From Halomarinibacterium sedimenti (GTDB lineage Bacteria > Bacteroidota > Bacteroidia > Flavobacteriales > Flavobacteriaceae): a DNA stretch of 64,000 bases. The stretch spans positions 310,001 through 374,000 of the forward strand of contig NZ_JAHWDP010000001.1 of assembly GCF_019312585.1 (NCBI RefSeq), written 5' to 3'. This document shows, piece by piece, positions 1 to 64,000 of this stretch; positions within the stretch are counted from its first letter, which is position 1; each line of letters starts with the position of its first letter. The position numbers were made by a program, and so were the translations under genes. The notes beneath the pieces were generated by a model. It was given only the letters and a program-made list of their open reading frames with translations. It was not told where the DNA came from and made no database searches.

Positions 1-74
1 TTGGTGGTTCTAGGAAGAATTTTACACACGAATTAATAGGACATGTTAGAATAAAAAGTGTGACATGTAATTCT

Positions 75-1625
75 TTATTGCAATTGAGAGAGGTACTGAT
101 ACAAATTAGAAGTATCCTTTAAACCCAGTTTTTTCCCAATGCGTTCCTTTCGTTTTCTACACGCATCTGGGGTAATGTTAAACATGGTTGCAATTTCCTT
201 AATTGAAAGATTCATGTATAAATAAGAAATGAATCGGATGTCGTTAGTATTTAATGAGGGATGTTTTTCTTTTAAAGTTTTTAAGAACCCATAATTTGCT
301 TCTTCAAAATGAATCAAAAAATCGTTCCAACCTGCATCATTTTTTAAATGAGTCTTTAACTGAAGCATCAAATTTTTTAATTCACTATTACTAGCTAAAT
401 CTTTATATGATTTAATTGTTTGTAAAACTTCTTGAAGCAATTCATTTCTGCTTGCCATATTCAAGGCTCTGACCGTTAACTTCCTGTTTTTAGATTCCAA
501 TTCATTTTCAAGTTCCAACATTTTAATCTTTTGATCTCTTTCAGAAATGATTCTCTTTTGTTTATATCTTGAAATATTCATTTTCCATGCCCAAATGGAA
601 AGTAAAAGCAATAACACAAAAGAACCTATTAGTATATAAAACACCTTACGTTCTGCATTAAATTTTCGAGTATTATCTTCAAGCTCTTTTTCATAACGCT
701 TGATATCGAATTTCACTTTATTTCCTTCAAACTGATTTCTACTTTTAACTTTGAAAAGGCTATCTTTTAAAGTAATAACCGAATCTCCATAAACCCGTGC
801 TTTTTCAAAATCTTTTGAACCGTAGTTGAGTAATGAGAGCTGTTCGTATACTTTAATTAGAGTTTCTAAACTACCATAAAAAGACTTTGCTTTTAATCCA
901 TACTGTTTAGCACGCAACAAATCACCTTCTTTTTGATAGATATTCGAAAGAATTAGATAGGCCTCAGATTGATGTTCCAATAGCCCAGCATTATTTAATT
1001 CTGGAATCAATGAGTTAATTAAATTAATTGCCTCTTCCAGATTCCCCTTTAAATATACATTCTCCGCTAATGCAAATTTACCTTGAAGAAATATGGCCTT
1101 GTCATTATGGAGAAGAGGGAACGCCATATCTAAATACTGATTCGCCTTATCTAAATTCCCTAATTTATTATGAACAAGACCTAAGTTTATCGCGTAAATA
1201 CCTTTTTTAACTGTTTCATTATACTCATTGGCAATGGTGTATGCCTTTGAAAAATAGTTTTCAGCTTCTTTATACTTCTTCTCCTCAAAAGATAAAATTC
1301 CCACATTATTTAAAACGACCATTTCCTTTCGTGGGCTTAAATAATCTAAAGCAACATTATATGCTGCTAAATAGTTCTCCAACGCCTCTCCATAATCTGA
1401 TAATTGATAATAGTTAGCACCTATATTATTTAGTGCCAAAAACTGTTCTTCATACCATTTATAGGTAATGGCCATATTTTGGGCATTGATGAGTAATTCT
1501 AAGGATTTAACATGTTCCTTATTGTGCAAGGCCTCAATGGCTGTTTGAATCATTTCTTGACATTGCTCTCTAGATTTTTCAAGAGGACTAAATACTAATA
1601 ATAAAACAATAAAAAATAACTTCAT
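75..1625 (-). CDS. TPR-repeat membrane protein with C-terminal LuxR-like HTH
   Basis: Probable membrane-anchored transcriptional regulator of a type common in Flavobacteriia. The 516-residue protein starts with a short hydrophobic signal (about 1-15), followed by TPR-like helical pairs to about residue 290. One membrane segment lies at about 328-350 and a charged coiled coil at about 355-390. A helix-turn-helix occupies the last 60 residues (SIKEIATMF followed by DACRKRKERIGKKL), which resembles the LuxR/GerE fold. The layout suggests periplasmic TPR repeats sensing a signal and a cytoplasmic HTH, but that topology is inferred. It starts 17 bases after the SDR gene stop, so it is probably the last gene of the operon that begins at 4189. 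Target genes are unknown. Confidence 0.8.
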   Translation of the reverse strand: MKLFFIVLLLVFSPLEKSREQCQEMIQTAIEALHNKEHVKSLELLINAQNMAITYKWYEEQFLALNNIGANYYQLSDYGEALENYLAAYNVALDYLSPRKEMVVLNNVGILSFEEKKYKEAENYFSKAYTIANEYNETVKKGIYAINLGLVHNKLGNLDKANQYLDMAFPLLHNDKAIFLQGKFALAENVYLKGNLEEAINLINSLIPELNNAGLLEHQSEAYLILSNIYQKEGDLLRAKQYGLKAKSFYGSLETLIKVYEQLSLLNYGSKDFEKARVYGDSVITLKDSLFKVKSRNQFEGNKVKFDIKRYEKELEDNTRKFNAERKVFYILIGSFVLLLLLSIWAWKMNISRYKQKRIISERDQKIKMLELENELESKNRKLTVRALNMASRNELLQEVLQTIKSYKDLASNSELKNLMLQLKTHLKNDAGWNDFLIHFEEANYGFLKTLKEKHPSLNTNDIRFISYLYMNLSIKEIATMFNITPDACRKRKERIGKKLGLKDTSNLYQYLSQLQ

Positions 1626-1642
1626 TTAATCTCCTTTTCTAC

Positions 1643-2299
1643 CTACCAACTTCTAGCTTTTCCTTTATTCCAAAACTGACCCGATTTCACATTACTATTT
1701 AACAAATTGAAAATATCATTTGCTGCTGCTTGAGGTTTACGATTAGCCTCAAGCCCACCCATATCGGTTTGCGTCCACCCTGGATCTAGAGAGGAAACCT
1801 TAATTTGCTTTTCTTCCAATCGTTTTGCCAACAATTTAGTGTACATATTTAAAGCAGCTTTAGACATTTTATAATGGGGCTGAAATTCATCAAAGTTTTG
1901 CTCGCTAAATGAACCCCAATCTGAGGTAATATTTACAATATGCGCATTGGTGTTTAACTTTGGTATTAACTTTTCGGTTAACTCAATAGTTCCAAATAGA
2001 TTAATGTTGAAAGTACTTTTTAATTGTACCATATTTATAGTAGAAACATCCCATTTTTCAATTAAAATGCCTGCATTATTGATTAAGAAATCAATGTGTA
2101 TATTGCCTATTTTCTCAACAAAATTAGCAATAGAATTACTGCTTGACAAGTCTAATTTTAAACATTGAAAATTTGGATGTTTAAGTGGATGATTACCAGA
2201 AGTGGAGCTTCCAATAATTTTATAATTATGGGCAATTAATAACTCGGCAGTGGCTAATCCAATACCTCTACTGGACCCTGTAACAATTCCGTATTTCAT
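1643..2299 (-). CDS. SDR-family NAD(P)-dependent oxidoreductase
   Basis: Classical short-chain dehydrogenase/reductase of 218 residues. The nucleotide-binding motif TGSSRGIG is at residues 7-14, NNAG at 74-77, and the catalytic YxxxK pair is Y143/K147 (YKMSK). The C-terminus (DPGWTQTDMGG) matches carbonyl-reductase-like SDRs. The substrate cannot be read from the sequence. The gene overlaps the 3' end of the upstream membrane-protein gene by 32 bases, which indicates co-transcription. Expected to be a cytoplasmic soluble enzyme. Confidence 0.88.
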   Translation of the reverse strand: MKYGIVTGSSRGIGLATAELLIAHNYKIIGSSTSGNHPLKHPNFQCLKLDLSSSNSIANFVEKIGNIHIDFLINNAGILIEKWDVSTINMVQLKSTFNINLFGTIELTEKLIPKLNTNAHIVNITSDWGSFSEQNFDEFQPHYKMSKAALNMYTKLLAKRLEEKQIKVSSLDPGWTQTDMGGLEANRKPQAAANDIFNLLNSNVKSGQFWNKGKARSW

Positions 2300-2843
2300 A
2301 ACACGTCTTTTTATTCTTTTTCGTTAATATAATGAGCGTAATGATGTAAATAATCAAAATACAAATTGGAATTATCAGAAATCTTTGTTCTGGAAATACA
2401 ACCCAAAAAATTAAAATTGAAACTGTTCGTATAACGACATGAAATATACCCACCCAATGCTTTATAACCTTTGAAAATTGAATCCAATGGATTCCTGTAA
2501 GTAATCCAATGGTTAAAGGCAGTGATGTATATTCTATTATAAAGAAAGGAATAACAATAGCATAGATTAATGAAGCTTTAATCATAGCATATAAAAACAA
2601 GCCATTAAACATTTTTTTAGGCTCTATTTTGTCCAAATAATTTTCACCTGTAAATTTTGAAATAAAAAGGGCTACATAAACGATGCTTGAGGAAGCAATT
2701 AATAACACCCAAATGGTTATACTATTAGGCAAAAACATTCCTGAAATACTTACTAAAAGCCAAGCAATTAAACCCGAAAATGGCATCGCTAAAAATTTTC
2801 TTTTTGCAAATTCGATACGTTGTTCTTCTAAGGGTATATTCAT
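2268..2843 (-). CDS. DUF7010-like integral membrane protein
   Basis: Small polytopic membrane protein with about five or six hydrophobic segments and no catalytic motif that I can see. I start it at the Met of MNIPLEEQRIEFAKR (191 residues). An in-frame Met six codons upstream (2861) is possible, but a decayed paralogue at 5409-5516 aligns with the later Met. The N-terminal EEQRIEFAKRKF signature resembles the DUF7010 family as I remember it. Function is unknown. It lies 40 bases after the AraC-type gene, overlaps the SDR gene, and shares their operon. Confidence 0.72.
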   Translation of the reverse strand: MNIPLEEQRIEFAKRKFLAMPFSGLIAWLLVSISGMFLPNSITIWVLLIASSSIVYVALFISKFTGENYLDKIEPKKMFNGLFLYAMIKASLIYAIVIPFFIIEYTSLPLTIGLLTGIHWIQFSKVIKHWVGIFHVVIRTVSILIFWVVFPEQRFLIIPICILIIYIITLIILTKKNKKTCYEIRNCYRVQ

Positions 2844-2884
2844 GACTTTAGTCAAATACACTATTAATGAATTTAAGGTTTAGT

Positions 2885-3772
2885 CTAATTAGCTTCAGAA
2901 GCTTTGTTAAAACCAACGGTTTCTCTATAAAGTTGTGGAGAAACATCAACATTTTTTTTAAAAAATCTGCTAAAATAGTATTCGTCATTATAACCTAATT
3001 CATAAGCAATTTCCTTTATTGTTTTATTAGTTAAGTATAATTCCCTTTTAGCTTCAATTATTATACGTTCAGAGATTAAATCAGTTAAGGTTTTATTAAA
3101 ATGAGCTTTGGTTAGTCTTGTTAGTGCTTTTGGCGTAATCGCCAGCATATTAGCATATTCACTAGCTGTATGCTTTGTTTTATAGTTTGATTCTATGAAA
3201 TTTTTAAGATTTTGTAATATAAATGGCATTTCACTTGTATCATTTAATTTTTCTACATCTTCTTGCTGACTTGCTTTTAATCTCGATGCGTTAATTAAAA
3301 AAATTTTTAAGTAGGAGATTAACAATTCATACTGTGCTAAAGCTGGATTTTGCAATTCGTTTTTCAATTGTGCTATAATCCCTTTAAAATTGTTCTTTGT
3401 CTTCTTGTCAACTTTTACCAACGGTGGGCTATAAATATTATTGAATAAAACTCCATTACAAGCTACTTCCTCATGATGCTTGTGGATACAAAAGAAATCT
3501 GGATGAAAGTTAATACACACAGCTTGTACTTCATCTGAAGTGTTGATCATAAAGGGTTGATAAGGGGAAAAAGAGAGTAATGTATCCTTTTTGAAAGTAT
3601 ATTCAGAAAAATCAGCCTTTACAGTACCCTCACCTTTAGTAATCCAAATAAGTGAATAATAATTCATTCTTTGAATATGGTCATAAGGATTTTCATTTTC
3701 AACAAATTGTAATTTGAATGCTAGATTTCCTGTTTTTGGATTGATAAGTGTGTAGTTGTTTTTCTGCATCAT
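2885..3772 (-). CDS. AraC-family transcriptional regulator
   Basis: AraC/XylS-type regulator of 295 residues. The N-terminal cupin-like sensing domain covers about residues 15-150. The C-terminal double helix-turn-helix covers about 190-290, with the conserved second-helix run IKEIAYELGYNDEYYFSRFFKK followed by SPQLYR, the hallmark of the family. Either of two adjacent Met codons could be the start. It follows the DUF1348-type gene by three bases and precedes the DUF7010-like gene, so it probably controls its own operon. The ligand is not apparent. Confidence 0.9.
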   Translation of the reverse strand: MMQKNNYTLINPKTGNLAFKLQFVENENPYDHIQRMNYYSLIWITKGEGTVKADFSEYTFKKDTLLSFSPYQPFMINTSDEVQAVCINFHPDFFCIHKHHEEVACNGVLFNNIYSPPLVKVDKKTKNNFKGIIAQLKNELQNPALAQYELLISYLKIFLINASRLKASQQEDVEKLNDTSEMPFILQNLKNFIESNYKTKHTASEYANMLAITPKALTRLTKAHFNKTLTDLISERIIIEAKRELYLTNKTIKEIAYELGYNDEYYFSRFFKKNVDVSPQLYRETVGFNKASEAN

Positions 3773-3775
3773 ACT

Positions 3776-4189
3776 TTAAATTAAAACTCTATCAGTTTCT
3801 TCAATCTTTAAATCATTTATACTGGCAAAACGCTTTTGCATCAATCCATTTTTATCAAATTCCCAAAGTTCATTGCCATAGGCTCTGTACCATTGGTCGT
3901 TTTCATCTTGAAATTCATACTCAAATTTAACTGCCATTCTATTTTTTCTAAAACCCCATAGTTCTTTTTTTAATTTATAATTTCGTTCTTTTTTCCATTT
4001 TTCAGTTAAAAATTGAACTATTTCTTTACGGCCATTTATAAATTGGGTTCTGTTTCTCCATTCAGAATCAACAGTATAGGCTTTTGAAATTTGTATTGGG
4101 TCTTTAGTATTCCAAGCATCTTCTGCTTTTTGTACTTTTTCAAGCGCAGTTTCCAAGGTAAATGGTGGAAGTGGATATTTTTTTTCCAT
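3776..4189 (-). CDS. DUF1348 / SnoaL-like NTF2-fold protein
   Basis: Small single-domain protein of 137 residues in the nuclear transport factor 2-like superfamily, best matching the DUF1348 group. Family features are the N-terminal run [15 protein letters not shown], a DAWN segment, and the aromatic-rich [22 protein letters not shown] strand. These proteins form a cone-shaped ligand pocket. The reaction, if any, is not known to me. It appears to be the first gene of the operon running down to 75, with the AraC-type gene three bases downstream. Confidence 0.8.
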
Positions 4190-4217
4190 AGTAAATAAAT
4201 GTTTTTTAATCTTTTAT

Positions 4218-4264
4218 AAATTAGGCCGCACTATACATAATTTTGTATAGCACAGCCTAAATTT
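4218..4264 (-). terminator. Hairpin after the YHS-protein gene
   Basis: The sequence folds into a two-part stem: an outer arm of nine to ten pairs (AAATTAGGC with GCCTAAATTT) and an inner arm (CTATAC with GTATAG), separated by a symmetric CGCA/CACA internal loop. It lies between the YHS gene and the DUF1348 operon. No long U-run follows on the minus strand, so it may be an attenuator or processing site rather than a strong terminator. Confidence 0.5.
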
Positions 4265-4727
4265 AATTTGATTTATTGATCTTGTCCCAATTCTTATGAG
4301 CCGCTTTTATCAATCTTGAGGTTTCTGCCTCCCATGGTTCCAATGTATTGAATGGTGCGCCATTAAAAGGACCGTTGAAGAAGAGGTATAACTTCCCATC
4401 CACAATATCAAAGGTCTCTGGATTAATCGGGAATTTTGTTTCTTTTTCTCCTACGCCCCATGCACAATATCCATCAAACTGAGGAAGGTATTTTTTAGGT
4501 GCTTTTTTGAAAGCATTACTATTTGTAATGTTGGCAAAATAATAAGTAACACCATTATATTTTGCAGAATAGCTCTCAAGACCCTTTTCAGCTTTACCTG
4601 AAAAATAGGCTACAACGTCATATCCACCAATGGCCAGACCGTTATCATCTACAGGAGCGATTTGCGCCAGTGAGATAGAAGCCATTGAAATGGCAATTAC
4701 TAATATTATATTTTTAATCGTTTTCAT
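4263..4727 (-). CDS. Secreted YHS-domain protein
   Basis: Exported protein of 154 residues with a signal peptide (about 1-21, ending in SLA-Q). The rest is a YHS domain: AIGGYDVVAYF, then a conserved aromatic tract, then FDGYCAWGVGEKETKFP. YHS domains are small folds often found with metal-handling enzymes. This version keeps one Cys (CAWG) and would be periplasmic. Role is unknown. It starts about 70 bases after the AhpD-like gene and ends just before a hairpin. Confidence 0.82.
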   Translation of the reverse strand: MKTIKNIILVIAISMASISLAQIAPVDDNGLAIGGYDVVAYFSGKAEKGLESYSAKYNGVTYYFANITNSNAFKKAPKKYLPQFDGYCAWGVGEKETKFPINPETFDIVDGKLYLFFNGPFNGAPFNTLEPWEAETSRLIKAAHKNWDKINKSN

Positions 4728-4798
4728 TATATTTGATTTTTAAGTTAAAAGTGGGGAACATGAAAATTTCTGTTTGCCACTCTAAATTATTATTTGAT

Positions 4799-5344
4799 TT
4801 ACAAACTTTCCGCTATTGGAAAATCTACAGGCACTTTTGTTAGGTTGTGCAAATAGTTCATTGCTGTTTTATCACTTATTTGAAGGATTAAATCAACCAA
4901 AGTTTCTTTGGTATATCCTTGAGCAAAAAAATCTTCAATATTTCGTGCATTCGCATTACCTTTATTTTTGGTAATGTCGGCTGCCAATTTTACTAAGGCA
5001 TCCAGTCTAGCATTTTCGCTTTTACCTTTACGAATGTTTAATAATTGCTCATCGTCAAATCCATTCATTTTTCCCAAAACTATATGTGCACTTTGACAAT
5101 AAATACACCCATTGATCTGGCTTACAATTAGGTTTACTGCTTCTTTTTCCTTATTCGATAATGAGGTTTTGGCGTTTTGAAAATCTAAATACCTTTTTAA
5201 TCCGTGGTCTGAATATGCTATCGTTGCATAAAGGTTTGGTACAAACCCCAACGCTTTGTTTAAACCGTCGAAAATTTCTTGGTTATTAGATGATACTTGT
5301 TCTCTTGTAGGAACTTTAAATTCTGTTTTTACTAAATTTTCCAT
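4799..5344 (-). CDS. Carboxymuconolactone decarboxylase-family, AhpD-like peroxidase
   Basis: Protein of 181 residues in the AhpD/CMD superfamily. The redox motif C80-x-x-C83-x3-H87 (CIYCQSAH) is intact, which fits peroxidase or alkylhydroperoxidase activity rather than decarboxylation. The N-terminal part (NKALGFVPNLYATIAYSDHGL) is typical of the uncharacterised peroxidase-related subgroup. Cytoplasmic; the electron donor is unknown. A 176-base gap upstream contains a decayed gene, so it probably has its own promoter there. Confidence 0.85.
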   Translation of the reverse strand: MENLVKTEFKVPTREQVSSNNQEIFDGLNKALGFVPNLYATIAYSDHGLKRYLDFQNAKTSLSNKEKEAVNLIVSQINGCIYCQSAHIVLGKMNGFDDEQLLNIRKGKSENARLDALVKLAADITKNKGNANARNIEDFFAQGYTKETLVDLILQISDKTAMNYLHNLTKVPVDFPIAESL

Positions 5345-5408
5345 TTCTATGTATTTTAAAATTGTATGTCAATATTGACGCTACAAAGTTGATGAAGAAT
5401 ACAATGGC

Positions 5409-5516
5409 TTAAAATGGATAATTCTCGTTAATGGATGGACGATTTTCCTTAACTAAAAAATAATTTAGCAAATTTCTTTTTGCAAATTCGATATGTTGAT
5501 TTTTTAAAGATTCCAT
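5409..5516 (-). pseudogene. Truncated paralogue of the DUF7010-like gene
   Basis: A 35-codon open frame starts four bases after the MBL-fold gene stop. Its first codons encode a peptide containing HIEFAKRN, which matches QRIEFAKRK at the N-terminus of the membrane protein encoded at 2268-2843. The DNA match is strong around TTTGCAAATTCGATA (both copies share more than 20 nearly identical bases). After about 16 codons the similarity ends and the frame runs to a stop with no membrane segment. I read this as the surviving 5' end of a second DUF7010-like gene, not as a functional small protein. Confidence 0.6.
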
Positions 5517-5520
5517 AATG

Positions 5521-6684
5521 TCAATTAGTTTTGACTTTTATATATTTTCCTTGGGTTATAATATTAAACCACCAACCGTTTTTTTCTAAAATTGTTGATA
5601 AGCTCTCTACTTCACCATTTGAAGACAACTTAAATTTTAAATAATCATTGGAAGTTGGTCCTTTAAAATCAAATGTACCCTTATTAATAGGTTGCAGTTC
5701 AAAATGAAAAGCACCTTCTTGCCTTGCAAATAGTTTTCCATCTTCAAAAACAATTTCAATCACCATTGCATCTGTTAATTGGTAAACTCCAACGTAGGAC
5801 ATTAATTCATTTTGTGTTAATTTAAAATTGTTATTAAAATCTACTTCCAACAATTCTTGTATTTGATACTTTAAGTAAGCCTTTAATTTAGGATAGGCCT
5901 CTAAACCCTTAACGATCTCATTCAATTTAGGATCTAATGACATCTCTTCTGCACTTAAACCTTTTTCATATAAGTGACCAACAACTTTTGCGAATTTTGT
6001 GTAAATCGCTCTATTTGTCATCAATCGATTTTTATTTCCAAAATAGAAATGAGGATTTTTTGACGTGTTTCCAGAAACAATAATCGTATTTTCATCGCTC
6101 AATGAAATCGCCATATCAATCCCTTTTAAAACACCATTTAGTCCATTTGGCCCAGTATAAGTTAGCCAATTGGTTTTAAAACCATCGCTCATAAACAACA
6201 CATTGCTTTTTTCTAAGTGAACATCAATATGGTCAAGGGTATGTGAGGGTGTATGGTATGCTGTAACGACTTCATTACCTATTGGAATAGAGATAGAATC
6301 TTTAAAAAGGATGTCGTGATCCGCTGTTGAATACTTCATATTGTAATGCGATACTATTGTAGCACCTTTATCTGCAAAATATGTATTGGCATGATGGTTA
6401 TATGGATCTGAATCACTATTAATGATATAGGTAATAGGCAAGTCTGTAATTTTTTGGATTTCCTTTTCTAAAGATGATGCACTATTCATCATCATAGAAT
6501 TAATAAGCAACACTTGATTATTACCTATAACCACTCCTAAGTTTCCATTGGCATTACCTTCCCATAGTTCAGTTAAAATAAAGACGTTCTCATTTACTTT
6601 TTTGACATCGTATTTAGCTTGCGCAACTAATTGTGGTGCAAACAAAAAAGCATAATAAATACTTAAAATATGTGCCAATTTCAT
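5521..6684 (-). CDS. Secreted metallo-beta-lactamase-fold protein lacking the metal motif
   Basis: The 387-residue protein has a signal peptide (about 1-22) and an MBL-fold layout, then a C-terminal lipocalin-like segment (about 285-387). The usual HxHxDH metal motif should follow the strand PITYII, but the sequence there is NSDSDPYN (residues 89-96), so no His ligand remains in that box. Later positions partly survive (H113, HTPSHTLDH, SDGF). Family members that keep the motif hydrolyse diverse esters or lactams. This one is probably inactive as a zinc hydrolase or uses other residues. Downstream of the NTF2-fold gene by 38 bases. Confidence 0.75.
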   Translation of the reverse strand: MKLAHILSIYYAFLFAPQLVAQAKYDVKKVNENVFILTELWEGNANGNLGVVIGNNQVLLINSMMMNSASSLEKEIQKITDLPITYIINSDSDPYNHHANTYFADKGATIVSHYNMKYSTADHDILFKDSISIPIGNEVVTAYHTPSHTLDHIDVHLEKSNVLFMSDGFKTNWLTYTGPNGLNGVLKGIDMAISLSDENTIIVSGNTSKNPHFYFGNKNRLMTNRAIYTKFAKVVGHLYEKGLSAEEMSLDPKLNEIVKGLEAYPKLKAYLKYQIQELLEVDFNNNFKLTQNELMSYVGVYQLTDAMVIEIVFEDGKLFARQEGAFHFELQPINKGTFDFKGPTSNDYLKFKLSSNGEVESLSTILEKNGWWFNIITQGKYIKVKTN

Positions 6685-6722
6685 AATTACATAGTCTTTT
6701 TATTAAGTCTAAAAACCATTTG

Positions 6723-7187
6723 CTACCAATATTCTTTAATCATAAAAATCTTTCCATTCTTAAACTCGAAAAGTGCCATTTGTTCGTCACTTGCAACCAT
6801 TTTACCATTTTCTTTTGTGACGAAGCGTTTACTTACTGTAATGGCATTTAACCCATAAATAATGTTCTCGATTTTTATGTCAATAACACTTCCATCGTAG
6901 CCTCCATTCTTTTGATTACGTTTGTAACCATTATAGAGGTCTTCACGTGTATAAACGCCACCATAATTTGGGTGCACATAGGTAAAATCATCAGTAAACA
7001 GTTCAAAGATGTTATCGATGTCTTTTAAGGTAGAGCTTTGCTGAAATACCTTTAGGTTTAGCTTGTAATATTGATTTAACACATAGTTTAGCGAATCTTT
7101 ATGAGTATCCAAGTTATTTTCCTGTGCTTGGGCTAAATGAAGTCCTCCAAACAATAGTGTTATTAAAATGATAAATCTAATTTTCAT
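6723..7187 (-). CDS. Secreted NTF2-like (SnoaL/DUF4440-type) protein
   Basis: Exported protein of 154 residues. The signal peptide ends near AQAQ (about 1-22). The mature part is a single NTF2-like domain with FTDDFTYVHPNYGGVYTRED, a segment typical of SnoaL-like proteins. No catalytic residues can be assigned with confidence. It follows the GNAT gene by four bases and precedes the degenerate MBL gene, so the three are probably transcribed together. Confidence 0.78.
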   Translation of the reverse strand: MKIRFIILITLLFGGLHLAQAQENNLDTHKDSLNYVLNQYYKLNLKVFQQSSTLKDIDNIFELFTDDFTYVHPNYGGVYTREDLYNGYKRNQKNGGYDGSVIDIKIENIIYGLNAITVSKRFVTKENGKMVASDEQMALFEFKNGKIFMIKEYW

Positions 7188-7191
7188 ATTT

Positions 7192-7638
7192 TCATATTTT
7201 AATTAATTCCAAATGCAAAATTGGGTATGGCTTTCCTGAGGCATCCGTTTCAGATCGACCAATTGCTTTAAATCCGTAACGTTTGTAAAACCCAATAGCG
7301 TCATTATTCTGCTTATTAACATCCACTTTGGTGACCTTTAAATTGCTTATGGCATATTCCAATAAAGTTTTTCCTATGCTTTTACCTCTATGTGCTGGGT
7401 GAATAAATAGCATCTCTAAATGTCCATTTAACACCCCTACAAAACCTATAATGTTATAATACTCATCTCTACAACATCTTAATTCAACAGCGTCTAGATA
7501 AGTATTTAGAATTAAGGATTTGAAATAGGTGATATCTTCTTCTTTTAAAAAGTGGTGTGTTGCTCTTACAGAAGCTTCCCACAACTCTACAACTTTATTG
7601 TATTCGAATTTGTCAATATAATCTATTCTATGTTTCAT
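7192..7638 (-). CDS. GNAT-family N-acetyltransferase
   Basis: GCN5-related acetyltransferase of 148 residues. I start it at the Met of MKHRIDYID (7638), one base after the stop of the aminopeptidase gene. An upstream in-frame Met would lie inside that gene. The acetyl-CoA loop is HPAHRGKSIGKTLL, which fits the R/Q-x-x-G-x-G/A consensus. The C-terminal NDAIGFYKRYGF is the usual motif B region. The substrate is not predictable. Cytoplasmic. Confidence 0.87.
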   Translation of the reverse strand: MKHRIDYIDKFEYNKVVELWEASVRATHHFLKEEDITYFKSLILNTYLDAVELRCCRDEYYNIIGFVGVLNGHLEMLFIHPAHRGKSIGKTLLEYAISNLKVTKVDVNKQNNDAIGFYKRYGFKAIGRSETDASGKPYPILHLELIKI

Positions 7639-7639
7639 C

Positions 7640-10600
7640 TTATATTGCCTTAAATAACTTGTCAATTTTGGATTCAACAATTTCATTGGGTGCGACTTTA
7701 TAGAATTCATTGAGTATATCTAGAGAAGTTGGTTTCTTTGGGTATTGATTATTTAGAAGAAAATTTTTGAGAGCGAGGTTTACTTTGTCTTCACCAATTA
7801 ACTCACTTAACTTCACCATAATTATTGCGCCTTTAGAATAGGCTATGTGAGCATTCCCATAAGTGACTTTGTAAAGCGGTTGGTCTCCATTCAAACCTTT
7901 TTCACTATCATAAATCTGCTGATGAATTTTAATTCGTTCCATCATTTTTTCTATCCCATACATCTTTTTATACAACATCATTTCCGTGTACATCGCTAAG
8001 GTCTCTGTAAGCATTGAAGCACCTTCTCTCTCGTCTGGGTTTATTAGGCTATTCCCCCACCAAATATGAGAAAGCTCGTGTCCAGCTAATTCATTAATTA
8101 CGTCCTGTTTTTTATCGCTCTCGAGGTTCGTGTGAAAAATCATATCCTCGGTCATAAAGATGACTGAAGGGTAGGCAGTTGCTGCAAACCCTTTAGTAAA
8201 AGAAGAAACTTCAACAAAATTAATCGATTTAAATGGATATGCTCCAAAATGAGCTGTACAATAATCCAACGTAAGTTTAGCATTATTTAGTAAATGGTCT
8301 ACATTTTCAAAATGATTTTTGGTGTAATACACATTGATATTTACACCTTTATGTTGAATTGATTTATGTCTATATACTGCTGATGAAACTGCAAAACGAA
8401 AAGGAATATTCTCAGCTTTATAGTTAAAATAATTTCTATTAGCATCAGACCACTGTTCTACTAAATCGCCTGTACCTACAGCCACTTGAGGAGCTTCTGT
8501 AGAAACAGTCATATTCAAATTAATAAAGTCGTTTTTAAAAACCTCTGGAGCATCAATTGTATTGACTTGTGAAGCTTTTCCTAATTGAAATTCTTTACGT
8601 TTAAGCTCTTCTTCAATTTCCCTATCTTTTTGATAACCTATGGACGGAAAATAATTGCTAATTCGCATAAACGACCCATTACCAACAATAGCATTAAAAG
8701 ATTGATGACCATTTACAGCAAACCATTTATACGATAAGTTAAAACTTAGAGTAGTTTTTTCGTTAGGTTCTAATGGTTTTTTTAGTTTTATTTCAGAGAC
8801 AAAATCTTCCAGTTTTATACTATCTCCATTACTTTTAAATAAGGCATCATCAACTTTTAATTCGGGGTGAAAATTCACCAATATATTCTCAATTGGTTTA
8901 TCAGTTTGATTGTTTAAAACATATTTCCCTTGAATCTGGTATTCATTTTTTGATGGATAAAGCTGAATTTCTGTGGCCACATCCGTAATGGAAGGTTGTG
9001 GTAAGGATTCGTAAATGCGGAATTTCTGTTCGTATTCAACTGCTTCTAAAATAGTTTTTTCCTCATCTTTAGGAATGTATCCCTCCATAAAAGAGATTCC
9101 GGTTAACATGCATAAAACCAATAAAACAGAAGTGAATATTGATTTTTTAATATGCCAAACTCTTGTCTTTAAAAAATCAATTGCAACCCACAATAAGGCA
9201 ATGAAGCAGAATCCAAATAATAGCCGTTGGGAGAAAGCTGACAAATAAATTCCATACCCATTAAAATCACTGAAATTACCATTAAAGCCTGAAAATATTT
9301 GTAGTAATGGATATGTAAGAATTGATTTGGATAATGGAGTTGCTAAGGCAAAAACTGCCACGGTTGAAATTCCCAAAGCTGCAAACCGATTCTGGATAAT
9401 ATTATTTATCAATAGTAAAAAAGCTGAAAAAAGAAGTAATGGAAATGTATTGAAGATTATGACCCCTACATACGCTTTCCAATCAATATAAAAGTAATTA
9501 TAGCTAATCTGAAATACGATTCCTTCAGCAATAAGTAAAAAGGTGAAAAAGCATACCAAAATGTTTACTGAAACAAGATGTCCTAACATCTTATTTTTGG
9601 AAAAATAAGTGCTTTTTTCAATTAATTCGAAACCCGACGTATGACTTCTCCAATAGATGTCATTAATGAAATAGACCAAAATCAATAATCCGAATAAATG
9701 AAAGTTTTCAGAAATAGTGATGGCTAAAAGTCCAGAACTAGCATAGTTTTCAGGCAATCTAATGCCTTTATCTATATCTGCATACATTTCCATTCCTACG
9801 TAAAACACAAGTAGAATGGAAATCGCAACAATAGAGACACTTTTAAAGAGATAAATTAAGTCTATTCTCGCAAAAGATACCATCGATTTAAAACCTGCCA
9901 AACTTCCATAATAAAGTTGAGGAATCTTGATTTTTTTAAACGTTGATATGGAATTACCCGCTTCTATTTCTATTCTCCGCAGGACTTTTTTCCCTTTTTT
10001 TCGAGAAAAAGAGAAACATCGATAACTGAGCCATAAAAAGGTTCCAGAAATGAGAACAATTGCTAATCTGTTTATTAACAGCAGTCCCGATAGCGGTACA
10101 ATAAGTTCATTCTTTTGTTGTACCAAAAATATTCTTGCTTCAAAAAAATAGGCAGATAATCCAAATGGGTCTAATAAGGAAGACATTTGTTGTACTTCTA
10201 TAGATTGCGGTAAACTAGAAGACATAAATGGTGAGTTAGAAAACACTAAAAGCACCATATAAAGTACATACAACAAAAGTCCGCCAACAACTACCAATAA
10301 CTTTTTACGTGTTGAATAGGCAATAAAAAATAAAAAGCTGCAAACAAAGAAACAATTTATCAATCCAAATAAAAGGAGAGGGTACAAATAGTGCCATACA
10401 TTAAATCCTGCTTGTATTTCACTTCCAATTCGCAAATTTTGACCAATAACAAACCCCAAAATAAGTAGCCCAAAACTCAAAAATGTTTTTAGAAAAAGAA
10501 ATCCGAATTTCCCTTTTAAATACGACTTTTTGGATATTGGTAATGCAAAAAACATATTTTCGAATTGTGCATCCCATTCTTTAAAAAGGAGTTGGTTCGA

Positions 10601-10813
10601 AAAGAGAATGGCAAAGAATATAATCGACAGACTTAACATTCCTGTCATAAAACCAATAGTGTAAGGCGAATTAAGGTAAATTCCTTCTCCTGCACTCAAA
10701 TTGAACTTATTCCCGCAAAAAACTCCAATACATAGTAGAATTATGGCAATAAGATAGGTGACCCAATGCCTTGAACTTTGCTTTAATTCAAATAGTAACA
10801 AAGCATTCATCAT
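7640..10813 (-). CDS. ABC-2 permease fused to an M1-family aminopeptidase domain
   Basis: The 1057-residue protein joins two modules. The first about 570 residues have roughly 12 membrane segments resembling two ABC-2-type permease units. The rest is an M1 (gluzincin) peptidase-like domain with HELSH at 912-916, a downstream LTETLAMYTE segment giving the third Glu ligand (E937), and AYSKGA matching the catalytic-Tyr region. I see no GxMEN exopeptidase motif, and the His-to-Glu spacing is 20 residues rather than the common 18. It overlaps the ATPase gene by four bases (ATGA), so the two form one exporter. Such fusions are known in Bacteroidota; the transported substrate is unknown. Confidence 0.87.
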   Translation of the reverse strand: MMNALLLFELKQSSRHWVTYLIAIILLCIGVFCGNKFNLSAGEGIYLNSPYTIGFMTGMLSLSIIFFAILFSNQLLFKEWDAQFENMFFALPISKKSYLKGKFGFLFLKTFLSFGLLILGFVIGQNLRIGSEIQAGFNVWHYLYPLLLFGLINCFFVCSFLFFIAYSTRKKLLVVVGGLLLYVLYMVLLVFSNSPFMSSSLPQSIEVQQMSSLLDPFGLSAYFFEARIFLVQQKNELIVPLSGLLLINRLAIVLISGTFLWLSYRCFSFSRKKGKKVLRRIEIEAGNSISTFKKIKIPQLYYGSLAGFKSMVSFARIDLIYLFKSVSIVAISILLVFYVGMEMYADIDKGIRLPENYASSGLLAITISENFHLFGLLILVYFINDIYWRSHTSGFELIEKSTYFSKNKMLGHLVSVNILVCFFTFLLIAEGIVFQISYNYFYIDWKAYVGVIIFNTFPLLLFSAFLLLINNIIQNRFAALGISTVAVFALATPLSKSILTYPLLQIFSGFNGNFSDFNGYGIYLSAFSQRLLFGFCFIALLWVAIDFLKTRVWHIKKSIFTSVLLVLCMLTGISFMEGYIPKDEEKTILEAVEYEQKFRIYESLPQPSITDVATEIQLYPSKNEYQIQGKYVLNNQTDKPIENILVNFHPELKVDDALFKSNGDSIKLEDFVSEIKLKKPLEPNEKTTLSFNLSYKWFAVNGHQSFNAIVGNGSFMRISNYFPSIGYQKDREIEEELKRKEFQLGKASQVNTIDAPEVFKNDFINLNMTVSTEAPQVAVGTGDLVEQWSDANRNYFNYKAENIPFRFAVSSAVYRHKSIQHKGVNINVYYTKNHFENVDHLLNNAKLTLDYCTAHFGAYPFKSINFVEVSSFTKGFAATAYPSVIFMTEDMIFHTNLESDKKQDVINELAGHELSHIWWGNSLINPDEREGASMLTETLAMYTEMMLYKKMYGIEKMMERIKIHQQIYDSEKGLNGDQPLYKVTYGNAHIAYSKGAIIMVKLSELIGEDKVNLALKNFLLNNQYPKKPTSLDILNEFYKVAPNEIVESKIDKLFKAI

Positions 10814-11685
10814 TCGTTATTTTGAGAAAGTGCGTAAAAATAAACGTGCTCCAACAAAGGAGTAGTCATTTCAAAATCTTTTGGCTGTTCGTTTGAAAAT
10901 ACAGTAATCTGTAATTTTCTTTCAACCAATTGTTGACTGATAATGTTGAAATTGGAATGATAAAAATCCAATTCATCCTTTTCAATAGATTTTGACCAGA
11001 TCTTGTTTTTCAGTTCCAAAATCAATTCTTTTGGTTGACCAGATTTAAGAAATTGCCCTTTATTCATAATGGTCATTTCTGAACATAAATTCTTTACATC
11101 TTCCACTAAGTGTGTGGAGAGTATAACAATAACATCGGCACTAATTTCATTCAATAAAGTATTAAATCGGTTTCGCTCTTCCGGGTCTAGTCCAGCAGTG
11201 GGCTCATCCACAATAATTATTTTGGGTTTTCCCAATAATGCTTGAGCTACACCAAAACGCTGTTTCATTCCACCAGAAAACGTATGTACTTCTTTGTTCT
11301 TAAAATTCCAAAGATTTACTTTCTCTAACAAATACTGAATTTGGTCTTTACGCTCTGTATCATCTTTAATTCCTTTTAAAATGGCAATATGGTTTAAAAG
11401 ATTATAAGCACTAACTTTAGGATACACTCCAAAATCCTGAGGTAAAAATCCTAAGTTCTTTTTAATATAATCCGAATTTCTGACGATATCAACATCGTTA
11501 AATTGAATACTTCCTGAAGACGGTTTTTGAAGCCCTACGATTGTTTTCATAAGAGAAGATTTTCCTGCACCATTAGGACCCAACAACCCAAACATTCCAT
11601 TTTTTATCTCTATTGAAATATTATTTATGGCCTGATGTCCATTGTTATAAGTAAGGTTTAGATTATTGATCTTTAAAGTGTTCAT
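10810..11685 (-). CDS. ABC transporter ATP-binding protein
   Basis: ATPase subunit of 291 residues for the permease-peptidase fusion encoded next. Walker A GPNGAGKS is at 36-43, the signature FSGGMKQR at 137-144, Walker B IIIVDEP at 156-162, and the switch His follows in STHL. The C-terminal about 80 residues are less conserved and probably interact with the permease. The stop overlaps the partner start (ATGA), which implies translational coupling. Upstream, 93 bases separate it from the tautomerase-like gene. Confidence 0.92.
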   Translation of the reverse strand: MNTLKINNLNLTYNNGHQAINNISIEIKNGMFGLLGPNGAGKSSLMKTIVGLQKPSSGSIQFNDVDIVRNSDYIKKNLGFLPQDFGVYPKVSAYNLLNHIAILKGIKDDTERKDQIQYLLEKVNLWNFKNKEVHTFSGGMKQRFGVAQALLGKPKIIIVDEPTAGLDPEERNRFNTLLNEISADVIVILSTHLVEDVKNLCSEMTIMNKGQFLKSGQPKELILELKNKIWSKSIEKDELDFYHSNFNIISQQLVERKLQITVFSNEQPKDFEMTTPLLEHVYFYALSQNNE

Positions 11686-11778
11686 TTTTTAGTCTTCTTT
11701 AATGGCATTAATTGCTTTAATCTTCTTATTCAAAAATTTATCTGAATTTGGATGCTTTTTTTATACTATTCTGAGAAG

Positions 11779-12123
11779 TTATATCATTGTTTTATTACAA
11801 TAAGTTGCTCTCTCAAAATCCCTTATGTTAATAGAAATAATAGGCACTTCAGGAAACATTCCTTTAAGTTCTGTAACTATTCGTTTTGAAAGCCCTGCTT
11901 TCTGTTCTGTATTTCTTCCTTCCATGATATTCCCAAAAACATGAATGAAGTTATCCTTTGAATTACCTGTAGTGTAATATTGAAATTGATTGATTCTTAC
12001 TTTTATTTCTTCAGGAAGAAACAATCCAGTCGATTCTGCTGTATTATATACATTCTGTATAATTTCTTGTGGTGATTTTAATTTGATAATCTCCTCTGAG
12101 CAGTCTATTATAAAATGTGGCAT
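11779..12123 (-). CDS. 5-carboxymethyl-2-hydroxymuconate isomerase-like tautomerase
   Basis: Protein of 114 residues in the tautomerase superfamily, CHMI group. It keeps the N-terminal proline after the initiator Met (MPHFIIDCSEEI), the catalytic base in this superfamily once Met is removed. The C-terminal ISINIRDFERATYCNK is characteristic of CHMI. No homoprotocatechuate degradation genes are nearby, so the physiological substrate may differ. It starts 12 bases after the serine hydrolase gene. Confidence 0.85.
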   Translation of the reverse strand: MPHFIIDCSEEIIKLKSPQEIIQNVYNTAESTGLFLPEEIKVRINQFQYYTTGNSKDNFIHVFGNIMEGRNTEQKAGLSKRIVTELKGMFPEVPIISINIRDFERATYCNKTMI

Positions 12124-12135
12124 AATCTGTTGTTT

Positions 12136-13224
12136 TTAAGTTTGTTTTTTTAAGTTTTCAATTATTAATGTTACTATATCTCGCGTAACTTTTGTTGGTG
12201 AGTTACAATCACAATTACTAAAACCTACTACGTACACATCGTAATCTGGCACATAAACTCCCATAGATTTATATCCAAATATACTTCCCCCATGCTCTCT
12301 AGTAGAAATTCCTTCTGTTTCATTTAATTGCCAGCCATAGCCATAATTAATTAGCTCTCCGCTGTTTAATTTATAGTTTCTAAATATTATTTCTTTTGTT
12401 TTTTCACTTATTAATTCATTATCATTGATTGCATTTTGCCATTTCAGCATATCATTTGCCGTTGACATTAAGGCCCCTGATGAAAAAGGAATGCTATAAC
12501 TTATGTTTGTTTTATTCACGTATCCGTAGGTTCTTTTGTGATAACCATAGGCCCTATTCTTTATAACCTCTCTATCACTTGAATAACGGGAATTTTTCAT
12601 CCCAAGTTTTTCGAAAATGTATGTTTCAATAAAATCTTCGTAGGTATTTCCAGACACTAATTCTATAATATATCCTAAAAGGACATAGCCAGAATTATTG
12701 TAAGAATATTGCTCCCCTGGTTCAAAATCGACGGGCTCATCCATAAAAAATTCTACAAGTTCTTTTGATGCCATATCTTTCCTTGCAATATTCATAATGG
12801 ATTTCATCTTAGTAAAATCTTTAATTCCAGACGTATGCGTCAATAAATGATGGATAGTGATATTGTCTCCTTTAGGGTAATCTGGAATGAATTTTGAAAT
12901 AGGATCATTTACATTTAATTTACCTTGTTCCTCGAGCATCATGATAGCAATGGCTGTAAATTGTTTGGTCATGGAACCTATTTGAAAAACGTTATCCGGG
13001 GTCATAGTAACATCTAGTTCAATGTTAGATTTACCGAAGGCCTTTAAGTAAATTGGTTCACAATCCTTGGAAACCAAAAATACTCCTCCAGGTCCATCTT
13101 TTTGAAATATGGGCTGAAGGAGACTATCAATTTTAGATTCTAATGTTTGTGCAACACCTAATTGAATTGAAAAAAAGAAAAGTATTAAATATTTTACACC
13201 GAGTATTTGATTCATTTTATTCAT
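12136..13224 (-). CDS. Periplasmic class C beta-lactamase-fold serine hydrolase
   Basis: Exported penicillin-binding-protein-like hydrolase of 362 residues with an N-terminal signal (about 1-25). The SxxK motif is S84-M-T-K87, the second motif is Y175-N-N177 in YSYNNSGY, and the third is the EHGGS box near 321, equivalent to KTG. These proteins include D-aminopeptidases, esterases and beta-lactamases; the real substrate cannot be told. It is followed by the CHMI-like gene 12 bases downstream. Confidence 0.88.
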   Translation of the reverse strand: MNKMNQILGVKYLILFFFSIQLGVAQTLESKIDSLLQPIFQKDGPGGVFLVSKDCEPIYLKAFGKSNIELDVTMTPDNVFQIGSMTKQFTAIAIMMLEEQGKLNVNDPISKFIPDYPKGDNITIHHLLTHTSGIKDFTKMKSIMNIARKDMASKELVEFFMDEPVDFEPGEQYSYNNSGYVLLGYIIELVSGNTYEDFIETYIFEKLGMKNSRYSSDREVIKNRAYGYHKRTYGYVNKTNISYSIPFSSGALMSTANDMLKWQNAINDNELISEKTKEIIFRNYKLNSGELINYGYGWQLNETEGISTREHGGSIFGYKSMGVYVPDYDVYVVGFSNCDCNSPTKVTRDIVTLIIENLKKQT

Positions 13225-13263
13225 TGATTTTATGTTGTAAATCTTGATCTTATAATTTTAAAG

Positions 13264-14397
13264 TCAATTCCCGATTATCCAATTTGTAATCTTATCCAAA
13301 AAACGATTTACAAATTTCTTTTCAAGAAATGGATATTCATCCCTCCTTCCCGTGGTTGCTTTTTGGAAAAAATGATTGGCATGTTCAAATGTTATAAATT
13401 GATAATCAGACCCCGATTTAAGAAGGGCATTTTCCATTCGATCCTTATTCTGGTCGATCGTAACCTGAAAATCTAATCCTCCAAATAAGCCTAATACAGG
13501 CACTTCCAATTGTTTCAAATCAATTGATGGATCGTAGTAAAGAAATGAGGTAAGGGATGGTAAACCGTAAATTATTTTGAATTCCTTGGTTTTAGCTAGG
13601 GCTTCCTTTTCAATTTTCAAAGTGTCAACGACATTTTTTGATAAAGATGACTCATACAAAATAACTTCAGTACTTTCTCGGAACAAGCTTAATGCCTCAT
13701 TAATATTTTTGTTATCCTTGATAGCCCACATCAATCTACTATGGGCTGATACATTAGCTTCAATAAGTGGTTTTGAGATATTGGCTTCGTTATTTTCTTG
13801 CCTTACTTGGTACAAAACCACTTCTACAAGAGGCACCGCAGGGGCACCCATTAAAATCACCTTTTTGACTGACGTATTTCCAACAGCAACCTTTGATGCA
13901 AGAATACCTCCCTGACTATGCCCAAATAATATAAAGTCATGGAAGGGATGCTTTATGTTCGATTTAAAATAATCCATTATATTTTTAAGGTCGTTTGAAT
14001 GGTCCTCTATGGTACTGTTCACAAAATCACCTGTACTTTCACCTACCCCTCTATCATCATAGCGAAAAGAAGCAATTCCTTTAGAAGCTAGGTGGTCGGC
14101 GATGACCTTTAGTATTTTAAACCCCTCTAAGGTTTCATCTCTATCTTGGTCACCACTTCCAGAAAGTAATATAACGAGGGAGGAAACTTCTGGTTTAACT
14201 GGAGTAGTAAGCGTTCCACCAATTTGAGTATCACCTGTTTTAATTATGAGATTAATATCTTCTTTGTCATTATTAAAAGTTAAGCCAATTCTTGTATTTG
14301 GCTCAGGCTCAAAGTAGGTTTTATTGGTGAAAGCATAACAAGCATGGGCCATGATTAAAAACCCTATAATGCCTAACAATTTTATACTTCTTTTCAT
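13264..14397 (-). CDS. Secreted alpha/beta hydrolase
   Basis: Exported alpha/beta-fold hydrolase of 377 residues with a signal peptide (about 1-22). The nucleophile elbow is GHSQGG with S161. Oxyanion-region elements LLSGSGDQDRDE and YDDRGVGES are typical of the BAAT/peptidase-S9-like group. A likely acid is in GLFGGLDFQV and the catalytic His in FEHANHFF. Acts in the periplasm on an unknown ester or peptide. Separated by 39 bases from the serine hydrolase gene, so probably in the same operon. Confidence 0.87.
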   Translation of the reverse strand: MKRSIKLLGIIGFLIMAHACYAFTNKTYFEPEPNTRIGLTFNNDKEDINLIIKTGDTQIGGTLTTPVKPEVSSLVILLSGSGDQDRDETLEGFKILKVIADHLASKGIASFRYDDRGVGESTGDFVNSTIEDHSNDLKNIMDYFKSNIKHPFHDFILFGHSQGGILASKVAVGNTSVKKVILMGAPAVPLVEVVLYQVRQENNEANISKPLIEANVSAHSRLMWAIKDNKNINEALSLFRESTEVILYESSLSKNVVDTLKIEKEALAKTKEFKIIYGLPSLTSFLYYDPSIDLKQLEVPVLGLFGGLDFQVTIDQNKDRMENALLKSGSDYQFITFEHANHFFQKATTGRRDEYPFLEKKFVNRFLDKITNWIIGN

Positions 14398-14539
14398 TAT
14401 TTGTTATTTATATTATACTCCTAAGTCAGCTAATTTTTTTATGTTTTGATAAAATTAAACGGGTTTAGATTATTAAATCTTAAACTACATTAAGAAAAAC
14501 CAAGGGTATCTTTTATTGACGATGTCTTATTCAAAAAAG

Positions 14540-15235
14540 TTACAATGATTGGCTGGACTTTATCTGGTAAGCCATTTTTTTGAAGCCTTTGAACAATAAC
14601 CAAATGGTAAATGACAGCTCTCCAATAACACCCGTAAGAATAACACCCATCTCAAAATAAGACTTAAATTGACTATAATCTTCTAGAGTTAATTTTGCTG
14701 AAGAATCAATAAAATATCCAAGTGAAGCCAGTATTAATAATATGCCTAAAGTGCTAGGGATTGTTGATGATTTTAAGCCAAGATATCCTAGAATCAATAA
14801 ATGAATCGCAAAAAACATTAATCCAATTGTCCATAGAATATCGAAATTCACTAATAAAATCATTATTTCCTCTTGTAAAGGATTTGAAATTATCGGGTTA
14901 GAAGTTTGGATGTATATTTTAAATAAATAAATCAAACCGATAATAAAAAAAAGAGCGTGCAATAATCTAAATATTGATGCCAAATACGAAAGCCTCTTAC
15001 TGACAGTCACGGTTATTTTAAAAAGTGACCAAACCAATAACAAATCGAAAAAAACCATCACAACAAATCCAATTAAACCATAACCAAATTGTATATGGTT
15101 ATTTATAATATTAGTTGTAGTAGTTATGGGGTCTTTCAAATCCACAAGACTTTCAAGGATTGCAAAGTTGGCGTAAAATCCACTTATAAAAATCAATAAA
15201 TAAGCAATTCCTGAAATTTTAATTATCTGTTTCAT
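14540..15235 (-). CDS. DUF4386-family membrane protein
   Basis: Integral membrane protein of 231 residues with about six hydrophobic helices. Its order and motifs (SGFYANFAILESLVD near the N-terminus, SYLASIFRLLHALFF in the middle, LGYLGLKSSTIPS later) match DUF4386. No biochemical role is established that I know of. It is flanked by non-coding gaps on both sides, and its promoter region carries a copy of a 20-base motif shared with the next gene upstream. Confidence 0.8.
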   Translation of the reverse strand: MKQIIKISGIAYLLIFISGFYANFAILESLVDLKDPITTTTNIINNHIQFGYGLIGFVVMVFFDLLLVWSLFKITVTVSKRLSYLASIFRLLHALFFIIGLIYLFKIYIQTSNPIISNPLQEEIMILLVNFDILWTIGLMFFAIHLLILGYLGLKSSTIPSTLGILLILASLGYFIDSSAKLTLEDYSQFKSYFEMGVILTGVIGELSFTIWLLFKGFKKMAYQIKSSQSL

Positions 15236-15285
15236 AATGTTTTACATTAATATTATGAACAAAATTATGGCCTCAAAATTTATAT

Positions 15286-15306
15286 TTCATTGACTTATGT
15301 TAAGTA
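15286..15306. repeat. Copy 1 of a 20-base promoter-region motif
   Basis: TTTCATTGACTTATGTTAAG lies about 50-70 bases upstream of the DUF4386 gene. It differs at one position from a copy at 16737-16757, upstream of the esterase gene. The core CTTAACNTAAG (minus strand) is nearly palindromic, as expected for a dimeric regulator site. Role inferred only from position. Confidence 0.5.
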
Positions 15307-15406
15307 ATAACCTATTTCGAAGTTTCTTTTAATCTATAATACTTAGCATCTAGTAATGAATAAAACTTTTTACTTATTAGATCATGAAGGGTAATTTAAT
15401 ATTACA

Positions 15407-16627
15407 TTAGTTTTTCTCTAATCGGTCTATTTCAAGTTGGTAACCCTCCTCATAACCCAATTTGTATTTTTTCGACACTTTAATAGCTTCTTCATAAGTA
15501 CTAATAGCTCGCTGTATCTGATTTACTTTTTCATAGAGTTTAGCCAAGTTATTTAAAAGACCAACATATTTTGGATAGGCTTCAGTAGCTCTTTTTAATA
15601 CAACTATAGCATCTGTAGTCTCCCCTTTTTCATCTAGACCAGCATATAATTTTACATAATCCATGGCAGGTCTTCTGGTCATTTCTCCATATTGTGATAT
15701 AAGATTTTGTTCATCTTTTAAAAAGGTGGTCCTATCAAAGTTTTCAATTGTAAACTTGGTGTTTTTCAAATCTGAAAAGATAAACCTTAAGCCGTGATAA
15801 TTTAAGAGTAATCGCGCTTGATTGTGGTCTTCATCTCCAACTTCTTCATGCTTCCATCTAAAGCCGTGAGGTGTATTTTTATTGACCACCTCAACATAGC
15901 GTTTTAATTCTTGACGCATTCCCCAACCATCGTCACCACCTATTCCAAAATACACGGTTTTGTTTAAACTGAAATTTGCCATATAGAAGGTTTTGGCTGT
16001 TTCTATCATCTCTTCATTATTCCACCATAAAGCAGGTGCTTGTATGATAAACGCATCAAAAAGATCAGGTGATTGCATCAATACAAAGGTGCTAAATAAG
16101 CCTCCAAAAGAGTGCCCTTCTAAAATGCGAAATGGATGTGTTCTATACGTGGTTTCTACATAAGGTATGAGTTCTTCTTCTAAAAACTTTAAAAATAATG
16201 GTGCCCCTCCGCTCTGAGGTATACCTGCCCCTCCTGCTCCGCCATAAACGCCTTCGCCAGCTTTTGATGGTGTCAAGTCTTTGGCTCTGTCCATACTTTG
16301 AATACCTACAATAATTAATGGTGAAATCAATCCTGACTCAGCTAATAATTCTGCGGTAGCTACAGTATGTTTAATATTTCCTAACCCATCTAAAACATAT
16401 AGAACTGGATAATTGGCATTCGAAGTTTCATACCCAATAGGTAATGAAATAATAATTGGTCTGTCTTCATCAAGGATTTTAGACTTATAAATATGTTGCG
16501 TTCCCAGCCCTAGAAGCTGTCCATCTTCGGTCATGTCTATAGTATTGGCTAATTGTGCGTTTAACTGGCAATAACCTAATACCATAATGGCAATAGGCAT
16601 TAGTCGCTTAATTATTTTTGTCCTCAT
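15407..16627 (-). CDS. Secreted Fes/esterase-D-like hydrolase with C-terminal TPR
   Basis: Exported protein of 406 residues. After a signal peptide (about 1-24) comes an esterase fold of the siderophore-esterase/esterase D group: LPIGYETSNANYPVLYVLDG, then the nucleophile elbow EGHSFGG with S173, and a likely catalytic His in DEDHNQARL. About 90 residues at the C-terminus form two or three TPR-like helical pairs (LNNLAKLYEKVNQIQRAISTYEEAI). A glycine-rich insert (GGAGGAGIPQSGG) sits near 130-140. Substrate unknown; siderophore or surface-ester cleavage is possible. Confidence 0.83.
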   Translation of the reverse strand: MRTKIIKRLMPIAIMVLGYCQLNAQLANTIDMTEDGQLLGLGTQHIYKSKILDEDRPIIISLPIGYETSNANYPVLYVLDGLGNIKHTVATAELLAESGLISPLIIVGIQSMDRAKDLTPSKAGEGVYGGAGGAGIPQSGGAPLFLKFLEEELIPYVETTYRTHPFRILEGHSFGGLFSTFVLMQSPDLFDAFIIQAPALWWNNEEMIETAKTFYMANFSLNKTVYFGIGGDDGWGMRQELKRYVEVVNKNTPHGFRWKHEEVGDEDHNQARLLLNYHGLRFIFSDLKNTKFTIENFDRTTFLKDEQNLISQYGEMTRRPAMDYVKLYAGLDEKGETTDAIVVLKRATEAYPKYVGLLNNLAKLYEKVNQIQRAISTYEEAIKVSKKYKLGYEEGYQLEIDRLEKN

Positions 16628-17049
16628 AATGGTTGTTTTTTCATTTTTAATTATTAGTAACCATTTCTTGATTATAATATGTTGTTTTTTGCAAGACCTA
16701 CATATTTATAAACAAATTTATAGACTTATGTAATTAATTTCATTGACTTAAGTTAAGAACTAATCCTTTTAAAAAAAATGCTATTGTCTATGGAAATAAT
16801 TAGAACTTATAGAAAGATTGCTTTAGTGCTGTTATAATTTGTTACGAACTATCTATTGTAAAATCTGATATCATTGGTTTTATTTAACTGTTATTTGAAA
16901 TGTTTTGACCTTGGTGAAAATGTCCTCTTTCAAAGATTCACTATTGATTTCCTCACTACAGAAATTATTAAAAAATGTAGGCAATAAAAATGTAGGTTAT
17001 TCAAAATTCAACACATACAATCACTATATTTAGTTGGCATTAGTTTTCT
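16628..17049. other. 422-base intergenic region
   Basis: AT-rich non-coding stretch between the esterase gene and the next upstream gene. It holds the second copy of the 20-base motif (16737-16757) and presumably the esterase promoter. A short direct repeat AAATGTAGG occurs twice near 16975-16998. I see no RNA gene or intact reading frame. Confidence 0.5.
16737..16757. repeat. Copy 2 of the 20-base promoter-region motif
   Basis: TTTCATTGACTTAAGTTAAG, about 110-130 bases upstream of the esterase start. It matches the copy at 15286-15306 with one mismatch and is partly palindromic (CTTAAGTTAAG). A further GACTTATGTAA lies just before it, so the site may be a tandem operator. Confidence 0.5.
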
Positions 17050-17787
17050 TTATTCTACCAATCTCATAATCATTTTTCTACTACCTAAATCAAGTTCTTG
17101 TTTTAAAATTTTTCTAGTTAACATATCAATATAATAAGTAATTGTAGAAGTATTATTTGAAATCTCGTCTGTAGTTTCAATCTTCCATACTTGTTTAAGC
17201 TTACCATTATGTTCTAAAGTTGATTCTTTTGTGTCTTTTATTGATGCTGTTAGGACACCTATTTTAGCCTTTGGATTGTAATCAAAAATTGAAATGGTTT
17301 TCGAATAGCCGTTATTTAAAGGTAATAACCTTAATAGTTGTGGATAAAAATTACTATCAAAAAAAGGTTCTTTAACTTCTTCCGAAATTTTAGTTTTGGT
17401 GTTGGCTTGCTTATCTAAATAATAACCTGTTATTTTTTTACCGAATTTTAAAACCATATCTCTTTGTTGATTGTATGAAGAATGATAAATAGGCTTTAAG
17501 TTTTTCGTGCCAACTATAGTACTGTCAATCCATTTGCTATTTGATCGATGCATAAGTACTGTTGTAGTAATAATAATACTGTCTTTTTCTTTTCTTACTA
17601 TGGAATGGATGTCACCAATTTTTATTTCAGTTGAATCTTTAACCATAGACCAAGACATTTTTGATTTTTCTGATTTAAGCAAAGCTAAATTTGCAGAGTT
17701 GTTTTTTGGACTCAATGACAATTCTTGACTAGTTCCTTGAGAAGTAAAGACTATAGTAAGAATTAATAAGTAAATTATATTTTTCAT
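17050..17787 (-). CDS. Secreted DUF3108/LolA-like hypothetical protein
   Basis: Exported protein of 245 residues with a signal peptide (about 1-20) and then mostly beta-strand sequence. The ending (WKIETTDEISNNTSTITYYIDMLTRKILKQEL) resembles periplasmic proteins of the DUF3108/LolA-like type, which form a curved sheet, but similarity is weak. No catalytic residues are seen. It lies downstream of the NmrA-like gene beyond a hairpin, so it may be only partly co-expressed with that operon. Confidence 0.6.
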   Translation of the reverse strand: MKNIIYLLILTIVFTSQGTSQELSLSPKNNSANLALLKSEKSKMSWSMVKDSTEIKIGDIHSIVRKEKDSIIITTTVLMHRSNSKWIDSTIVGTKNLKPIYHSSYNQQRDMVLKFGKKITGYYLDKQANTKTKISEEVKEPFFDSNFYPQLLRLLPLNNGYSKTISIFDYNPKAKIGVLTASIKDTKESTLEHNGKLKQVWKIETTDEISNNTSTITYYIDMLTRKILKQELDLGSRKMIMRLVE

Positions 17788-17818
17788 TTTTAATTGATTT
17801 TAGATATAAAACAAATGA

Positions 17819-17856
17819 AGGCTCCGAAAACTTATTAAAAGTCTCCAGAGCCTTTA
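17819..17856 (-). terminator. Hairpin after the NmrA-like gene
   Basis: Seven-base arms AAGGCTC and GAGCCTT enclose a loop that itself can pair (AACTT with AAGT). It sits between the NmrA-like gene stop and the next gene start. The following U-content is modest, so partial termination is the safest reading. Confidence 0.5.
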
Positions 17857-17864
17857 TAAATGGG

Positions 17865-18710
17865 TTAGTGGTTTTGAGTTATTTCTAAATTCCAAATCCC
17901 AGCTTCAGCAGTTTGTCTAGCATAGGTTTCAAAATCTTTAGCCGGTCTACCTAATACTTTTGCAACATCATCTGATACTTCTTGGTTATCTGGATTTCCT
18001 AGTACTTCTTGAAATAAATAACCAAAAAGCCATACATAAGAATCTGGTAATCCTGCTTTTCGCATGCCATCTTTGAATTCGTCAATTGAAATAGGTACAA
18101 ATTGAATTGGTTTATCGGAAGCTTCAGCCATAATCTCTACAACTTCTTTAAAGGTTCTTTTTTGAGGTCCAGTAACGGTTATGGTTTGTCCGTTGTATGA
18201 ATCATCGATCAATACTTTAGATACTACATCGGCAATATCATCTGCGTCCACAAATGGAATTCTTGCTTCTGGCATAGGCAATGCCACAACGCCACCCAAT
18301 ACAAAATCTAAAAAAGCACCTTCACTAAAGTTTTGATTAAACCACGAGGCTCTAACCAAGGTGTAATTTAAGCCTGAATTAGCCACGATGTCCTCACAAG
18401 CTTCTGCTTCAGTTTCGCCTTTACCAGAAAGCAATACTACTTTTTCTAAGCCAGCTTCTAATGCTTTTTTAGTAAGTGTTGTAATTGCATCTCTAGAACC
18501 AGGAACAGCCAAATCAGGATAATAGACGATGTAAGCTCTGTCCATATCTTTCAAAGCTGCATCATAGGTTTCAGAATTTTCCCAGTCAAAAGCTGGATTT
18601 GTTTTTCTCCCTACAACTCGTACGTTGTGTCCAGATCGTGTCAAATTTTCTGCTACTCGGCGACCAGTTTTACCAGTTCCTCCGATAACTAAAATGTTTT
18701 CTGATTTCAT
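17865..18710 (-). CDS. NmrA-like NAD(P)H-binding protein
   Basis: Atypical SDR of 281 residues in the NmrA/HSCARG group. The glycine-rich nucleotide motif is GGTGKTGRR (9-17). The usual Tyr-x3-Lys catalytic pair is absent, as expected for this group. The middle (LVRASWFNQNFSEGAF) and the tail (VTGPQKRTFKEV) match the group that includes quinone oxidoreductase-like and redox-sensing proteins. It follows the DUF1772 gene by 35 bases and is the last tightly linked gene of the Crp/Fnr-led operon. Confidence 0.85.
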   Translation of the reverse strand: MKSENILVIGGTGKTGRRVAENLTRSGHNVRVVGRKTNPAFDWENSETYDAALKDMDRAYIVYYPDLAVPGSRDAITTLTKKALEAGLEKVVLLSGKGETEAEACEDIVANSGLNYTLVRASWFNQNFSEGAFLDFVLGGVVALPMPEARIPFVDADDIADVVSKVLIDDSYNGQTITVTGPQKRTFKEVVEIMAEASDKPIQFVPISIDEFKDGMRKAGLPDSYVWLFGYLFQEVLGNPDNQEVSDDVAKVLGRPAKDFETYARQTAEAGIWNLEITQNH

Positions 18711-18745
18711 AATTTTAAATTTTGATTATTAATAATTGTTCTGTT

Positions 18746-19240
18746 TTATTTTGTGTAAATAAACCCTATTAGAAGTAAGCAAAATGAGGTAAATGAGGCA
18801 ATGGTTCGTTGAATGTGCCAACGGTTCCAAGGTTGTTCAAATTTGGTTCTTAATTCTTTAAGTTCAACTACCGAAAGATTTTCTAATACAGTTTTATCAA
18901 GTACCTCGTTGAGCGGAACATTTTTAAAAACTGTGATAAGACCAACACCAAAAAAAAACAAAATTGCAGCCACCATAAATGACCAGAATGTTGTTGGGTG
19001 TGCATGGCGATGTAAAAAGGCATTAATAAATAAGAGCAACACTGGTCCTAAAAACACAATGAGAAAACTTGGGTTGATGATGGCACGGTTCATAGCTTGA
19101 AATGATTGCAAGAACCCTAAGTCATCCAATCTACCTATGCCTGGTGTTATAGCGTTAGACCAGGTAAAACATAAACCTGCCGTTAACCCTGTAAATAAGA
19201 TGCTTAGCATTAATACGATAATTTTAAAGTTTATTTCCAT
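18746..19240 (-). CDS. DUF1772 (anthrone oxygenase-like) membrane protein
   Basis: Membrane protein of 164 residues with four hydrophobic helices. The pattern (GLCFTWSNAITPGIGRLDD near the N-terminus, FNVPLNEVLD-like loop at FKNVPLNEVLDK, and a WNRWHIQRTIAS stretch near the end) is that of DUF1772, which includes fungal anthrone oxygenases. Bacterial members lack assigned reactions. The gene overlaps the cytochrome-like gene upstream by 17 bases, so the two are translationally linked. Confidence 0.83.
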   Translation of the reverse strand: MEINFKIIVLMLSILFTGLTAGLCFTWSNAITPGIGRLDDLGFLQSFQAMNRAIINPSFLIVFLGPVLLLFINAFLHRHAHPTTFWSFMVAAILFFFGVGLITVFKNVPLNEVLDKTVLENLSVVELKELRTKFEQPWNRWHIQRTIASFTSFCLLLIGFIYTK

Positions 19241-19625
19241 TTTGATTGCTTTTTGTGGATGATATCCAGGTTAATAAATCTTGATACTCAATAGAGGTAA
19301 GTTTATTATTTCTGCCTTTTGGCATCCGTTTCTTAATGAAGACTTGCTTATAAATGTCATTGGCCCAGGTATCCATGTTTTCTGTTGTGAATACGCGCCT
19401 TTTGTTTTGTTTACGATGACATACGTTGCATTTGTTATTTAAAATTTGAAATGCATTTACTTTAGAATTATTTTTAGAATAACTTAAAGAAAGTACACTC
19501 AAATCATTATTATTAAAAATAGGTTCATATGAGCTCTTGGAGTTCACCATAAGTGCCATAATAACTGCAATGATATATTTTGCCAATACAACCATGATTA
19601 TATTAGTTATTATATTGCTGTTCAA
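19224..19625 (-). CDS. Membrane-anchored c-type cytochrome-like protein
   Basis: Protein of 133 residues with one N-terminal membrane segment (about 5-27) and a single haem-attachment motif C66-N-V-C69-H70. A candidate distal Met lies in KKRMPKGR near residue 100, followed by LTSIEYQDLLTWI, a common ending of small haem domains. It would sit in the periplasm and pass electrons. It overlaps the FMN-reductase gene by 23 bases and the DUF1772 gene by 17, so all three belong to one operon. The first Met could be a few codons downstream. Confidence 0.75.
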   Translation of the reverse strand: MNSNIITNIIMVVLAKYIIAVIMALMVNSKSSYEPIFNNNDLSVLSLSYSKNNSKVNAFQILNNKCNVCHRKQNKRRVFTTENMDTWANDIYKQVFIKKRMPKGRNNKLTSIEYQDLLTWISSTKSNQNGNKL

Positions 19626-20139
19626 AAAGAACTAGCTTTTGATATAGTTCTTGGTTTAATCCTTCATCAGTTATTCCTTCTTCTGAAAAATTATCATAAA
19701 AAGAGGGCAATGAAAACGTATCTGTGATGCTAGCTCCCATAAACGGAAAGTATGCATTAGCCGATTGTAAAACCGTTGCACCACCTCTAGCTCCTGGCGA
19801 GGTTGCCATTAACAGCATAGGCTTATCTCGCCATATTTTCATATTTGCACGAGACAACCAATCAATTATATTTTTAAATACCGATGCATAAGACCCGTTA
19901 TGTTCAGCCAGAGATACTATAAATCCGTCAGCAGTATCAAATAACTCGTTTAGACGTTTTATTGCAGTCGGAATACCATTTTCCGCTTCATAATCAATAC
20001 CGTAAATAGGTAAAACATAATCGTTTAAATCGATTGATATAGTTTCCACGTTTTTTAAGAAACTCGAAGTATACTCTATTAAACTTTTATTGATAGATTT
20101 TTGACTATTGCTACCTGCTATTGTGATTATTTTTTTCAT
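19603..20139 (-). CDS. NADPH-dependent FMN reductase-like flavoprotein
   Basis: Flavodoxin-fold reductase of 178 residues. The phosphate-binding loop is GSNSQKSINKSL (about 9-20), and later segments (SLAEHNGSYASVFKNIIDWLSR and LLMATSPGARGGATVL) match the YieF/ArsH-like FMN reductases. It would reduce quinones or other electrophiles in the cytoplasm. It starts two bases after the DoxX gene stop and overlaps the cytochrome-like gene. Confidence 0.88.
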   Translation of the reverse strand: MKKIITIAGSNSQKSINKSLIEYTSSFLKNVETISIDLNDYVLPIYGIDYEAENGIPTAIKRLNELFDTADGFIVSLAEHNGSYASVFKNIIDWLSRANMKIWRDKPMLLMATSPGARGGATVLQSANAYFPFMGASITDTFSLPSFYDNFSEEGITDEGLNQELYQKLVLFEQQYNN

Positions 20140-20141
20140 AA

Positions 20142-20597
20142 TTACTTTTTTTTAGAAATTAATGTATCTATTGACCATTTCCCACTACCATTTACTACAA
20201 TAGATAAGGCTAGACCGATTACAAGAAGAGAATATTCGAAACCTTCTCCTGCTTGATTATTATACCAATTCATAAAAAAACCATGTTCTAATTGTGTGGT
20301 ATAAATAATGCCAATGAACATCCCTGTAAGTGATAATGCCCAAAACCTACTAATCAGTCCAAGAATTAGTGAAATAGAGCCAAAAAATTCAATGATTATT
20401 ATTGAAAAGGCGACAATGCTTGGTAAACCCATTTGTGCCGTAAATGATTCCATAGTTGCTGAATACCCATAGCCTCCAAAAATTCCAAGTAATTTCTGAG
20501 CTCCATGTGGAAATATTACCAAACCAAGAGTTAATCTTGCAATGCTAAATCCAATATTTGGATTTGTAGTTAAAAGTTTTTTTACTAAATTTTTCAT
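20142..20597 (-). CDS. DoxX-family membrane protein
   Basis: Four-helix membrane protein of 151 residues. The DoxX signature appears as ARLTLGLVIFPHGAQKLLG followed by GYG, then FGSISLILGLISRFWAL. DoxX proteins are linked to thiosulfate:quinone oxidoreductase subunits or to oxidative-stress membrane complexes. Here the neighbours are a flavin reductase, a cytochrome-like protein and an NmrA-like protein, which favours a membrane redox role. That role is inferred from context. Confidence 0.87.
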   Translation of the reverse strand: MKNLVKKLLTTNPNIGFSIARLTLGLVIFPHGAQKLLGIFGGYGYSATMESFTAQMGLPSIVAFSIIIIEFFGSISLILGLISRFWALSLTGMFIGIIYTTQLEHGFFMNWYNNQAGEGFEYSLLVIGLALSIVVNGSGKWSIDTLISKKK

Positions 20598-20619
20598 GAT
20601 GTTTTAGATTTAAAATTGT

Positions 20620-21264
20620 TTATAAAGTTTTTCTATAATACAAGCCGAAAGATTTCTTTTCTATTGGGTTTGGACCATACTGATCAAAGTCCACTCCAAC
20701 ACCAAGTTGGTGACTATTGAAGGATACTCCTGCACGCAATTGCTCAAAACTTCTTGAATGCTTTTCGAATTTGTCCCATACAGTTAAAAATTGCCCATTA
20801 ATCCAAAGTGATACTTTGTCATTCAACGGTGCATTTATCTGAAACTGAGCAAAGATTTCGGCATATCCAGCATCCATTTTTTCAGAATGAGCAACTGAAG
20901 GAATAAATACAAATAATACTCGTGAATTTTGAAGTGTGAATTTTGCCGACATGCGTCTCGAATAGCCAGCAATGCTGTTGTAATATAAGGATGGTCCAAG
21001 TGCAATACTCTTATTAATATTCCAGAATAGAGTTGGTTGAACTCCTACCTCATCAAAGCCTTGGTTTTCTTTATGGTTAAATTTTTGAAAGAAAGCCAAT
21101 GTATTAATACTTAGAGTCTTTTTCTGATTAATAGTATAGCTTGAGTATGATGTAAAATCTGTTTTATCAAAACCTGAAAACAGTTCGATCTGAGTAAATT
21201 GTGCTTGCAAATAGTTTACAAACCCAATTGTTAAAAATGATGTAATGGTGATTAATTTTTTCAT
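20620..21264 (-). CDS. Outer-membrane beta-barrel-like hypothetical protein
   Basis: Exported protein of 214 residues with a signal peptide (about 1-21, ending LQAQ). The mature sequence consists of alternating amphipathic strands with aromatic girdles and ends in FGLYYRKTL, consistent with an eight- to ten-strand outer-membrane barrel. I do not recognise the family. It lies 53 bases after the Crp/Fnr gene and 22 bases before doxX, so it belongs to the same operon. Confidence 0.65.
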   Translation of the reverse strand: MKKLITITSFLTIGFVNYLQAQFTQIELFSGFDKTDFTSYSSYTINQKKTLSINTLAFFQKFNHKENQGFDEVGVQPTLFWNINKSIALGPSLYYNSIAGYSRRMSAKFTLQNSRVLFVFIPSVAHSEKMDAGYAEIFAQFQINAPLNDKVSLWINGQFLTVWDKFEKHSRSFEQLRAGVSFNSHQLGVGVDFDQYGPNPIEKKSFGLYYRKTL

Positions 21265-21317
21265 GCTTCAAAAATCCGATAGGAACGCATGAAAAAAAAT
21301 GAACTAGTTTAAGACTT

Positions 21318-21911
21318 TTACATTCTATTAACTTTCGAAATAATTTTACTCATAAATTCTGGTGTTATACCAATGTAGCCTGCTAAGTCTTTCTGTGTAA
21401 TTCTATTTACAATTTTTGGATATTTCTTTTTAAACTCGATATATCTTTCTTCAGCAGTTAAGGATATCCCGTGATTGGAACGTCTTATATAGCTTATAAG
21501 TGACCTTTGATATAGTATTCGATAAAACCTTTCAAATTTTGGAATTTCTTGAAAAAGTAAATTATAATTAGCCCTAGAGATACCTAATAATTCTGAATCC
21601 TCAGTAGCTCTAATAAAATAACGTGATGGTTGTTTGGTCATAAAACTAGCCATGTCTCCAGTCCAATAATCCTCTACTGCAAACATGGATATGTGTGGAA
21701 CACCATCTTCATCTAAGGTATAGACCTTTAAGCATCCTTTTGTGATAAAATATTCATATTTAGTAACATCACCAGCCTGCATTAAATAGGCCTTCTTTTT
21801 TACTTTTATTTCCGTTAATAAAGAGAGGTATTTTTGCTTTTCTAGCTCGGTTAAATCAATAAACCTTGCTATATTATTAAGTATTAATATATGTGATTCT
21901 TTATAAATCAA
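21318..21911 (-). CDS. Crp/Fnr-family transcriptional regulator
   Basis: Regulator of 197 residues. The N-terminal cNMP-binding beta-roll covers about 10-115 (KKKAYLMQAGDVTKYEYFITKGCLKVY), and the C-terminal winged helix is short (ITQKDLAGYIGITPEFMSKIISK). It belongs to the flavobacterial subgroup with a trimmed HTH. There is no Fe-S cysteine cluster of the FNR type. Being first in the doxX-reductase-NmrA operon, it is the obvious candidate for its control. Confidence 0.87.
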   Translation of the reverse strand: MIYKESHILILNNIARFIDLTELEKQKYLSLLTEIKVKKKAYLMQAGDVTKYEYFITKGCLKVYTLDEDGVPHISMFAVEDYWTGDMASFMTKQPSRYFIRATEDSELLGISRANYNLLFQEIPKFERFYRILYQRSLISYIRRSNHGISLTAEERYIEFKKKYPKIVNRITQKDLAGYIGITPEFMSKIISKVNRM

Positions 21912-22109
21912 TTCCTTCTAAATATTTATGATTTTAATTTATAAAATAAATATTTAAAAGCAAAGTAGCCCAGCAAAATAATTGAAAATGAGACCTCTAA
22001 CTTCTAATTTGGCAAAGGTCTCTGCTATTAGGAGTTATGTATTTAAATAATAAGTAATAAATAAAACTAAAAATCCTATATGTTTTCATAAGTAGGCTAG
22101 AAATAGCAA

Positions 22110-22877
22110 TTATTTATTAGTATTAATTCTTTCAATTTCATTTATCATTTCTTTTGCCACAATAGCTGAAGAGGGAAGAAACATGGTCGTCACAATTCTC
22201 TTATCAATTACTATATCATGTTTATCTTTCAAATCGGCTTTTGTTTGAAATATTCCTCCGTTAATCCTTAACTGGTCCTCTAGCATTACGGGTAATAATG
22301 TTCCTTCTTTAGCCCAACTTTTGGTAATCTCAGTTGAATTTGGAAAACCTGTCACTTTTTTACCTTTAACCATATAATCACCATTACTAAGCTTAACATT
22401 TGCAAAAGCACCAGGGCCGTGACCACAACCTCCTACTATTCCCTCATTTTCATAAATTTTTGCTATAATAGAAAGTAAACTTCTATTATTGGCAACATCA
22501 AACAATGGTCCATATCCACCTCCAATAAAAACAGCTTTATAATTTTTATAATCTACTAAATCGGGGGTTAATGAATTTTGAACTTCATCATTAAAATTTT
22601 CATACTTTATAGTATAGCTACTTATTCCAATAGGATCCATTGAAAAAGGTACTTTTCCACCTGTTGGTGAAACAAAATCAACTTTATACCCATGAGACAC
22701 AAAAACATGATATGGGGGTGCTACCTCCCAGAGATTGTTTCCTGCAAAGTGCTTTTCTGGGTCGCCCATGTCTTCTAGATTTGAAACAATAATCAATATA
22801 CTTCCTTTTTCAGTTTTGTCATCGGCACATGATATAAAAGTTAATATTACCGATAATGTGAAGAGTAATTTTTTCAT
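22110..22877 (-). CDS. DJ-1/PfpI-family lipoprotein
   Basis: Lipoprotein of 255 residues (lipobox FISC, C17). The DJ-1/PfpI glutamine-amidotransferase-like fold shows the nucleophile elbow VGGCGHGPGAF with C151 and H153, and the GGGYGPLFD loop at 119-127. The N-terminal region with GYKVDFVSPTGG is typical of Hsp31-like chaperone/glyoxalase types. A membrane-anchored periplasmic location is unusual for the family but is known in Bacteroidota. Gaps of about 200 bases lie on both sides, so it appears monocistronic. Confidence 0.85.
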   Translation of the reverse strand: MKKLLFTLSVILTFISCADDKTEKGSILIIVSNLEDMGDPEKHFAGNNLWEVAPPYHVFVSHGYKVDFVSPTGGKVPFSMDPIGISSYTIKYENFNDEVQNSLTPDLVDYKNYKAVFIGGGYGPLFDVANNRSLLSIIAKIYENEGIVGGCGHGPGAFANVKLSNGDYMVKGKKVTGFPNSTEITKSWAKEGTLLPVMLEDQLRINGGIFQTKADLKDKHDIVIDKRIVTTMFLPSSAIVAKEMINEIERINTNK

Positions 22878-22947
22878 TTTACTTGATTGAACTATGTATT
22901 GTAAGACTATAAATAAAAAAAATGTTACAGTTTTTAGTATTAAAATT

Positions 22948-23071
22948 AACGGTTTAGTGTATGAGTAGTAGCGGATTTCTGCTCACAAACCTTTCGGTTT
23001 TAGACTGACCTTTGTTTTATGTTTATACTTCGGTTTTATCACTTAAACCGCTATTACTTATACACCATGTT
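22948..23071 (-). repeat. attC-like imperfect palindrome (124 bases)
   Basis: An 18-pair stem joins 22957-22974 with 23048-23065; its only irregularities are two G-T wobbles. Outer trinucleotides AAC (22948-22950) and GTT (23069-23071) pair too, with unequal spacers of six and three bases between them and the main stem. This makes extrahelical bases of the kind seen in integron attC sites. The 73-base interior contains two copies of TTCGGTTTTA. It starts 15 bases past the stop codon of the PD40 gene, the position of an attC in a gene cassette. I recall similar GTGTATAAGTAATAGCGG repeats scattered in Bacteroidota genomes, but have not checked. Confidence 0.65.
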
Positions 23072-23086
23072 AGCAAATGTTTTTTT

Positions 23087-24010
23087 CTATTTCATATTGA
23101 AAAGTATGTCAGCGTTTACCCAATAAACTTCTCCTTTTTCTACTCCTGCCCATCCTTTTTTTTCAGGGTTATTATATCTTCTGGAATAGATAAAAAACTT
23201 TTCATCTGAAGACATATAAGGACAATAATAACGCCAATTACTTTCATATTTTAACGGTATCTCTTTCGGTTTTGTCCATTCTCCATTTTCATTAAAAGTT
23301 ATTTGAAATTTACCTTGTCCATTAGTAATGGCATACCGTTCATCAGCTGAAACATACGTTATTAGTTCTTTGTTCTTTGTCTTAATATCTACGATAACAG
23401 GTGTTTCAAATTTTTCATCTCCTAAATATTGCGCACGATATGTCTGCATTCCTCCTTTATTATTTGGTCTATTTGAACGAAAATATAAACTACCATCTGC
23501 CGTAACCACAGGATAGGTTTCGAAATATTCAGTGGAAACCAAGAAATCTACTTTGGAGGCTAATTCCCACTTACCATTCACTTTTTCACTCTTATAAATG
23601 TCTGGCGGGATTGTGTAAAGTTCTTCTCGGGTAACATTATTATTATATAATTTAGGGTCAACACCGAGAAAATACATTGCCTTTCCGTCTTTGGTAATAG
23701 TGGGGTCACAGGCAACTGAAAACAAGACACTATCGTCATACATCTTTATTGGCTCAATGTCAGACCATTTACCATTATTTAACTCAGAATGGTGAATAAC
23801 AAAGCTACTGTCCACAATTCTTGAAAAGAACATTTCTGTATGGTCAGAATTAAAAACCACATTAAGTTCGACATTGTCAGTATTAACAATTGTTGGCGCA
23901 AATAATTTAGGGGTTGTAGAAGGAAGTTCTTGGTTGAAATATAAAACTGTATTGTTTTTACAACTAAAAAATGTTATTGTAATTAGGAAAATCAATAAGT
24001 GTCTATTCAT
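23087..24010 (-). CDS. PD40/WD40-like beta-propeller lipoprotein
   Basis: Lipoprotein of 307 residues (lipobox FFSC, C17). Repeats such as TKDGKAMYFLG, TADGSLYFRSNR and SSDEKFFIYSRR are typical PD40 blades, suggesting a six-blade propeller as in TolB-like proteins. No enzyme motif is seen. It is isolated between non-coding regions and appears to be the cargo of a cassette-like unit: inverted 12-mers at 23070-23081 and 24018-24029 border it, and a structured repeat follows the stop. Only about 20 bases separate the upstream border from ATG. Confidence 0.82.
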   Translation of the reverse strand: MNRHLLIFLITITFFSCKNNTVLYFNQELPSTTPKLFAPTIVNTDNVELNVVFNSDHTEMFFSRIVDSSFVIHHSELNNGKWSDIEPIKMYDDSVLFSVACDPTITKDGKAMYFLGVDPKLYNNNVTREELYTIPPDIYKSEKVNGKWELASKVDFLVSTEYFETYPVVTADGSLYFRSNRPNNKGGMQTYRAQYLGDEKFETPVIVDIKTKNKELITYVSADERYAITNGQGKFQITFNENGEWTKPKEIPLKYESNWRYYCPYMSSDEKFFIYSRRYNNPEKKGWAGVEKGEVYWVNADILFNMK

Positions 24011-24017
24011 TATTGTT

Positions 24018-24029
24018 AATATTTGCTAA
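24018..24029. repeat. Upstream inverted 12-mer bordering the PD40 gene
   Basis: AATATTTGCTAA here is the inverted complement (11 of 12 bases) of TTAGCAAATGTT at 23070-23081. If the stretch 22950-24029 were circularised, TTTGCTAAC and GTTAGCAAA would form a perfectly matched pair of core boxes around the hairpin, as in an integron attC. Confidence 0.55.
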
Positions 24030-24055
24030 TTCGTTATATCTTAAGTTTTATCATG

Positions 24056-24108
24056 GTTATCTGGGTCCATTGCCACGGATAACAATAAATTCATATCGTG
24101 TTTATCCG
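24056..24108. other. Competing hairpins in the 305-base gap 24011-24315
   Basis: GTTATC (24056-24061) can pair with GATAAC (24078-24083), while CGGATAA (24076-24082) can pair with TTATCCG (24102-24108). The two stems exclude each other. They could be recombinase core sites or a regulatory leader of the cassette gene. Otherwise the gap from 24011 to 24315 holds no gene that I can see. Confidence 0.35.
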
Positions 24109-24315
24109 GAACCCTTTCTATTTTATTGCAATTATCATAGAACTATTACACCATTCAATAGTTTTATACATACTTGGGTATAAATCAAGGTTAATCCATA
24201 TTTACTATGTCTTAAAGTTATTAAATAAGCCTTAAAATAAGTTTCAAACTTTTAAAATTTATATCAAAAAAGCAAGATAATTTTTTATCTCCTTTCTCAA
24301 AAAATGCAATTCTGG

Positions 24316-24762
24316 TTATATAAAAACAACCATTTGGTTAGCAACATCATAAAAAGGATTCTTGCCAAACTCATCCCTACCAATATTTTTAATGGGAAGT
24401 AGACTCCCTTTAATCAATGATTTAAGCTCAATAATATCTTCTTTTGTTGCCGGTCTATTGTGTTCTGGAGTCAATGCTTTTGATAATAAATTAACCGCTA
24501 AGTTACCCATAGCTGCATTTCCAACCCCTGCGAGGCTCATTTTATCAATTTGTGTCTTTTCTTTTTTTTTGGATTTTACTTTCTTATTCGATTGAATTTT
24601 TTTTGATGGCTCCGAATAACGATTTCTTATATAGTAGGCTTTGGACCTACAACTATTTGAGCAATACTTTTGGGCAAATCTCCTCTTAGGGACATATTCT
24701 CTATGACAATATTCGCATTCGTAGGTATAATTATCCGTCAAATAATCGTTTGTTTTACGCAT
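24316..24762 (-). CDS. Zinc-ribbon hypothetical protein
   Basis: Protein of 148 residues that I cannot assign. The N-terminal quarter has a Cys4 zinc-ribbon pattern (C16-x2-C19, then C34-x3-C38 in CSNSC) followed by a basic stretch, which suggests nucleic-acid binding. The middle is lysine-rich (KKIQSNKKVKSKKKEK) and the C-terminal part has a short hydrophobic helix. It lies 12 bases downstream of a 62-codon gene, and both point away from the tyrosine recombinase gene, so they look like element cargo. Confidence 0.6.
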   Translation of the reverse strand: MRKTNDYLTDNYTYECEYCHREYVPKRRFAQKYCSNSCRSKAYYIRNRYSEPSKKIQSNKKVKSKKKEKTQIDKMSLAGVGNAAMGNLAVNLLSKALTPEHNRPATKEDIIELKSLIKGSLLPIKNIGRDEFGKNPFYDVANQMVVFI

Positions 24763-24774
24763 AATGCTGGGTTT

Positions 24775-24963
24775 TTAAGTTTTAATATTAAATACTTGTT
24801 TAAGAATGTAGGCATCGGCTTCACCTCTTGTGATGAGCTTGGCCCTTAAAACTGAAGAAGCTTTTTTCTCTTTTAAAATATCCTTATCCAACATTGCATA
24901 TAGTTTTTTCAGCTCTTCCGCAGGAAGTGCCTTAGCTACACTATATACAATGTTCGCATTCAA
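24775..24963 (-). CDS. Small hypothetical protein near the recombinase
   Basis: A 62-residue helical protein (SVAKALPAEELKKLYAMLDKD then RAKLITRGEADAYILKQVF). It has no motif that I recognise. The size and position beside a tyrosine recombinase would suit an excisionase or an accessory factor, but the sequence does not prove this. It is 12 bases from the zinc-ribbon gene and probably co-transcribed with it. Base composition is like its neighbours. Confidence 0.5.
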   Translation of the reverse strand: MNANIVYSVAKALPAEELKKLYAMLDKDILKEKKASSVLRAKLITRGEADAYILKQVFNIKT

Positions 24964-25098
24964 TTGGTTGCTTTACTTTTCAGAATTAATCTTTACAAGA
25001 TTAATAATCCTTAAAATTTTAGTGGAGAGAATGGCTAGTCTTGGCCGGACTTTTCCGGAAAAAAATGGTTATGTCTGGACTTTGATGGACTTGTCCTC

Positions 25099-25150
25099 TC
25101 TTTTCCACTCTTTTCCACTCTTTTCCACTCTTTTCCCTTCTTTTCCCTTC
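25099..25150. repeat. Decamer tandem repeat in the 334-base gap 24964-25297
   Basis: About five units of ten bases: CTCTTTTCCA-type units at 25099-25130, then two TTTTCCCTTC units. The decamer period equals about one DNA helical turn. Just upstream (25041-25075) a related GCCGGACTTTTCCGG inverted motif occurs, and GGAAATTGCGGGAAATTG follows at 25168-25184. The gap shows no intact gene. It could hold recombinase arm-type sites or a bent-DNA region. Confidence 0.65.
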
Positions 25151-25297
25151 TTTGCAGGACATTGAAGGAAATTGCGGGAAATTGAAGACCTATGAAAGGC
25201 ATTACTTTGACCAGTAAAATATTTAGGCTAGTTCAGGGGTCTTAAATAAATTTAGCTTAAAAGCAATAATCCTATGGATGAATTCTAATTATAGAGG

Positions 25298-26572
25298 CTA
25301 TGAAAAATATTCTGAATAATCCTCGGGTAAGGCAGCATCTATATCCCTAAGATATTTTTCAAGTGCTTGCATACTAGAATGCCCTGTTATGAGCATCAAT
25401 TTACTTTTTACTTCAAACGGAGTAAGCTCTACAGCCATTTCTTTATAAAGTTTAGTAATAAATGTATGTCTAAAGGAGTAAAGGCCATACTCTTTACCTA
25501 AATCGAAATGGTTCTTTACCACCGTTCTAAATCGCTTTGAAAAATAATCCCTTCTATTGATTTCCGTGGCATTCCATTCCCCACCTATCTGTGTTGGAGT
25601 AAATAAAAAATGGTCTTGTTCTAAACTTGTAAGATTTGGGATGGATTCAAGCATAATTTCAGGAATTATCTTGATTTTGACAGGTTTATTTTTAGCCCTA
25701 ATATAAATACGTCTTTCCATAACATCAACATCTTTTACTTTCAACCTACAGACTTCAATAGGCCTTAAAAAATTATAGGAAATAAACTGTATGAATAATA
25801 ATAAAATAGGATCATTATCCTTTAAAAAGGAATAGATAGATTCTTGCTGTTGATTAGTATAGGTCTTATTCCTCTCAGGAGTAGCCTTTAAGACATTTAT
25901 GGAATGAATAAAATTGACGGGGATAATTTCGTTATCAACTAAAACCTGAAATAAACTTCCTAATTCAGTACGGGTATTATTTCGTGTCCTAGGACTTGTA
26001 CGAGCCAATACTTCATTTAGATATTCAACTATCAATTTCTTAGTAACCATGTCTATGGTTGGGTTCTTGGGAAGTTTTTCGTTTAACCATTTTTCAAGTT
26101 TTTTGAGTTTACTTCTATAATTGGTAAAAGAACTTACCGAAACCACGTTTTTTTTTATGTCTAATATTTTTTCAAATGATTCTTTTATTGTGGTGTTATT
26201 TATCCTAGAATCTCCTAAAGATTCTAAAATTTTGGGGTTTTCAAATTTAGGAATCAATCGATCGGTGTTATCCTCATAGGGATTAAACCCTTTTTTTAAA
26301 AAATCTGATAAGCTCTTGCGATACATAGAAAGAATTTCCAGACGTTCCCCTTTGGTATGGTAATGATTTGCACCCCCATAGATTGGAGTTTGACGTTCCA
26401 ACTTACCTGTTGATGGGTTTCTAAAAGAAAAATAGACATACCACCTTTTGCTAAGGTCACCCCCAGCATCAAATATTTTAGGTTCAGAATATTGCTTGCG
26501 TTTGGTCAAATCGTATGCGCTACCGTATGCGTTAGCGTATTCAAATGTAAGAAAATCCGTAAATTGAGACAT
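25298..26572 (-). CDS. Tyrosine-type site-specific recombinase (integrase)
   Basis: Integrase of 424 residues. An N-terminal part of about 120 residues unlike the simple SAM-like core precedes a core-binding domain (about 125-220) and the catalytic domain. Catalytic positions are visible: R270 with E273 (FLRPIEVCRLK), a Lys in RAKNKPVKIK, R368 in YSFRHT (the usual first His of the HxxR box is Tyr), H398 in TGHSS and the nucleophile Y407 in EKYL. It belongs to the Bacteroidota phage-type/orphan integrases. It starts 55 bases from an initiator tRNA gene, which was probably the integration target. Confidence 0.88.
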   Translation of the reverse strand: MSQFTDFLTFEYANAYGSAYDLTKRKQYSEPKIFDAGGDLSKRWYVYFSFRNPSTGKLERQTPIYGGANHYHTKGERLEILSMYRKSLSDFLKKGFNPYEDNTDRLIPKFENPKILESLGDSRINNTTIKESFEKILDIKKNVVSVSSFTNYRSKLKKLEKWLNEKLPKNPTIDMVTKKLIVEYLNEVLARTSPRTRNNTRTELGSLFQVLVDNEIIPVNFIHSINVLKATPERNKTYTNQQQESIYSFLKDNDPILLLFIQFISYNFLRPIEVCRLKVKDVDVMERRIYIRAKNKPVKIKIIPEIMLESIPNLTSLEQDHFLFTPTQIGGEWNATEINRRDYFSKRFRTVVKNHFDLGKEYGLYSFRHTFITKLYKEMAVELTPFEVKSKLMLITGHSSMQALEKYLRDIDAALPEDYSEYFS

Positions 26573-26576
26573 AAAA

Positions 26577-26606
26577 AAAGCGGTTTAGCTTGCGCTAAAC
26601 CGCTTT
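26577..26606 (-). terminator. Terminator of the tRNA-fMet gene
   Basis: A perfect hairpin, AAAGCGGTTTAGC and GCTAAACCGCTTT around a four-base loop, is followed on the minus strand by a run of T. It ends immediately before the recombinase ATG, so it also insulates that gene from tRNA transcription. Confidence 0.85.
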
Positions 26607-26627
26607 ATCACTTGACTTGTGAATTAG

Positions 26628-26700
<73 letters not shown>

Positions 26701-26755
26701 ATATGGACGGCAAAGATACAACGAAAATTATACTCCGCAAAAGTTTATTTTAAAA

Positions 26756-26935
26756 TTATTGCTCTATACTGGTCGCATCAAAATGGATTAAGGCTCCATC
26801 TTCAAAAGCTACTGTCACTTCAATAGGATGACAACATATTTCGCAATCCTCCACATAAGTTTGTGAAGCGCTTGGATCTAGCAACATTGATATTTCCTCC
26901 CAACAATAAGGACATTGAAAGAAATGTTCCTCCAT
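26756..26935 (-). CDS. CPXCG-type small cysteine-rich protein
   Basis: A 59-residue gene, short enough to be missed by length filters. It begins [15 protein letters not shown] and continues with a second cysteine group, DCEICCHP, which together would bind one zinc ion. This pattern matches the CPXCG-motif family as I remember it. Its start overlaps the TolC-gene stop by one base (TAATG), so it is translated from the efflux operon. Function is unknown. Confidence 0.87.
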
Positions 26936-28254
26936 TATAACTCCACATTTAGTAATTGACCCGTAAGTTGAAGTAATTCTAATTCTGAAAGTTTAGCTTG
27001 ATATTTTGCTAAGTTCTTACTGGTTTTGGCATTTAGCAAATTAATTTGCGCTTGACGAAGCTCTACAGACGTAATCTGACCCAATTTATAGCGCTCTAGC
27101 GAACGTTCATAGTTATTGGTTGCCGTAATCACATTTTGCTCTTGTAGCTTGTAAATAGCCAATCTATTCTGATAATTCCCATTTGCATTAGCTATATCTC
27201 TTTTTACTTCAGTCTTTATTTGATTGTAAAGTATTTCTTGTGAATCTAACTGAATTTTAGCATTCTTAACGGAGGTAATTCCGCTGCCACCATCAAATAA
27301 ATTCCAAGTTAAACTAACTCCTGCAGAAAGCCCTGTAGTGTTATTTACAGCTAAAAAGCTAGTGGAAGGAAAAAAGCCTTCATTCCATCCATATGAGCCC
27401 GACAACCCAACAGTTGGCAAAAAAACAGATTTGTTAGCCTTTAGATTATACTCGTTTATTTTGGTGTTTTTTTGAGCTTGTAATAATCGAATATTGTTAG
27501 TATCTGCTGTTTGAATAAAACTTTCCATTTTCAATGCTCCTAAAAACGAAACCGTAGTATCAACAATAAATCCCCGCTCTAATTCCCCATTTATAACAAC
27601 CATTAAATCCCGCTTTGCATTTAAAAGTTGCTGATGACCATTCATTAAATTTATACTGTCTGTCACCAAATCAACTTCAGCATTTAAAACATTTAATTTA
27701 TTTACTTGCCCATATTCAAATGCATATTGAGCACGTTTTAAGCGGTCTTTGGTATTTTGTAATGTTTGGTTTAAAACCTCTTCATTTTCGGTAAGTCGGG
27801 CCACCTCAAAATAAACCGAAAATAGTTGCAACAACGTAGTTTCAATAGTTTCTCTGGCTTGTAATTCGGAAAGGTTATATTCTTCCTTTAACCGTTTGTA
27901 ATCATACCATCTTCCTAATCCGTCGAAAAGGGTGTAATTCAAATTTAAGGAAGCATTGTAGCGTTTTGTTTCGGCACCATCTACAGTATTGACCGTTCCA
28001 TCTTGAAAAGTTACTTCTTGATTCTCTTTATTGTAGGATGCCCCTGCATTTCCTGTTAATGACGGAAGAAAACCAGAATTTAAAACCCCTTGGTTGTTAT
28101 CTGCAATGGCAACATTATTTTTTGCTATTTCAACTCCAAAATTGTTTTCCAAAACCTCAGCAACTGCTTTTTCTTTGGTTAATAATTCTAGATTTTGCGC
28201 TCCAGAAACAGCACAAATTAAACCAACTATACAAGTTAAAATACTAGACTTCAT
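26935..28254 (-). CDS. TolC-family outer-membrane efflux protein
   Basis: Outer-membrane channel subunit of a tripartite pump. I start it at the Met of [11 protein letters not shown] (28254, 439 residues) because it is followed directly by a signal peptide (about 1-20). A longer frame would overlap the RND gene by more than 70 bases. Two related halves carry the coiled-coil helices typical of TolC (for example [19 protein letters not shown] in the first half and [22 protein letters not shown] in the second). It overlaps the RND gene by 11 bases. Confidence 0.88.
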
Positions 28255-31200
28255 GGATTTCTTCTTCCGTTTTAAATTCTTCATGATGCTCTTCAAATCG
28301 TCTTTTAGCTTCTTCTGCAAATTCCCAATCCTTTTCTTCCTTCTGCTCCTTAATAGCTCGTTCTACATCCTCTCGCTTAATTTCATCGCCTGTCCTTAAC
28401 CAAGCAACTTTAGCCTTAAACTCGTTAGTAATAGATAAAAGAAGAGGTAAAATAATTAGGGTTAAAACGGTTGCAATTCCTATTCCATAGGCAATAGAAA
28501 TAGCCATAGGCTTTAAAAATTGTGCTTGTCGGCTTTTTTCAATGAGCAATGGTGCTATACCTGCAATAGTCGTTAAAGAGGTAAGGAAAATAGCTCTAAA
28601 ACGAGCTCGTCCGGCTTCAAACAATGCCTCTTCAAATTTCATTCCTTCCCGTAAAAAGGAATTGAATTTTCCTATAAGCACCAATCCGTCGTTTACCATA
28701 ATCCCAATTAATGCTATAATTCCTAAAGCCGAGAGTATATTAATTGGAAAATCATGAATCCAATGTCCCCAAGCCACTGCAATAAAACTAAAGGGAATCA
28801 TAAATATGAGTAACAATGGTTGGCTGTAACTTCGGAAGGTAAAGGCAATTGTAATATAAATAAGCAGGATAATAATAGGCACGACTGTTTTTGCAGACCT
28901 TGTAAGTTTTCCCGCTTCCCTATTTTGCCCCTCATAAGAAACACTCAATGTAGGATATTTTGAAAGTATTTCTGGCATCACATTATTCTCAATATCCGAA
29001 AGAATTTCGGTAGGGCTGCCTTTTGGGTCTTTTAGGTCTGCATTAAGTTGAATTTCTCGAAGTCCGTTTAAGTGACTAATAGATTCATCTCCTCTTCTAA
29101 TTTCATAAGTAGCAATTTCACCAAAAGGAACGCGTTGCCCCGAAGGGGTTACTATTCGCATATCGTCTAAATCGTTTATCGACTCTCGATTTATCCTGTT
29201 GTAACGCACCCAAACTCTAATTTCGTCTTGCCCTCGTTGAAATCGTTGTGCTTGTAATCCGAAAAATCCCGCACGAACTTGACTCATAACACTTTGAAGG
29301 TTTAAACCAAGCGCATATGCTGTTTCATTAAGTTCAACATTAATCTCTTTTATTCCCTCTGGATCGGTATCTGAAACATCTGCCAACAAAGGGTTTTCCT
29401 CCATTATTTGGCGCAATTCATCTTTGGCAGCCTTTAGTTCTTCCGTATTGTTGCCTAAAAGTGAAACTGAAACAGGATTACCTCCAAAGTTTCCTCCAGA
29501 CCCAAAGGTAAGTCGTTCCACTCCATACACACTACCCACTTCCTGTCTAATAGAATTGGTAATATCTGGGGATCCAACGTCTCTTTCTTCCCCTGGGAGT
29601 AAGTTGACACTTAATGAGGCTTTATTATTTCCTGGACCCACTCTTTTTATAATATTTTCAACTACTTGTTTGTTATCTGTTTGTAATGCTGTGTATTCTT
29701 CATTTACTCTCCAAACAGCATCTTCTACTAAGGAAATAATAGAATCTGTAATTTTTGGATTGGTTCCCTCTGGCATTAGTAAATCGATACTTACGCGGTC
29801 ACTTGCAATTTGCGGAAAAAAGGCCCCTCTAATGATACCCCCATTAAATGAACCAATAGTAAGAATCATGACTGCAATAAGAATGGCAAAGGTGATAAAA
29901 CGTTGTTTTAATGCAAACCGAAGAACAGGAGTATACATATTATCTCTACAATAACGCATAAACCTATCGCCATACTCATTAAATTTTCTAAGTTTCAAGA
30001 AAAGCTTATCAATTCCCTTTTTTTCTTGTTTTTCTTTCTCTGTTTCGCGAAGAAGTGCTTTTGAGTGTGCAATATGAGTGGGGAGAATTATAAGCGCTTC
30101 TACTAGCGACACTACTAAGGTTAAAATAACAATTACTGAAACTTCACTGAAGAAATTTCCTATTCGACCATCCAGAAAAAGAAAGGTTGAAAATGCTAAA
30201 ACTGTAGTAATAATAGCCGAAGTTATAGGCGACAACACCTCCATAGTACCATCAATAGCCGCTTGTATTCTTGGTTTCCCTTTTTCGAAATGTTGGTAGA
30301 TGTTTTCTGAAATAACAATTCCATCATCCACCAAAATACCAATGACGATAATCATTCCAAAAAGGGACAATACATTAATGGTCACATTAAATTGAGATGC
30401 AAAAATAAACATTCCTAAAAATGCTATAGGTAACCCAAAGGCAACCCAAAAAGCAAGTCTTGTGTTTAGAAAAAAGGAAAGAAAGAACAAGACTAAAAAA
30501 ATTCCCATAGCCCCATTTTCTAGAAGCAATTTAGTACGCTGTTTTAATGTAATAGAGGAATCGCTTACTACATCCAAATGTACTCCAGTGTATTTTTGAT
30601 TGAAGTTCTCTATATAGGCGTTTACCTTATCTGCAGTGGAAATAAGATCTTCGTTGTTAGTATTACTTATTGTAATATTGACCGCAATATTGCCATTAAA
30701 ATACGAAGCGTTAGGTGTTTCTGAAAATCGATCCTTAACATCTGCAACATCTTCTAGACGAACGACAGTTCCATCGGCACTCGAGCGAACGACAATATGA
30801 TTTAATTCGTCTCCATAATAAGAACGGTTATTAGCACGAATAAGGTAATCCTCTGCTTCGGTTTTAATATTTCCACCGGTACTTAAAATATTGGCTTGTG
30901 AAACGGCCGAAGCAACTTCGGCAAAGGTGAGATTGTACGCCAATAAGTCACTTTCCCGTACAGCAATTTCAATTTCTTCTTCAGGATAGCCAGAGACTTC
31001 AATTTGCGAAACACCATCCATCCTACGTAGGTCATTTTCTATTTGCCTCCCAATTTGTTTTAAAGTAGCGAGGTCAATATTTTTTCCGCTAATAGAGAAA
31101 TCGATGGTTTGCCTTACATTTTCTTGTTTGGCTACCACCAAGGGCTCCATTCCTGTTGGGAAATTTGGTACACGATCTACCGCATTTTTCACTTCAGCCA

Positions 31201-31516
31201 GCATGGCATCAATATCTCGCCCAGTTTCAATTTCTACGGTAATGCTACCCCCATTTTCACGAGACACAGAAGTAACTCTATCTACCCCAATTAATCCTTT
31301 TAGGTTATCTTCGATTTTAAGTACAATCCCTTCTTCAATTTCTTGAGGTGCTGCCCCTGGATAGGCAATACTAATAGAAATAATCTCTGGATCTTGTAAG
31401 GGAAAAAAGGAAGATTTTAGCTGGGATACTCCAATAAATCCGAATATAACAAAAGCGATAATGATAATATTTACCGCTACTTCATACTTTATAAAATAAG
31501 AGATGACTTTTTTCAT
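28244..31516 (-). CDS. RND-family efflux permease (AcrB/MexB-like)
   Basis: Inner-membrane proton-driven pump of 1090 residues, typical in length. It has 12 membrane helices and two large periplasmic loops. The conserved proton-relay pair is visible in helix 4 as VDDGIVISEN, and helix 10 carries NDGLVLIGK. The N-terminus (FIKYEVAVNIIIIAFVIFGFIGV) and the DPEIISISIAYPGAAPQEIEE start of the first loop are standard. An unusual charged tail of about 45 residues (rich in E, K and R) ends the protein. Substrates are unknown. Encoded with its adaptor, one base away, and TolC. Confidence 0.93.
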   Translation of the reverse strand: MKKVISYFIKYEVAVNIIIIAFVIFGFIGVSQLKSSFFPLQDPEIISISIAYPGAAPQEIEEGIVLKIEDNLKGLIGVDRVTSVSRENGGSITVEIETGRDIDAMLAEVKNAVDRVPNFPTGMEPLVVAKQENVRQTIDFSISGKNIDLATLKQIGRQIENDLRRMDGVSQIEVSGYPEEEIEIAVRESDLLAYNLTFAEVASAVSQANILSTGGNIKTEAEDYLIRANNRSYYGDELNHIVVRSSADGTVVRLEDVADVKDRFSETPNASYFNGNIAVNITISNTNNEDLISTADKVNAYIENFNQKYTGVHLDVVSDSSITLKQRTKLLLENGAMGIFLVLFFLSFFLNTRLAFWVAFGLPIAFLGMFIFASQFNVTINVLSLFGMIIVIGILVDDGIVISENIYQHFEKGKPRIQAAIDGTMEVLSPITSAIITTVLAFSTFLFLDGRIGNFFSEVSVIVILTLVVSLVEALIILPTHIAHSKALLRETEKEKQEKKGIDKLFLKLRKFNEYGDRFMRYCRDNMYTPVLRFALKQRFITFAILIAVMILTIGSFNGGIIRGAFFPQIASDRVSIDLLMPEGTNPKITDSIISLVEDAVWRVNEEYTALQTDNKQVVENIIKRVGPGNNKASLSVNLLPGEERDVGSPDITNSIRQEVGSVYGVERLTFGSGGNFGGNPVSVSLLGNNTEELKAAKDELRQIMEENPLLADVSDTDPEGIKEINVELNETAYALGLNLQSVMSQVRAGFFGLQAQRFQRGQDEIRVWVRYNRINRESINDLDDMRIVTPSGQRVPFGEIATYEIRRGDESISHLNGLREIQLNADLKDPKGSPTEILSDIENNVMPEILSKYPTLSVSYEGQNREAGKLTRSAKTVVPIIILLIYITIAFTFRSYSQPLLLIFMIPFSFIAVAWGHWIHDFPINILSALGIIALIGIMVNDGLVLIGKFNSFLREGMKFEEALFEAGRARFRAIFLTSLTTIAGIAPLLIEKSRQAQFLKPMAISIAYGIGIATVLTLIILPLLLSITNEFKAKVAWLRTGDEIKREDVERAIKEQKEEKDWEFAEEAKRRFEEHHEEFKTEEEIHEV

Positions 31517-32665
31517 CTATTCGGTAGTTTTAGTTGAAGTTGTATCTGTAGTTTTTGCTTCTTTATACACTTTCACCAACATACCCGCATAAGCCCCTGC
31601 AACAGGTCTTGAAACCACTTGGGTACCATTGGGAATCCCCTTTACCACCATATCTTTTGAAGAAAAATAGACAGGCTCTACCTCTAAAACATCCAAAATA
31701 CTATCACGCACTATAAATATTTCGGATTCATTAACCAATAGTTTTCTAGATAGTTTAATCGCGTTGGGCTCTTCCTTGGCTTCCAATTGTGCCTCTAGGT
31801 ACATCCCTTCCTTTAACCCTTCTCCTTTTACTTCTACATAAACTTTTATGGTTTGTGTGGCTTGATCAATACTACTATTCACCCTAGTTACAGTACCGGT
31901 ATAAGTATCATTCCCATCAATAGAATTTAACGCAACTTTTTCTCCTAAACTCAGCAAATCACTATAGTTTTTACCAATAGACAATTCTAAATCATACACC
32001 GATGTATCAATAAATTCTCCTAATTTTTGCCCCTGTCTAATGAGGGTTCCTTTGGTTACTAAAGCTTCTGTAAGAACGCCACTAAAGGGTGCCGAAATAC
32101 TATACTTCCCTAAACGTTGTTCAAGGTTTTTTATGTTATAATAGGAGGTTGTTACGCCTCTTCCTGTAATAAAATAATTCACTTTTTCAGAAGACGTTTC
32201 AGGCAGTGGTGGTAAAGATTTATTGATATTAATACTATTTAAATAATTTTGCCACGTTGGGAAAGCTTCTGGATAATCCAGTCTTAAATCCGGCATTAGT
32301 GAGGTTACCAAGTTATAAAATTCGCTTTTTGCAGCTTGAACCGAAGCGTAGTATTCCGAAGCATCCATTCGTAATAAGATTTCTCCCTTTCTATAGGATT
32401 GTCCGGTTTTAAAATCATGTGAACTAGAAGAAAAAATCCCTTGAACTTCTGCATATAGCTCCAATCTATTTTTAGCAATTAAATTTCCATTAGCAGGAAT
32501 AACAATAGGAACGGATCCATTTTGAGCTGTTTCGGTAAAAACAGTCTTAACTATCTTTTGCACTTGAGGTTTGGGCTTATTGCTATTTTTCACAATGAGA
32601 TAGGCACCTAGCAATGCACCACCAATAATAACAACTCCTATTAGGGAAAGTAAAATTCTACGCAC
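31517..32665 (-). CDS. RND efflux periplasmic adaptor subunit
   Basis: Membrane-fusion protein of 382 residues with one N-terminal membrane anchor (about 5-25). The lipoyl and hairpin domains appear as ETAQNGSVPIVIPANGNLIAKNRLELYAEVQG and SISAPFSGVLTEALVTKGTLIRQGQKLGEF. The hairpin is longer than in E. coli AcrA-type proteins. The gene immediately precedes the permease with no spacing and is the first gene of the pump operon. A TACTTTTG element lies 25 bases upstream. Confidence 0.9.
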   Translation of the reverse strand: MRRILLSLIGVVIIGGALLGAYLIVKNSNKPKPQVQKIVKTVFTETAQNGSVPIVIPANGNLIAKNRLELYAEVQGIFSSSSHDFKTGQSYRKGEILLRMDASEYYASVQAAKSEFYNLVTSLMPDLRLDYPEAFPTWQNYLNSININKSLPPLPETSSEKVNYFITGRGVTTSYYNIKNLEQRLGKYSISAPFSGVLTEALVTKGTLIRQGQKLGEFIDTSVYDLELSIGKNYSDLLSLGEKVALNSIDGNDTYTGTVTRVNSSIDQATQTIKVYVEVKGEGLKEGMYLEAQLEAKEEPNAIKLSRKLLVNESEIFIVRDSILDVLEVEPVYFSSKDMVVKGIPNGTQVVSRPVAGAYAGMLVKVYKEAKTTDTTSTKTTE

Positions 32666-32689
32666 AAATTTAAATTTAGGTTAGAATTT

Positions 32690-32697
32690 CAAAAGTA
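32690..32697 (-). promoter_or_regulatory. Candidate promoter -7 element of the efflux operon
   Basis: TACTTTTG (minus strand) fits the Bacteroidota -7 consensus TAnnTTTG. It lies 25 bases upstream of the adaptor start. I see no clear TTTG -33 element at the usual distance. Confidence 0.5.
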
Positions 32698-32744
32698 ACA
32701 ACCTAAAGTTGGCTATTGCGTTAAACTAATCTTAAAAAAATATT

Positions 32745-34661
32745 CTAGTTCAATTCGTCAATTTGAAGGGTAATTTGCTCCCACTCGGTCATTAGTTTTT
32801 GCAATTTGTTCTTTTTAGACTCGTACTGTTCAAAAAAGTTAGATTGACTTATTGTTTTTTCGTAATTCACCGCCAATTCTACATCTATTTCTTTAATTTC
32901 TTTTTCAAGTTGATGGATGGCAGCTTCGGTTTTGCTTAATTTGTTTTGAAGTGATTTACTTTTTTTCTGTTCTTCGTATGCCTCTTTACCACTTTTGGCT
33001 TTTTCAACTGGTTTTTTTTCAGAAATAGATTTTTTTTCGGCTTCTCCTAAATTTTGAAGATTTCTTTGTTCAAGGAAATAATCTATATCCCCCAAGTATT
33101 CTTTAATTCTATGGTCTTTAAACTCGTATACCTTATTGGTTAACCCTTGAAGAAAGTCCCTGTCGTGAGATACCACAATCAAGGTGCCGGTAAAGTTCTT
33201 TAAAGCTTCCTTGAGTACGTTTTTAGATTTTATATCTAAGTGGTTGGTAGGCTCATCCATCACCAATACATTAAAAGGTTGAAGCAAAAGTTTTGCAAGT
33301 GCTAAACGATTACGCTCACCTCCAGACAACACCCGAACATATTTATCTACTTCCTCACCACGAAACAAAAAAGAACCCAAAATATCGCGAACCCGAGGAC
33401 GCGATTTTTCGTCTGCCGCATCAATCATGGTTTCTTCTACTGTTTTGTTCCCGTTGAGATATTCGGCTTGGTTTTGTGCAAAATAACCTATTTGTACATT
33501 ATGCCCCAATTCAATTTTTCCTTGGAAATCGATTTCCCCGACTATCATTTTTGCAAGGGTCGATTTCCCCTGACCATTTTGCCCTACAAATGCCGTTTTA
33601 CTATCACGCTCAATTAATAAACTTACATTTTTCAATACTTCCTTTTCACCATAGTTTTTTGAAGCATTTTTTGCGGTAACTACTACTTTTCCAGGAGTAA
33701 CCGAAATTGGAAAACGAAGCGTCATTACAGAATTGTCATCTTCATCTACCTCAATTCGATCTATCCTATCTAACTTTTTAATTAATGATTGCGCCATGGA
33801 AGCCTTACTAGCCTTCGCACGGAATTTTTCAATAAGTTTTTCAGTCTGTTCTATCTGCTTTTGTTGATTCTTTTGTGTGGCTAATTGTTGTTCTCTAAGT
33901 TCTTTTCTTAGCACTAAATATTTAGAATAGGGTTTAGGGAAATCGTAGATTTTTCCTAAAGAAATTTCAATAGTCCTATTGGTTACATGGTCCAAAAACA
34001 TCTTATCATGACTCACAAGTACCACTGCTCCAGCATAGTTTCGAAGAAATTCTTCCAACCATAAAATAGATTCAATATCCAAGTGGTTGGTAGGTTCATC
34101 GAGCAGTAAAATATCATTGTTTTGAAGGAGTAATTTTGCTAACTCAATTCGCATTCGCCATCCCCCCGAAAAAGTATCAGTTACTTTGGTAAAATCCTCT
34201 CTTTGAAACCCTAACCCTTGAAGTATTCGCTCTGTTTCTCCTTGATAATTATACCCTCCATGAATTTCGTATTGATGCTGAATTTCGTTTAAATCCACCA
34301 TAAGCTGATGATATCCATCACTTTCATAATCGGTTCTTTCGGCTAACTGGGTATTTATTTCTTCAAGCTGTTTTTCAAGTTTCTTGATTTCAGTGAAGGC
34401 TTGATAAGACTCTTCCAAAACCGTACGTCCTTTAACAAAGTCAATATCTTGCTTCAAAAAACCAATAGAAACTTCTTTGTCGGTAGCAATTTGTCCCGTA
34501 TCATATTCCTGTTCACGAGAAATAATTCGTAACAACGTAGATTTTCCCGCACCGTTTTTTCCAACCAATCCCACGCGGTCACCTGCCTTAAGCTGAAAGG
34601 TAATTCCTTCGAATAAATATTCGCCTTGAAACGAAACAGAAAGATTGTGAATATTTATCAT
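32745..34661 (-). CDS. ABC-F family ATPase
   Basis: Cytoplasmic ABC-F protein of 638 residues with two ATPase domains and no membrane segment. First domain: Walker A GKNGAGKS, signature FSGGWRMRIELAKLL, Walker B LLLDEPTNHLD. Second domain: GQNGQGKS, LSGGERNRLALAKLL, VMDEPTNHLD. A charged linker joins them, and the C-terminal coiled coil (about 560-638) resembles Uup. Members act on ribosomes or branched DNA; this one is closest to Uup/ABCF3-type proteins by layout. Confidence 0.92.
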   Translation of the reverse strand: MINIHNLSVSFQGEYLFEGITFQLKAGDRVGLVGKNGAGKSTLLRIISREQEYDTGQIATDKEVSIGFLKQDIDFVKGRTVLEESYQAFTEIKKLEKQLEEINTQLAERTDYESDGYHQLMVDLNEIQHQYEIHGGYNYQGETERILQGLGFQREDFTKVTDTFSGGWRMRIELAKLLLQNNDILLLDEPTNHLDIESILWLEEFLRNYAGAVVLVSHDKMFLDHVTNRTIEISLGKIYDFPKPYSKYLVLRKELREQQLATQKNQQKQIEQTEKLIEKFRAKASKASMAQSLIKKLDRIDRIEVDEDDNSVMTLRFPISVTPGKVVVTAKNASKNYGEKEVLKNVSLLIERDSKTAFVGQNGQGKSTLAKMIVGEIDFQGKIELGHNVQIGYFAQNQAEYLNGNKTVEETMIDAADEKSRPRVRDILGSFLFRGEEVDKYVRVLSGGERNRLALAKLLLQPFNVLVMDEPTNHLDIKSKNVLKEALKNFTGTLIVVSHDRDFLQGLTNKVYEFKDHRIKEYLGDIDYFLEQRNLQNLGEAEKKSISEKKPVEKAKSGKEAYEEQKKSKSLQNKLSKTEAAIHQLEKEIKEIDVELAVNYEKTISQSNFFEQYESKKNKLQKLMTEWEQITLQIDELN

Positions 34662-34728
34662 AGTATTAATCTAAAAAAGTATCAGTAAATGTTATTGAGG
34701 ACCTCATTTATTTTAATGCAAAGATGCT

Positions 34729-34736
34729 TAATTTTG
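34729..34736 (+). promoter_or_regulatory. Candidate promoter -7 element of the DUF983 gene
   Basis: TAATTTTG ends 13 bases before the ATG at 34750. This predicts a leader of less than about ten bases. The -33 box is not clear. Confidence 0.5.
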
Positions 34737-34749
34737 TAGCAGAAAAAAA

Positions 34750-35136
34750 ATGCTTATGTCACTTAAAGGAAGTAAAGCTTACAGCATAGTTACAAGTACA
34801 TGTCCCGTTTGTCAATCTGGAAAAATGTACAGCAATAAAAATCCATATAAAATTTCGGAAACCTTAAAAATGAATGAACGATGCCCGCATTGTGATACAA
34901 AATTTAAAATTGAACCCTCTTTCTTTTATGGTGCGATGTATGTGAGTTATGGTGTTGGCATAGCGTTTGCCGTAGCCGCGTTCATCATTTCTTTTTTTAT
35001 ACTTGATCTGGGAAGACTAAATTCTTTTTTTGTCATTATTGGAACTTTAGTCGTTTTCCTTCCTATTATATTAAGACTTTCAAGAAATATTTGGATTAAC
35101 TTTTTCTTTAAGTATGACGAGAAAAAGGCTAATTAA
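34750..35136 (+). CDS. DUF983-family zinc-ribbon membrane protein
   Basis: Protein of 128 residues. Two CxxC pairs (CPVC and CPHC) form a zinc ribbon in the first 50 residues, followed by two membrane helices (about 60-82 and 92-112). This is the DUF983 pattern. The Met at codon 1 or 3 could be the start (MLMSLKG). It is transcribed divergently from the ABC-F gene, with only a short promoter region between them, and its end overlaps the convergent FAD-oxidase gene by eight bases. Function unknown. Confidence 0.83.
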   Translation: MLMSLKGSKAYSIVTSTCPVCQSGKMYSNKNPYKISETLKMNERCPHCDTKFKIEPSFFYGAMYVSYGVGIAFAVAAFIISFFILDLGRLNSFFVIIGTLVVFLPIILRLSRNIWINFFFKYDEKKAN

Positions 35137-36172
35137 AGAATCTTTTGATATTAATTTCTGAAGGAAGGTTTATATTATTCTCTATAAAATCATATAAATA
35201 ATTTGAAAGGAGTGGCGCCATTAACAACCCTCTTGTACCCAAACCATTTAAAAAATAGACATTTTTATGTTCAGGTAAATTTCCCACTAATGGCCTTCTG
35301 TCTTTTACTGTTGGGCGCATTCCTACTTCTTGATCTATAACTTCAAAAGGAACTGTAATCAGTTTTTGAATGGCAGCTACCAATTCTTTTCGTCCCTTTT
35401 CAGAAATTTGTAGACCGTAGTCGTCATGAGCAAATGTGGCTCCAATTTTATACATATCTTCCCCTAAAGGAATAATAAAAAATTTACTTTTTAATACTGA
35501 AAAGCAATCCAGTTGTGGTGATTTTATGGTAATGTATTCCCCCTTTTTCGGAATTAAAATATTTTTAGGAAAAAAGGGATTGTATATAGCTGAAGCACCT
35601 TCAGCAAAGACAATATTGGTTGCTAAAATATCCTCGTAAACTACTTCACTGTTTTTCACTTTTAATGCTTCAAAATTAAAATCTGTAGGTAGTAAGGATT
35701 TCGTATTACCTAAATATTCACGATATTTTGCAATAATAATTTTAGTATCTATTTGAAAGCTATGATTTACTTTTCCAAAACCAAAATCTGCGTTGAGCCC
35801 GTCATTGGTGTTTTGTATTATTTCTTCCCCGAGATATTTTGAAAGTTCATTTCTGTCACTAGCAACAGTCCATAAATTTTGTTCTTCATTATTATTAAAA
35901 ACTTTTAGGATGGGTGTTTCAGTAATAAATTCAACGTTAAGAAAAGATTCTAATTCCTTATAAAATGGCAGCGCTTGGGGCAAGAAGATATTGGCTTCCC
36001 AAACAGGCGTAAAGTGTTTTAAAACACACGGATTTACAACCCCACCAGCGACACTTGTTGCTGAGGAATTTGCATCGATAACGACAAAACTTTTGTTGTT
36101 TTTCCGAAGTTGTTCGCAAATTGAAATTCCTGCAATTCCTAACCCAACAATTATGTAATCTATTTTATCCAT
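35129..36172 (-). CDS. DAO-type FAD-dependent oxidoreductase
   Basis: FAD-dependent oxidoreductase of 347 residues from the Met of MDKIDYIIVG (36172). A Met five codons upstream would fall inside the gld-operon terminator hairpin, so it is not the start. The FAD loop is IIVGLGIAGISICEQL with the acid in VVIDAN, and the C-terminal GLGTRGLLMAP closes the FAD site. Its shape resembles the C-terminal oxidase domain of MnmC (tRNA modification) or glycine/D-amino acid oxidases. Which one is uncertain. Confidence 0.82.
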   Translation of the reverse strand: MDKIDYIIVGLGIAGISICEQLRKNNKSFVVIDANSSATSVAGGVVNPCVLKHFTPVWEANIFLPQALPFYKELESFLNVEFITETPILKVFNNNEEQNLWTVASDRNELSKYLGEEIIQNTNDGLNADFGFGKVNHSFQIDTKIIIAKYREYLGNTKSLLPTDFNFEALKVKNSEVVYEDILATNIVFAEGASAIYNPFFPKNILIPKKGEYITIKSPQLDCFSVLKSKFFIIPLGEDMYKIGATFAHDDYGLQISEKGRKELVAAIQKLITVPFEVIDQEVGMRPTVKDRRPLVGNLPEHKNVYFLNGLGTRGLLMAPLLSNYLYDFIENNINLPSEINIKRFFN

Positions 36173-36174
36173 AA

Positions 36175-36205
36175 AAAAACCCTCCAAAGGTAAGGAGGGT
36201 TTTTA
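36175..36205. terminator. Terminator downstream of gldN (bidirectional)
   Basis: AAAAACCCTCC and GGAGGGTTTTT pair around an eight-base loop, with U-runs readable in both directions. It separates the gld genes from the FAD-oxidase gene, whose ATG begins two bases from the stem. Confidence 0.85.
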
Positions 36206-36225
36206 ATTTTATCACTTAGAATTTA

Positions 36226-37122
36226 TTAATAATTCCAAAGGTCAATTTCTATGTTTCTAATTTGTTCTTTGATACGGTCAGATTCCAATAATTGCATCAA
36301 TGCATTATCGCTTATGTAATCTGCCACACCTCTATCTCCTTGCACATTATCTTCTCTATAGATTACGGCACTAAATCTTCTTGAATTTAACAAATGATCA
36401 AAGGAAATAGGCTGTGATGTGTTTTTGCGGTTGAAAGCCATAGATTGGTTTAACACTTCTCTCGTCGCGGGAAACCAAACCCAGAATAATTCAACTTTTG
36501 CATCTACTCCGTCATCTGGATATGCTTTAGAACGAGCCTCGTTTGCTACTGGACAAAGTCCAAGCAATCTGTAACGAAGTTCTCCTTGACGCTTATCAAG
36601 ATACCAATATCCACGTATTCTCCACTCTTCAACATCGCCAGCATCCAAAGTAAATTTTCTAATGTATTCTGGATCTACTACACCTTCTGCGTTGTATTGC
36701 TCAATACCTAAATCGGTAGTGTCACTATACATTAAAGAAGCTTCGATGTCTTTAAGTGTACGTTTTTCAGTAAAATAAGAATCGGCATACACTTGGTCTA
36801 TTTTACCATTTTTGATATTCTTTACCAAAACATCATACAAAGAACGTCTGTCTGCTCCAATGTTGTTGGTATCGATTGGGTAATACAATGGAAAATTCAC
36901 TCTTTCATCAAGGTCAATAATTTCCCAAGTGGTTTTGGACCACAACACATCACGCTCGTCAACGTATCCATAAGGTAATGGAGTATCGTTATCGTAGGCA
37001 ATCTGAGCTTCGGTCTTTACGCCTATCTCATCGGGTGTCTTTGCATTAAGGATATTGATTTGCGCAGTAGCACTTATCCCTAAAAGACCCATTACACATA
37101 AAACAACATTTCTAAAACTCAT
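36226..37122 (-). CDS. gldN: Gliding motility / T9SS protein GldN
   Basis: Periplasmic component of the type IX secretion and gliding apparatus, equivalent to PorN. The 298-residue protein has a signal peptide (about 1-20) and the GldN motif order: LPYGYVDERDVLWSKTTWEIIDL followed by FPLYYP near residue 80. With GldK it forms a ring around the trans-envelope complex. It follows gldM by 12 bases, as is usual in Flavobacteriia, and a strong terminator ends the operon. Confidence 0.93.
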   Translation of the reverse strand: MSFRNVVLCVMGLLGISATAQINILNAKTPDEIGVKTEAQIAYDNDTPLPYGYVDERDVLWSKTTWEIIDLDERVNFPLYYPIDTNNIGADRRSLYDVLVKNIKNGKIDQVYADSYFTEKRTLKDIEASLMYSDTTDLGIEQYNAEGVVDPEYIRKFTLDAGDVEEWRIRGYWYLDKRQGELRYRLLGLCPVANEARSKAYPDDGVDAKVELFWVWFPATREVLNQSMAFNRKNTSQPISFDHLLNSRRFSAVIYREDNVQGDRGVADYISDNALMQLLESDRIKEQIRNIEIDLWNY

Positions 37123-37134
37123 ATTTTAATATTC

Positions 37135-38703
37135 TTAGTTTGTTAATTCGATACAGATTGGGGAAATCTTTTTAAGCTTATATCCTGTGTTACCAGAAAT
37201 ACTTGCGTTGATATCGAAAATTTGAACAGTTTCCCCTCTTTTTGCACGGTTAAGTGCTCCAATGGCTTGGGAATTTAGTTTTCTTCCGCTAACAATAACG
37301 GTTGGTTGACCAGATACTTTAAAACTGAATCCAGTTACGTTAAGTGCTAAATCAAAATCAAAATCTTCTAAAGCAGCACCTACGCTAGCAATCTCCAATC
37401 CTTGACGTTGCATACGTACACAACCACCATCACCAGTTTCTCCACGAATAGATCCTACTGGACGAGGGATATCTTTGATACGGAACATAGAATTCGTACT
37501 AATTTTTTGACCGTCTGGAAGTGTCCCACTTGCGTTAATTGTTACTTCTCTTCCCTGTCCTGGTCGCATCATATATTTACTTCCAGCTCCTTTAGTAAGA
37601 CCCGCAGCAGAAGCAGATACTTTATTATCTGGGATACCAGGGATAGAAATCGTCATAGGATTATCTACACCACGGTAAACCACATTCATCTTATCTGCAG
37701 AAATTACAGCAGCATTTGGCTTTGTAATAGTAGCAAAACTTGCGCTTACAGGAATTTCAACTTCCTTACCATCTTGTAAGAAAATTAAATTTCCTTCAAT
37801 TTTATGATCTCCTGCAGCACCAGCACTAATATTTAATTTTACTTTACCATTTTCAATTGTGTACTGACCTTCCGTTAATGGTCTTCCATCTAACGTAAGT
37901 TCAACTCTGTTTGGTTTTGTATTTGGATCCTTACGTCCTAAAACAATTCCTCCATCAAATGGCTCTCCTGCATAAAAGGCAGATTTAGCTTGTTCAAGTA
38001 ACGTATTGTATTGAGTAAATGATAATGCTGTTGCTTGCTGCCCAGCAAGCATTTTAGCTAGCAACTCATTTTTAATTACCTGAATGTCATTTTGAAGAGA
38101 TGTTAACTTTGTTCTAGAAGCAACCATTGGGAAACCTTCATAGTTATAGTTTAACCAATCAATTTCTTTACCATCACGTCTTGTAACTGGAGCTGTAGAG
38201 AAATTACTTTCAACCGAAGCCTTAATATCTGGGTACGTATCTCCTAATACAGCAACCATATCAGTTCTATACTTATTGATTTGATCTAAGAACTCTTGAC
38301 CTTCTGGCTTCAATTTATCTCCCTGAAAAAACAATCGATCTAAAAAATCTGGTTTATCTTGAACCTCGTAATCATTTTGTTCTTCTGGCTTAACCGTTGC
38401 CATCATATCGCTTTTTAACTTAGCTAAGTAACTATCCAATGTTGCTGATATTTCGGTCACCTGATCTGCCTTTGCCTTTACAGAGGCGTATTGTTCTGGT
38501 TGCTCTGAAGCTTTTGTAGCTAAACTCTCCATAAACGCAGTGTTTCTTTGAGTCGTTGCTGTGGTAGCATCAGAAATTTTTTCGTCTAATAATCCAAAAG
38601 CAGATAATACTTCTTTGGACATGTTTAAGGCAAGCATTGCGATGAAAACCAGATACATTAGGTTAATCATCTTTTGCCTTGGTGATAATGCTCCTTTAGC
38701 CAT
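37135..38703 (-). CDS. gldM: Gliding motility / T9SS motor protein GldM
   Basis: Inner-membrane-anchored periplasmic component of the T9SS motor, 522 residues. It starts MAKGALSPRQKMINLMYLVFIAMLALN, where the single N-terminal membrane helix carries the proton-path region seen with GldL. A long periplasmic part follows with an N-terminal helical bundle and Ig-like domains (about 220-515). Start and order are identical to other Flavobacteriaceae gldM genes as I know them. It lies 44 bases from gldL and 12 from gldN. Confidence 0.94.
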   Translation of the reverse strand: MAKGALSPRQKMINLMYLVFIAMLALNMSKEVLSAFGLLDEKISDATTATTQRNTAFMESLATKASEQPEQYASVKAKADQVTEISATLDSYLAKLKSDMMATVKPEEQNDYEVQDKPDFLDRLFFQGDKLKPEGQEFLDQINKYRTDMVAVLGDTYPDIKASVESNFSTAPVTRRDGKEIDWLNYNYEGFPMVASRTKLTSLQNDIQVIKNELLAKMLAGQQATALSFTQYNTLLEQAKSAFYAGEPFDGGIVLGRKDPNTKPNRVELTLDGRPLTEGQYTIENGKVKLNISAGAAGDHKIEGNLIFLQDGKEVEIPVSASFATITKPNAAVISADKMNVVYRGVDNPMTISIPGIPDNKVSASAAGLTKGAGSKYMMRPGQGREVTINASGTLPDGQKISTNSMFRIKDIPRPVGSIRGETGDGGCVRMQRQGLEIASVGAALEDFDFDLALNVTGFSFKVSGQPTVIVSGRKLNSQAIGALNRAKRGETVQIFDINASISGNTGYKLKKISPICIELTN

Positions 38704-38747
38704 AATCTTTTAGTTTTTTAAGTTATTAAAAGTTAGTCTAACGGACA

Positions 38748-39389
38748 TTAGTTTCTATTGGTCATTGCAGAAAGCATTCCACCATACACTCCATTTAATG
38801 AAGATAGGTTAGTTGCTAAATGCTCCATTTGTGCTTTTAGTTGCTCTGCATTTTCCACTACACGCTCGTTTACTTCTGCTTGACGGCTTGTAGACTCCAC
38901 TTGTACTTTATAAAGACTATTTAAAGACTCCATTTGTGCAGCCGCAAGCGCCATTTCTTCACTATATTTTTTGGTAGAACTCATTGCTTCAGCAGTTGGG
39001 GCCATGCTTTTAGCAGCTCCTTCGAAAGAACGGATACTATTTCCTAAGCTACTCATTAATTCAGAATCAATTTTAGCGTCTTTCAACATTTCGTCTAATT
39101 TTTTAGAAAGGATTCCCTGAGCATCTTTTGGGGCTTCTTTATCTTTTCCTTTTCCTCCAGCCAATTCTGGATATACTAGAGACCAGTCTAAATCGTCGTC
39201 AACTGGCTCAAAAGCTGAAATAGCAAAAATAATTGCTTCGGTAATTAAACCAATGGCTAGAAGAAGTCCACCGTTAAGGGGTCCTAATTCCCAGTGAAGA
39301 ATTTTGAAAAGTGCTCCTAAGATTACAATAGACGCTCCAAGGCCGTAAGCCATGTTAAAAAGTTTCTTGGATGATTTTGATTGTGCCAT
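38748..39389 (-). CDS. gldL: Gliding motility / T9SS motor protein GldL
   Basis: Integral membrane subunit of the T9SS rotary motor, 213 residues. Two hydrophobic helices near the N-terminus (FNMAYGLGASIVILGALFKI and the following segment) contain the conserved charged Glu/His region that couples to GldM. The remainder is a cytoplasmic coiled coil. It comes between gldK (57 bases away) and gldM. Confidence 0.94.
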   Translation of the reverse strand: MAQSKSSKKLFNMAYGLGASIVILGALFKILHWELGPLNGGLLLAIGLITEAIIFAISAFEPVDDDLDWSLVYPELAGGKGKDKEAPKDAQGILSKKLDEMLKDAKIDSELMSSLGNSIRSFEGAAKSMAPTAEAMSSTKKYSEEMALAAAQMESLNSLYKVQVESTSRQAEVNERVVENAEQLKAQMEHLATNLSSLNGVYGGMLSAMTNRN

Positions 39390-39446
39390 AATAAAATATA
39401 ATTAAGTTAAGTTAAGTTTAAAGTTAGATGTATTAATAAGTAGAGA

Positions 39447-40823
39447 CTATCGAGCGTCTCCAAAGTTTTTGTTTAAGGTTATGTCTGTACCCATATAGTC
39501 TTGCACAGTTCTAAAGCCTATATAACTTCTTGCAGAATCTGCGTATTCATAATCACGAGTACTTACTTGTAAGAAATAGGCAACATCCTTCCAAGATCCA
39601 CCTCTAACCACTTTACGCATATTCTTTTCGTCATTAACGTTAGGGTTCATTGTTGAAGAATATTCATAAGAATCTGGGTCATAAGATGAAGCAACCCACT
39701 CGCTTACGTTACCTGCCATATTATACAGGTTATAATCGTTAGGTTCGTACGCATCTGCTTCTACGGTATATAATGCCTGATCTGCCGCATAATCACCTCT
39801 CAAAGGTTTAAAGTTTGCCATAAAACAACCTCTATCGTTTTTAGCATAAGGTCCTCCCCAAGGATAGGTTGCAGACTCTAATCCTCCACGAGCGGCATAT
39901 TCCCACTCTGCCTCACCCGGAAGTCTAAATGAGTTAACATAAGGTCTTTTCTTCGATTTTTGATATGCATTTTTGTATAAAGTTCTCCAAGCACAGAATG
40001 CTTTTGCTTGTTTCCAATTCACTCCAACAACTGGGTAATCTCCATAAGCTTCATGCCAGAAGTAATCGTTATGCATTGGTTCATTATAAGAGTAATTGAA
40101 ATCTTTTATCCAAACAGTAGTATCTGGATAAATATTAACTTCTTCTTTCTTAATAAAATCTTTTCTGCGTTGTCCTTTAGCACGAGCTGCTGCTTGGATG
40201 TCCATATAAGTGTATTGAAACTTCAACTTACTTACATCAATGGTTCTTTGTCCATTATACGCTTCTTCAGCAGGAATATACATACTATCCATTACTTCTG
40301 AATAATATTCATCTGGGTATTCTGCTGTGTCCGTAAAAAGGTCAACATCACGGTTAATCTTTCTACCTGCGTAGAAATCTTCACCCATTCCGTAATAATT
40401 ATCGTAATTATACTGCTCCCACGGAGTCATTTCTTCATTTTCTTGATCTACAAACGCAAACTCACCAATACCACCATCTCCTGGAGTAGCACCTACTTCA
40501 TCTGCTAGGATAGCAAGTTTAAGTCTAATTGTAGAGTCACGTACCCACTCTACAAACTGGCGATATTCTGCATTTGTGATTTCTGTTTCGTCCATATAAA
40601 AGGAGCGAACCGTTACGGTACGAGTAGGAGCATCGTTAACGGCAACAAAGTCGTCGTCTGCTTTACCCATGATGAAGGACCCACCAGGGATAAGCGTCAT
40701 TCCATAAGGTTTCTCGGGATACCATTTTTTGCCTTTAGCACCAACAAGTTCTCCTCTATCTTTTTTAGAGTTACAACTGAACAACAAGGCAAGTACTGCA
40801 GTAATTGCAATTAGCTTCTTCAT
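39447..40823 (-). CDS. gldK: Gliding motility / T9SS lipoprotein GldK
   Basis: Outer-membrane lipoprotein of the T9SS, 458 residues (lipobox LFSC, C17). The body is a formylglycine-generating-enzyme (SUMF1)-type fold: MTLIPGGSFIMGKADDD near residue 42 and NMAGNVSEWVASSYD followed by VVRGGSW near the end. GldK lost sulfatase-modifying activity and serves as a structural ring component with GldN. It is first in the operon; a weak TAnnTTTG-like element (TAGGTTTA) lies upstream near 40870. Confidence 0.94.
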   Translation of the reverse strand: MKKLIAITAVLALLFSCNSKKDRGELVGAKGKKWYPEKPYGMTLIPGGSFIMGKADDDFVAVNDAPTRTVTVRSFYMDETEITNAEYRQFVEWVRDSTIRLKLAILADEVGATPGDGGIGEFAFVDQENEEMTPWEQYNYDNYYGMGEDFYAGRKINRDVDLFTDTAEYPDEYYSEVMDSMYIPAEEAYNGQRTIDVSKLKFQYTYMDIQAAARAKGQRRKDFIKKEEVNIYPDTTVWIKDFNYSYNEPMHNDYFWHEAYGDYPVVGVNWKQAKAFCAWRTLYKNAYQKSKKRPYVNSFRLPGEAEWEYAARGGLESATYPWGGPYAKNDRGCFMANFKPLRGDYAADQALYTVEADAYEPNDYNLYNMAGNVSEWVASSYDPDSYEYSSTMNPNVNDEKNMRKVVRGGSWKDVAYFLQVSTRDYEYADSARSYIGFRTVQDYMGTDITLNKNFGDAR

Positions 40824-40935
40824 AGGTAATTAGGTTAAATTTTATCAGATTTAAGGGCGTAAACCTATTTATAATATTCCAAAAAAACAACATTTTTCTG
40901 AAAAATCCCCTAAATCTTGATTATTTAATTTTTGG

Positions 40936-42099
40936 TTATACTTCATTCTTTTGGCGGGCTTTAAACCACCTTTCAGGAATTTCCTGATTTGTTGCACTCA
41001 AATAATCGCCATAAGTGCAAGGTAATAACGTATGTGTTTTTAATTTATTATTAACATTTGAAATAAATGGCAATTCTATCCACCATCTACCCGTTTTATT
41101 ACTCTTTTTAAACACCAATATATCTTCAGCTATAGGAACTTTAAAAGTTGTAAAGTGATTTTCATTTTCAAAATCTTCATCTTCTATCCTAAAATTAACC
41201 CCTTCAATAAAGTACCATAAAACCTGAGATAATAACATTGCAAGGCTTTCTCCCTGCGTAAACTCTTTCAATTCGTAAATACCAAAAGAGCTCACTCGAT
41301 TACTTATTCCTGCATATCTAGCAATAGCGCAAATCTCCCTACTATCAAATCCGTTAGGACTATTGTAGTATTTATAACTTAAATCTCCATATTTTATTGT
41401 GGCAGCATCTATAGCTACAATGTCTGCATCTCTTAAAATAGGCTCTACTTTTGTAATATCCTCGGTGACACTCCCCAAACGGTAGGCATCAAAATACAGC
41501 TTATCCATAAGCGCTATTTCTGCAGGGGGGTTAAAAAACGATTGATACCCCAAAACACTATAATTAAATAGATTGTATGGCTTATCAACGATTACCTTGC
41601 CAACATAGGATTTATTGGAAATCGGATTTTCGGCAACCCCTAAATCAAAACGATTATCCACATTAACCAAATTAATCATCTTCTTAAAAGAATCATACGC
41701 TCTGTAATGCGAATACAGCAAATCCTGACTACCTCCTAATATAATAGGTATAATATTTTTTTTGAGTAATGCTTCAACGACCGCCTTTAAAGCAAAATAA
41801 GTATCTTCTACCGTTTCTCCTTTTTCAATATCCCCAAGGTCCACCATATTTAGCGACCAATTTCCTGGATATAAACTGTAAAACGTTTTTCTTAACGTTT
41901 CGAAAGAGACCTCTTCCCCTAAATAATTTTCGTCATTTCTATTTTCTTTTACCCCTAAAATAGCAAATGCAATGCCTTTAAGGTTAGGAATCTCTCCTTT
42001 CTTTTTATGCAATGCAATTTCTTTACCAATGGTTCCAATGGATAAAACCTCTATATGAGCAACAACAGATTTTGAAACGGGAGAGAGAAATTCTATCAT
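40936..42099 (-). CDS. Ureohydrolase (arginase)-fold protein with degenerate metal site
   Basis: Arginase-fold protein of 387 residues, often labelled formimidoylglutamase. The metal motifs are altered: GGGH is GGSQ at 122-125, DAHxD is D148-N-R-F-D152, and the SxDxDxxDP box is AIDAATIKYGD around D231, so several manganese ligands are missing. It may be a scaffold or may act without metal. Its stop/start overlaps topA by four bases (ATGA), so it is translationally linked to topA and lies beside the gld cluster, an arrangement I recall as conserved in Flavobacteriaceae. Confidence 0.82.
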   Translation of the reverse strand: MIEFLSPVSKSVVAHIEVLSIGTIGKEIALHKKKGEIPNLKGIAFAILGVKENRNDENYLGEEVSFETLRKTFYSLYPGNWSLNMVDLGDIEKGETVEDTYFALKAVVEALLKKNIIPIILGGSQDLLYSHYRAYDSFKKMINLVNVDNRFDLGVAENPISNKSYVGKVIVDKPYNLFNYSVLGYQSFFNPPAEIALMDKLYFDAYRLGSVTEDITKVEPILRDADIVAIDAATIKYGDLSYKYYNSPNGFDSREICAIARYAGISNRVSSFGIYELKEFTQGESLAMLLSQVLWYFIEGVNFRIEDEDFENENHFTTFKVPIAEDILVFKKSNKTGRWWIELPFISNVNNKLKTHTLLPCTYGDYLSATNQEIPERWFKARQKNEV

Positions 42100-44591
42100 T
42101 TCTTTTTAGCAGGAGCTTTTTTGGTTCGAGTTTTCTTTTTTGGAGCTTTCTTTTCTAAAATCTCTTGTACTTGCTCCAGCGTTAGTTTATCTGCTTTCGT
42201 AGTTTTTGGCAATTCTACTTTTGTTTTGCCTTTAATTAAATTGAATCGTCCCCAACGCGCCTTTTCAATTTTAATTCCTTCGGAAGGCCATTCTTGCACC
42301 AATTTATCTATCTCTTTCTGCTTTTTATCTTTAATTAGTTCGATAATATCCGCATCAGAAAGATTATCGAAGTCATACTTTTTATTCACGTTAATGAACA
42401 TATTATTCCACTTTATAAATGGTCCAAAACGCCCAGTCCCTTTTTGAACAGGTAATCCTTCGTAAGTATATATTGGGGCATCTGCCTTTTTCTTTTCTTC
42501 TATTAATTCCTTTGCTTCCGCCATAGAAACATCCAATGGATCCATGCCTTGTGGCAATGATATAAATTTCTTTCCAAATCGAACATACGGTCCATATCGT
42601 CCGTTAGCCACTTCAACTTCTTCTCCATCATACACACCCAATTGCTTTGGAAGTTTAAATAAATCCATCACTTCTTCAAAAGTAACTAAGTGAAGTTGTT
42701 GATCGGGTCTTAGACTTGCAAATTTTTTGTCATCATCATCGGGGGCACCAATTTGAGCCATCGCACCAAATTTTCCTAAACGCACCGATACAGGTTTGCC
42801 AGTTTCTGGATCTTCCCCTAAAATTCGTTCTCCACTTTCTCTATCTGCATTTTCTTGCACGTCTTCTACCTGTGGATGGAATTTTTTGTAAAAATCCTTC
42901 ATCATTTTTGTCCACTCTTCTTTTCCTTCGGCTATTTCATCAAAATCCTCTTCTACTTTCGCGGTAAAGTTATAGTCAACAATATTTTTAAAATGCTCCA
43001 CCAAAAAGTCTGTTACAATCATTCCAATATCGGTTGGCACAAGCTTTCCTTTATCACTCCCCACGGTTTCGGTTAGGTTCTTTTCTTTTAAAGCTCCTTT
43101 ATCTAAAAGTAGCTGTGTGTATTTACGCTCCACACCCTCAACCGTTCCCTTTTCAACATAATTACGGTTAATTATTGTAGAAATGGTAGGTGCATAAGTA
43201 GAAGGTCTTCCTATTCCAAGTTCCTCTAACTGCTTCACTAATGATGCTTCGGTAAATCGGTAAGGTGGTCTTGTGAAACGCTCGGTTGCAGTGATGTATT
43301 TATTTTGAAGTGCCTCCCCTTCTTTTAAGTTAGGCAACATACCTTCTTGCTCTTCCTCGTCAAAATCGGTGCCTTCTAAATATACTTTTAAGAAACCATC
43401 AAACTTGATCATTTCCCCATTGGCTGTAAACTGTTCTGAAACTTTTTCGGAAGAAAGTATATCAATCTTTACATTGGTTCTTTCCAATTTAGCATCGCTC
43501 ATTTGAGACGCCAAGGTTCGTTTCCAAATTAAATCGTACAATCGTTCTTGATCGCGATCTCCTGAAATAGTATGCTGTGACATATCTGTTGGGCGAATTG
43601 CCTCGTGAGCTTCCTGAGCCCCTTTGGACTTACTTTTATAATTACGTGGCTTGCTGTATTCCTTTCCGTATGAGGTTTCAATTTCATTTTGTGCAGCCTT
43701 CATCGCATCATTCGATAGATTTACGCTATCGGTACGCATATAGGTAATTAACCCAGATTCGTACAATCGTTGTGCAATGGTCATGGTCTTACCCACTGAA
43801 AAATATAATTTTCTCGATGCCTCTTGCTGAAGCGTAGAAGTGGTAAAAGGTGCTGCAGGCGATTTGGCTCCTGGTTTTTTGGATAGCTCTGCTATTTTAT
43901 AATTAGCTCCTAAATTTTTCTGAAGAAATGCTTTTGCCTCTGCTTCGGTTTCAAAGTTTTTAGGAAGTTTTGCTTTAAACTTACTACCCTCTTCTGTTAT
44001 AAATTCTGCATCAATTCTAAAGGAAGCCACGGGATTAAAGCCTTCAATTTCTCGCTCCCTTTCCACAATTAAACGTACAGCAACACTTTGCACACGCCCC
44101 GCAGAAAGCCCTCCTTTTACTTTTCGCCAAAGCACAGGAGATAATTCGTACCCAACCAATCTATCCAAAACACGCCTTGCTTGTTGGGCATTAACTAAAT
44201 TGTAATCTATTTTTCGTGGATTCTCAATAGCTTTTAATATGGCAGATTTCGTAATTTCGTGAAAAACAATTCGTTTTGTTTTTTCATCTTTTAAATCTAA
44301 TGACTCGGCTAAATGCCAAGCAATAGCTTCTCCTTCTCGATCCTCATCACTTGCGAGCCACACCATATCAGCTTTGTCGGCTAGGCCTTTTAACTCTTTT
44401 ACAAGTGCTTTTTTATCTCGTGAGACTATATATTTAGGTGTAAAGTCACCCTCAACATCCACTCCCAATTCTTTGGAAGGAAGATCTGCAATGTGCCCAA
44501 AACTGGAAGTTACTTTAAATTCTTTTCCTAAAAATTTCTCTATAGTTTTAGCTTTTGCGGGAGACTCAACGATCACTAAATTCTTTGCCAT
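42096..44591 (-). CDS. topA: DNA topoisomerase I
   Basis: Type IA topoisomerase of 831 residues that relaxes negative supercoils. The Toprim domain starts VESPAKAKTIEKFLG and continues with DEDREGEAIAWHL. The catalytic Tyr is in ITYMRTDSVNLS. The C-terminal part has topoisomerase-IA repeats (PVSVRLGKFGAMAQIG and GRYGPYVRFGKKFISLP) rather than Cys4 zinc fingers. It ends in a lysine-rich tail (KKKTRTKKAPAKKK). Cytoplasmic, essential in most bacteria. The stop overlaps the arginase-fold gene start. Confidence 0.95.
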   Translation of the reverse strand: MAKNLVIVESPAKAKTIEKFLGKEFKVTSSFGHIADLPSKELGVDVEGDFTPKYIVSRDKKALVKELKGLADKADMVWLASDEDREGEAIAWHLAESLDLKDEKTKRIVFHEITKSAILKAIENPRKIDYNLVNAQQARRVLDRLVGYELSPVLWRKVKGGLSAGRVQSVAVRLIVEREREIEGFNPVASFRIDAEFITEEGSKFKAKLPKNFETEAEAKAFLQKNLGANYKIAELSKKPGAKSPAAPFTTSTLQQEASRKLYFSVGKTMTIAQRLYESGLITYMRTDSVNLSNDAMKAAQNEIETSYGKEYSKPRNYKSKSKGAQEAHEAIRPTDMSQHTISGDRDQERLYDLIWKRTLASQMSDAKLERTNVKIDILSSEKVSEQFTANGEMIKFDGFLKVYLEGTDFDEEEQEGMLPNLKEGEALQNKYITATERFTRPPYRFTEASLVKQLEELGIGRPSTYAPTISTIINRNYVEKGTVEGVERKYTQLLLDKGALKEKNLTETVGSDKGKLVPTDIGMIVTDFLVEHFKNIVDYNFTAKVEEDFDEIAEGKEEWTKMMKDFYKKFHPQVEDVQENADRESGERILGEDPETGKPVSVRLGKFGAMAQIGAPDDDDKKFASLRPDQQLHLVTFEEVMDLFKLPKQLGVYDGEEVEVANGRYGPYVRFGKKFISLPQGMDPLDVSMAEAKELIEEKKKADAPIYTYEGLPVQKGTGRFGPFIKWNNMFINVNKKYDFDNLSDADIIELIKDKKQKEIDKLVQEWPSEGIKIEKARWGRFNLIKGKTKVELPKTTKADKLTLEQVQEILEKKAPKKKTRTKKAPAKKK

Positions 44592-44678
44592 AATGGTAAA
44601 ATTTGGATTACAAAAGTATAGGAATTTTTTAATTCGATACGATTTAACCTATAAATTAGAATTTTCACCGATAAAAAA

Positions 44679-44708
44679 GGGTGATGAAAAAATTGATTTT
44701 CATCACCC
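44679..44708 (-). terminator. Terminator after the membrane-protein gene
   Basis: Twelve-pair stem GGGTGATGAAAA/TTTTCATCACCC with a short loop, followed by a T-run on the minus strand. It separates the membrane-protein gene at 44740-45522 from topA. Confidence 0.85.
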
Positions 44709-44739
44709 CTATTTGTGTATTTGATTTGGAATTTTCTAA

Positions 44740-45522
44740 TTACTCTTCCACTGGCTTTCCTATGCTAGAAATACCATCAACATCTTCAAAACCAATCGTA
44801 TCTCGATACGTTACATAGGTAGCTATATACGTAAAAAATAAGGTGGCAATCATTCCAATATAACAAGCAATAGCACCTAAAGATGCAATTATGGAAACTA
44901 CAATCCCAATCCCAGCAAAAGTTAGCCAGTTTTTATTTCCAAATTTAAAAGCTGCTTTTATAGTATCTGAAACACTAAGTTTATCATTAAAAATAAAAAT
45001 AGGGAACGCCCAATGCAAAGGAATCATCACATAGAAAATTGGTAAATAACATAATAAAGCGGCTAACAATGCTATACCTAAAGTTGCCAGAGACAGCATA
45101 AATAGCTTACTAAAATGTGTTTTTAAGAGGGTAAAATATCCGCCAATATCTTCGTTAGTCCCATAATCCATTCGTTTTAGATCTTTAAAGAAATGGCCAA
45201 AAATAGACATATTAACCATCTGCATTAAAAAAGAAAAAAGAAAAACTAAAATCACCCATCCTACAATCATCGCTATTGAATAATCCTCAAAAGCGGTGGG
45301 AGTGTAATAAGGATCTCCCGCATTTTGAATCATTTCTATATACATGGGAATTAACGGAATGTAAATTATGAGTATAAACGGAATGACAACCACTAAAGAA
45401 ATTAGTGTATGTGTCAATCCTTGCGTAAACGTTTTCTTATAGAGTTCAAAACTTTTACTTATTACATCCCCAAAGTCGGGCTGTGGCGATCTTTGAATCT
45501 TTTCAAAAATTGGGTGTTCCAT
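44740..45522 (-). CDS. Polytopic membrane protein of unknown function
   Basis: Membrane protein of 260 residues with six or so hydrophobic helices. It starts with a conserved soluble stretch, SPQPDFGDVISKSFELYKKTF, that I recall in proteins labelled (wrongly) as beta-carotene monooxygenases in flavobacterial genomes. No such enzyme motif is visible. It faces away from the miaB promoter and has its own terminator. Function unknown. Confidence 0.65.
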   Translation of the reverse strand: MEHPIFEKIQRSPQPDFGDVISKSFELYKKTFTQGLTHTLISLVVVIPFILIIYIPLIPMYIEMIQNAGDPYYTPTAFEDYSIAMIVGWVILVFLFSFLMQMVNMSIFGHFFKDLKRMDYGTNEDIGGYFTLLKTHFSKLFMLSLATLGIALLAALLCYLPIFYVMIPLHWAFPIFIFNDKLSVSDTIKAAFKFGNKNWLTFAGIGIVVSIIASLGAIACYIGMIATLFFTYIATYVTYRDTIGFEDVDGISSIGKPVEE

Positions 45523-45576
45523 GATTTCTTTGGTTTAGTTAATGAAAGGCTAAAGATACAAAAAGAAGTCTGCCAT

Positions 45577-45609
45577 TTTGACACTTTACACATGAAAATT
45601 GTATCTTTG
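45577..45609 (+). promoter_or_regulatory. Promoter of the miaB operon
   Basis: TTTG at 45577-45580 and TATCTTTG at 45602-45609, 21 bases apart, match the Bacteroidota promoter consensus. The start codon lies 72 bases beyond, so this mRNA has a leader. Confidence 0.7.
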
Positions 45610-45681
45610 CAAAGCCTTTTAAAGGCAGGCATATTATTTGACAAATAAACTAACTATCCGTTACAAAAACACGGAAAATTG

Positions 45682-47130
45682 ATGGAAGAGAAAATCATTG
45701 ACGAAAGTAAACAAGGCGAATCACTTGTGCTTGAAGGCAAAAGCAGCAATACTCGAAAGCTATATATTGAAAGCTACGGTTGCCAAATGAATTTTAGCGA
45801 TAGCGAAATTGTGGCTTCAATTCTTAATGACCAAGGCTACAATACAACGCAGGTACTTGAAGAAGCCGATTTGGTATTGGTAAATACATGCTCCATTAGA
45901 GACAAGGCAGAACAAACAGTTAGAAAACGTCTAGAAAAATACAATGCCGTAAAAAAAATCAACCCAAAAATGAAAGTAGGCGTTTTGGGTTGTATGGCAG
46001 AACGCTTAAAAAGTAAATTTCTCGAAGAAGAAAAAATCGTGGATATGGTCGTGGGGCCAGATGCCTATAAAGATTTACCCAACTTGCTTCAAGAAGTGGA
46101 AGAAGGACGCGATGCTGTGAATGTGATTCTTTCAAAAGATGAAACCTACGGAGATATTTCCCCTGTGCGATTGGGCGGAAATGGTGTTACAGCTTTTGTA
46201 AGCATTACCCGGGGTTGCGATAACATGTGCACCTTTTGTGTAGTGCCTTTTACTCGGGGTCGAGAACGTAGTCGAGATCCACTAAGTATTATTGAAGAGG
46301 TAAACGATTTAGCTAAAAAAGGCTACAAGGAAATTACGCTCTTAGGCCAAAACGTAGACAGTTATTTATGGTATGGTGGCGGACTCAAAAAAGACTTCAA
46401 AAATGCTACCGAAATGCAAAAAGCCACAGCAACCAACTTTGCACAGTTATTAGAAATGGTCGCTACAGCACAACCCAAGATGCGTATTCGGTTTTCTACG
46501 AGCAATCCGCAGGATATGACTGAGGATGTGCTGCACACCATGGCAAAATTTGAAAATATCTGTAATTATATTCACCTTCCGGTACAAAGTGGAAGCACGC
46601 GTATTTTAAAGGAGATGAATCGCCAACATACGCGCGAAGAGTATATGCAACTCATCGATAAAATTAGGGAGATTATACCAGACTGTGCCATTTCACAAGA
46701 TATGATTAGCGGTTTCCCTACTGAAACCGAAGAAGATCATCAAGACACACTTTCCCTTATGGAATATGTAAAATACGACTTTGGTTTTATGTTTATGTAT
46801 TCAGAAAGACCAGGAACCATGGCAGCTCGAAAATTGGAAGACGATATTCCCGAAGCTACAAAAAAGCGCCGACTGGCAGAGATTATAGATCTTCAGCAAA
46901 AACATAGTGGCTATCGCACAAAACAATTTGTAGGAAAAACGGTCGAAATTTTAATTGAAAAAGAAAGTAAAAAAAGTGATGCCGAGTGGAGTGGTCGAAC
47001 TCCGCAAAATACTGTGGCAGTCTTTGCCAAAAAACATTACAAAGTAGGTGATTTTGTTATGGTAAGAATAGACGATTGTACCAGCACCACTTTGTTGGGA
47101 GAAGCCGTTGGATATTCTGAAAATAATTAA
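45682..47130 (+). CDS. miaB: tRNA-2-methylthio-N6-dimethylallyladenosine synthase MiaB
   Basis: Radical-SAM methylthiotransferase of 482 residues that modifies A37 of tRNAs. Three N-terminal cluster cysteines lie in YGCQMN, NTCSIRD and LGCMAE. The radical-SAM motif CxxxCxxC is CDNMCTFC, followed by [11 protein letters not shown]. The TRAM domain is at the C-terminus. I begin at the ATG of MEEKIID (45682); an in-frame TTG just upstream is unlikely. First gene of a five-gene operon. Confidence 0.95.
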
Positions 47131-47133
47131 GGT

Positions 47134-48423
47134 ATGGAAAGTATTCAAGCCGTAAAACAACGTTTTGAAATTATTGGGAATGACCCAAAATTGAACCGAG
47201 CTATTGAAAAAGCTATTCAAGTGGCCCCTACCGATATTTCGGTTTTAGTTACTGGTGAAAGCGGTGTGGGTAAAGAAAGCATTCCTAAAATTATTCATTC
47301 GCTTTCGCATAGAAAACACAATAAATATATTGCCGTAAACTGTGGTGCCATTCCTGAAGGTACTATCGATAGTGAACTTTTTGGTCATGAAAAAGGAGCC
47401 TTTACTGGAGCCACATCAACTCGTTCGGGTTATTTTGAAGTAGCCGATGGTGGCACTATTTTTCTTGATGAAGTAGGTGAGCTTCCACTTCCAACTCAAG
47501 TACGGTTATTACGTGTTTTGGAAAATGGAGAGTTTTTAAAAGTAGGTTCTTCACAAGCCCAAAAAACAGATGTACGTATCGTTGCCGCTACCAATGTTAA
47601 AATGGGCGATGCTATAGAAAAAGGAAAGTTTCGAGAAGATTTATATTATCGATTAAGTACTGTGGAGATTGGATTACCACCACTTCGAGACCGTGGCGAG
47701 GATATTCATTTATTGTTTCGAAAATTTGCTTCAGACTTTGCGCAGAAATACAAAATGCCCACCATTCGCTTGGCAGATGATGCCGTGAGTTTGTTACTTC
47801 AGTATAACTGGGGTGGAAATATTCGTCAGCTGCGAAATATCACCGAGCAGCTTTCCGTTTTAGAACAAAAAAGAGAAGTTTCTTATACTACCTTAAAACA
47901 ATATTTGCCAAGTGTTGGTAGTAATTTACCCGCAGTAATCAACAGAAAAAAGCCTGAAAGCGATTTCAGCAATGAGCGTGAAATTCTTTATAAAGTGTTG
48001 TTCGATATGCAACGCGACATCAATGACTTGAAAAAGTTAACGATGGAATTGATGAATTCTGGAAGTACAGCCAAAGTCAAAGAACAAAATGCCACTTTAA
48101 TCAATAAAATTTATGCAGATGATGATAATCGGGAAGCACAGTTAGCTGCTTTTGTTGATGAAGAGGAAACACCAGAGGCACATGATGTAGAAGTAATGAA
48201 TGTTTCCCAGGCTTACGATACAAATAAAGGCGTTAAAAATGGCGACAAATATCATTTTGCCGAAGAAATTGAAGAAGAAGAAAGCCTTTCCATTCAGGAT
48301 AAAGAATTAGAACTTATTAAAAAATCCCTCGAAAAATACGATGGCAAGCGCAAAGAAGCCGCTGCCGAGTTAGGAATAAGCGAACGTACTTTATACCGAA
48401 AGATTAAACAATATAATTTGTAG
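47134..48423 (+). CDS. Sigma-54-interacting transcriptional regulator without receiver domain
   Basis: AAA+ activator of 429 residues. Walker A GESGVGKES is at 41-49 and the sigma-54 contact motif GAFTGA at 88-93. Further AAA+ elements and a C-terminal Fis-type helix-turn-helix (KRKEAAAELGISERTLYRKIKQ) complete the domain set. There is no N-terminal receiver, PAS or GAF domain, so its activity must be regulated otherwise. An acidic linker of about 100 residues (around 300-390) sits before the HTH. It starts three bases after miaB and 18 bases before lptE, a linkage common in Flavobacteriia as I recall. Confidence 0.92.
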   Translation: MESIQAVKQRFEIIGNDPKLNRAIEKAIQVAPTDISVLVTGESGVGKESIPKIIHSLSHRKHNKYIAVNCGAIPEGTIDSELFGHEKGAFTGATSTRSGYFEVADGGTIFLDEVGELPLPTQVRLLRVLENGEFLKVGSSQAQKTDVRIVAATNVKMGDAIEKGKFREDLYYRLSTVEIGLPPLRDRGEDIHLLFRKFASDFAQKYKMPTIRLADDAVSLLLQYNWGGNIRQLRNITEQLSVLEQKREVSYTTLKQYLPSVGSNLPAVINRKKPESDFSNEREILYKVLFDMQRDINDLKKLTMELMNSGSTAKVKEQNATLINKIYADDDNREAQLAAFVDEEETPEAHDVEVMNVSQAYDTNKGVKNGDKYHFAEEIEEEESLSIQDKELELIKKSLEKYDGKRKEAAAELGISERTLYRKIKQYNL

Positions 48424-48441
48424 ATTGCCAGTTCAAAATAG

Positions 48442-48954
48442 ATGAAACGTTTTCAATATTTTATTTTTCTTTTTTTAATCGCTGCCCTTTTTCAAGGTTG
48501 TGGCGCATATTCCTTTACAGGAGCCGATATTGATTATACATCTACTAAAACATTTCAGGTAAACAATTTTGCGAACAATGCGCCTATCGTAGAGCCTACA
48601 GTTGCCAGAAATTTCACCATAGAATTACAAGATTTATTGCTAAATCAAACCAGTTTGGATCTAGTCAATAATAATGGTGATTTATTGTACGAAGGCGAAA
48701 TTGTACAATATTATATTTCACCTATTACAGCCACTTCGCAAAGTACGGCAGCACAAAACCGTTTAACGGTTGCCGTTAACGTTCGGTTTTTTAATACAAA
48801 AGATGCTACCAAAGATTTTGAGGAACGGTTTTCATTTTACTATGATTATAGCGGAAGCACACAGCTAATTGGCTCTGCCCTTGATGATGCCTTGGCTATT
48901 ATTTTCGAAAGAATAACTCAGGATATTTTTAATAAATCATTGGCAAACTGGTAG
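48442..48954 (+). CDS. lptE: LPS-assembly lipoprotein LptE-like
   Basis: Lipoprotein of 170 residues (lipobox FQGC, C20) that matches the Bacteroidota LptE type: short beta-strands starting GAYSFTGADIDYTSTKTFQV and ending in an amphipathic helix (AIIFERITQDIFNKS). LptE plugs the LptD barrel that inserts LPS into the outer membrane. Sequence conservation with E. coli LptE is low, so identification rests on the family pattern and operon position. One base separates it from the next gene. Confidence 0.82.
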   Translation: MKRFQYFIFLFLIAALFQGCGAYSFTGADIDYTSTKTFQVNNFANNAPIVEPTVARNFTIELQDLLLNQTSLDLVNNNGDLLYEGEIVQYYISPITATSQSTAAQNRLTVAVNVRFFNTKDATKDFEERFSFYYDYSGSTQLIGSALDDALAIIFERITQDIFNKSLANW

Positions 48955-48955
48955 T

Positions 48956-49813
48956 ATGAATACGGGAAAGTACATATCATTACTAGCAAAGCCACAAAAC
49001 ATTTCAAAAGAGGACCTTTCAAGTTTAGGTACGATCATTTCAAAATACCCTTATTTCCAGAGTGCCCGTGCGCTTCAGTTAAAGGGGCTGAAGAATGAGA
49101 ATAGCTTTTTGTACAATGATGCTTTAAAAAAGACAGCTGCTTACACGACAGATCGTGACGTGTTGTTTGATTATATTACTTCAGAAGCATTTATTCAGAA
49201 TGAAATTTCGGAACATATTTTACAACATTCTGAAGCCATTCAGGCTATGGAAGTGGTTTCTGAAAATGTTTCAGAACAGGTAAGTCTTGAAATTGATAGG
49301 CAACTAAAAGCCGAAATTAAAAAGGCCGAAGCCATTTTAAGTCCGAAACTTTTTGAGCGAAAAGAAGAGGAAAAGGAAGTTGAAAAAATGATTAATGAAC
49401 CGCTCACTTTCACGAAGGAAGAAACTCATTCGTTTACCGAATGGCTTAAACTTACCAAGGCAACGCCCATTGATAGAAGTGATGAAGAAGCAATTGCAAA
49501 AGAAAGCAGTTCAACCAATGATGTGGAACGCAAATTTGAGCTAATAGAAAAGTTCATTCAGGAAAAAAAGAAGCCTTCGGCAAGTTTAAAATCAAAGTCC
49601 GATCGTACTACAGAAGAAAATATAAACCTCGCCGAGCCTTTTACAAAAACTTCGGAAAGCTTGATGACAGAGACTTTAGCTAAGGTTTACTTGCAGCAAA
49701 AAAACTATACAAAGGCAATTCAGGCCTATAAAATTTTAATTTTGAAAAATCCCGAAAAAAGTGGTTTCTTTGCAGACCAAATTCGGGCAATACAAAAATT
49801 GATAAAAGAATAA
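48956..49813 (+). CDS. Hypothetical protein with C-terminal TPR
   Basis: Protein of 285 residues without a signal peptide. It contains a conserved N-terminal motif (LSSLGTIISKYPYFQSARALQLKGL), a long charged middle, and a single TPR-like pair near the end (ETLAKVYLQQKNYTKAIQAYKILI). It is a Bacteroidota-specific hypothetical located between lptE and secG in many genomes as I recall. No enzymatic motif is seen. The TPR suggests protein binding. Confidence 0.7.
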   Translation: MNTGKYISLLAKPQNISKEDLSSLGTIISKYPYFQSARALQLKGLKNENSFLYNDALKKTAAYTTDRDVLFDYITSEAFIQNEISEHILQHSEAIQAMEVVSENVSEQVSLEIDRQLKAEIKKAEAILSPKLFERKEEEKEVEKMINEPLTFTKEETHSFTEWLKLTKATPIDRSDEEAIAKESSSTNDVERKFELIEKFIQEKKKPSASLKSKSDRTTEENINLAEPFTKTSESLMTETLAKVYLQQKNYTKAIQAYKILILKNPEKSGFFADQIRAIQKLIKE

Positions 49814-49815
49814 CA

Positions 49816-50157
49816 ATGAGTACGTTTTCAATATTTTTAATCTTGATTATTTTCGTCGCCTTTTTATTGGTGGTAGTAGTAATGGTTCAAAACCCAAAAG
49901 GAGGAGGACTTTCTTCTGCCTTTGGTGGTGGCGGGACGCAACAATTGGGTGGTGTTAAAAAAACATCCGACTTCCTTGACAAAAGTACTTGGACATTAGC
50001 CGCTATCTTATTGGCGCTAATTCTACTTTCAAATATGTCTTTATTTGATGGTAGCAATACGGATAGTTTTTTACAGGACCAAGTTGAGAGTGTTACATTA
50101 CCAAGTACAGACACTCCCCCAGCAACTGACAATACTACGGGCGATACACCAGAATAA
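49816..50157 (+). CDS. secG: Preprotein translocase subunit SecG
   Basis: Membrane subunit of the SecYEG export channel, 113 residues. Two hydrophobic helices (about 4-22 and 54-72) flank the conserved cytoplasmic loop VQNPKGGGLSSAFGGGGTQQLGG. A Thr/Asp-rich tail of about 30 residues follows, as is common in this phylum. It is the last gene of the miaB operon, two bases after the TPR gene, and is followed by a strong terminator. Confidence 0.95.
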   Translation: MSTFSIFLILIIFVAFLLVVVVMVQNPKGGGLSSAFGGGGTQQLGGVKKTSDFLDKSTWTLAAILLALILLSNMSLFDGSNTDSFLQDQVESVTLPSTDTPPATDNTTGDTPE

Positions 50158-50183
50158 TAGTCATTCAAAAGAAAAAATTTAGA

Positions 50184-50214
50184 TGCCAACTTGTGACAAG
50201 TTGGCATTTTTTTT
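50184..50214 (+). terminator. Terminator of the miaB-secG operon
   Basis: Perfect ten-pair stem TGCCAACTTG/CAAGTTGGCA with a three-base loop and an eight-base T-run. It separates this operon from groES. Confidence 0.93.
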
Positions 50215-50303
50215 ACACAATTCCAGCCAAATTACGGATGGCATAATTTCTGCCTAATTGAAGCAGATTAAAGAATAATTAACAATTAAAAAATATAATA
50301 AAA

Positions 50304-50579
50304 ATGGCTTTAAAAATTCAACCACTTTCAGACCGCGTTTTGGTCGAGCCGCAAGAGGCAGAAACTAAAACCGCTTCTGGGATTTACATTCCAGATTCAG
50401 CAAAAGAAAAACCACAACAAGGTAAAGTTGTGGCTGTAGGTAAAGGGAAAAAAGATCACGATATGACTGTAAAAGTTGGTGATACTGTCCTTTACGGAAA
50501 GTATGCTGGAAACGAGTTAAAATTGGATGGAAAAGATTACCTCATTATGCGTGAGGATGACATCTTAGCTATTATTTAA
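50304..50579 (+). CDS. groES: Co-chaperonin GroES
   Basis: Co-chaperonin of 91 residues that caps GroEL. It shows the family start [15 protein letters not shown], the mobile loop [25 protein letters not shown], and the end [13 protein letters not shown]. The groEL gene follows after 54 bases. I see no CIRCE inverted repeat upstream, so heat-shock control must be of another type. Confidence 0.97.
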
Positions 50580-50600
50580 TAACCCCATAATTTATTCTAA

Positions 50601-52265
<1,665 letters not shown>

Positions 52266-52293
52266 ACCGAAATCCGGCTAGCCCATAATAAAT

Positions 52294-52325
52294 TAAAACC
52301 CTTGATTCATCTCAAGGGTTTTTTA
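52294..52325 (+). terminator. Terminator of groESL
   Basis: AAACCCTTGA pairs with TCAAGGGTTT around a short loop, then a T-run. It stands about 30 bases after the groEL stop. Confidence 0.9.
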
Positions 52326-52424
52326 TTTGATTTAAGTTAGGAATGAGATAAAAAAACAAATACCACCTTTTAAGGGGTGGTAGCTTTTTAAGAAAAGGTT
52401 TATACGAAATAAACCTAAGTTACA

Positions 52425-52520
52425 TTACTTCTTTTTTGAAGCTGGTGTAGTCTTCTTTGCAGGAGCTTTCGCAGGTGCTTTTTTAGCAGAAGGCTTACCA
52501 CTTGACTTTGATGTTGCCAT
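52425..52520 (-). CDS. 31-residue lysine/alanine/proline-rich basic peptide
   Basis: A complete small frame of 31 codons, too short for most gene callers. The peptide starts MATSKSSGKPSAKKAP and ends in KKK. It has twelve lysines and no acidic or hydrophobic residue beyond the initiator, and resembles the tail of histone-H1-like (Hc1) proteins. The frame is very regular and lies in the clear gap between two terminators, which supports a real gene. A DNA- or RNA-binding role is suggested only by its charge. Confidence 0.62.
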   Translation of the reverse strand: MATSKSSGKPSAKKAPAKAPAKKTTPASKKK

Positions 52521-52612
52521 AGCGATCTTGTATTTAAATTACTATCTAAAGTTAGCTAGAAATCTTTTTTATTGATTTTTTATAGAAGAAGTAATTAACC
52601 AAGATATGAACA

Positions 52613-52646
52613 AAAAAAACGCCCTAATGAAGAACATTGGGCGTTA
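52613..52646 (-). terminator. Terminator of the metal-module operon
   Basis: AACGCCCTAATG pairs with CATTGGGCGTT and is followed on the minus strand by a T-run of eight. It ends transcription coming from the HMA-protein gene. Confidence 0.9.
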
Positions 52647-52672
52647 CAATTTTCTTTAGTTATATTAAAAAT

Positions 52673-53041
52673 TTAGTTTTCACTACCATCTTTTCCGTGA
52701 GCATTAACCACTTTAGGATTACGGTATTTGCAACAATCGTCTATACCATTATAAACTTCGTCAGTTGCTTTAAAATCATGGGTATCATGTCCCACTGCTG
52801 CAATATTCTTCTGAATAGTTTCTAAATTGGTTTTCCCATCATTATAAAATAGAGTTAATACATGGGTTTCGATGTTCCAATTGGCAGATTTCACACCTTT
52901 GGTTTTTAGCGCAGCTTTTTCAATACGCATTTTACACATCATACAAACCCCATCTACTTCGAGTGTTGCCGTTGCATTTTTATCTTGAGCTTGCATCAAG
53001 CCTCCAACAATTAACATGATTATTACAAGTATTTTTTTCAT
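52673..53041 (-). CDS. Secreted heavy-metal-associated (HMA) domain protein
   Basis: Exported protein of 122 residues with a signal peptide (about 1-19) and one HMA domain. The metal motif is C33-M-M-C36 (GVCMMCKMRIEKA), with a downstream His (HDTHDF) and a C-terminal CCKYR that may add ligands. Likely a periplasmic copper or similar metal carrier. It follows the TonB-dependent receptor gene by 18 bases, so the two are probably co-expressed. Confidence 0.87.
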   Translation of the reverse strand: MKKILVIIMLIVGGLMQAQDKNATATLEVDGVCMMCKMRIEKAALKTKGVKSANWNIETHVLTLFYNDGKTNLETIQKNIAAVGHDTHDFKATDEVYNGIDDCCKYRNPKVVNAHGKDGSEN

Positions 53042-53059
53042 TTTTATTGAATTTATAAA

Positions 53060-55321
53060 TTAATCTATTTTATATCGTAATCCAGCGTAATACGTACTAC
53101 CAAAAATTGGACCATAGACAAAAGTGGTATCAAAATAGGTCGAAAATGGGTTTTCAGCATTAACTACCGGATTACTCTGTCTAACGTTGGTAATATTTTC
53201 TCCTCCCAAATATAATTCAAATTTTGGTGAGAACACCTTAGTGATTTGTGCATTTAGGGTAGCCACAGTAGGTGAACGTTCTTCCAACTGAAATGCCTCA
53301 GGACTTGATGCTGTAGAAGGAAATCGTTGGGTGTCTAACCAGTTAAAGGTAGTATCAAACTTCCATTGTGAGCCAGCCTCTGTAAGTTGAGTTTCATAAC
53401 TTGCATTGGCAAAAATTCTATTTTTTGGCGTTAATGGTTTTTCCAATCTTCCTGAAATATAATCAGTTTGGATATCATAATATTTATAGGCCAAACGAAT
53501 ATCAAAATGTAAAAATGGATTGTAGTTGAATTCAGTTTGAAAAGAATTTGCATAACTCTCTCCCCTTAAATTATAAAATCGAACATTTTGAGGATTCTCC
53601 CAATCAACCACCACTTGATTGATAAAATCGGTACGATAAAAATCGAAAGTTACGTCTGCTTTCTTTCCAAAGAGATTAAACCCTTGTAAATAGGAAATTC
53701 CATAATTCCACGCTTTTTCAGGGTCTAAGCCGTAAATTTTTCCATCCTTATCTAAAATATTAATATTCCTACTAGTAGAGAATAATTGCTGATTCTCTGT
53801 AAAAATATTTGCACTTCTTCTTCCGCTTCCGACCGAAAAACGTACTGCAGATTTTTCCCAAGGGGTGTATTTAACATGCAAACGCGGTGTTACAAAAAAG
53901 CCTAGCACATTGCTATTATCTACACGCACTCCCGCTGTTAAATTAAGCTTATCGAGATTGTCATAATTATACTCAAAAAATGCTCCTACCGAGTTTTCTT
54001 TTCTTCCATAAGTTGTTTCATTTACAACTTCTTCGTAGGAATCATAAGTAAAACTTACTCCTGTCTTAATTTTATGTCGAGAATCACTAATAATTGAATT
54101 GTACAAAGCGTTTCCATAAAAACTAGTATGTATAATGTCATACATATTTAACCCAAAAAATGAATCTTGATCATGACGTCCAAAAGCTGTTTGTACCCCA
54201 ATACTTTGATAGGGAATCTCAGGATTTACCCATCCCAATTTTGCAGCTACATCTATTCTTTGTGTTTGAATCTCGCTCTCCCAAAGTTGCTGTAAATCCT
54301 CTCCTCCACCGTGATCTCCACCATCATCTCCATTGTGATCTAAATGGATTTGACCTGACTGATTTTCATCCTCCATATACCGGAAGTTAATAAAACTCAC
54401 GATTCCTTTTTCAGGGTTGGTGTATTGCCAACGGTTCATAACATTGATTTGCTTTCCTAAGGGCATATCTAGAAAATTGTCATCGTTTTTATCGTGATGT
54501 CCATCACGAAGATTTCCGTGTAGATAAAACCCTGTATCCCACTTCTCACTCACTTTCGTGTTAATATGAGTATTGAGTTCTTTTCTTCCGTTATTCGCCG
54601 CATACAGATTCTGATAAAAAGAAAAGTCGGTACTTGGTTTTTGTAGTTCGGCATTAATTTGTCCCGTGATACTTTCATATCCATTCACCACACTTCCTGC
54701 ACCCTTTGTAATTTGAATACTCTCTACCCAAGTTCCTGGAATAAAACTTAACCCATAACTCTGTGCAGCACCACGTATGGCTGGAATATTTTCGGTTGCG
54801 ATTAAAATATACGGACTTTTTAATCCTAACATTTGAATTTGTCTCGCTCCCGAAATAGCATCGGCGAAGTTGACATCAATGGACGGATTGGTTTCAAAGC
54901 TTTCTGAAAGATTACAACAAGCCGCTTTAAGCAACTCAGCACTACTTATATTAATTACATTTTGTGAAGAAATATAAGATCTTGCTGAAGCTTTTCTTCG
55001 TGCTGAAACCGTTACTTCTTCCAAATTACTAGTCGCATTTAACTTATGTATAATGCGTTTATTTTCAGAAACTTGAATCGTATCGGTTTGATATCCCACA
55101 TAACTTATCACTAAGTTTTTGTAAGATGCATCATAAGGAATTGTAAAGTTTCCTTCAAAATCGGTTACTGTTCCCACCGATGTATCTAACCAATACACAT
55201 TGGCGCCACCTAAACCTTTGGGTTCTTGAGTAGCATTGGCATCTTCAATTCGACCTTCCAATTGTTCCTGTGAAAACAATGAAAGTGGTAGTAAAAATAT
55301 AAATAAGATATACTTTTTCAT
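53060..55321 (-). CDS. TonB-dependent receptor, probable metal/copper type
   Basis: Outer-membrane receptor of 753 residues starting at the Met of MKKYILF, one base after the preceding gene stop. A signal peptide is followed by a carboxypeptidase-regulatory-like domain (about 25-100), the plug domain with AACCNLSESFETNP near residue 137, and a 22-strand barrel ending in YAGLRYKID. A loop near residues 325-345 is rich in His, Asp and Gly (DHNGDDGGDHGGG) and could bind metal. Context with two HMA proteins supports metal import, but the ligand is unproven. Confidence 0.87.
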   Translation of the reverse strand: MKKYILFIFLLPLSLFSQEQLEGRIEDANATQEPKGLGGANVYWLDTSVGTVTDFEGNFTIPYDASYKNLVISYVGYQTDTIQVSENKRIIHKLNATSNLEEVTVSARRKASARSYISSQNVINISSAELLKAACCNLSESFETNPSIDVNFADAISGARQIQMLGLKSPYILIATENIPAIRGAAQSYGLSFIPGTWVESIQITKGAGSVVNGYESITGQINAELQKPSTDFSFYQNLYAANNGRKELNTHINTKVSEKWDTGFYLHGNLRDGHHDKNDDNFLDMPLGKQINVMNRWQYTNPEKGIVSFINFRYMEDENQSGQIHLDHNGDDGGDHGGGEDLQQLWESEIQTQRIDVAAKLGWVNPEIPYQSIGVQTAFGRHDQDSFFGLNMYDIIHTSFYGNALYNSIISDSRHKIKTGVSFTYDSYEEVVNETTYGRKENSVGAFFEYNYDNLDKLNLTAGVRVDNSNVLGFFVTPRLHVKYTPWEKSAVRFSVGSGRRSANIFTENQQLFSTSRNINILDKDGKIYGLDPEKAWNYGISYLQGFNLFGKKADVTFDFYRTDFINQVVVDWENPQNVRFYNLRGESYANSFQTEFNYNPFLHFDIRLAYKYYDIQTDYISGRLEKPLTPKNRIFANASYETQLTEAGSQWKFDTTFNWLDTQRFPSTASSPEAFQLEERSPTVATLNAQITKVFSPKFELYLGGENITNVRQSNPVVNAENPFSTYFDTTFVYGPIFGSTYYAGLRYKID

Positions 55322-55322
55322 A

Positions 55323-56048
55323 TTATACAAGATTTAAGAGCATTAGTACCGCCATGACAATCATAATGGCATTTTCAATAAACGTAGCTTCGGTCAGGGG
55401 CAATTTTAACGCCGTTCCTAAACAAGCGCATTGAATGGCTTTTTTATTTAATAACGTTCTCGTTACTCCAATGGTTGTAATTCCTAGGATTACCAAAGTA
55501 ATAATTAGTGCGGCTGTAATTTCAACACGCATTAAAAACATAAGTCCTAAGGCTAATTCAATAAAAGGATAGACCCATCCGTAGGCAGGAATAATCTTTG
55601 CCAACGGGTCGTACATGCTAAAGGATTCTGGAAATCCTTTTAAATCCAGTAACTTAAAGAAGCTAAAAACGATATAGAAAAGCCCCATAAAATCGAGCAT
55701 CGCTTCGGTAGTATTCCACGCTTTATAATGGAGTAAAATTGCTGAAGCAATTAGATACCCAAATATTAAAAATAAAGGTTGTAATTGCTGAAATTTTGTC
55801 TTTGGAACTTCCATAGTTTCAGAAGAAGCAAAGACATTTTTAGGCTTTTGTTGGGTGATTGTATATTTATTGGGTAATGCTTTTTGAAGCACTTCCAAAG
55901 GAATGTGATGTTCCATAGAAAGAGAGGCTTCTCCTTTGCCCAAATTAACTTCTACCGAAGTAATCCCTTCGACAGCCGTTAACTTTTCTTCTACAGATTT
56001 TTTACATCCCTCACAGGTCATTCCTGTGACTTGATATGTATGATTCAT
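55323..56048 (-). CDS. HMA domain fused to a MauE/DoxX-like membrane domain
   Basis: Protein of 241 residues. The first about 65 residues are an HMA domain with C12-x-x-C15 (GMTCEGCKKSV). After a linker come five membrane helices of the MauE/DoxX-like type, ending with a conserved cysteine pair in CACLG. The fusion suggests metal capture coupled to a membrane thiol/redox step. The TonB-dependent receptor gene starts one base downstream, so the pair is tightly linked. Confidence 0.85.
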   Translation of the reverse strand: MNHTYQVTGMTCEGCKKSVEEKLTAVEGITSVEVNLGKGEASLSMEHHIPLEVLQKALPNKYTITQQKPKNVFASSETMEVPKTKFQQLQPLFLIFGYLIASAILLHYKAWNTTEAMLDFMGLFYIVFSFFKLLDLKGFPESFSMYDPLAKIIPAYGWVYPFIELALGLMFLMRVEITAALIITLVILGITTIGVTRTLLNKKAIQCACLGTALKLPLTEATFIENAIMIVMAVLMLLNLV

Positions 56049-56144
56049 GATTTTTTTATTAAGGTTTAACTAAAGAACATATGTTGTTTAAAAGTGCCTC
56101 GCTATTGGCGTGACATTTAAACAAAACGAGTTATACCTTAAAAA

Positions 56145-56552
56145 TCAAATGAGGAATGTTTCGTAAAGAATTTGCAAATCCCGTTCGAGAGGTGGCGGTC
56201 GATAATAGTTGTGAACTATTACTTTTTCAGGAATAAAAGATACATCCTGAAACTCCAGCGTTTCTACTGGGATAAAAATCCATTCGCCTTGAAAGTCATA
56301 TTCGAAAGCCACTTTGTTAAAATGGTCATCGGTATTAACTTTTAAGTATTTGTTGCTACAACAACTATGACTTTCTTCTTTTTCATCTCCACATGCATCG
56401 ACTTTCATAGTCATGCCACAAGAAAGCGATTCTTCTCCAAGAGTTACTTTGGCAAGCATTTCGAAGCTACCGCAATAGTGTTTGGCATACGCCAAGCCAC
56501 TACTACTAAGTAGTATTAATGAAGAAAGTACTATGGAAATAATTGCGTTCAC
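56145..56552 (-). CDS. HYC_CC_PP-family protein
   Basis: Exported protein of 135 residues that starts at a GTG codon. The signal peptide is about 1-23. Motifs HYC (KHYCG), CC (SCCSNKY) and PPP (YYRPPPLER) are present in order, a set I know from the HYC_CC_PP family of metal-linked flavobacterial proteins. The cysteines would bind copper or similar. It lies 96 bases upstream of the HMA-MauE fusion and probably begins the operon; a promoter element lies four bases before the start. Confidence 0.82.
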   Translation of the reverse strand: MNAIISIVLSSLILLSSSGLAYAKHYCGSFEMLAKVTLGEESLSCGMTMKVDACGDEKEESHSCCSNKYLKVNTDDHFNKVAFEYDFQGEWIFIPVETLEFQDVSFIPEKVIVHNYYRPPPLERDLQILYETFLI

Positions 56553-56556
56553 AAGA

Positions 56557-56564
56557 CAAATTTA
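56557..56564 (-). promoter_or_regulatory. Candidate -7 element of the HYC_CC_PP gene
   Basis: TAAATTTG (minus strand) fits TAnnTTTG and ends four bases before the GTG start. This predicts a leaderless message. Confidence 0.45.
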
Positions 56565-56565
56565 C

Positions 56566-56596
56566 AAAAAAATAGGGCATCCTATTACATACCCTA
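56566..56596 (-). terminator. Terminator of the small lipoprotein gene
   Basis: TAGGGTAT and ATGCCCTA form an imperfect stem, followed on the minus strand by seven T. It separates the lipoprotein gene from the HYC_CC_PP gene, which therefore needs its own promoter. Confidence 0.7.
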
Positions 56597-56620
56597 CTTC
56601 TCTAACGTATTTTTAACAAA

Positions 56621-57037
56621 TTAGTTGCTTAACAATTTTTCGGCATTGGCAATGGCACTTTCCATAGAGGATTTTAGGTCGTTGACACTATTTTGAAATT
56701 CACCAAGCACATATCTCTTTTCCTCATTGAGTTCTTTTCCGTCTAACACTTCCTCGCTATCAAAGGCATTTCCAAAGTCAATCATCCAAGTCATCATTTC
56801 TTGGTTGGCTCCTTTTAGGTTTTGAATAGCAGTAACTTTCATAGAATCTACATTAGTAGAATCCATAGAAGCTTCAAGTTTACCAATAAGTTCGCCAATT
56901 GTACCCATTTTAGGCATAAGTTCGTCATGGACGGCAATTACTTGTTCCATTTGAGTGGGTCCTGTAGGTTCGGTTACTTTTTCTTTACAAGCTGAAAAGC
57001 TTAGAAAAAGAATTGCTACAAAGAATACGTTTTTCAT
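56621..57037 (-). CDS. Small helical lipoprotein
   Basis: Lipoprotein of 138 residues, starting at the Met of MKNVFFVAIL (57037), with lipobox FSAC. The mature part is a helical protein (MEQVIAVHDELMPKMGTIGELIGKLEASMDS, then a second helix pair). I recall similar proteins labelled viral A-type inclusion proteins, which is a coincidental name. Function is unknown. It lies 28 bases downstream of the XrtF-partner gene. Confidence 0.72.
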   Translation of the reverse strand: MKNVFFVAILFLSFSACKEKVTEPTGPTQMEQVIAVHDELMPKMGTIGELIGKLEASMDSTNVDSMKVTAIQNLKGANQEMMTWMIDFGNAFDSEEVLDGKELNEEKRYVLGEFQNSVNDLKSSMESAIANAEKLLSN

Positions 57038-57065
57038 GATATAGAATTTAGGGTGCAAAGATACT

Positions 57066-57494
57066 TTATTTCACATTCCGTTGAAAATAAAACGCTGGAA
57101 TTAAAAGCAATAGTAAAATAGGATGAATTAAAAACCTGCGCACATAAAACAGTAACATATACAACTCTTTTTCAGGTGCTTTTACCAAAAAAAGAAATAC
57201 GATTAATAAAAAAATATACACTATACAATATAAAATTAAAGAAAATCTCACAATATCCTTTTTCTGAAAAAGAACCCAAAGAATAGCTAAAGAAATGAAG
57301 GTGTTTAACCAAAAACGAATTCCAACGTTTAAGACTAACCATGGGATTTCAATCTCTGGAAAATTTTGAGCAGCATGGCTCGCTTTAAAAAAAGCAATAA
57401 GGGGATCGTAGAATAATTGTGGCGCATAAGCTCTTACAGCCACCAAACAAGCAACTAAAAAAGATAAAATACTAATTTTGAGCACTTTATTCAT
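57066..57494 (-). CDS. Exosortase F-associated membrane protein
   Basis: Membrane protein of 142 residues with four hydrophobic helices, starting at the Met of MNKVLKI (57494). A longer frame would overlap XrtF by 29 bases instead of eight. The motif AVRAYAPQLFYDPLIAFFK and the VRRFLIHPI stretch match the small partner found beside XrtF in Bacteroidota. Probably a helper of exosortase processing. Confidence 0.82.
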   Translation of the reverse strand: MNKVLKISILSFLVACLVAVRAYAPQLFYDPLIAFFKASHAAQNFPEIEIPWLVLNVGIRFWLNTFISLAILWVLFQKKDIVRFSLILYCIVYIFLLIVFLFLVKAPEKELYMLLFYVRRFLIHPILLLLLIPAFYFQRNVK

Positions 57495-58071
57495 TTTGCA
57501 ATTCTTTATTCTCATTCAAAGAAGTGATTACCACTTTTTTGGGTTTTAAGGTACGTACCCAAAGCACCCATAACACAAACACCAGACTATAAATAATGCC
57601 TGGAAAAACAACGGTATGCAACACCTCTTGATATTCTGGATATTGATATAATGCTATAGCTAATACAGCAATACGATAAAGATTTACTCCATAAATAAGT
57701 ATTGCTCCTGCGCAAATAAAAACAAGTGTCTTTTTAAATGAAGCCGAAAATGCAATTATAAAAGCCACAAATAAAATGATAATACTTATAGCGTTACACC
57801 CTTCAATAATTTGTCCTACATGTATTCCTTCGACCCATAATTCCATGCTAGGTGTTGTCTCATTTGCAATGACTTCAGCATTATAACCAAGACTATTTAA
57901 TACAGCGCTACTCTGCTCTGCCACTAATTGCGTGATAAAATCTGAAGTATTGGAATCTACTTTTGAAAGTTTGAGATATCCTCCATAAATTAAACTCAAT
58001 ACAATGTACGAACCCAAGAAAAGCAGCAAAAAACGGAGTACCGATTTATATTTTCTAAAAAGTTCCTTCAT
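57487..58071 (-). CDS. xrtF: Exosortase XrtF
   Basis: Membrane-embedded transpeptidase-like protein of 194 residues. The catalytic Cys92 (EGCNAI), Arg133 (LYRIAVLA) and His152 (LHTVVFPG) of exosortases are all present in their usual order within membrane helices. XrtF is the Flavobacteriia type, which is thought to process envelope proteins with C-terminal sorting signals. No substrate gene is seen nearby. It overlaps its partner gene by eight bases. Confidence 0.88.
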   Translation of the reverse strand: MKELFRKYKSVLRFLLLFLGSYIVLSLIYGGYLKLSKVDSNTSDFITQLVAEQSSAVLNSLGYNAEVIANETTPSMELWVEGIHVGQIIEGCNAISIIILFVAFIIAFSASFKKTLVFICAGAILIYGVNLYRIAVLAIALYQYPEYQEVLHTVVFPGIIYSLVFVLWVLWVRTLKPKKVVITSLNENKELQNE

Positions 58072-58075
58072 ACTT

Positions 58076-58083
58076 CAAAAATA
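58076..58083 (-). promoter_or_regulatory. Candidate -7 element of xrtF
   Basis: TATTTTTG (minus strand) matches TAnnTTTG and ends four bases upstream of the ATG at 58071, so the message may be leaderless. Confidence 0.45.
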
Positions 58084-58100
58084 GTTAAATAGATGTTCCC

Positions 58101-58128
58101 TTTGGTTTTCATTTTTAAAATACCTTTG
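58101..58128 (+). promoter_or_regulatory. Promoter of the GAF-domain gene
   Basis: TTTG (58101-58104) and TACCTTTG (58121-58128) with 16 bases between match the phylum consensus. The first ATG is seven bases downstream, so the leader is almost absent. Confidence 0.6.
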
Positions 58129-58135
58129 TGCAAAA

Positions 58136-58600
58136 ATGATGGCTATGTCTCTTGAAACCTTAAAACCACAAATAACTACGATTATTTCTTCGGAAAATAC
58201 TTCCGTAAATGAAAAACTAACCCAAGTTTGTGAAGTTCTTCAAAACCATATAGATTACTATAATTGGGTAGGATTTTATTTTGCCAATGAAGCAGAAAGA
58301 ACACTGCATTTAAAGGCATTTGCCGGCGAACCTACAGACCATACTGTCATTCCATTTGGGAAAGGCATCTGCGGGCAAGTAGCTGAAAGCAATGCCAATT
58401 TTGTGGTGCCAGACGTCAAGGCGCAAGACAATTATATCGCTTGTAGTATAACGGTAAAATCTGAAATTGTGATTCCTTTATTCAAAAACGGAAAAAACAT
58501 TGGTCAAATAGATATCGATTCGCATACCATAGATCCATTTTCGGAAGAAGATGAACGCTTTTTGGAATGGGTGAATAAGCGAGTTTCTGAAATTTTATAA
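58136..58600 (+). CDS. GAF-domain protein, probable free methionine-R-sulfoxide reductase
   Basis: Single GAF-domain protein of 154 residues. Motifs WVGFYFAN, FGKGICGQVAE with C79, and YIACSITVKSEIVIPL with C103, match the free-methionine-R-sulfoxide reductase (MsrC) family, which repairs oxidised free methionine. The third, resolving cysteine of the E. coli enzyme is absent here (the position is occupied in DHTVIPFG). The start could be any of three Met codons at 58136, 58139 or 58145. It converges on the permease gene with four bases between stops. Confidence 0.82.
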   Translation: MMAMSLETLKPQITTIISSENTSVNEKLTQVCEVLQNHIDYYNWVGFYFANEAERTLHLKAFAGEPTDHTVIPFGKGICGQVAESNANFVVPDVKAQDNYIACSITVKSEIVIPLFKNGKNIGQIDIDSHTIDPFSEEDERFLEWVNKRVSEIL

Positions 58601-58604
58601 AATA

Positions 58605-59861
58605 TTACATCCCAGTTCGTATTGCTTCTACAGGATCTAATTTTGATGCTTTAATAGCAGGTAGAATTCCAGAGATTAATCCAATTGCCGCCGCAATGGC
58701 AGTTCCAATAAACATATTCCAAAGGGATAGCACAAACTCAAAATCTTCAGCTACATAGGTGGCAATTATAGAACCAAGAAGAACTAAAAGTAAACCAATC
58801 AGTCCCCCAATAATGGCTAAAATCATCGCTTCGAACAAAAACTGATATAGAATAAATCTTCGTTTTGCTCCTAGGGATTTCTGAATTCCAATAAGGTTCG
58901 TGCGCTCTTTTACACTTACAAACATAATATTGGCAATTCCGAAGCCTCCCACCAATAAAGAGAATAAGCTAATAATTCCACCAATGACATTCATACTTCC
59001 TGTAATACTATCTATGGCATCAGAAAACCCTTGTAATTGATTGACAAAAAAGTCATTTTCCCGTTCCGCTTTAATTCCTCTAATGATTCTCATTTTTGAA
59101 GACAGTAACGCAATAAACTCTTCATTATCTACTCCCTGTTCGGGTTTAATTAAAATGAAAGGGAAGGTGGACTTATTATTGTCTCCAAATATTTTTCGCA
59201 TAAAGTTTACGGGTAAAAAGGTGGCGGTATCTTTACTACCTCCAAATATGCCACTCCCTTCCTTTTCCATAACCCCTATAACGGTTAATTTTCTACCATA
59301 AACTCTCACTTTTTTACCAATAGCCATTTCTGCACTTCCAAACAAACTATTAGCAATTTCATCGCCTATCACAATAACCGCTGCACCACTATTGGACTCA
59401 GATTCATTAAAGAAACGCCCATGGGCAATTTTCATATTTTCGATTTCGGTTTGTTGCTCTGTAACCCCATTCATCTCAACATTCTCGATCGATTTATCTT
59501 CAAATTTTACACTTTCGTTTTGCACATTAAGCTGAAAGGATATGCCTTTCATATTGGGCATCATCTTTTTTAAAAGCATGTGCTCCTCATACGTAACATC
59601 TGGATACTGTTCCCATTTCCACCGTGGAACATCTGTGGGGCCAAAAGAAAATCGACAAAGAAAAATAGTACTATTATCCAAGCCGCTAATGCTGTCTTCG
59701 ATTTCACTTTTTAACGAATCTACAGAGGCTAGAACTGCAATAATAGAAAATATCCCAATGGTCACTCCCAACAACGACAAAAATGTACGTAGTTTGTTGT
59801 TTTTTAATGCGTTAATCGCAAAATTGAAGCTTTCTTTTAATACTCTAAGGTAAATTATCAT
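58605..59861 (-). CDS. MacB/FtsX-like ABC transporter permease
   Basis: Membrane protein of 418 residues with one N-terminal membrane helix (after NNKLRTFLSLLGVTIGIFSI), a large periplasmic domain (about 45-270), and three C-terminal helices ending in the family signature KASKLDPVEAIR. This is the MacB/LolE-like permease type, which drives mechanotransmission across the envelope. No ATPase gene is adjacent, so the partner is encoded elsewhere. The long gap before purH probably holds its promoter. Confidence 0.88.
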   Translation of the reverse strand: MIIYLRVLKESFNFAINALKNNKLRTFLSLLGVTIGIFSIIAVLASVDSLKSEIEDSISGLDNSTIFLCRFSFGPTDVPRWKWEQYPDVTYEEHMLLKKMMPNMKGISFQLNVQNESVKFEDKSIENVEMNGVTEQQTEIENMKIAHGRFFNESESNSGAAVIVIGDEIANSLFGSAEMAIGKKVRVYGRKLTVIGVMEKEGSGIFGGSKDTATFLPVNFMRKIFGDNNKSTFPFILIKPEQGVDNEEFIALLSSKMRIIRGIKAERENDFFVNQLQGFSDAIDSITGSMNVIGGIISLFSLLVGGFGIANIMFVSVKERTNLIGIQKSLGAKRRFILYQFLFEAMILAIIGGLIGLLLVLLGSIIATYVAEDFEFVLSLWNMFIGTAIAAAIGLISGILPAIKASKLDPVEAIRTGM

Positions 59862-59944
59862 GCCCGGAGAAACCTATTTTTTTGGTAGCTTAAAGATAGG
59901 TCTTTTTAGGTAAAGATATGTTACAAATTTCCTTAGGAATTATG

Positions 59945-59952
59945 TACTTTTG
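59945..59952 (+). promoter_or_regulatory. Candidate -7 element of purH
   Basis: TACTTTTG, 28 bases before the purH ATG at 59980. It also rules out an earlier in-frame TTG start, which would lie inside the promoter. Confidence 0.6.
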
Positions 59953-59979
59953 CAACTTAATTCAGCACAAAATATTTTC

Positions 59980-61512
59980 ATGGCAAATTCACATAAAATC
60001 CAATCGGCTTTAATTTCAGTATTTCACAAAGACAGCTTAGCTCCTATTGTGGAAAAATTAGACCAATTGGGAGTTACACTTTATTCTACTGGTGGCACTG
60101 AAAAATTTATTAATGACATGGGTATCAATGTGATTCCTGTAGAAGAAGTTACCGATTATCCCTCTATTTTAGGAGGTCGCGTAAAAACCCTTCATCCAAA
60201 AGTTTTTGGTGGGATTTTAAACAGACAAGAAAATGAAAGTGATGTTGCCGAAATGAAACAATACAATATACCTCAGCTGGATTTGGTTATTGTAGACTTA
60301 TATCCTTTTGAAAAGACAGTTGCATCGGGGGCAAGTGAACAAGACATTATAGAAAAAATTGACATTGGCGGAATCTCTTTAATTCGTGCTGCTGCCAAAA
60401 ATTTTAAAGACACCCTTTGTGTTTCTTCTATGGAAGATTATGAAGAAGTGCTTCAAATATTATTTGACGCCAATGGTGAAACTACTTTAGCACAGCGCAA
60501 GCATTTTGCAACCAAGGCATTTAATGTTTCTTCGCATTACGATTCGGCTATTTTCAATTATTTTAATAGCACTCGTGAAATAGCTTCATTGAAAGTAAGT
60601 GAAACTAACGGGAAAGTGCTTCGGTATGGTGAAAATCCACATCAAAAAGGATTTTTCTTCGGGGATTTTGAAGCCATGTTCGATAATTTACACGGAAAAG
60701 AATTAAGCTACAACAACCTACTGGATGTGGATGCCGCTGTAAATCTTATGAATGAATTTGTAGGCGAAGCACCCACTTTTGCTATTTTGAAGCATAACAA
60801 CGCCTGCGGAATTGCGCAAAGAAACATTGTAAAAGAAGCCTATGAAGCTGCTTTGGCAGGTGATCCTGTTTCGGCCTTTGGCGGGATTTTAATCTGCAAT
60901 ACCGAAATTGACGAAGCCACTGCCGAAGAAATTCACAAGCTATTTTGCGAAGTTGTGATAGCACCTTCCTATTCTGAAAAAGCATTAGATATTTTGAAGG
61001 GTAAAAAGAACCGAATTATATTAGTTCAAAAACAAATTGAATTGCCTAAAACAACGGTAAGAAGTTGTTTAAATGGTGCTTTAGTTCAAGACCGAGATCA
61101 CTTAACAGACACTTCAGAAAATTTAACCGAAGTCACTCACAATAAACCAACACCAAACGAGTTAGAAGATTTATTGTTTGCTTCAAAAGTATGTAAACAT
61201 ACCAAGTCCAATACCATTGTTTTAGCAAAAAACAAACAACTTTGCGCCAGTGGTACAGGACAAACGTCAAGAGTAGACGCCCTACGTCAAGCGATTGATA
61301 AAGCAAATTCATTTGAGTTCGATTTAAAAGGAGCTGTGATGGCAAGTGATGCATTTTTCCCTTTTCCAGATTGTGTGGAAATTGCAGATCACGCAGGTAT
61401 TACTGCTGTTATTCAACCAGGAGGTTCTATTAAAGATGAATTAAGCATTACATATTGCAATCAAAATAACATTGCCATGGTATTTACAGGCGTTAGACAT
61501 TTTAAGCATTAA
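59980..61512 (+). CDS. purH: Bifunctional AICAR transformylase/IMP cyclohydrolase PurH
   Basis: Bifunctional enzyme of 510 residues for the last two steps of IMP synthesis. The N-terminal IMP cyclohydrolase domain includes LYSTGGTEKFI and GGRVKTLHPKVFGGIL. The transformylase domain follows, with LRYGENPHQ and LLYNNLLD-like SYNNLLDVDAA, KHNNACGIA and the end HAGITAVIQPGGSIKD. Start at the ATG of MANSHKIQ. Transcribed toward the mre genes, which have their own promoter. Confidence 0.96.
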   Translation: MANSHKIQSALISVFHKDSLAPIVEKLDQLGVTLYSTGGTEKFINDMGINVIPVEEVTDYPSILGGRVKTLHPKVFGGILNRQENESDVAEMKQYNIPQLDLVIVDLYPFEKTVASGASEQDIIEKIDIGGISLIRAAAKNFKDTLCVSSMEDYEEVLQILFDANGETTLAQRKHFATKAFNVSSHYDSAIFNYFNSTREIASLKVSETNGKVLRYGENPHQKGFFFGDFEAMFDNLHGKELSYNNLLDVDAAVNLMNEFVGEAPTFAILKHNNACGIAQRNIVKEAYEAALAGDPVSAFGGILICNTEIDEATAEEIHKLFCEVVIAPSYSEKALDILKGKKNRIILVQKQIELPKTTVRSCLNGALVQDRDHLTDTSENLTEVTHNKPTPNELEDLLFASKVCKHTKSNTIVLAKNKQLCASGTGQTSRVDALRQAIDKANSFEFDLKGAVMASDAFFPFPDCVEIADHAGITAVIQPGGSIKDELSITYCNQNNIAMVFTGVRHFKH

Positions 61513-61519
61513 AAATTAT

Positions 61520-61527
61520 TACATTTG
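61520..61527 (+). promoter_or_regulatory. Candidate -7 element of the mre operon
   Basis: TACATTTG, 46 bases before the mreB start, matches TAnnTTTG. Confidence 0.55.
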
Positions 61528-61573
61528 TAAGAATACCAAGCCATTAAAATAATTATAGATACTTTAAACCATT

Positions 61574-62602
61574 ATGGGATTTTTTGATTTTCTCACCGAA
61601 GAAATAGCTATCGACCTTGGAACGGCGAACACGCTTATCATTCATAACGACAAAGTAGTTGTGGATGCTCCTTCTATTGTTGCTCGTGATCGCATCACAG
61701 GAAAGATTATTGCGGTAGGAAGAGAAGCTGCTCGAATGCAAGGAAAAACACACGAAAACATAAAAACCATTAGACCATTAAAAGATGGAGTTATTGCAGA
61801 TTTTGATGCCAGTGAGAAAATGATTAATATGTTTATTAAAGACATCCCTGCCTTAAAGAAGAGATGGCTTACACCCTCCCTGCGTATGGTTGTTTGCATC
61901 CCAAGTGGAATTACCGAGGTTGAAATGCGTGCCGTAAAGGAAAGTTGCGAACGTGTTAATGGAAAAGAAGTATATCTTATTCACGAACCCATGGCAGCAG
62001 CCATAGGTATTGGAGTAGATATTATGCAACCAAAAGGAAATATGGTCATAGACATTGGAGGAGGTACTACCGAAATTGCTGTCATTGCTCTGGGTGGAAT
62101 TGTTTGTGATAAATCGGTAAAGATTGCTGGAGACGTTTTTACAAATGATATAGTGTATTATATGCGGACACAACATAATTTGTATGTAGGTGAACGCACT
62201 GCAGAAAAAATTAAAATACAAATTGGTGCCGCAACTGAAGATTTAGAATTGCCACCAGAGGAAATGGACGTGCAAGGACGTGATTTACTTACAGGAAAGC
62301 CAAAACAAGTACAAACTTCCTATCGTGAAATTGCAAAGGCCTTAGACAAATCCATTTTACGAATTGAAGATGCTGTTATGGAGACCTTGTCACAAACCCC
62401 ACCAGAATTAGCCGCCGATATCTACAATACAGGAATTTATCTTGCTGGTGGAGGATCGATGCTTCGTGGACTTGATAAGCGACTTTCTCAAAAAACAGAT
62501 CTTCCAGTTTATATTGCCGAAGACCCATTACGCGCGGTAGTTCGTGGAACAGGAATTTGTTTAAAAAACCTTTCAAAATACAAGAGTGTATTGATTAAAT
62601 AA
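61574..62602 (+). CDS. mreB: Rod-shape-determining actin homologue MreB
   Basis: Actin-like ATPase of 342 residues that positions the cell-wall elongation machinery. The phosphate loops show IAIDLGTANTLI near the start and VIDIGGGTTEIAVI in the middle, and the connecting loop GIYLAGGGSMLRGLDK is near the end. Full length for the family. Thirteen bases separate it from mreC. Confidence 0.97.
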   Translation: MGFFDFLTEEIAIDLGTANTLIIHNDKVVVDAPSIVARDRITGKIIAVGREAARMQGKTHENIKTIRPLKDGVIADFDASEKMINMFIKDIPALKKRWLTPSLRMVVCIPSGITEVEMRAVKESCERVNGKEVYLIHEPMAAAIGIGVDIMQPKGNMVIDIGGGTTEIAVIALGGIVCDKSVKIAGDVFTNDIVYYMRTQHNLYVGERTAEKIKIQIGAATEDLELPPEEMDVQGRDLLTGKPKQVQTSYREIAKALDKSILRIEDAVMETLSQTPPELAADIYNTGIYLAGGGSMLRGLDKRLSQKTDLPVYIAEDPLRAVVRGTGICLKNLSKYKSVLIK

Positions 62603-62615
62603 GAAATAACGTAGA

Positions 62616-63446
62616 ATGCAACAGATTATCTATTTCTTTATTCGGAATAAAAATTTCCTGTTGTTTTTTGTTCTTTTTTTAATTTCTGTTTTTCTCACTA
62701 TCAACTCACATTCGTATCACAAAAACCAATATGTAAATTCTGCCAATTTTATTTCGGGTGGAGTTTTTTCGGTTAAAAGTTCCATTACAGATTATTTCGA
62801 TTTAAAAGATCAAAATCAAAAACTCACCGAGGAGAACAGATTACTTCGTTTACATCTTCAAAATATTGAAGAAACAATACCTGCCTTAGATTCCATTCAA
62901 CCTGTTAACGATAGTGTTTTTTCAATAGTTGGGGCGAAAGTGATTAATAATAGTTATTCAAAAACTAAAAACCAATTAACCATCAATAAAGGTTCTGCGG
63001 ACGATGTGGTAATTGATATGGGGGTTATTTCTTCGGAAGGTGTCGTGGGAATTGTAAGTCATACGTCTAAGAATTTTGCTTCGGTGCAATCTATTTTAAA
63101 TTCGAATAGTCAAGTTGCTGCCAAGTTTAAAAAATCGAATCATTTTGGTACTATGATATGGGATGGCAAAAACCCTAATGTTGTTCAGTTAAAGGAAATA
63201 CCAAGAGTTGCGAATGTGGCTTTAGGCGACACTATTGTAACCGATGGTAGGTCCACTATTTTCCCTGAAGGTGTCATGATTGGTACGGTTAAAGATTTTG
63301 TCATTGAAGATGTGGGAGATTATTATAATATTAGTATCGATCTATTTACAGACATGACAAGTTTGAAACACGTTTATCTTATCGCTCGAAAGGATGCAAA
63401 AGAAATAAAGGAACTGGAAAAAGAAGCGACCCATGTGGAACAATGA
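62616..63446 (+). CDS. mreC: Rod-shape-determining protein MreC
   Basis: Periplasmic elongasome component of 276 residues with one N-terminal membrane helix (about 12-30), then a coiled coil (about 60-95) and two beta-barrel domains (about 100-265). Motifs GVVGIVSHTSKNFASVQSI and GDTIVTDGRSTIFPEG are typical of MreC. Its end overlaps mreD by 14 bases. Confidence 0.93.
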   Translation: MQQIIYFFIRNKNFLLFFVLFLISVFLTINSHSYHKNQYVNSANFISGGVFSVKSSITDYFDLKDQNQKLTEENRLLRLHLQNIEETIPALDSIQPVNDSVFSIVGAKVINNSYSKTKNQLTINKGSADDVVIDMGVISSEGVVGIVSHTSKNFASVQSILNSNSQVAAKFKKSNHFGTMIWDGKNPNVVQLKEIPRVANVALGDTIVTDGRSTIFPEGVMIGTVKDFVIEDVGDYYNISIDLFTDMTSLKHVYLIARKDAKEIKELEKEATHVEQ

Positions 63447-63942
63447 AATTTTAATTAATACGGCGCGTTTTCTTGTATTGATTCTACTTCAAGTAGTTCT
63501 TTTGGACCACATAAACTTTTTAGGGTATGTAAATCCGTATTTGTATATCTACTTCATTCTATTGTACCCATTAACAGGAAACAAAAGCTTACTGATTCTT
63601 TTAAGTTTTTTACTGGGTTTAAGTGTAGACATGTTTAATAACTCTGGAGGTATCCATGCGGGAGCCTCTGTTTTTATTGCTTGGATACGTCCTTTGGTTT
63701 TAAAATATTCCTTTGGGGTAAGTTATGAATACAATACAGTAAAGATTAATACGGCAAGTTTTTCTCAACAACTCGTTTTTATAGTGAGTATGGTTTTTAT
63801 ACATCACCTAATACTTTTCTCTCTTGAGATTTTTAACACAAGCCAAATACTTTTCATCTTAAAATCCACGTTATTTTCTGGGATATTCACTACTATTATT
63901 ATTTTTTGTACCCTTTATTTATTTGGTAAGAGAAGTTTATGA
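63433..63942 (+). CDS. mreD: Rod-shape-determining protein MreD
   Basis: Polytopic membrane protein of 169 residues (five or six helices) that joins MreC to the elongasome. The conserved DHINFLGYVNPYLYIYFILLYP and LLGLSVDMFNNSGGIHAGA stretches match flavobacterial MreD. It overlaps mreC by 14 bases and mrdA by four (ATGA). Confidence 0.92.
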   Translation: MWNNEILINTARFLVLILLQVVLLDHINFLGYVNPYLYIYFILLYPLTGNKSLLILLSFLLGLSVDMFNNSGGIHAGASVFIAWIRPLVLKYSFGVSYEYNTVKINTASFSQQLVFIVSMVFIHHLILFSLEIFNTSQILFILKSTLFSGIFTTIIIFCTLYLFGKRSL

Positions 63943-64000
63943 GAAAACTATTACTGCTTTCTATAGTTTTAATAACAGGGGTTGTATTTGCAGCACGACT
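63939..64000 (+). CDS. mrdA: Penicillin-binding protein 2 (5' end, cut by window edge)
   Basis: Only the first 20 codons are inside the window: MRKLLLLSIVLITGVVFAAR. This is the N-terminal membrane anchor typical of flavobacterial PBP2, and the position after mreD fits the order mreB-mreC-mreD-mrdA-rodA. It overlaps mreD by ATGA. Confidence 0.72.
   Translation, partial: MRKLLLLSIVLITGVVFAAR

What the first reader, a model, noticed from the sequence alone, without database searches (positions are those of the whole stretch)
22948..24029. Single-gene unit with integron-cassette architecture but no integron integrase in view
One PD40 lipoprotein gene is bounded exactly like a gene cassette. The ATG lies about 20 bases after TTAGCAAAT, and about 5 bases past the stop begins ATTTGCTAAC, followed by a 124-base hairpin with an 18-pair stem, AAC/GTT outer boxes and unequal spacers (extrahelical bases). 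If 22950-24029 were a circle, the flanks would join as TTTGCTAAC...GTTAGCAAA, a matched pair of attC-like core boxes. The nearby tyrosine recombinase at 25298 lacks the visible integron-specific insert as far as I can judge, so either a remote integrase or this recombinase could be the mover. I recall related stems scattered in Bacteroidota genomes, which suggests a widespread cassette-like mobility system.
Basis: partly seen in the sequence, partly recalled or inferred. Interest (0 to 1): 0.66.

Follow-up and report, generated by a model that had tools for sequence, protein, structure and literature searches.

The report
Orphan cassette of Bacteroidota integron-like system
The gene in the window looks like a movable gene cassette with its own hairpin recombination site, parked at an integration site of an integron-like gene-capture system that appears common in Bacteroidota and whose recombinase lacks the hallmark of known integron integrases.

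Summary
In detail: window 22950-24029 (minus strand) is a one-gene cassette ending in a 124-base attC-like hairpin. The hairpin family (covariance model R1) occurs in 171 of 199 genomes sampled from the same family and 137 of 395 from the phylum, in the stretches examined often as dense one-direction arrays. A hairpin's 5' box complements the 3' box of its upstream neighbour at all five variable bases in 81% of 288 pairs, against 1.7-4.7% in controls. A 704-base cassette recurs at 99.7% identity in two genera, identity ending at G|TT.

No canonical integron integrase was found in those 199 genomes. Arrays instead follow a Xer/IntI-like tyrosine recombinase without the IntI insert (58-63 against 100-101 residues); after type A of it lies an attI-like core (31 of 36 loci; 0 of 36 before it).

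The window cassette sits directly at such an attI-like site (leave-one-out E 3e-7), but no cassette recombinase was recognised in its genome. The recombinase at 25298 lies at a tRNA-Met island edge and is an unlikely mover. Recombination is inferred, not shown. Nine paper searches listed no description of this system.

The parts
22950..24029 (-). Gene cassette, 1080 bases; inferred crossover points G|TT at 22950/22949 and A|TT at 24030/24029
   Evidence: R'' box CATTTGCTAAC and the first nine cassette bases TTAGCAAAT match with 0 mismatches, 950 bases apart; same kind of boundaries as in family arrays
23087..24010 (-). Cassette gene: 307-aa protein with a PD40 match, lipoprotein-like start
   Evidence: Pfam PF07676 29.4 bits, cut-off 20.9; at E <= 1e-20 found in 1 of 60 related genomes, its own
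22948..23071 (-). attC-like hairpin, AAC to GTT, 124 bases
   Evidence: R1 match 22939-23079, 150.1 bits, E 1.4e-29; the window copy is one of the 26 rows R1 was built from
22957..22974 (-). 3' arm of the hairpin stem
   Evidence: fold; structure counted on A1
23048..23065 (-). 5' arm of the hairpin stem
   Evidence: fold; structure counted on A1
23069..23079 (-). R''-like box CATTTGCTAAC
22941..22950 (-). R'-like box GTTAATTTTA; from TT onwards it belongs to the downstream flank
24028..24039 (-). attI-like core ATATAACGAA|TT
   Evidence: only match of ATATAACRARTT in the window, 0.10 expected by chance
24030..24148 (-). attI-like element upstream of the cassette
   Evidence: leave-one-out profile match 24115-24030, E 3.1e-7, the only match up to E 1 in the 64 kb window; with the window among the training rows 24148-24028

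Best explanation
The unit is an orphan cassette of a Bacteroidota integron-like system. In systems with a recombinase of type A the order is: an insert-less Xer/IntI-like tyrosine recombinase, an attI-like site (by eye TTATCC ... ATATAACNAG|TT), then cassettes, each usually one gene plus a hairpin of about 124 bases. Inferred mechanism: the recombinase binds the folded non-gene strand of the hairpin, cuts at G|TT and joins a cassette circle to attI, so that the circle's matched core boxes (TTTGCTAAC / GTTAGCAAA) are split across the two ends of the integrated unit. Shown by sequence: unit boundaries, core-box exchange, spread between genera, strand asymmetry, and linkage of recombinase, attI and array. 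Inferred: catalysis, single-strand substrate, and that the window cassette was placed by a recombinase since lost from this genome or acting from elsewhere.
For: R''/R' complementarity between neighbours at all five variable bases 81% (n=288) against 4.7% own (n=344), 1.7% downstream (n=288), 3.5% two upstream (n=255) and 2.2% random. All 344 boxed hairpins lie on one strand within their locus. Of 284 units, 252 have the longest ORF on the hairpin's strand, 6 opposite, 26 no ORF of 50 aa. A 704-base cassette is 99.7% identical in two genera, with 100-base flanks at 0.53-0.57 where random is 0.54. Stem: covariation score 0.207 against 0.069 in shuffles and at most 0.060 when slid; 52 cells changed on both sides against 17.8. 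Two stem positions are not standard pairs on the gene strand in 25 and 26 of 26 rows, while 23 of 26 rows have two or three wobbles on the other strand; the non-gene strand is more stable in 321 of 340 stems, 17 the other way. Linkage: 18 of 30 type A loci have a hairpin within about 1.5 kb, each downstream and on the same strand. Presence: strong recombinase match in 121 of 171 hairpin-positive and 3 of 28 hairpin-negative genomes (counted by me; Fisher p 1.6e-9). attI core after the recombinase in 31 of 36 loci, before it in 0 of 36. A profile of nine such sites of this genome matches, among the other genomes' loci held, four places, each just after a type A recombinase (L172, L139, L170, L118).
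Against: No excision, circle or insertion was observed. No cassette recombinase was recognised in this genome, so how this cassette moved is open. 12 of 30 type A loci show no R1 hairpin in their short, sometimes truncated flanks. Three genomes have the recombinase but no R1 hairpin. R1 also matches genomes that hold classical IntI (8 of 47 tested), so the hairpin family alone does not tell the recombinase. Only 6 of the own genome's 11 R1 matches show the attI-like flank; for the other five no convincing cassette start was found. The base before TT in the window is A, not G. The further-pair-types measure of the stem is not above shuffles (15 against 16.4). Some related units between genera differ in the hairpin end, and one such pair is also alike (0.87) upstream of the unit. 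A shared attI for type B was seen in few loci.
Confidence: 0.82

Rival explanations
1. Ordinary integron remnant: the cassettes are moved by a classical IntI, and the window is a single attC lacking an integrase.
For: attC-like anatomy and G|TT crossover; classical IntI occurs in 8 of 47 hairpin-positive genomes of other families, chosen by me from 106; an older survey reports intI in the Bacteroidetes/Chlorobi group (PMC2426708, passages).
Against: 0 of 199 family genomes have IntI over cut-off, although the same search rings elsewhere. Eight array-linked recombinases score 186-210 bits against a cut-off of 265, two true IntI 486 and 465. Core boxes fit GTTRBV in 330 of 344 and GTTRRRY in 26.
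Confidence: 0.09
2. The hairpins are terminators, REP-like repeats or structured RNAs and not recombination sites.
For: They sit just after genes and fold well.
Against: Neighbour-specific box complementarity, unit boundaries of near-identical copies, linkage to recombinase and attI. No Rfam family reached its gathering score in 22800-24200.
Confidence: 0.03
3. The tyrosine recombinase at 25298-26572, or the host's XerC/XerD-like proteins, move the cassette.
For: The first is adjacent; two Xer-like proteins are present (named by eye) and could act on hairpins.
Against: P0002 is far from the cassette recombinases (43 bits to NF040815) and lies beside tRNA-Met 26627-26700, where synteny with the congener stops. 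Other cassettes of the genome are far away. Array presence goes with the insert-less recombinase.
Confidence: 0.06

Closest known systems
Classical integron (IntI, attI, attC cassettes)
   Same: Recombinase plus attI plus same-direction one-gene cassettes; hairpin sites with AAC/GTT boxes; crossover G|TT; the non-gene strand folds better
   Different: Recombinase lacks the IntI insert and, in one tree, lies outside the group of six IntI-type rows; core GTTRBV, not GTTRRRY; attI core ATATAACNAG|TT; the type A recombinase reads toward the array
CALIN, or single attC lacking an integrase
   Same: Cassette without a recognised integrase in the genome
   Different: The 5' side is an attI-like site of which nine copies were seen in this genome, plus two weaker profile matches
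XerA / NF040815 recombinases
   Same: Best family by sequence (196-243 bits, cut-off 220); solved XerA is the top Foldseek hit by E-value, IntI4 next
   Different: About 90 extra N-terminal residues in type A, and linkage to cassette arrays
Vibrio superintegron repeats (VCR; recalled)
   Same: Repeat of similar length in large chromosomal arrays
   Different: Recombinase, core consensus and phylum; no direct comparison was made here

Membership tests
Classical integron | IntI with the additional domain near patch III | tested here: not met
   KDR to HxLRH distance 58 in 22 of 22 type A, 58-63 in 13 of 13 type B, 100-101 in 6 of 6 IntI-type rows; 66 in the own XerD-like protein. TIGR02249 below cut-off in 8 of 8 cassette recombinases scanned
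Classical integron | attC boxes RYYYAAC / GTTRRRY | tested here: not met
   RYYYAAC 31 of 344, GTTRRRY 26 of 344; AAC and GTT themselves were required for counting, 344 of 367
Classical integron | Crossover G|TT with boxes exchanged between neighbouring cassettes | tested here: met
   81% of 288 neighbours; identity ending at G|TT in near-identical units
Classical integron | Stem-loop site favoured on the non-gene strand | tested here: met
   321 of 340 stems by predicted energy; 130 of 344 random 124-mers favour that strand; covariation
Classical integron | attI beside the integrase | tested here: met
   Type A: 31 of 36 loci; type B only in part
Classical integron | Same-direction one-gene cassettes | tested here: met
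   Longest ORF: 252 same, 6 opposite, 26 none, of 284 units
Classical integron | Recombination of single-stranded attC by the integrase | not testable with these tools
   needs a bench assay
Classical integron | Cassette promoter Pc at attI | tested here: inconclusive
   TATATTT-like motifs are visible before many attI cores but no control was run
Single attC lacking integrase | attC without an integrase in the genome | tested here: met
   No IntI over cut-off; best match of P0005 in the genome E 2.3e-33, place not printed, like the weak matches of other genomes without a strong one; R1 matches: 11 up to E 1
XerA / NF040815 | Score over the curated cut-off of 220 | tested here: inconclusive
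   Over in 3 of 8 cassette recombinases scanned (L176, L179, L193), under in 5

The most novel reading that the evidence does not exclude
Bacteroidota carry a second, separately evolved kind of integron: an insert-less Xer-derived recombinase took up folded-hairpin cassette recombination independently of IntI, with its own core code (GTTRBV) and its own attI. Genomes that lost the recombinase keep dispersed attI-cassette units such as the one in the window.
Probability: 0.45. Interest if true: 0.93.

Novelty: new variant of a known kind. Interest (0 to 1): 0.85.

Why it matters
A survey with the standard tool reports integrons as very rare in Bacteroidetes (one complete integron in Salinibacter, others in Chlorobi and Ignavibacteriae; PMC9024848, passages), and the IntI insertion is called essential for integron function (PMC8138268, passages). 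If these arrays work without it, a large environmental phylum holds an overlooked gene-capture system, standard searches for IntI miss it, and the question of what lets a recombinase use folded single-strand sites becomes testable by comparing two natural solutions.

Tried and rejected
Rfam gave no family at its gathering score (two weak matches to eukaryotic families). The plasmid collection gave two records with distant hairpins. The cassette gene was absent at E <= 1e-20 from 59 of 60 related genomes, so its origin was not traced. An empty site could not be sought: nothing in the congener G001 (79% complete) matches window 20600-26620 except another hairpin copy. The pattern ATATAACRAGTTRBVNNYA was too strict: it missed sites already known in the own genome and found three more; in the other genomes of that call most had no match, and the control pattern gave 3 matches in 40 genomes against 8. 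A common type B attI was not found: an AAACAC palindrome stands right after the recombinase in 2 of 14 loci, plus one first-cassette flank, L083. Terminator or RNA, the adjacent recombinase and classical IntI were considered and rejected (see rivals). The predicted fold (mean pLDDT 84.8, pTM 0.55) matches XerA and IntI4 over residues 93-371; the N-terminal 90 residues were not searched alone.

Counting notes. Searches found 407 matches, of which 402 were aligned (one search aligned 150 of 155); 367 stayed after overlapping, mostly opposite-strand, copies were dropped, and 344 after requiring AAC and GTT and room at the locus ends. Three pairs of fetched stretches overlap by 2 kb, so a few hairpins and units count twice; 329 cores are distinct. 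The 40 stretches were chosen because they hold strong hairpins, so array density is no random sample. Numbers of hairpins per genome are lower bounds (16 candidates scored, 8). Units are those of 200-3500 bases between neighbouring hairpins. The type A and B labels are mine, by score with P0005; type B is not one group in the tree. The pattern was written after some of the loci had been seen.

Full report
What is in the window. The gene 23087-24010 (-) encodes a 307-aa protein with a PD40 match and a lipoprotein-like start. On its strand the order is: attI-like element 24148-24030, crossover, TTAGCAAAT, the ATG 19 bases into the unit, the gene, then CATTTGCTAAC and a 124-base hairpin ending ACCG|TTAATTTT. 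One stem arm searched with 3 mismatches finds only itself and the other arm. On the plus strand 18 of 18 stem positions pair, two of them as T.G wobbles; the gene strand has two A.C mismatches there.

A family of sites. Related DNA was found in 23 of 40 related genomes, the own one included. Twenty-six copies gave an alignment whose stem shows compensatory change: 10 pairs with change on both sides (7.2 in shuffles, 9 of 500 as high) and a covariation score of 0.207 against 0.069; the measure of further pair types is not raised. The covariance model R1 matches 171 of 199 genomes of the family, one per genus, at E <= 0.001, and 137 of 395 of the phylum at E <= 1e-4. In 80 named loci fetched by the recombinase, hits at E <= 0.001 fall in 17, all from Bacteroidota, and in none of the loci from other phyla.

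Cassettes. Forty stretches of up to 20 kb were fetched around strong hits. With the window they hold dense runs of hairpins, median spacing 899 bases (303 gaps), all on one strand within a locus, 344 of 344. The decisive test is the box exchange: revcomp(R'') of a hairpin equals R' of its upstream neighbour at all five variable bases in 81% of 288 pairs, but 4.7% for its own R', 1.7% for the downstream neighbour, 3.5% for two upstream and 2.2% at random. This is what cassette insertion at G|TT leaves behind. Of 284 units, 252 carry the longest ORF in the hairpin's direction. Thirty-eight full-length unit pairs of at least 70% identity lie at different places, most within one genome. One is 704 bases at 99.7% between two genera whose recombinases share 53% identity; outside the unit identity falls to 0.53-0.57, the random mean being 0.54. 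Not every pair is so clean: two pairs between genera differ in the hairpin end (last 25 bases 0.62), one of them also alike (0.87) upstream of the unit.

The recombinase. No canonical integron integrase passes the cut-off in 199 family genomes; the same search finds 8 of 47 hairpin-positive genomes in other families of the phylum, so the negative is meaningful, and R1 hairpins are not exclusive to genomes without IntI. At two array ends that I read lies instead a recombinase of 390-401 aa. In 30 type A loci with about 1.5 kb flanks, 18 show a hairpin, each downstream and on the same strand. Among the 17 named loci with hairpins, 15 have all hits downstream and on the same strand, L192 is mixed and L232 opposite. 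Eight such recombinases score 186-210 bits with the integron integrase model (cut-off 265), while two true IntI score 486 and 465. Against the solved IntI4 the match breaks between IntI4 residues 181 and 244. The distance from the KDR motif to HxLRH is 58 residues in 22 of 22 type A and 58-63 in 13 of 13 type B rows, against 100-101 in six IntI-type rows; other Xer-like rows have 58-66. In the tree type A is one group (100/100) and the six IntI-type rows group together (100/99) apart from it; deeper forks are only moderately supported, the root is at the midpoint, and type B is not one group. The fold model resembles XerA and IntI4. R229, K254, H318, R321, H344 and Y353 of P0005 are invariant in the 32 rows; that these are the catalytic set is established knowledge, not tested.

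attI. In the 360 bases around and after the end of the type A recombinase, the pattern NTATAA[ACT]N[ACG][ACG]TTRBV occurs in 31 of 36 loci; in the 360 bases before the gene it occurs in 0 of 36 (three further loci were too short). The pattern was written after seeing some of these loci, so the 31 is partly by construction; the contrast with upstream is not.

The own genome. R1 finds 11 matches up to E 1, three of them strong. No cassette recombinase is recognised. Six units, the window's among them, start at a 5' flank ATATAACRAG or ATATAACGAA; the window and L155 match their R'' exactly over nine bases, the other four with one mismatch, in one of them inside the TT. For the other five R1 matches no convincing start was found. 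Three further flanks of this kind were found by pattern. A profile from the nine matches, among the loci held from other genomes, four places, each directly after a type A recombinase; many of those loci had been fetched for the recombinase, so they are no random sample. Trained without the window, it finds one place in the 64 kb, 24115-24030, E 3e-7. The genome thus holds dispersed attI-like sites, several with a cassette and no recombinase; how they were dispersed is unknown.

The neighbour recombinase. P0002 (25298-26572) lies beside tRNA-Met 26627-26700. In the congener G001 similarity starts at the tRNA and runs to the right; the 3.3 kb held to the left do not match the window, and elsewhere in G001 only another hairpin copy does. 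P0002 is best read as the integrase of an island at that tRNA (inference).

Known or new. PMC9024848 (passages) reports 93% of complete integrons in Gammaproteobacteria and, in Bacteroidetes proper, one in Salinibacter; PMC2426708 (passages) reports intI in the Bacteroidetes/Chlorobi group. PMC9668308 (passages) names the IntI-specific domain as a defining character. PMC8138268 (passages) calls the insertion not fully conserved in its subgroup but essential. PMC8352920 (passages) lists 11 taxon models of attC, none for Bacteroidota. Nine searches of open papers (listings only) showed no description of such a system; most subscription papers and preprints are outside that library. NCBI's family name for XerA-like proteins, site-specific tyrosine recombinase/integron integrase, already hints at the resemblance. 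VCR, attG and the promoter motif of Bacteroidota are recalled and come from no call.

Verdict. The finding is real and larger than stated: the window holds an orphan attI-cassette unit of an integron-like system with an insert-less recombinase. Activity remains to be shown.

Noticed in passing
window 25298-26572 and 26627-26700: Tyrosine recombinase next to tRNA-Met, where synteny with the congener G001 stops: likely a tRNA-targeting genomic island whose other end was not located.
   Followed up: partly
window 25080-25159: Tandem 10-base repeat (ctcttttcca type) between the island integrase and the zinc-finger-like gene 24316-24762.
   Followed up: no
L151 and L156 (own genome C9 and C1): Upstream of the attI-like site both have a similar pair of genes (163 aa, then about 120-aa helix-turn-helix-like protein with a coiled tail); several other sites keep a similar tail end only. 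A repeated module may carry attI around.
   Followed up: partly
G257:C33, G265:C44, G387:C17: Frames of 282-335 aa with the split, insert-less match to TIGR02249 beside R1 hairpins but on the opposite strand: another layout in other Bacteroidota families.
   Followed up: no
G006, G009, G078: Carry a strong P0005 match but no R1 hairpin: possibly a different hairpin family.
   Followed up: no
type B recombinases: Many matches are reported with one stop inside the aligned stretch; decay, alignment past the true stop, or a real feature is not decided.
   Followed up: no
L188, L215 (Undinarchaeales MAG), L197, L204 (Spirochaetota MAGs): Near full-length relatives of the recombinase at 33-35% identity outside Bacteroidota; binning errors not excluded.
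   Followed up: no
L009 (Persicobacter psychrovividus plasmid pPP2), L010 (Flammeovirga kamogawensis plasmid p1): Hairpins of this family on large plasmids, five places in the first; the same protein accession appears twice there, suggesting a duplicated cassette.
   Followed up: partly
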